A stretch of 11,428 bases of DNA from Desulfobacterales bacterium. Its GTDB lineage: Bacteria > Desulfobacterota > Desulfobacteria > Desulfobacterales > UBA2174_A. The DNA is taken from positions 1 to 11,428 of the forward strand of contig JALOPD010000123.1 in assembly GCA_025454075.1 (NCBI GenBank), written 5' to 3'. The notes below the pieces were generated by a model. It worked only from the letters and a program-made list of their open reading frames with translations, did not search any database and was not told the DNA's origin. The translations under genes were made by a program, and so were the position numbers. Shown in pieces: positions 1 to 11,428 of the stretch (its first letter is position 1; the number at the start of each line of letters is the position of its first letter).

Positions 1-447
1 CTGTAATTAGCGGCAAATCGTAGCCGCTACGCGTTCCATCTCTTTCTACCGATTGCAGAATAATCTCTCCCACCCCTGCGCTTTGAAGTGCGAGGCAGTG
101 TTCAAGCGGATCAATGCCAGTATCCTGCTGTGCCGAACGGATCACGCATCTCGCATTAATGTCGGCGCCTTTGACATCCACACATGCAACTACCGCCTGC
201 GCACCTATATCCCGACTCAATGCCTGAACAAACTTAAGGTCGAATGATGCGCTCCCAAGTATCACTTTCTCGACGCCTATCCGGTTGAGCTGCTCTGCAT
301 GTGCCAAACGGGATATCCCCCCCCCATAAGCGAGTGGCATAAAGCATTCACTGGCAAGCTCCCGCAGAAAGCCATAATCAGGCACTCGCAAATCTACAGT
401 GGCATCGATATCTAACACACAGATCTCATCGACCTCTTTTTCGGGAT
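1..447 (-). CDS. hisF: HisF2-like cyclase of sugar acetamidino modification (internal fragment)
   Basis: Reading the minus strand from about 447 down to 1 gives an open frame with strong HisF character: EKEVDEI, LDIDAT, then LASECFMPLAYGGGI, GVEKVILGSASF, AVVACVDVK, DTGIDPLEHCLALQSAGVGEIILQS and RDGTRSGYDLPLI (listed as separate motifs). The ECFMPLAYGGGI and VQS/LQS-x-x-RDG signatures fit the HisF2 branch (the AglZ/HisF2 type that works with a HisH2 amidase in making acetamidino sugars for O-antigen or glycans) better than histidine-pathway HisF. The visible part corresponds roughly to residues 38-185 of a 250-residue (beta-alpha)8 barrel. The C-terminal third runs off the window. The N-terminal strand and the usual 'GDPINAVRIFN' stretch are absent: beyond about 447 the frame reads into unrelated DNA. 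The gene is therefore broken at its 5' side as presented. The DNA is noticeably less GC-rich than the rest of the window. Family is confident; the sub-branch is an inference. Confidence 0.83.
317..325. repeat. C9/G9 homopolymer inside the hisF-like gene
   Basis: Nine consecutive C on the plus strand encode the three glycines of the YGGGI phosphate-binding motif, all as GGG codons. The frame is intact on both sides, so the count is a multiple of three as shown. Such a tract is prone to replication slippage or sequencing error. Confidence 0.9.
422..447. other. Junction of the hisF-like fragment and the channel gene
   Basis: On the minus strand this stretch reads as the EKEVDEI part of HisF2. 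On the plus strand the same triplets read as the DLIDLFFGID segment entering S3 of an EAG/CNG-type channel. HisF homology stops to the right of it; channel homology stops to the left, with an in-frame TAA at 413-415. Two incomplete, opposed genes meeting inside about 25 bp that fits both is what a short-overlap misassembly or a microhomology recombination would leave. The change of base composition at the same place supports a join of two unrelated DNAs. Confidence 0.6.
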
Positions 448-1660
448 AGATATCATCCTGAACTTTTTCACCTCGTTCAGGCGACAAGGTGAGAAAATCA
501 CCGATGCCCGACAAGCGGCAAGGCATTACCTGAAGACGCTCTTCTTCGTCGATCTGGCGGCGAACGTCCCGCTGGATGCCTTCTTCCTGGGCGGCGAGGA
601 GATCCGCGTGGCCGGCATCGCGCTGGTGCTGGTCTTGCGGCAGCTGCGGCTCCTGCGCGTGGTGCGGCTTTTCGTCATCTTCCGCCGCTGGCAGGGCCTG
701 AGCTGGACCAACTCCGGCTACCTGCGCATCGGCAAGTATTTCACGATCTTCATGCTGCTCGTCCACTGGATCGCCTGCGCCTGGTTCCTGGTACCCTATC
801 TCGAGGGGTTTCCCGAGAATTGCTGGGTGGTTCAGCAGGGCATCGAGCATGCGGGTCCGGCCACCCAGTACATCCGCGCGCTATACTGGGTGATCCAGAC
901 CATGGCCACCGTGGGGTATGGCGATATCACGCCGCATCGCGACTTCGAGTATGTGTTCAGCATCCTGATCATGCTGATGGGAGCATCGACCTATGCCTTC
1001 ATCATCGGCAACATCGCTTCTCTCGCCAGCAATCTCGACGCGGCCCGGGCCTCTTTTTTCAACCGGATCGAGGCGATCAGCCAATATCTGCACTCCCGGC
1101 ATGTGCCGTCGCAGCTCAACGAACAGGTTCGCAACTACTACGAATACCTGTGGGCCCACCACCGCGGGGTCAAGGAGGAGGCTCTTTTCGAGGACCTTCC
1201 GCCCTCTTTCCGGCTCAATCTCCTGCTCTATTTAACCAAGGACCTCATGCAGAAAGTCCCCCTGTTCAAATATTGCTCGCCGGTTCTGCGCAACGTGCTC
1301 CTGTTGGCGCTCAAACCCCAGACTTACGCCCCCGGCGTTTTGATTGCCCGAGCCGGGGAACTCGGAAAAGAGATTTTCTTTTTGAGCCACGGGAAAGTGG
1401 AGATTCTATCGGAGGACGGGGGTGAAAATTACGGGACCCTGGAGGACGGTGATTATTTCGGGGACCTGTCCCTGATTCTCAAGGAGAAGCGCACCGCCTC
1501 GGTGAAAGCCCTGACCTACTGCGAGGTCTTCATTCTGACGGCAACGGAGTTCAACCGCATCAGGAACGAATACCCCGAGTTCAGGGAGGTCCTCAAGAAG
1601 GTCTCCTCGGAGAAAACGGAGAAGGTGATCACCCTCTTGTTGAAGGGGGTGACCCTTTGA
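422..1660 (+). CDS. Cyclic-nucleotide-gated type potassium channel, 5'-truncated
   Basis: Inner-membrane voltage-sensor channel with a cytoplasmic cyclic-nucleotide-binding-like domain. From the N-terminal side: S3-like LFFGIDIILNFF, an S4 with regularly spaced arginines (LRQLRLLRVVRLF), S5 around YFTIFMLLVHWIACAWFL, the pore helix and selectivity filter TVGYGD (908-925; potassium type), S6 (FSILIMLMGASTYAFIIGNIASL), a C-linker (NRIEAISQYL to LPPSFRLNLLLYL), then the nucleotide-binding roll with GELGKEIFFLSHGKVEIL and the phosphate-binding cassette GDYFGDLSL followed by RTASVKA. The cassette Arg is present; the usual Glu of FGE is Asp here. Ligand binding (cAMP or cGMP) is likely but not proven. 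S1, S2 and the start codon are missing: the frame is open to 416 with no ATG before 608, and starting at 608 would delete S3. About 412 residues are visible. The 3' end is intact and converges on the acyltransferase gene. Confidence 0.88.
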   Translation, partial: DLIDLFFGIDIILNFFTSFRRQGEKITDARQAARHYLKTLFFVDLAANVPLDAFFLGGEEIRVAGIALVLVLRQLRLLRVVRLFVIFRRWQGLSWTNSGYLRIGKYFTIFMLLVHWIACAWFLVPYLEGFPENCWVVQQGIEHAGPATQYIRALYWVIQTMATVGYGDITPHRDFEYVFSILIMLMGASTYAFIIGNIASLASNLDAARASFFNRIEAISQYLHSRHVPSQLNEQVRNYYEYLWAHHRGVKEEALFEDLPPSFRLNLLLYLTKDLMQKVPLFKYCSPVLRNVLLLALKPQTYAPGVLIARAGELGKEIFFLSHGKVEILSEDGGENYGTLEDGDYFGDLSLILKEKRTASVKALTYCEVFILTATEFNRIRNEYPEFREVLKKVSSEKTEKVITLLLKGVTL

Positions 1661-1690
1661 ATTTTTTCTGTCAAAAAAATTCAATTGGGG
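1653..1690. terminator. AT-rich inverted repeat between convergent genes, candidate bidirectional terminator
   Basis: TTGAATTTTTT (1657-1667) and AAAAAATTCAA (1674-1684) form a perfect 11-bp inverted repeat, with a further CCC/GGG pairing outside it at 1653-1655 and 1687-1689. It includes the channel stop codon (1658-1660) and lies about 30 bp from the stop of the convergent acyltransferase gene. The symmetry gives a T-run in either direction. The stem is AT-rich, so its strength is uncertain. Confidence 0.5.
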
Positions 1691-1714
1691 GAGTGTCGGC
1701 GTAAAACCACCTGC

Positions 1715-2467
1715 CTATCGCCACTCCTCCAGGTTCTTTTCGATGAACTCCACCACGCGGCCGTGTTCCTCTTTCCCGCTTCCCTGGACCGTCATGGGCT
1801 CGCCGAAGATCCTGCCGAAATCCTTCAACCGCCGGCCGAGGCCCCAGGCGTCGGTCTTCAATGCGAAGGGGACCACCGGCACGTTGCAGCGCTTGGCGAG
1901 CTTGACCCCGAGGCTGTTGAATTTTTTCGCGTCGAACTCGACGCTGCGAGTGGTCTGGGGGAAGATGACGATGGAAATGTCGTCCTCCAGCCGCTTCTGC
2001 CCTTCCTCCAACACCCATCGCAAATCCTCCCTGGGATTTTCCCGGCCCACCACGACCGGGTTGAGGCTGCGCATCACGTGGCCGAAGAGGGGGTAAGTGA
2101 TGAGGCTTTCCTTGATCACGAAGGTGACGTTGCGGTGCGGCACAATCAGGCAGGGCAGGACGAAGGTCTCCAGGATGCTCATGTGGTTGCCGATGAAAAC
2201 ACACGGGGAAGAAAGTTTCCGGACGACATCCAGGCCCTGGAACTCGAATCGACCGCCCACGGACTCGAGCGCCCGCACGGTGGTGACGCTGCTTTCGATC
2301 CAGCGCTGGTTGTCGTAAAGGCTTTTTTTCGCCAACTTGGCCGCGCGGTAGACGATCCCCAACGCCTTGGCGTAAAACACCGCGCCGGGGAACCAGGCGG
2401 CCATCGAGGAGCCGGTCCGCTCGGGTGTGAGGTAACGGCTCTCGGTGGTCAGGCAGTTTGCAGGCAT
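1715..2467 (-). CDS. PlsC-like 1-acyl-glycerol-3-phosphate acyltransferase family protein
   Basis: 250 residues. Members transfer an acyl chain from acyl-ACP or acyl-CoA to a lysophospholipid or similar acceptor at the inner face of the cytoplasmic membrane. Motif I is GNHMSILET (N94, H95, E100), an H-x4-E form of the usual H-x4-D. Motif III is FPQTTRS (169-175), in place of FPEGTRS. PVVPFALKTDAWG (197-209) is the later conserved block, and FGEPMTV (221-227) closes the domain. The same variant pattern (NHMSxLETFVLP, VFPQTTRSV) occurs in a coherent subfamily I associate with Desulfobacterota, so the substitutions probably are not damage. A weak hydrophobic patch lies near residues 24-42. The start at 2467 has GAGG about 12 nt upstream; M22 is an alternative start. 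Substrate is unknown; lysophosphatidate is only the default guess. Confidence 0.85.
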   Translation of the reverse strand: MPANCLTTESRYLTPERTGSSMAAWFPGAVFYAKALGIVYRAAKLAKKSLYDNQRWIESSVTTVRALESVGGRFEFQGLDVVRKLSSPCVFIGNHMSILETFVLPCLIVPHRNVTFVIKESLITYPLFGHVMRSLNPVVVGRENPREDLRWVLEEGQKRLEDDISIVIFPQTTRSVEFDAKKFNSLGVKLAKRCNVPVVPFALKTDAWGLGRRLKDFGRIFGEPMTVQGSGKEEHGRVVEFIEKNLEEWR

Positions 2468-2548
2468 ATGGATGGCTAACCTCGGCCCCCTTTTTAGATT
2501 GTTTTTCAGCCAAAGTCGACTAGATTCATCTTTATCCGAACGGCCAGT

Positions 2549-2577
2549 TTGACATGACCGACATCGGGAATTAGGGT
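2549..2577 (+). promoter_or_regulatory. Possible sigma70-type promoter before the membrane protein gene
   Basis: A perfect TTGACA (2549-2554) is followed after 17 nt by TAGGGT, a poor -10 match. The predicted start of transcription would fall almost on the ATG at 2584, implying a leaderless message or a later start codon. This lies in the 116-bp spacer between two divergent genes. Weak call. Confidence 0.25.
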
Positions 2578-2583
2578 GTTGCC

Positions 2584-3210
2584 ATGGTTCAATGGGGAAA
2601 AAGAACCTGCAGCTGCCGTCTGCCGGAAAATGAAGCCTCCGGGCTTTTGTTCGAAGACAGCGGCTTTCTCGGCCGCCACATCATCAACCTTTACCGGTTC
2701 ATGCACGATTCCGGGCATGCCGGCCCGACCGGGAAGACATGGAGGTCGAAGCTGCGACGGCTGCTCGATGGTGCGGGGATCAGCGCGCTGGCGGATTTCC
2801 TTTACACTTACGGCATCGGCGGTTCCCTGACTCGGCAGGACCAGCTCATCTTCGCCCGGTTCCACGCGATGGAAAACCAAGCCTACCGCCTGACCCTGTT
2901 GAATTCCATAATTTTCGGTATTCCATCCGTCGGCCTTTATTTCGCTGCGGGCGAAGGGTTCGAACTTCTCTCCCGGCTGAACTCCGTCGCTGAGATCCCC
3001 TCGCTCGTGGCCGCCCGGGTTTCCTTCGGCCTGGGGATTGTCAACGCGGCGGTGCACCTGTTCCGCATTTTCGACTCCCTGTTGCACCGGCGCTGCTGGG
3101 CCCCTTTCGGCGCCGTTCCGCTGTTCATCAACCTGCCGACATACCTGAAGACCGCGAAACGAAAAATCACCGGCCGGCGGTCCGGACCCGGGGATTGCGG
3201 CGGCCCGTAG
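2584..3210 (+). CDS. Hypothetical probable membrane protein
   Basis: Not recognised. The frame has 208 codons and typical GC-rich coding codon use, and it is much better as a gene than the overlapping minus-strand frame. Two hydrophobic stretches are visible: about residues 103-122 (LTLLNSIIFGIPSVGLYFAA) and about 138-162 (around VAARVSFGLGIVNAAVHLF). They are separated by a short acidic/polar loop, which suggests a membrane hairpin with both ends on the same side. The N-terminal part has Cys9 and Cys11 and a basic region at 51-60; the C-terminus is strongly basic (KTAKRKITGRR, 189-199), which favours a cytoplasmic tail. There is no clear Shine-Dalgarno before 2584; M40 at 2701 is a possible later start. 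It is divergent from the acyltransferase, so a lipid-related role is conceivable, but nothing in the sequence shows it. Confidence 0.65.
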   Translation: MVQWGKRTCSCRLPENEASGLLFEDSGFLGRHIINLYRFMHDSGHAGPTGKTWRSKLRRLLDGAGISALADFLYTYGIGGSLTRQDQLIFARFHAMENQAYRLTLLNSIIFGIPSVGLYFAAGEGFELLSRLNSVAEIPSLVAARVSFGLGIVNAAVHLFRIFDSLLHRRCWAPFGAVPLFINLPTYLKTAKRKITGRRSGPGDCGGP

Positions 3211-3236
3211 TCAACCCCCTGACAGGTAGTCGCCTA

Positions 3237-3257
3237 TGGCCGGCTGCAATTCGGCCA
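3237..3257. other. Short inverted repeat between convergent genes
   Basis: TGGCCG and CGGCCA (6 bp, loop 9) lie between the stop of the membrane protein gene and the stop of the cupin gene. There is no T-run on either side, so a terminator role is only possible. Confidence 0.2.
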
Positions 3258-3265
3258 CGACCCCC

Positions 3266-3676
3266 TCACACGGTCTCTTTTTCGTAGACGTTGCAGATGC
3301 AGCACAGAAAGGTGGCGGGGTCGGCGTCGCTTAGGTTGCGCATCCCGTGGGGCTCTGTGCTGGGGATCACCACCGTGTCCCCCGCGGCGGCGACGCAGCT
3401 CTTTGTCTTCTGATCCGTTTTCGGGTCGAACTGGCAGCACTCGAAGCGGCCGCTCAGGATGTACATGGTCTGAATGTAGAAGTGGTTGTGGATCGGGATC
3501 TCACCGCCGGGTTCGGCCGTGAACAGGCGCAGGCCGTATTCCGGGTACCCGTGGCCGTCGTCCCCGAATTTCGACAGCCAGCGCACGCTGATGCCCTTCA
3601 CGTCGTAGGGTTTGCCCTTGTAGGGGAATTTGGCGATCTTGACGTCTTCGACATCCTTCCATTTGACAAGGTCCAT
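3266..3676 (-). CDS. Small cupin-domain protein with a C-terminal cysteine cluster
   Basis: 136 residues forming a single beta-barrel cupin. Cupin motif 1 is PGGEIPIHNHFYIQTMYILSG (57-76 approx.), with metal-ligand type His63 and His65. Gln69 stands where many cupins carry a Glu. Motif 2 is GDTVVIPSTEPHGMRN (99-114), with His110. A mononuclear metal site of three His, without the Glu, is therefore likely. Unusual for so short a protein, it has Cys80-Cys81, Cys94 and a CCIC cluster (125-128) near the end. These could bind a second metal or respond to redox state. The start has a strong GGAGG 7-8 nt upstream, and a small CTGCCG/CGGCAG hairpin (3698-3716) precedes it. The gene lies 140 bp downstream of the M20 gene on the same strand. 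No substrate can be assigned. Confidence 0.85.
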   Translation of the reverse strand: MDLVKWKDVEDVKIAKFPYKGKPYDVKGISVRWLSKFGDDGHGYPEYGLRLFTAEPGGEIPIHNHFYIQTMYILSGRFECCQFDPKTDQKTKSCVAAAGDTVVIPSTEPHGMRNLSDADPATFLCCICNVYEKETV

Positions 3677-3773
3677 GGTATTTCCTCCCTGGTATGGCTG
3701 CCGTCTTTAGCGGCAGGTGCTTCCGTTTGTCGATGCGCTGCCGAACGCGGGCGCCCATTCACGGTGCCGGCGA

Positions 3774-3801
3774 CCCTCCCAACCGCCCCGGTACGGGAGG
3801 G
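3774..3801 (-). terminator. Inverted repeat after the M20 gene, weak terminator candidate
   Basis: CCCTCCC (3774-3780) pairs with GGGAGGG (3795-3801) around a 14-nt GC-rich loop, 16 bp past the M20 stop codon. No U tract follows on the minus strand, so intrinsic termination is doubtful. Confidence 0.25.
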
Positions 3802-3816
3802 CTTGATATACTCCGT

Positions 3817-4980
3817 TCAGCCCAGCAAATCCATAGCCACGCGGCCATGGGTTTCGACCCCCAGCAGCATGAGCTCTTCGGCGAAGTCGAACCTCGGGTT
3901 GTGCAGGGGCGCGGCGCCCTCCCGTCCGACGCCGATGCAATAGAAGCAGCCCGGCACGCGCTTCAGAAAAAACGACATGTCCTCGCCGCCCATCGTGAGC
4001 TCGGGCTCGACGACCCGATCTTCACCGACCACCGAAATCGCGCAGCGCCTCACGACGTCGGCGACGGCCGCATCGTTGACGGTGGGCGGGTAGCCGCGGC
4101 TGAACTGGAACTCATAGCCGGCGCCCATGGCGCCGCAGACCCCGGCCACCACTTTCTCCAATCGCGACGCCCAAGCGCTCCATGTCTCCTCGTTGAAGGT
4201 GCGGGTGGTGCCGCTCAGGACCGCTTCGGCGGGAATGATGTTGAAGGCGGTCCCGGCATGGAAGCTGCCCACCGTGACCACCGCCGGTTCGATCGGGTTT
4301 ATCTGGCGGCTGACGATGCGCTGCAGCGCCGCCACCACCTGAGTGCCGACTTCGAGGGCGTCCACGCAAAGGTGCGGCTGGGCCGCATGGCCGCCCTTGC
4401 CGAGGATCCTGATGTCGAAGCGGTCCATGGCCGCCAGGAACGCCCCGGACCGGACGCCGATCACCCCTTCCGGCCGTTCGGACCACAAGTGACAGGCGAG
4501 GGCGTAATCCACCTTCGGGTTCTCCAGGACCCCGGCTTGGATCATCGGTTCGGCTCCGCCCGGGCCCTCCTCGGCCGGCTGAAAGACAAACTTGACGTTG
4601 CCCTTGATCCGCTCGCGCAGCCGGTTCAGCACCGCCGCGGCCCCGAGCGCCATGGCCATGTGGGCATCGTGCCCGCAGGCGTGCATGCAGCCGGGGTGAG
4701 TCGAGGCAAAAGCCAGGCCGGTCTCCTCGGCAATCGGCAGGGCGTCCATGTCGGCCCGGATCATCAGCGTCGGACCGGGCCTGCCCGTCCTGAGCAGGCC
4801 GACCACGCCGTGCGTGGCAACTCCCGTTTGGACCTCAAGCCCGAGGCCCTTCAGCCGCTCGGCCACGTAGGCGGAGGTCTTCACCTCGTTGAAGCCGGTT
4901 TCGGGGATGCGGTGCAGGTACCGCCGGTCGGAGATCACAGGGTCTCTTTCCTCCCGAACGAGTTGACGAAGGGCATCCAT
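3817..4980 (-). CDS. M20 family amidohydrolase (N-acyl amino acid / hippurate hydrolase type)
   Basis: 387 residues, the usual length for M20D enzymes such as hippurate hydrolase, N-acyl-L-amino acid amidohydrolase and IAA-amino acid hydrolase. These cleave an N-acyl group from an amino acid in the cytoplasm with a two-metal centre. Visible motifs: HRIPETGFNE (N-terminal signature), MRAD-type IRADMDALP (74-82), CGHDAH (102-107; C102, H104), PAEEGPGGA (135-143; E137-E138 as base/ligand), H164, the lid-domain KGGHAAQPH (195-203), GGEDMSFF (331-338) and LHNP (H360). All expected ligands are present. The start at 4980 is chosen because AGGAGG sits 5 nt upstream and the protein then begins as the family does. 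The open frame continues upstream to 5076, but those 32 codons come from the palindromic element. The gene follows aroF-pheA with a 144-bp gap filled by that element; a functional link is not evident. Exact substrate unknown. Confidence 0.9.
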   Translation of the reverse strand: MDALRQLVREERDPVISDRRYLHRIPETGFNEVKTSAYVAERLKGLGLEVQTGVATHGVVGLLRTGRPGPTLMIRADMDALPIAEETGLAFASTHPGCMHACGHDAHMAMALGAAAVLNRLRERIKGNVKFVFQPAEEGPGGAEPMIQAGVLENPKVDYALACHLWSERPEGVIGVRSGAFLAAMDRFDIRILGKGGHAAQPHLCVDALEVGTQVVAALQRIVSRQINPIEPAVVTVGSFHAGTAFNIIPAEAVLSGTTRTFNEETWSAWASRLEKVVAGVCGAMGAGYEFQFSRGYPPTVNDAAVADVVRRCAISVVGEDRVVEPELTMGGEDMSFFLKRVPGCFYCIGVGREGAAPLHNPRFDFAEELMLLGVETHGRVAMDLLG

Positions 4981-4985
4981 GGCGG

Positions 4986-4991
4986 CCTCCT
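4986..4991 (-). promoter_or_regulatory. Ribosome binding site deciding the M20 start
   Basis: A perfect AGGAGG on the minus strand, 5 nt before the ATG at 4980. It rejects the upstream ATG at 5076, which has no such site. Confidence 0.8.
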
Positions 4992-5004
4992 CTCTATCTC
5001 CCAA

Positions 5005-5124
5005 CCCGGTAATCAAACATGCCAAATTCCAAAATCTCAAGCACAGGCGGAGCGGGGTGCTCGCCACGGCGGGCACCCCGCTCCGCCTTCACCCGAACAA
5101 AATTTCGGTCATTTGATTGCCGGT
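5005..5124. repeat. Palindromic intergenic element, copy 1 (compact form)
   Basis: About 120 bp between the stop of aroF-pheA and the M20 gene. The outer arms match as an inverted pair, CCGGTAATCAAA (5006-5017) and TTTGATTGCCGG (5112-5123). The core is a perfect 15-bp stem, GGCGGAGCGGGGTGC (5046-5060) with GCACCCCGCTCCGCC (5073-5087), extendable inwards to about 20 bp with a 2-4 nt loop. The left arm (5006-5031) matches 8562-8587 at 24 of 26 positions, and the right core 5073-5094 matches 8812-8833 at 21 of 22. It encodes no protein. It resembles a REP- or MITE-like element. Its position in a likely transcript suggests a strong RNA hairpin that could end transcription, protect the upstream message or reduce downstream expression. 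Confidence 0.8.
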
Positions 5125-6996
5125 CTAATAGCAACCCAGGATCTTGAGATACTCGCTTTTCTCGGTGATCTCTTTGCGAACGGCGGCCATCTCCGGAGAC
5201 TCCAGGTCGGCCTCAAGGTCGATGTAGAACATGTACTTCCAGGGCTCCCCGGGGATAGGCCGGGACTCGAGCTTGATCATGTTGACCTGGTTCTCGGCAA
5301 AGACTCTCAGGATCGCGAAGAGGGCGCCGGGCTCGTTGCGCGCCGTGCAGATGAGCGAGGTCTTGGAAGTCTTGCGGTCCTCGATCGGCTCCTTGCCGAC
5401 GACGACAAAGCGCGTGTAGTTGCGCGGGTTGGTTTCGATGCCCTCGGCAATGACCGCCAGACCGTATATTTCGGCCGTGATGAGGCCGGCAATGGCGGCC
5501 TCCCCGGCCTCTTTCGAGGTGCTGACCCGTTCGGCGGCGCCGGCCGTGTCGCTCACGGCCACCAGCTCCCAGTGGTGCTGGGAGAGAAACTGGCGGCACT
5601 GCTCGATCCCCTGGGGGTGGGAGAGCACCCGCCGGATGTCGGACAGCTCCGTGCCGGGCTTCGCCAGCAGGTTCTGCATGATGCGGATTTTCACCTCGCC
5701 GATGATGCGCAGGTCGTAGTCCCGCAGCAGGTCGTAGTTTTCGTGGATGCTTCCGGAAAGCGAGTTCTCCAGCGGCACGATCCCGTAATCGATCCCGCCC
5801 GCCTTGATCGCCTCGAAAATGGACTGGAAGGTCGGCAGCGGCACCGCCTCGGCGGCGTCGCCGAAATACTGGAGGCAGGCCTTGTGGCTGAAGGTGCCGA
5901 CCCGGCCCATGAAGGCGGCCCGCTGGCGCGCGCTGCCGCTTTTGCGTTTGCGGTCGATGACCTTCACCCGCTCCAGGTGGGCGAAGTCGAGCTGCTTGCC
6001 GATGACCGGCGCAATCACATAGATGTCCCGCATGAGCTGGCGGAACTGCTGGGGGTAGAGGCTCTGGGCGCCGTCGGACATGGCGTGATCCGGATCGTGG
6101 TGCACCTCGATCATGAGCCCGTCCGCCCCGGCGGCAATGGCGGAGCGCGCCATGGGGCTCACCTTCTCGCGCATTCCCGTGGCGTGGCTGGGGTCGACGA
6201 TGATCGGCAGGTGCGTCAGCTTCTTCAGGACCGGGATGGCGGAAAGGTCGAGCGTGTTGCGGGTGTAGGGCTCGAAGGTGCGGATGCCGCGCTCGCACAG
6301 CACCACCTGGGTGTTGCCCTCGGACAAGATGTACTCGGCCGACATGAGCCACTCCTCGATCGTCCCCGACAGGCCGCGCTTGAGCAGCACGGGTTTGCCC
6401 ATGCGGCCCACGCACTTGAGCAGCTCGAAGTTCTGCATGTTGCGGGCGCCGACCTGGACCACGTCCACATACTTCATCATGAGGTCGGCCTGGGAGGGCG
6501 AGGTCATCTCGGTCACCACCCCGAGCCCCAGCGTTTCGCGCACCTCGGAGAGGATTTTGAGCCCGTTCTCCTCCATCCCCTGGAAGGAATAGGGCGAGGT
6601 GCGCGGCTTGAAGGCGCCGCCGCGGAACAGGCTGGCCCCGGCCTTCTTGACCTCGCGGCCGATGGTGAGCGCCTGCTCGAGGCTTTCGACGGCGCAGGGG
6701 CCGGCGATGACGCAGATGTTTTCGCCGCCGATGAGCACATCCCCCACCCGCACGAGGGTGTCCTGGGGATGCATTTCGCGCCCGACCAGCTTATAGGGGG
6801 TCTTGACCCGGGTCACCTTGGCCACTCCGGGCAGCCGCCGCAGCTCCTCCTCGGCGACCCCGGGCTTGCCGAGGATGCCGATGCGCTCGGCTTCCGTGGG
6901 CGGCAGCTCCCGGCAGTCGCAGCGCTTGGCCTTGAGTTTGCGGATCAGTTCGGTTTTGCCCTCCAGGGTGAGGTCTTTGTCCAGTTCCAGGATCAT
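5125..6996 (-). CDS. DAHP synthase (class I beta) - prephenate dehydratase - ACT fusion
   Basis: 623 residues, two enzymes in one chain. Residues 1-75 form a ferredoxin-like regulatory domain ending VKTPYKLVGRE, as in Thermotoga-type DAHP synthase. Residues 80-330 are the DAHP synthase barrel, which condenses phosphoenolpyruvate and erythrose-4-phosphate: IAGPC (C101), FKPRTSPYSFQG (129-140), KRG (206-208), DPSHATG (H271), MIEVHH (E297) and SDGAQ (D308), so all metal ligands are present. Residues 364-535 are prephenate dehydratase, which makes phenylpyruvate: GTFSHKA, VPLENSLSGS (407-416), SHPQGIEQC (459-467), DTAGAA and NYTRF (526-530). Residues 545-623 are an ACT domain with EPGALF (555-560) and ESRP (577-580), the Phe-binding motifs of feedback-inhibited PheA. 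No chorismate mutase domain is present between or before them. The start at 6996 has AAAGGAGG 8 nt upstream. An attenuator lies upstream (7032-7192). The stop codon touches the palindromic element. Confidence 0.95.
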   Translation of the reverse strand: MILELDKDLTLEGKTELIRKLKAKRCDCRELPPTEAERIGILGKPGVAEEELRRLPGVAKVTRVKTPYKLVGREMHPQDTLVRVGDVLIGGENICVIAGPCAVESLEQALTIGREVKKAGASLFRGGAFKPRTSPYSFQGMEENGLKILSEVRETLGLGVVTEMTSPSQADLMMKYVDVVQVGARNMQNFELLKCVGRMGKPVLLKRGLSGTIEEWLMSAEYILSEGNTQVVLCERGIRTFEPYTRNTLDLSAIPVLKKLTHLPIIVDPSHATGMREKVSPMARSAIAAGADGLMIEVHHDPDHAMSDGAQSLYPQQFRQLMRDIYVIAPVIGKQLDFAHLERVKVIDRKRKSGSARQRAAFMGRVGTFSHKACLQYFGDAAEAVPLPTFQSIFEAIKAGGIDYGIVPLENSLSGSIHENYDLLRDYDLRIIGEVKIRIMQNLLAKPGTELSDIRRVLSHPQGIEQCRQFLSQHHWELVAVSDTAGAAERVSTSKEAGEAAIAGLITAEIYGLAVIAEGIETNPRNYTRFVVVGKEPIEDRKTSKTSLICTARNEPGALFAILRVFAENQVNMIKLESRPIPGEPWKYMFYIDLEADLESPEMAAVRKEITEKSEYLKILGCY

Positions 6997-7004
6997 GGCG
7001 TGTG

Positions 7005-7012
7005 CCTCCTTT
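7005..7012 (-). promoter_or_regulatory. Ribosome binding site of the fusion gene
   Basis: AAAGGAGG on the minus strand, 8 nt before ATG 6996. It selects this start over the in-frame ATG at 7029, which has no good site and would lie only a few bases after the terminator U tract. Confidence 0.75.
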
Positions 7013-7031
7013 CCGGCTCTGCGCAACATCC

Positions 7032-7072
7032 AAAAAAAAACGTAAAGCCCCGAGGTTGTGTCTCGGGGCTTT
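7032..7072 (-). terminator. Rho-independent attenuator terminator
   Basis: On the minus strand AAAGCCCCGAG and CTCGGGGCTTT (7062-7072 and 7044-7054 in plus coordinates) form a perfect 11-bp stem with a 7-nt loop, followed after ACG by nine U (7040-7032). It lies upstream of the fusion gene, not behind a gene, so it must act inside the leader transcript. Confidence 0.9.
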
Positions 7073-7153
7073 CAATGCGAAACCCCGGACAGACCGCCAT
7101 CGGTCCATCCGGGGCTGTGTGTCGTTGGGTTTTGGCTACCGGCCCGGATGGAC
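7073..7153 (-). promoter_or_regulatory. Attenuator RNA: alternative pairing segments 1, 2 and 3
   Basis: Segment 1 (7143-7153) and segment 2 (7103-7113) are perfectly complementary over 11 bp (GTCCATCCGGG with CCCGGATGGAC). Segment 2 (7101-7114) also pairs with segment 3 (7083-7096): CCCCGGA/TCCGGGG plus GACCG/CGGTC. Segment 3 with its 3' flank (7079-7087, CGGGGTTTC) can pair with the 5' arm of the terminator (GAAAGCCCCG, 7064-7073; one bulge or wobble). Segment 1 is the coding sequence for the last codons of the leader peptide. A ribosome reaching the leader stop hides segment 1, 2:3 forms and the terminator forms. A ribosome stalled earlier leaves 1:2 to form, freeing 3 to break the terminator. 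Confidence 0.75.
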
Positions 7154-7192
7154 GCTTCTAAACCACCAAAAGCAAAAGAAGCGTCCAAACAT
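7136..7192 (-). CDS. Phe/Trp-rich leader peptide of the attenuator
   Basis: ATG at 7192 to TAG at 7136 encodes MFGRFFCFWWFRSVHPGR: 18 residues with five Phe and two adjacent Trp, seven of them among residues 2-11. Such clustering of aromatic residues in a tiny frame upstream of an aromatic biosynthesis gene matches the PheL/TrpL class of leader peptides. The gene lies about 30 nt after the predicted transcription start and 63 nt before the terminator stem. A weak Shine-Dalgarno (GAG, about 9 nt upstream) is present. Its product is expected to have no role except to let a ribosome sense charged tRNA-Phe, and perhaps tRNA-Trp. Since DAHP synthase also feeds Trp, the WW pair makes sense. Confidence 0.82.
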   Translation of the reverse strand: MFGRFFCFWWFRSVHPGR

Positions 7193-7229
7193 TTCTATCT
7201 CGACAGAATCGACTTCTGTAGTTTCGTCC

Positions 7230-7258
7230 TTTCTAAGGTTTTTCCCGATGGCTGTCAA
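7230..7258 (-). promoter_or_regulatory. Sigma70-type promoter of the leader and fusion gene
   Basis: On the minus strand a perfect TTGACA (7253-7258) is followed by a 17-nt spacer and TAGAAA (7230-7235; 4 of 6 to TATAAT). Transcription would begin near 7223, giving a leader of about 227 nt to the ATG at 6996. It lies in the spacer just after the lipoprotein stop codon, so the fusion gene has its own promoter. Confidence 0.65.
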
Positions 7259-7302
7259 GAAATGTTTAACGAGCGGGATTTTCAAGGTCCTTCTCGAGCC
7301 CC

Positions 7303-8508
7303 TTAGCGCTTGACCAGGTCCCTGAACTTCCGACCGGTCGCGCTGAGGGTTCCTTTCTCAATGTTCTCACCTGCTCTGCGATCTATCATGCGTTTGAGTT
7401 GGTCGTAGGGCAGTTGGCTGGTCTCCGCCGAATAATCGAGATAACTGAAGAAGTGCTCCATCCGGAAAAACGAGCAGAACTCGGCATCGATGGTGCGGGC
7501 GAGGTTGACCACCAGTTGGATGAAATTTTCATCCAGCGGCTGCCAGAAGGAAAACACGTCCCGGCTGAAAGCCTCCACCGGCGAAATGCGGGTGAGCTCG
7601 CGGCCGAGGACTTTGTAGAGCCACGCCTGGCCGATGGACACCCGCTTGCCATTGGCCCGCGCCGCTTCGGCGGCTTTCAGGACCCGGTCGGAGGCGAAAC
7701 CATGCTGGACGGGATAGATGTGGATGTCGATGTAGTCCAGCTCCGGGATGGCGGCCAGCGCCCTGAAGTAGTCGATCGACACCCAGCTCCCGGCGCCGGC
7801 CCCGAACTTGACGCCGGAGTGGTCGAGCTCCTTCACCACCTGCCCGATCGTCGCCGCGAATTCCGCGGGCGAAAACGGCAGCCCCGTGTTGCGGGTCTGG
7901 GTGTCCGGCTCCGAGAGGATGGTCAGGAAATCCGGCCGGATGTCGGCGATGACGGCTTCGGCCATCTCCCTCAGCGCGGCGCCGAACTTGTCGCGTTTCA
8001 ACCCGCGGTAGTCCGCGCCAATCCGGCTGAGCTCCGGCTCCCGGAAGGCCGACCCCAATTCAACGATGATCATCAACCCCCGCCGGCGGATGTCGGCGGC
8101 GACCTTCCGATAGAACTCGCGGTATTCACCCGCGCGCGGATGGCTGCGGGTCAGAACCGGGACTTGCAGGCTGAGGGAGACGCTTTGGACCCCCAGCGCC
8201 TTCAGGTGGTCCAGGGTGAGGGCGGTCGCCGGCAGCACCTGTCCGGTCAGCAGGGCCTCCCCACGGTTGCTGTCGGCCGCCAGGAGTTCGACCCCGAAGG
8301 CGGTTTCGGTTTTCTTGTGGCCCCAGGGAAGCGGGATGAGCGGCAGCTGCCGGTCGATCTCCGCGTCGATCTCGCGGTATATCGCCCGGTAGTTTTCCGG
8401 GACCTCCCGGGGCACGCTGTGCGTGGGTGCCGACTCCAGGACCCGCTGGACGCAGGCGGCCGTCAGAAAGCAACAGACAGCGGTAACCGTAAATAGGGAC
8501 TTCTGCAT
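7303..8508 (-). CDS. Lipoprotein with a glycosidase-like TIM-barrel domain
   Basis: 401 residues. The N-terminus is a lipoprotein signal peptide: one Lys, a hydrophobic core and LTAAC with Cys19 as the probable lipidated residue, so the protein should sit on the periplasmic side of a membrane. The body resembles clan A glycoside hydrolase barrels: LKALGVQSVSLSLQVPVL, GLMIIVELGSAF, a motif LSEPDT (198-203) where the acid/base NEP motif is expected, LDYIDIHIYP (257-266) after the sixth strand, and RVSIGQAWLYK (289-299) where the nucleophile Glu is expected. The NEP Asn is Ser199 and the nucleophile position is Gln294, so a classical retaining mechanism looks lost. It may be a non-catalytic sugar-binding protein or a divergent enzyme. 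GGGAGG precedes the ATG by about 5 nt. The exact family was not identified. It is upstream of the attenuator on the same strand, but no terminator is visible between. Confidence 0.75.
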   Translation of the reverse strand: MQKSLFTVTAVCCFLTAACVQRVLESAPTHSVPREVPENYRAIYREIDAEIDRQLPLIPLPWGHKKTETAFGVELLAADSNRGEALLTGQVLPATALTLDHLKALGVQSVSLSLQVPVLTRSHPRAGEYREFYRKVAADIRRRGLMIIVELGSAFREPELSRIGADYRGLKRDKFGAALREMAEAVIADIRPDFLTILSEPDTQTRNTGLPFSPAEFAATIGQVVKELDHSGVKFGAGAGSWVSIDYFRALAAIPELDYIDIHIYPVQHGFASDRVLKAAEAARANGKRVSIGQAWLYKVLGRELTRISPVEAFSRDVFSFWQPLDENFIQLVVNLARTIDAEFCSFFRMEHFFSYLDYSAETSQLPYDQLKRMIDRRAGENIEKGTLSATGRKFRDLVKR

Positions 8509-8561
8509 ACATCCTCCCAGCCCGGACGGGAAAGAACCAAAAACAGCTGAAAAGTGTTACT

Positions 8562-8857
8562 CCGGCAATCAAATATGCCAAATTCCACCAACTCACGCAG
8601 AGGCGAAGCGGGGTGCCCGCCGCGGCGAGCCGCAACCACCCGTTCAACGAACCAACGTACGGCAGCCAGCCCGCTCCATACTACCTCAAACAGCCCCAGA
8701 GGAACCTCTTTCACGGAGCCGCCGGCCGTCGCTGCCTGCCATCGGTTCCATGGGACGGCTGGGGGGCGTGGCAGCGTCGCCTGAAGCATTGGTTGCGGCG
8801 CGCCGCGGCGGGCACCCCGCTCCGCCTTTACCCAAACCCGAGTTGGCATATTGCCGG
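8562..8857. repeat. Palindromic intergenic element, copy 2 (expanded form)
   Basis: This fills most of the 461-bp gap between the divergent lipoprotein and lon genes. The inner arms 8602-8638 and 8790-8826 form a 37-bp inverted repeat with two mismatches, very GC-rich. The outer ends are also inverted: CCGGCAATcaaATATGCCAA at 8562-8581 against TTGGCATATTGCCGG at 8843-8857, with a 3-nt difference in spacing. The arms match copy 1. Between them lies a 151-nt insert (8639-8789), GC-rich, without a convincing reading frame and absent from copy 1. The rest of the gap (8509-8561 and 8858-8969) shows nothing firm except the lon ribosome binding site; no good promoter was identified there. Confidence 0.8.
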
Positions 8858-8969
8858 CTTGATAATTAGACCAGGACGCGACGCTTTACAATCCCCCGGA
8901 AGGCATTACTTTCGCTACAAGGAATCAACAAATAATGAATCATAGATTGATCGGATCGGAGACCATCGC

Positions 8970-11420
8970 ATGACCACAACGAAAAAGATATTCAGTGTCG
9001 CAGCGGATGCCGAGGGCAATCCCCAGGGGCTGGCCGCTCATCAGGTTCCCGCCGAGTTGCCCATCCTGCCGCTGCGCAACACGGTGGCCTTCCCGTTCAC
9101 CATCATCCCGCTGTCCGTCGGCATATCGCGGTCCATCAAACTGATCGAGGACGCGCAGCAGGGCGACCACCTCGTCGGCCTGGTGGCCATGAAGGACCCC
9201 CAGGTCGAGGAACCGCTGCCCGGCCAGGTTTACGAGATCGGGACCATTGCCCGGATCGAACGGGTGGTGAAAACGCCGGAGCAGCATCTGAACGTCATCG
9301 TCCACTGCCTTGAGCGTTTCAAGGTGCAGTATTGGACGTCGGACAAGCCCTATCTCAAGGCCCGCATCGATCTCGCCGGCGATCTGATCGAAGCCGACGT
9401 CGAGACCAACGCCCTGCAGCGCAGCCTGCTCGATCTCTCCCGCGAGGTGGTGGCGCTCTCCCCCAACTTCCCCAAAGAGGCGGGGGATTTTCTCGCGCAG
9501 ATCAAAAACCCGCGCTATCTGGCCTATCTCGTGGCCAATTACGCCGGCCTCGAAATGGCCAAGGCCCAGGAGATCCTCGCGGCGGACAGCGTCAAGGACA
9601 AGCTGCGCGCACTGATCGCCCACCTCGCCCGCGAGAAGGAGGTCCTCTCCCTGGGCCAGAAGATCCAAAGCGATGCGCGCGAGGAGATGGACAAAGCCCA
9701 GAGGGACTATTTCCTGCGCCAGCAGCTCAAAGCCATCCAGAAGGAGCTGGGAGACGCCGACGAGGGTGGCTCCGAGGCGAACGATTACGCAGAGAAGGTC
9801 GAAAAGGCCGACCTGCCGCCGGAGGCCCGCCGGGAGGCCGAGCGGGAGCTCAAGCGCCTGCAGGGCATGTCCCCGCATTCGCCGGAGTCCTCCATCATCA
9901 AGACCTATCTGGACTGGCTGGTGGACCTGCCGTGGAACAAAGCCAGCGAGGACCGCACCGACATCGACAACGCGCGGGCCGTGCTCGACCAGGATCACTA
10001 CGGCCTGCAGGACGTCAAGGAGCGCATCATCGAATATCTCGCCGTGCGCAAACGGGTGGCCGAGCGCGGCGTCAAGACAAAACCAGAAGACGGGTCGGTG
10101 TCCGAGGCCATGGGCGCGATCCTGTGCTTTGCAGGCCCCCCGGGCGTCGGCAAGACCAGCCTGGGCAAGAGCATCGCTCGGGCTCTCGGCCGCAGCTTCA
10201 CCCGCATGAGCCTGGGCGGGGTGCGCGACGAAGCCGAGATCCGCGGCCACCGCCGGACCTACATCGGCGCCATGCCGGGCCGCATCATCCAGGCCGTCAA
10301 GCGCGCAGGCACCCGCAATCCGGTGTTCATGCTGGACGAGGTCGACAAGGTCGGGATGGACTGGCGCGGGGACCCCAGCAGCGCCCTGCTGGAAGTTTTG
10401 GATCCGGCCCAGAACCACGCGTTCCGTGACCATTACCTGGACGTGGACTTCGACCTCAGCGAGGTCATTTTCATCACCACGGCGAACCAACTGGAGACCA
10501 TTCCGCCGCCCCTGCGCGACCGCATGGAGATCATCGCGCTCGATGGCTACACCGAGTACGAAAAGATGCAGATCGCCAAGCGTCACCTGGTCCCGCGGCA
10601 GCTCAAGGCCCACGGCCTCGTGGACGAGGAGATGACCTTCACCGACGACGCCGTTCAGAAAATCATTCAAGACTACACGCGCGAGGCCGGCGTGCGCAAT
10701 TTGGAGCGCCAGATCGGCGCGGTCTGCCGCAAGAGTGTCGTCAAAATCGTCGGCCAGCAGTGGACGCACGTGGTGGTGACGCCGGAGCTGGTGCGCTCGC
10801 ATCTGAAAAAGGAGAAATTCGAGTCCGAGCTGTCGGAGAACATCGAGATTCCCGGCATTGCCACGGGCCTGGCCGTGACCTCGGTCGGAGGGGACATCCT
10901 CTTCATCGAAGCGACCCGCATGAAGGGCAAGGGCGGCCTCACGCTGACCGGCCAGCTCGGGGACGTCATGCGCGAGAGCGCGCAGATCGCCCACAGCTAC
11001 GTGCGCTCCAAGGCCGAACACCTGGGGGTGGATTCGTCCGTTTTCGAGGCCACCGACGTGCACCTGCACGTGCCGGCCGGCGCCGTGCCCAAGGACGGCC
11101 CCTCTGCGGGAGTCGCCATGGTGATGTCCATGGCGAGCCTCTTCAGCGGAAAAACGATTCGCGGCGACGTGGGCATGACGGGCGAGGTGACCCTGCGCGG
11201 CCGGGTGCTGCCGGTCGGCGGCATCAAGATGAAGGTTCTGGCCGCTCATCGCGCGGGCCTCGCTACCGTCATCCTGCCCAAGCGCAACGAAAAAGACCTG
11301 GAGGAGATCCCCCAGGAGGTCCGTGACGCCCTGCGGATAGTCCCGGTGGAACGCATCGACGAAGCCATGAACGTGGCTTTCGGCGCGGACGCCCGGCAGG
11401 AAATCAACATGGCGACCTAG
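8970..11420 (+). CDS. lon: ATP-dependent Lon protease
   Basis: Complete, 816 residues, typical for LonA. It is a cytoplasmic hexameric AAA+ serine-lysine protease that degrades misfolded and regulatory proteins. The N-terminal substrate-binding domain begins with LPILPLRNTVAFP (about 30-42). The AAA+ module has Walker A GPPGVGKT (389-396), Walker B VFMLDEVDK (452-460), the ITTAN sensor-1 region and REAGVRNLER (sensor 2). The protease domain has the catalytic Ser712 in PKDGPSAG and Lys755 in GGIKMKVLAAHRAG; their spacing of 43 residues equals that of E. coli S679/K722. The residue before the catalytic Lys is Met where Glu is usual (GGxKEK), a minor oddity. GGAG lies 8 nt before the ATG. No clear heat-shock promoter was found; the upstream 460 bp hold the large palindromic element. 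Nothing can be said of downstream genes, as only 8 bp follow the stop. Confidence 0.97.
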   Translation: MTTTKKIFSVAADAEGNPQGLAAHQVPAELPILPLRNTVAFPFTIIPLSVGISRSIKLIEDAQQGDHLVGLVAMKDPQVEEPLPGQVYEIGTIARIERVVKTPEQHLNVIVHCLERFKVQYWTSDKPYLKARIDLAGDLIEADVETNALQRSLLDLSREVVALSPNFPKEAGDFLAQIKNPRYLAYLVANYAGLEMAKAQEILAADSVKDKLRALIAHLAREKEVLSLGQKIQSDAREEMDKAQRDYFLRQQLKAIQKELGDADEGGSEANDYAEKVEKADLPPEARREAERELKRLQGMSPHSPESSIIKTYLDWLVDLPWNKASEDRTDIDNARAVLDQDHYGLQDVKERIIEYLAVRKRVAERGVKTKPEDGSVSEAMGAILCFAGPPGVGKTSLGKSIARALGRSFTRMSLGGVRDEAEIRGHRRTYIGAMPGRIIQAVKRAGTRNPVFMLDEVDKVGMDWRGDPSSALLEVLDPAQNHAFRDHYLDVDFDLSEVIFITTANQLETIPPPLRDRMEIIALDGYTEYEKMQIAKRHLVPRQLKAHGLVDEEMTFTDDAVQKIIQDYTREAGVRNLERQIGAVCRKSVVKIVGQQWTHVVVTPELVRSHLKKEKFESELSENIEIPGIATGLAVTSVGGDILFIEATRMKGKGGLTLTGQLGDVMRESAQIAHSYVRSKAEHLGVDSSVFEATDVHLHVPAGAVPKDGPSAGVAMVMSMASLFSGKTIRGDVGMTGEVTLRGRVLPVGGIKMKVLAAHRAGLATVILPKRNEKDLEEIPQEVRDALRIVPVERIDEAMNVAFGADARQEINMAT

Positions 11421-11428
11421 CGCTTCAC

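Follow-up and report, generated by a model that had tools for sequence, protein, structure and literature searches.

The DAHP synthase-prephenate dehydratase-ACT fusion gene of this Desulfobacterales contig (5125..6996, minus strand; Pfam DAHP_synth_1, PDT, and ACT) is preceded by a region in which an earlier note, made from the sequence alone, recognized a ribosome-mediated attenuator, and the question raised by this locus is whether the gene is controlled in this manner and, if so, by which amino acid. We analyzed the whole stretch of 11,428 nucleotides, hereafter called the window, together with the corresponding loci of related bacteria. The region is very probably a ribosome-mediated transcription attenuator with six segments, of the his type, which would allow transcription of the fusion gene during a shortage of charged tRNA-Phe.

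Layout of the leader region and its helices

The attenuator region, from 7258 to 6996 on the minus strand, comprises a promoter, a leader reading frame, two strong hairpins, a run of nine T residues, and, after a Shine-Dalgarno sequence, the beginning of the gene. The putative promoter, found by reading, consists of a -35 box (TTGACA, 7253..7258) and a -10 box (TAGAAA, 7230..7235, four of six matches) separated by a 17-nt spacer, from which transcription would start at approximately 7223; it is absent from the list produced by our promoter scan because the scan demands T at the last position of the -10 box. The leader peptide gene, MFGRFFCFWWFRSVHPGR, occupies 7136..7192 including its stop codon, with ATG at 7192-7190 and TAG at 7138-7136. 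Five of its 18 codons specify Phe (codons 5, 6, 8, and 11 among them) and two specify Trp (codons 9 and 10), and this density of Phe and Trp codons was attained in none of 100 shuffles; no strong Shine-Dalgarno sequence was seen by eye in front of the frame. The structural gene is preceded by its own Shine-Dalgarno sequence, AAAGGAGG (7005..7012, by reading), and most likely starts at the ATG at 6996, 8 nt past AAAGGAGG, and not at 7029 as in the mechanical list of open reading frames; the alignments of most fusion-protein relatives begin at residues 7-12 of the longer frame.

Six segments, all on the minus strand, may be distinguished between the leader and the T run (7032..7040). Segment A (TGGACGCTTCT, 7177..7187) lies inside leader codons 2-6 and forms a perfect 11-bp duplex with 7159-7149 in segment B (7143..7159, leader codons 12-17), which has an alternative partner in segment C (7101..7116; 7153-7143 with 7113-7103, 11 bp). 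Segment C is also complementary to segment D (7080..7096; 7116-7101 with 7096-7081, 16 bp, G-U pairs among them), segment D to segment E (7062..7072; 7087-7080 with 7071-7064, 8 bp), and segment E, the 5' arm of the terminator, to its 3' arm, segment F (7044..7054; 7072-7062 with 7054-7044, 11 bp), which is separated from the T run by ACG. The helices fall into two compatible sets, A:B + C:D + E:F and B:C + D:E, each of which excludes the other, and this is the six-segment order of a his-type attenuator. The intrinsic terminator ahead of the gene is mutually exclusive with the antiterminator helix D:E, and both E:F and D:E are conserved, as described below. The promoter, the leader with five Phe and two Trp codons, the duplexes B:C, C:D, and D:E (there called 1:2, 2:3, and 3:terminator arm), and the terminator with its T9 run all lie on the minus strand where the earlier note had placed them. 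Its claim of a complete anatomy holds for these four helices, but segment A (7187-7177) and the A:B helix had been overlooked, and they bring the total to six segments and five helices.

Such an arrangement rarely arises by chance. When a chain was defined by stems of at least 8 bp with at least 5 nt in common between consecutive stems, the window contained a chain of five stems, which was found in none of 2000 dinucleotide shuffles; the longest chain among them had three stems (twice), and four or five never occurred. The leader region folds with a z score of -5.44, none of 200 shuffles being equally stable, and the terminator is the most-paired among 23 terminator-like sites in the window, of which 10.5 were expected from shuffles.

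A search of the window against Rfam release 15 up to E = 1 returned three matches, none of which reached gathering and all of which are unrelated and lie in other parts of the window, and 28 loci searched with Rfam covariance models at gathering scores gave zero matches. A GC-rich repeat also occurs in three places in the window (5006-5098, 8562-8638, and 8790-8837), in or near intergenic gaps, with two copies inverted relative to each other and 151 nt apart; it looks like a dispersed palindromic element.

Conservation of pairing and marks of translation

A scan of one genome per species yielded 269 protein relatives, of which the best 80 (87-57% identity) were retained; these are mostly labelled Desulfobacterales, Desulfobacteraceae, Syntrophobacteraceae, or Deltaproteobacteria, the nearest belonging to uncultured Desulfobacterales and Deltaproteobacteria. 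The window and 32 relatives were aligned with MAFFT (alignment A1, not fitted to structure), and a covariance model, R1, containing only A:B, C:D, and E:F was built from this alignment. Full-length R1 matches on the strand of the gene and upstream of it were obtained at 73 of the 80 loci (weakest 8.6e-7), and at 41 of the 48 outside the training set. At two loci (L063 and L078) the match runs up to the contig end, and at three others (L017, L048, and L061) the sequence begins approximately 170 nt or less from the gene, so that the presence of the element cannot be judged; only two among the 80 (L038 and L052) have sufficient upstream sequence and no R1 match.

Pairing is kept in these relatives while the sequence changes. 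In alignment A1, 94.0% of the cells of A:B + C:D + E:F are paired, compared with 91.1% in shuffles and 54-56% when one side is slid by one column, and 14 pairs have changed on both sides (7.5 in shuffles). The corresponding values for the alternative set, B:C + D:E, are 96.9% paired, compared with 95.5% in shuffles and 54-64% when slid, and four pairs changed on both sides (1.5 in shuffles, a value of four being attained by 12 of 500), while the number of pair types in this set was not clearly above the shuffles of A1 (attained by 56 of 500). By helix, 94.5% of the A1 cells are paired in A:B, 99.4% in B:C, and 93.8% in D:E. When 74 loci, i.e. the window and 73 relatives, were aligned to R1, paired cells amounted to 730/777 in A:B, 704/737 in B:C, 873/949 in C:D, 500/581 in D:E, and 774/806 in E:F, and since B:C and D:E are absent from R1, this alignment was not fitted to either helix.

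One column of segment C common to B:C and C:D is A or G depending on the locus; in 72 of the 74 it can pair on either side, partly through G-U pairs, its states over B, C, and D being UAU in 29 loci, CGC in 23, UGC in 16, CGU in four, and others in two. This column changed at least six times on a quick protein tree, from which one of the 74 proteins was excluded as too short. Tree-based tests of paired changes at this column were not significant, with only two independent pairs on well-supported branches (two to three in the tree tests overall); on supported branches, D changes together with C in nearly all random pairings, and B in about a third. The earlier note had staked its reading on the recurrence of the leader codons and of compensatory changes at homologous loci, and it came through this comparison, as the Phe codons are kept and the helices have changed on both sides.

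The leader also bears marks of translation. The loop between A and B measures 5, 8, 11, 14, or 17 nt, a single class modulo 3 in all 33 sequences of A1, while all three classes are represented in each of the remaining four spacers. Read in the frame of A, the first stop codon has its end 8 nt past alignment column 47 (7144 in the window, adjoining the end of B) in 28 of the 33 sequences, 5 nt past it in four, and 11 nt past it in one. Judged by these whole-codon loop lengths and by this fixed stop position, the leader appears to be translated. A simple start finder recovered leaders at 67 of the 74 loci, all 67 having at least three Phe codons within the element and four having Tyr; the finder prefers aromatic frames, and the choice of frame is biased towards aromatic content accordingly. 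Among the seven loci missed, four (L066, L072, L074, and L076) have a longer Phe-rich frame in another listing, from which the row of L048, an indexing artifact, was disregarded.

Richness in Phe and Trp codons within a single sequence was dropped as proof, because T-rich upstream regions yield similarly dense frames when shuffled at many loci. Over the 74 loci, the observed density was attained by zero to one shuffle in 20, two to five in 18, six to 20 in 27, and more in nine. A short frame rich in codons for the product of the pathway is present, with clear support from shuffles in the window and weak support in many relatives.

Two explanations that dispense with the leader peptide have to be weighed against these results. 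A riboswitch or a protein-dependent terminator, in which a ligand or a protein would operate the hairpins and the short frame would be incidental, could be entertained, since family membership is not decisive where Rfam gives no match; nevertheless, an incidental frame is at odds with loops that change by whole codons, with the fixed distance from the stop to B, and with the kept Phe codons. Moreover, the leader codons track the gene in related elements, and no conserved unpaired pocket was noticed by eye in A1, so that we consider this explanation highly improbable. Still less probable is a constitutive terminator of the upstream gene, beyond which the fusion gene would have a new promoter of its own. 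It would fit the location here of the most-paired terminator-like site of the window and the position of the upstream gene on the same strand, but in 57 of the 72 loci tested an exact TTGACA precedes the element by no more than 110 nt (a raw count; in most of these, a sequence beginning with TA stands 16-18 nt downstream), and a transcript from there would meet the terminator. It also gives no reason for A, B, and the alternative helices to be kept, and just 35 nt, including the Shine-Dalgarno sequence, separate the T run from the gene start. The core claim of the earlier note, a ribosome-mediated attenuator answering to Phe before the fusion gene, is supported by the kept Phe codons, the pair changes on both sides, and the whole-codon A-B loop.

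Proposed order of folding and the amino acid probably sensed

Under the proposed mechanism, a ribosome on the leader would reach the stop codon and cover B when Phe is plentiful, upon which C:D and then E:F would form and transcription would terminate at the T run. When Phe is scarce, it would stall at codon 5, 6, or 8 and cover A, B:C would form once C emerges, and the free segment D would pair with E before F is made, allowing the polymerase to continue into the gene. A further response at Trp codons 9 and 10 is possible. An untranslated leader would form A:B, followed by C:D and E:F, and the switch would be off by default; attenuation as envisaged by the earlier note stands, but its version, which would read through if the leader is untranslated, does not agree with A:B, for which termination is predicted. 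With a footprint of 28 nt, segment A lies completely under a ribosome at codon 5 or 6 and, except for a single base, under one at codon 8, while a ribosome at the stop codon covers 7153-7126, which includes every base of B that pairs with C. The early control codons lie over A and the stop codon just behind B, as in his-type leaders.

When the RNA was ended at E and a 28-nt mask was applied, the mean probability of B:C in the family was 0.55 (n = 33), 0.52 (n = 33), and 0.60 (n = 29) with the ribosome at aromatic core codons 2, 3, and 4 (numbered from 0 at the Gly codon), compared with 0.14 without a ribosome and 0.00 with the ribosome at the stop codon (33 sequences each). In equilibrium folding of the window, C:D stays despite a ribosome at Phe codons 5, 6, and 8 (B:C of 0.00, 0.02, and 0.11, and 0.00 at codon 11), and the terminator forms in the full RNA of the window in every ribosome state; therefore, read-through must be kinetic, i.e. 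depend on the order of folding. As equilibrium folding reproduced neither read-through in the full RNA nor the switch of the window, we did not accept it as a way to simulate switching.

The energies of the isolated helices are -17.4 (A:B), -17.4 (B:C), -26.3 (C:D, 13 of its 16 pairs), -12.5 (D:E), and -20.2 kcal/mol (E:F). Before F is made, B:C + D:E is favored over C:D by 3.6 kcal/mol with C:D counted at 13 of 16 pairs, and the barriers on direct paths from B:C + D:E amount to 16.7-19.7 kcal/mol. These calculated values are compatible with a kinetic switch and do not constitute proof of one. B:C + D:E was not the more stable in eight of 33 sequences, of which at least three (L007, L010, and L024) look misaligned in E by eye. 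Two features count against the mechanism, namely, the weak Shine-Dalgarno sequence of the leader and the 3 nt between the terminator stem and the T run.

A rival reading is that of an attenuator sensing Phe and Trp about equally, which would suit an enzyme whose first step, DAHP synthesis, feeds all three aromatic amino acids. Besides W9 and W10 of the window, each of the six nearest relatives (L001-L006) has one to three Trp codons in its leader, and in A1, the A-B loop holding Trp exceeds the most frequent loop length by one or two codons both in the window and in its four relatives. By coordinates, a ribosome at W9 leaves 11 of the 11 C-pairing bases of B free (28-nt footprint) and one at W10 leaves 10 of 11, so that our idea that the latter would hide much of B was rejected (it hides one base of 11, compared with four at F11). 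On the other hand, Trp occurs in only 15 of the 67 detected leaders, whereas at least three Phe codons occur in all of them; among detected leaders, only those of the window and of three nearest relatives (L001, L002, and L004) have neighboring Trp codons, with a single Trp in L003, L005, and L006. A ribosome at W9 or W10 also uncovers part of A, and A:B then reaches 0.18 and 0.28 before F is made, compared with 0.00 at the Phe codons, while B:C in the window (0.02 and 0.05 at W9 and W10) does not discriminate from the values at the Phe codons given above. Furthermore, seven of the eight related elements assigned to trp genes have three to four Trp codons and at most one Phe codon. Equal sensing of both amino acids is therefore possible though rather doubtful. 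Of the starvation for Phe or Trp proposed in the earlier note, the Phe part is solidly backed by comparison, given that Phe codons recur in the whole family, and the Trp part must be called uncertain, as the Trp codons are not kept in the family; a response to Trp is possible.

Enteric pheA and trp leaders are four-segment switches in which a stalled ribosome covers segment 1. The present element resembles them in its Phe or Trp codons, in the competition between a terminator and an antiterminator, and in the control of prephenate dehydratase or the Trp pathway, but differs from them in the use of two more segments and in the fusion of prephenate dehydratase to DAHP synthase. Attenuation of trpEDCBA and pheA is described for E. 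coli and other gammaproteobacteria (PMC5343134). A closer parallel in layout is the his attenuator of Salmonella enterica, in which E:F forms if the leader is translated to its stop codon, B:C + D:E forms if translation lags at the control codons, and A:B is the default without translation (PMC4046918). The two share a short leader peptide, the E:F terminator, the de-attenuated B:C + D:E state, and the A:B default (PMC4046918). The likeness concerns the layout; in the window, Phe codons take the place of His codons and a fusion gene that of the his operon, and the bacterial group is another. Moreover, unlike in Salmonella, C:D is also followed by a T run in at least 24 of 68 fusion-gene loci (e.g. 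L016, L039, and L031; absent from the window), a lower bound because the pattern search misplaced the D arm in several loci, and this run may represent a second terminator in tandem.

Related elements before other genes of the phylum

R1 had matches with E up to 1e-3 in at least 61 of the 297 genomes sampled within the phylum to which the genome of L001 belongs, a lower bound since stricter filters were used and 10 candidates were scored per genome; among eight genomes behind loci of our set, matches were found in six. We analyzed 69 of these wider loci, leaving out L081-L084, L091, and L092 as fusion-gene loci already in the set (L091 and L092 are apparent copies of L040 and L031; L096, an apparent copy of L051, was retained). 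Family scans of 22 genes followed by BLAST to those assigned 58 of the 69 loci. These comprise nine fusion genes, eight type Ib and four AroFGH-type DAHP synthases, eight ADTH synthases, seven aminotransferases of one family and two of another, seven TrpE (L110 and L128 by Pfam domains only, and L147 and L153 by BLAST to L138 only), one TrpB-like protein, and three LeuA. Also assigned were three periplasmic-binding-protein-like and two GNAT-like genes, whereas PaaK (below the curated cut-off), shikimate kinase, a CoA transferase, and a metallo-beta-lactamase-fold protein occurred once each. Matches near E = 1e-4 with neither a plausible leader nor a plausible gene were regarded as false; among the 11 of the 69 loci without assignment, L124 has a convincing leader and a gene cut by the contig end.

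The codons of these leaders vary with the gene. Leaders with at least three Trp codons precede seven of the eight trp genes and two of the 50 other assigned genes, one of the 50 having no leader (Fisher p 9e-7), and this comparison between gene classes is less affected by the bias in frame choice because Phe, Trp, and Tyr are weighted alike in it. The two exceptions are type Ib DAHP synthase genes, L119 (genome G114) and L121 (G081), with three to four Trp codons, while the fusion genes of the same genomes, L099 and L097, have Phe leaders; the isozymes of G114 and G081 are apparently told apart by their leader codons. The leaders before the remaining DAHP synthases and the ADTH synthases have Phe and Tyr, and mostly also Trp. 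Those before LeuA are moderately Leu-rich, and B:C was unsupported in them (zero of three loci), so that the LeuA loci are only candidate members.

B:C was assessed before the other genes by a crude duplex test, which is passed if at most two of 50 shuffles are as good and into which 46 of the 69 loci were entered (excluding fusion genes, loci lacking assignment, L136, L139, and L142); seven with a single hairpin were dropped, and 20 of the 39 parsed loci were supported. Of the seven TrpE loci in this test, six could be parsed and one passed. We propose, tentatively and at somewhat less than even confidence, that one ancestral six-segment attenuator spread through the amino-acid genes of the phylum, with its leader codons changing with the gene. 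On this proposal, Phe codons would serve the fusion gene, Phe, Tyr, and Trp codons the common pathway (DAHP synthases and ADTH synthase), Tyr and Phe codons an aminotransferase, Trp codons trpE, the trpB-like gene, and the second DAHP synthase, and Leu codons, perhaps, leuA.

Several further loci were noted in the course of this analysis. In Desulforhabdus (L087:1463-1712, genome G004), a phenylacetate-CoA-ligase-like gene, whose best NCBIfam match is below its cut-off, is preceded by an R1 match (4.4e-6) and by a leader containing 10 Phe codons, perhaps the sign of a Phe-controlled route from phenylacetate; a single hairpin was parsed at the locus. The genes with weak GNAT matches at L109 and L125 lie behind Phe/Tyr-rich leaders, which suggest an aromatic role. 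The periplasmic-binding-protein-like genes at L118, L122, and L142, two of which have Phe-rich leaders and the third a candidate, may encode aromatic amino acid transporters. At L136 and L139, R1 matches before an aminotransferase gene are accompanied by a similar non-aromatic upstream frame, GRRDRFSPGGGALI..., and these are possibly another kind of leader RNA.

Partial notices of such elements exist. The gene family named ADTH synthase in NCBIfam, before which R1 finds leaders, is presumably aroA'. In Desulfovibrio vulgaris, a putative attenuator before aroA'-aroB'-aroQ-pheA-aroF-tyrA is listed as derived from a database (PMC1173090, Table 7); it concerns an aromatic operon in the same broad bacterial group but a different gene, and the listing gives neither a leader peptide nor helices. 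In Geobacter, a predicted RNA (Gmet_R0069 / GSUR082) lies before a DAHP synthase gene, the same table including one before leuA (PMC2700814). This RNA, too, is conserved, precedes DAHP synthase, and comes from the same broad group; the likeness is drawn from its description, and the table gives neither a mechanism nor a leader peptide for it (PMC2700814). In the accessible parts of the open-access literature on attenuation and leader peptides in Deltaproteobacteria, Desulfovibrio, Geobacter, and Desulfobacterota, we found no description of a leader-peptide attenuator other than these two partial listings (PMC1173090, PMC2700814), and in a survey of premature terminators from 2010 (PMC2965389), a word search restricted to the main text did not return Deltaproteobacteria, phenylalanine, pheA, Desulfo, or Geobacter. 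It is fair to say, with the earlier note, that such leaders readily escape notice in this group, but earlier lists did include an attenuator of aromatic genes in Desulfovibrio and a predicted RNA in Geobacter (PMC1173090, PMC2700814).

The type of switch is known, and it is conserved here in many relatives within a group for which only partial earlier notices exist. The present analysis adds a well-supported his-type attenuator in environmentally important bacteria and names many short leader genes that length-limited gene callers would miss, and the covariance model could be offered to Rfam. Similar RNA layouts with different control codons provide a natural series in which codon position, the order of folding, and tandem terminators are comparable. 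The wider set of R1 matches is the more interesting part of the finding. The three DAHP synthases of E. coli are each inhibited by a different aromatic amino acid, namely, Tyr, Phe, or Trp (PMC5343134), and if the proposed spread of one attenuator through the phylum is true, leader codons would tell the isozymes of one genome apart, as an RNA counterpart of these feedback-specific enzymes.
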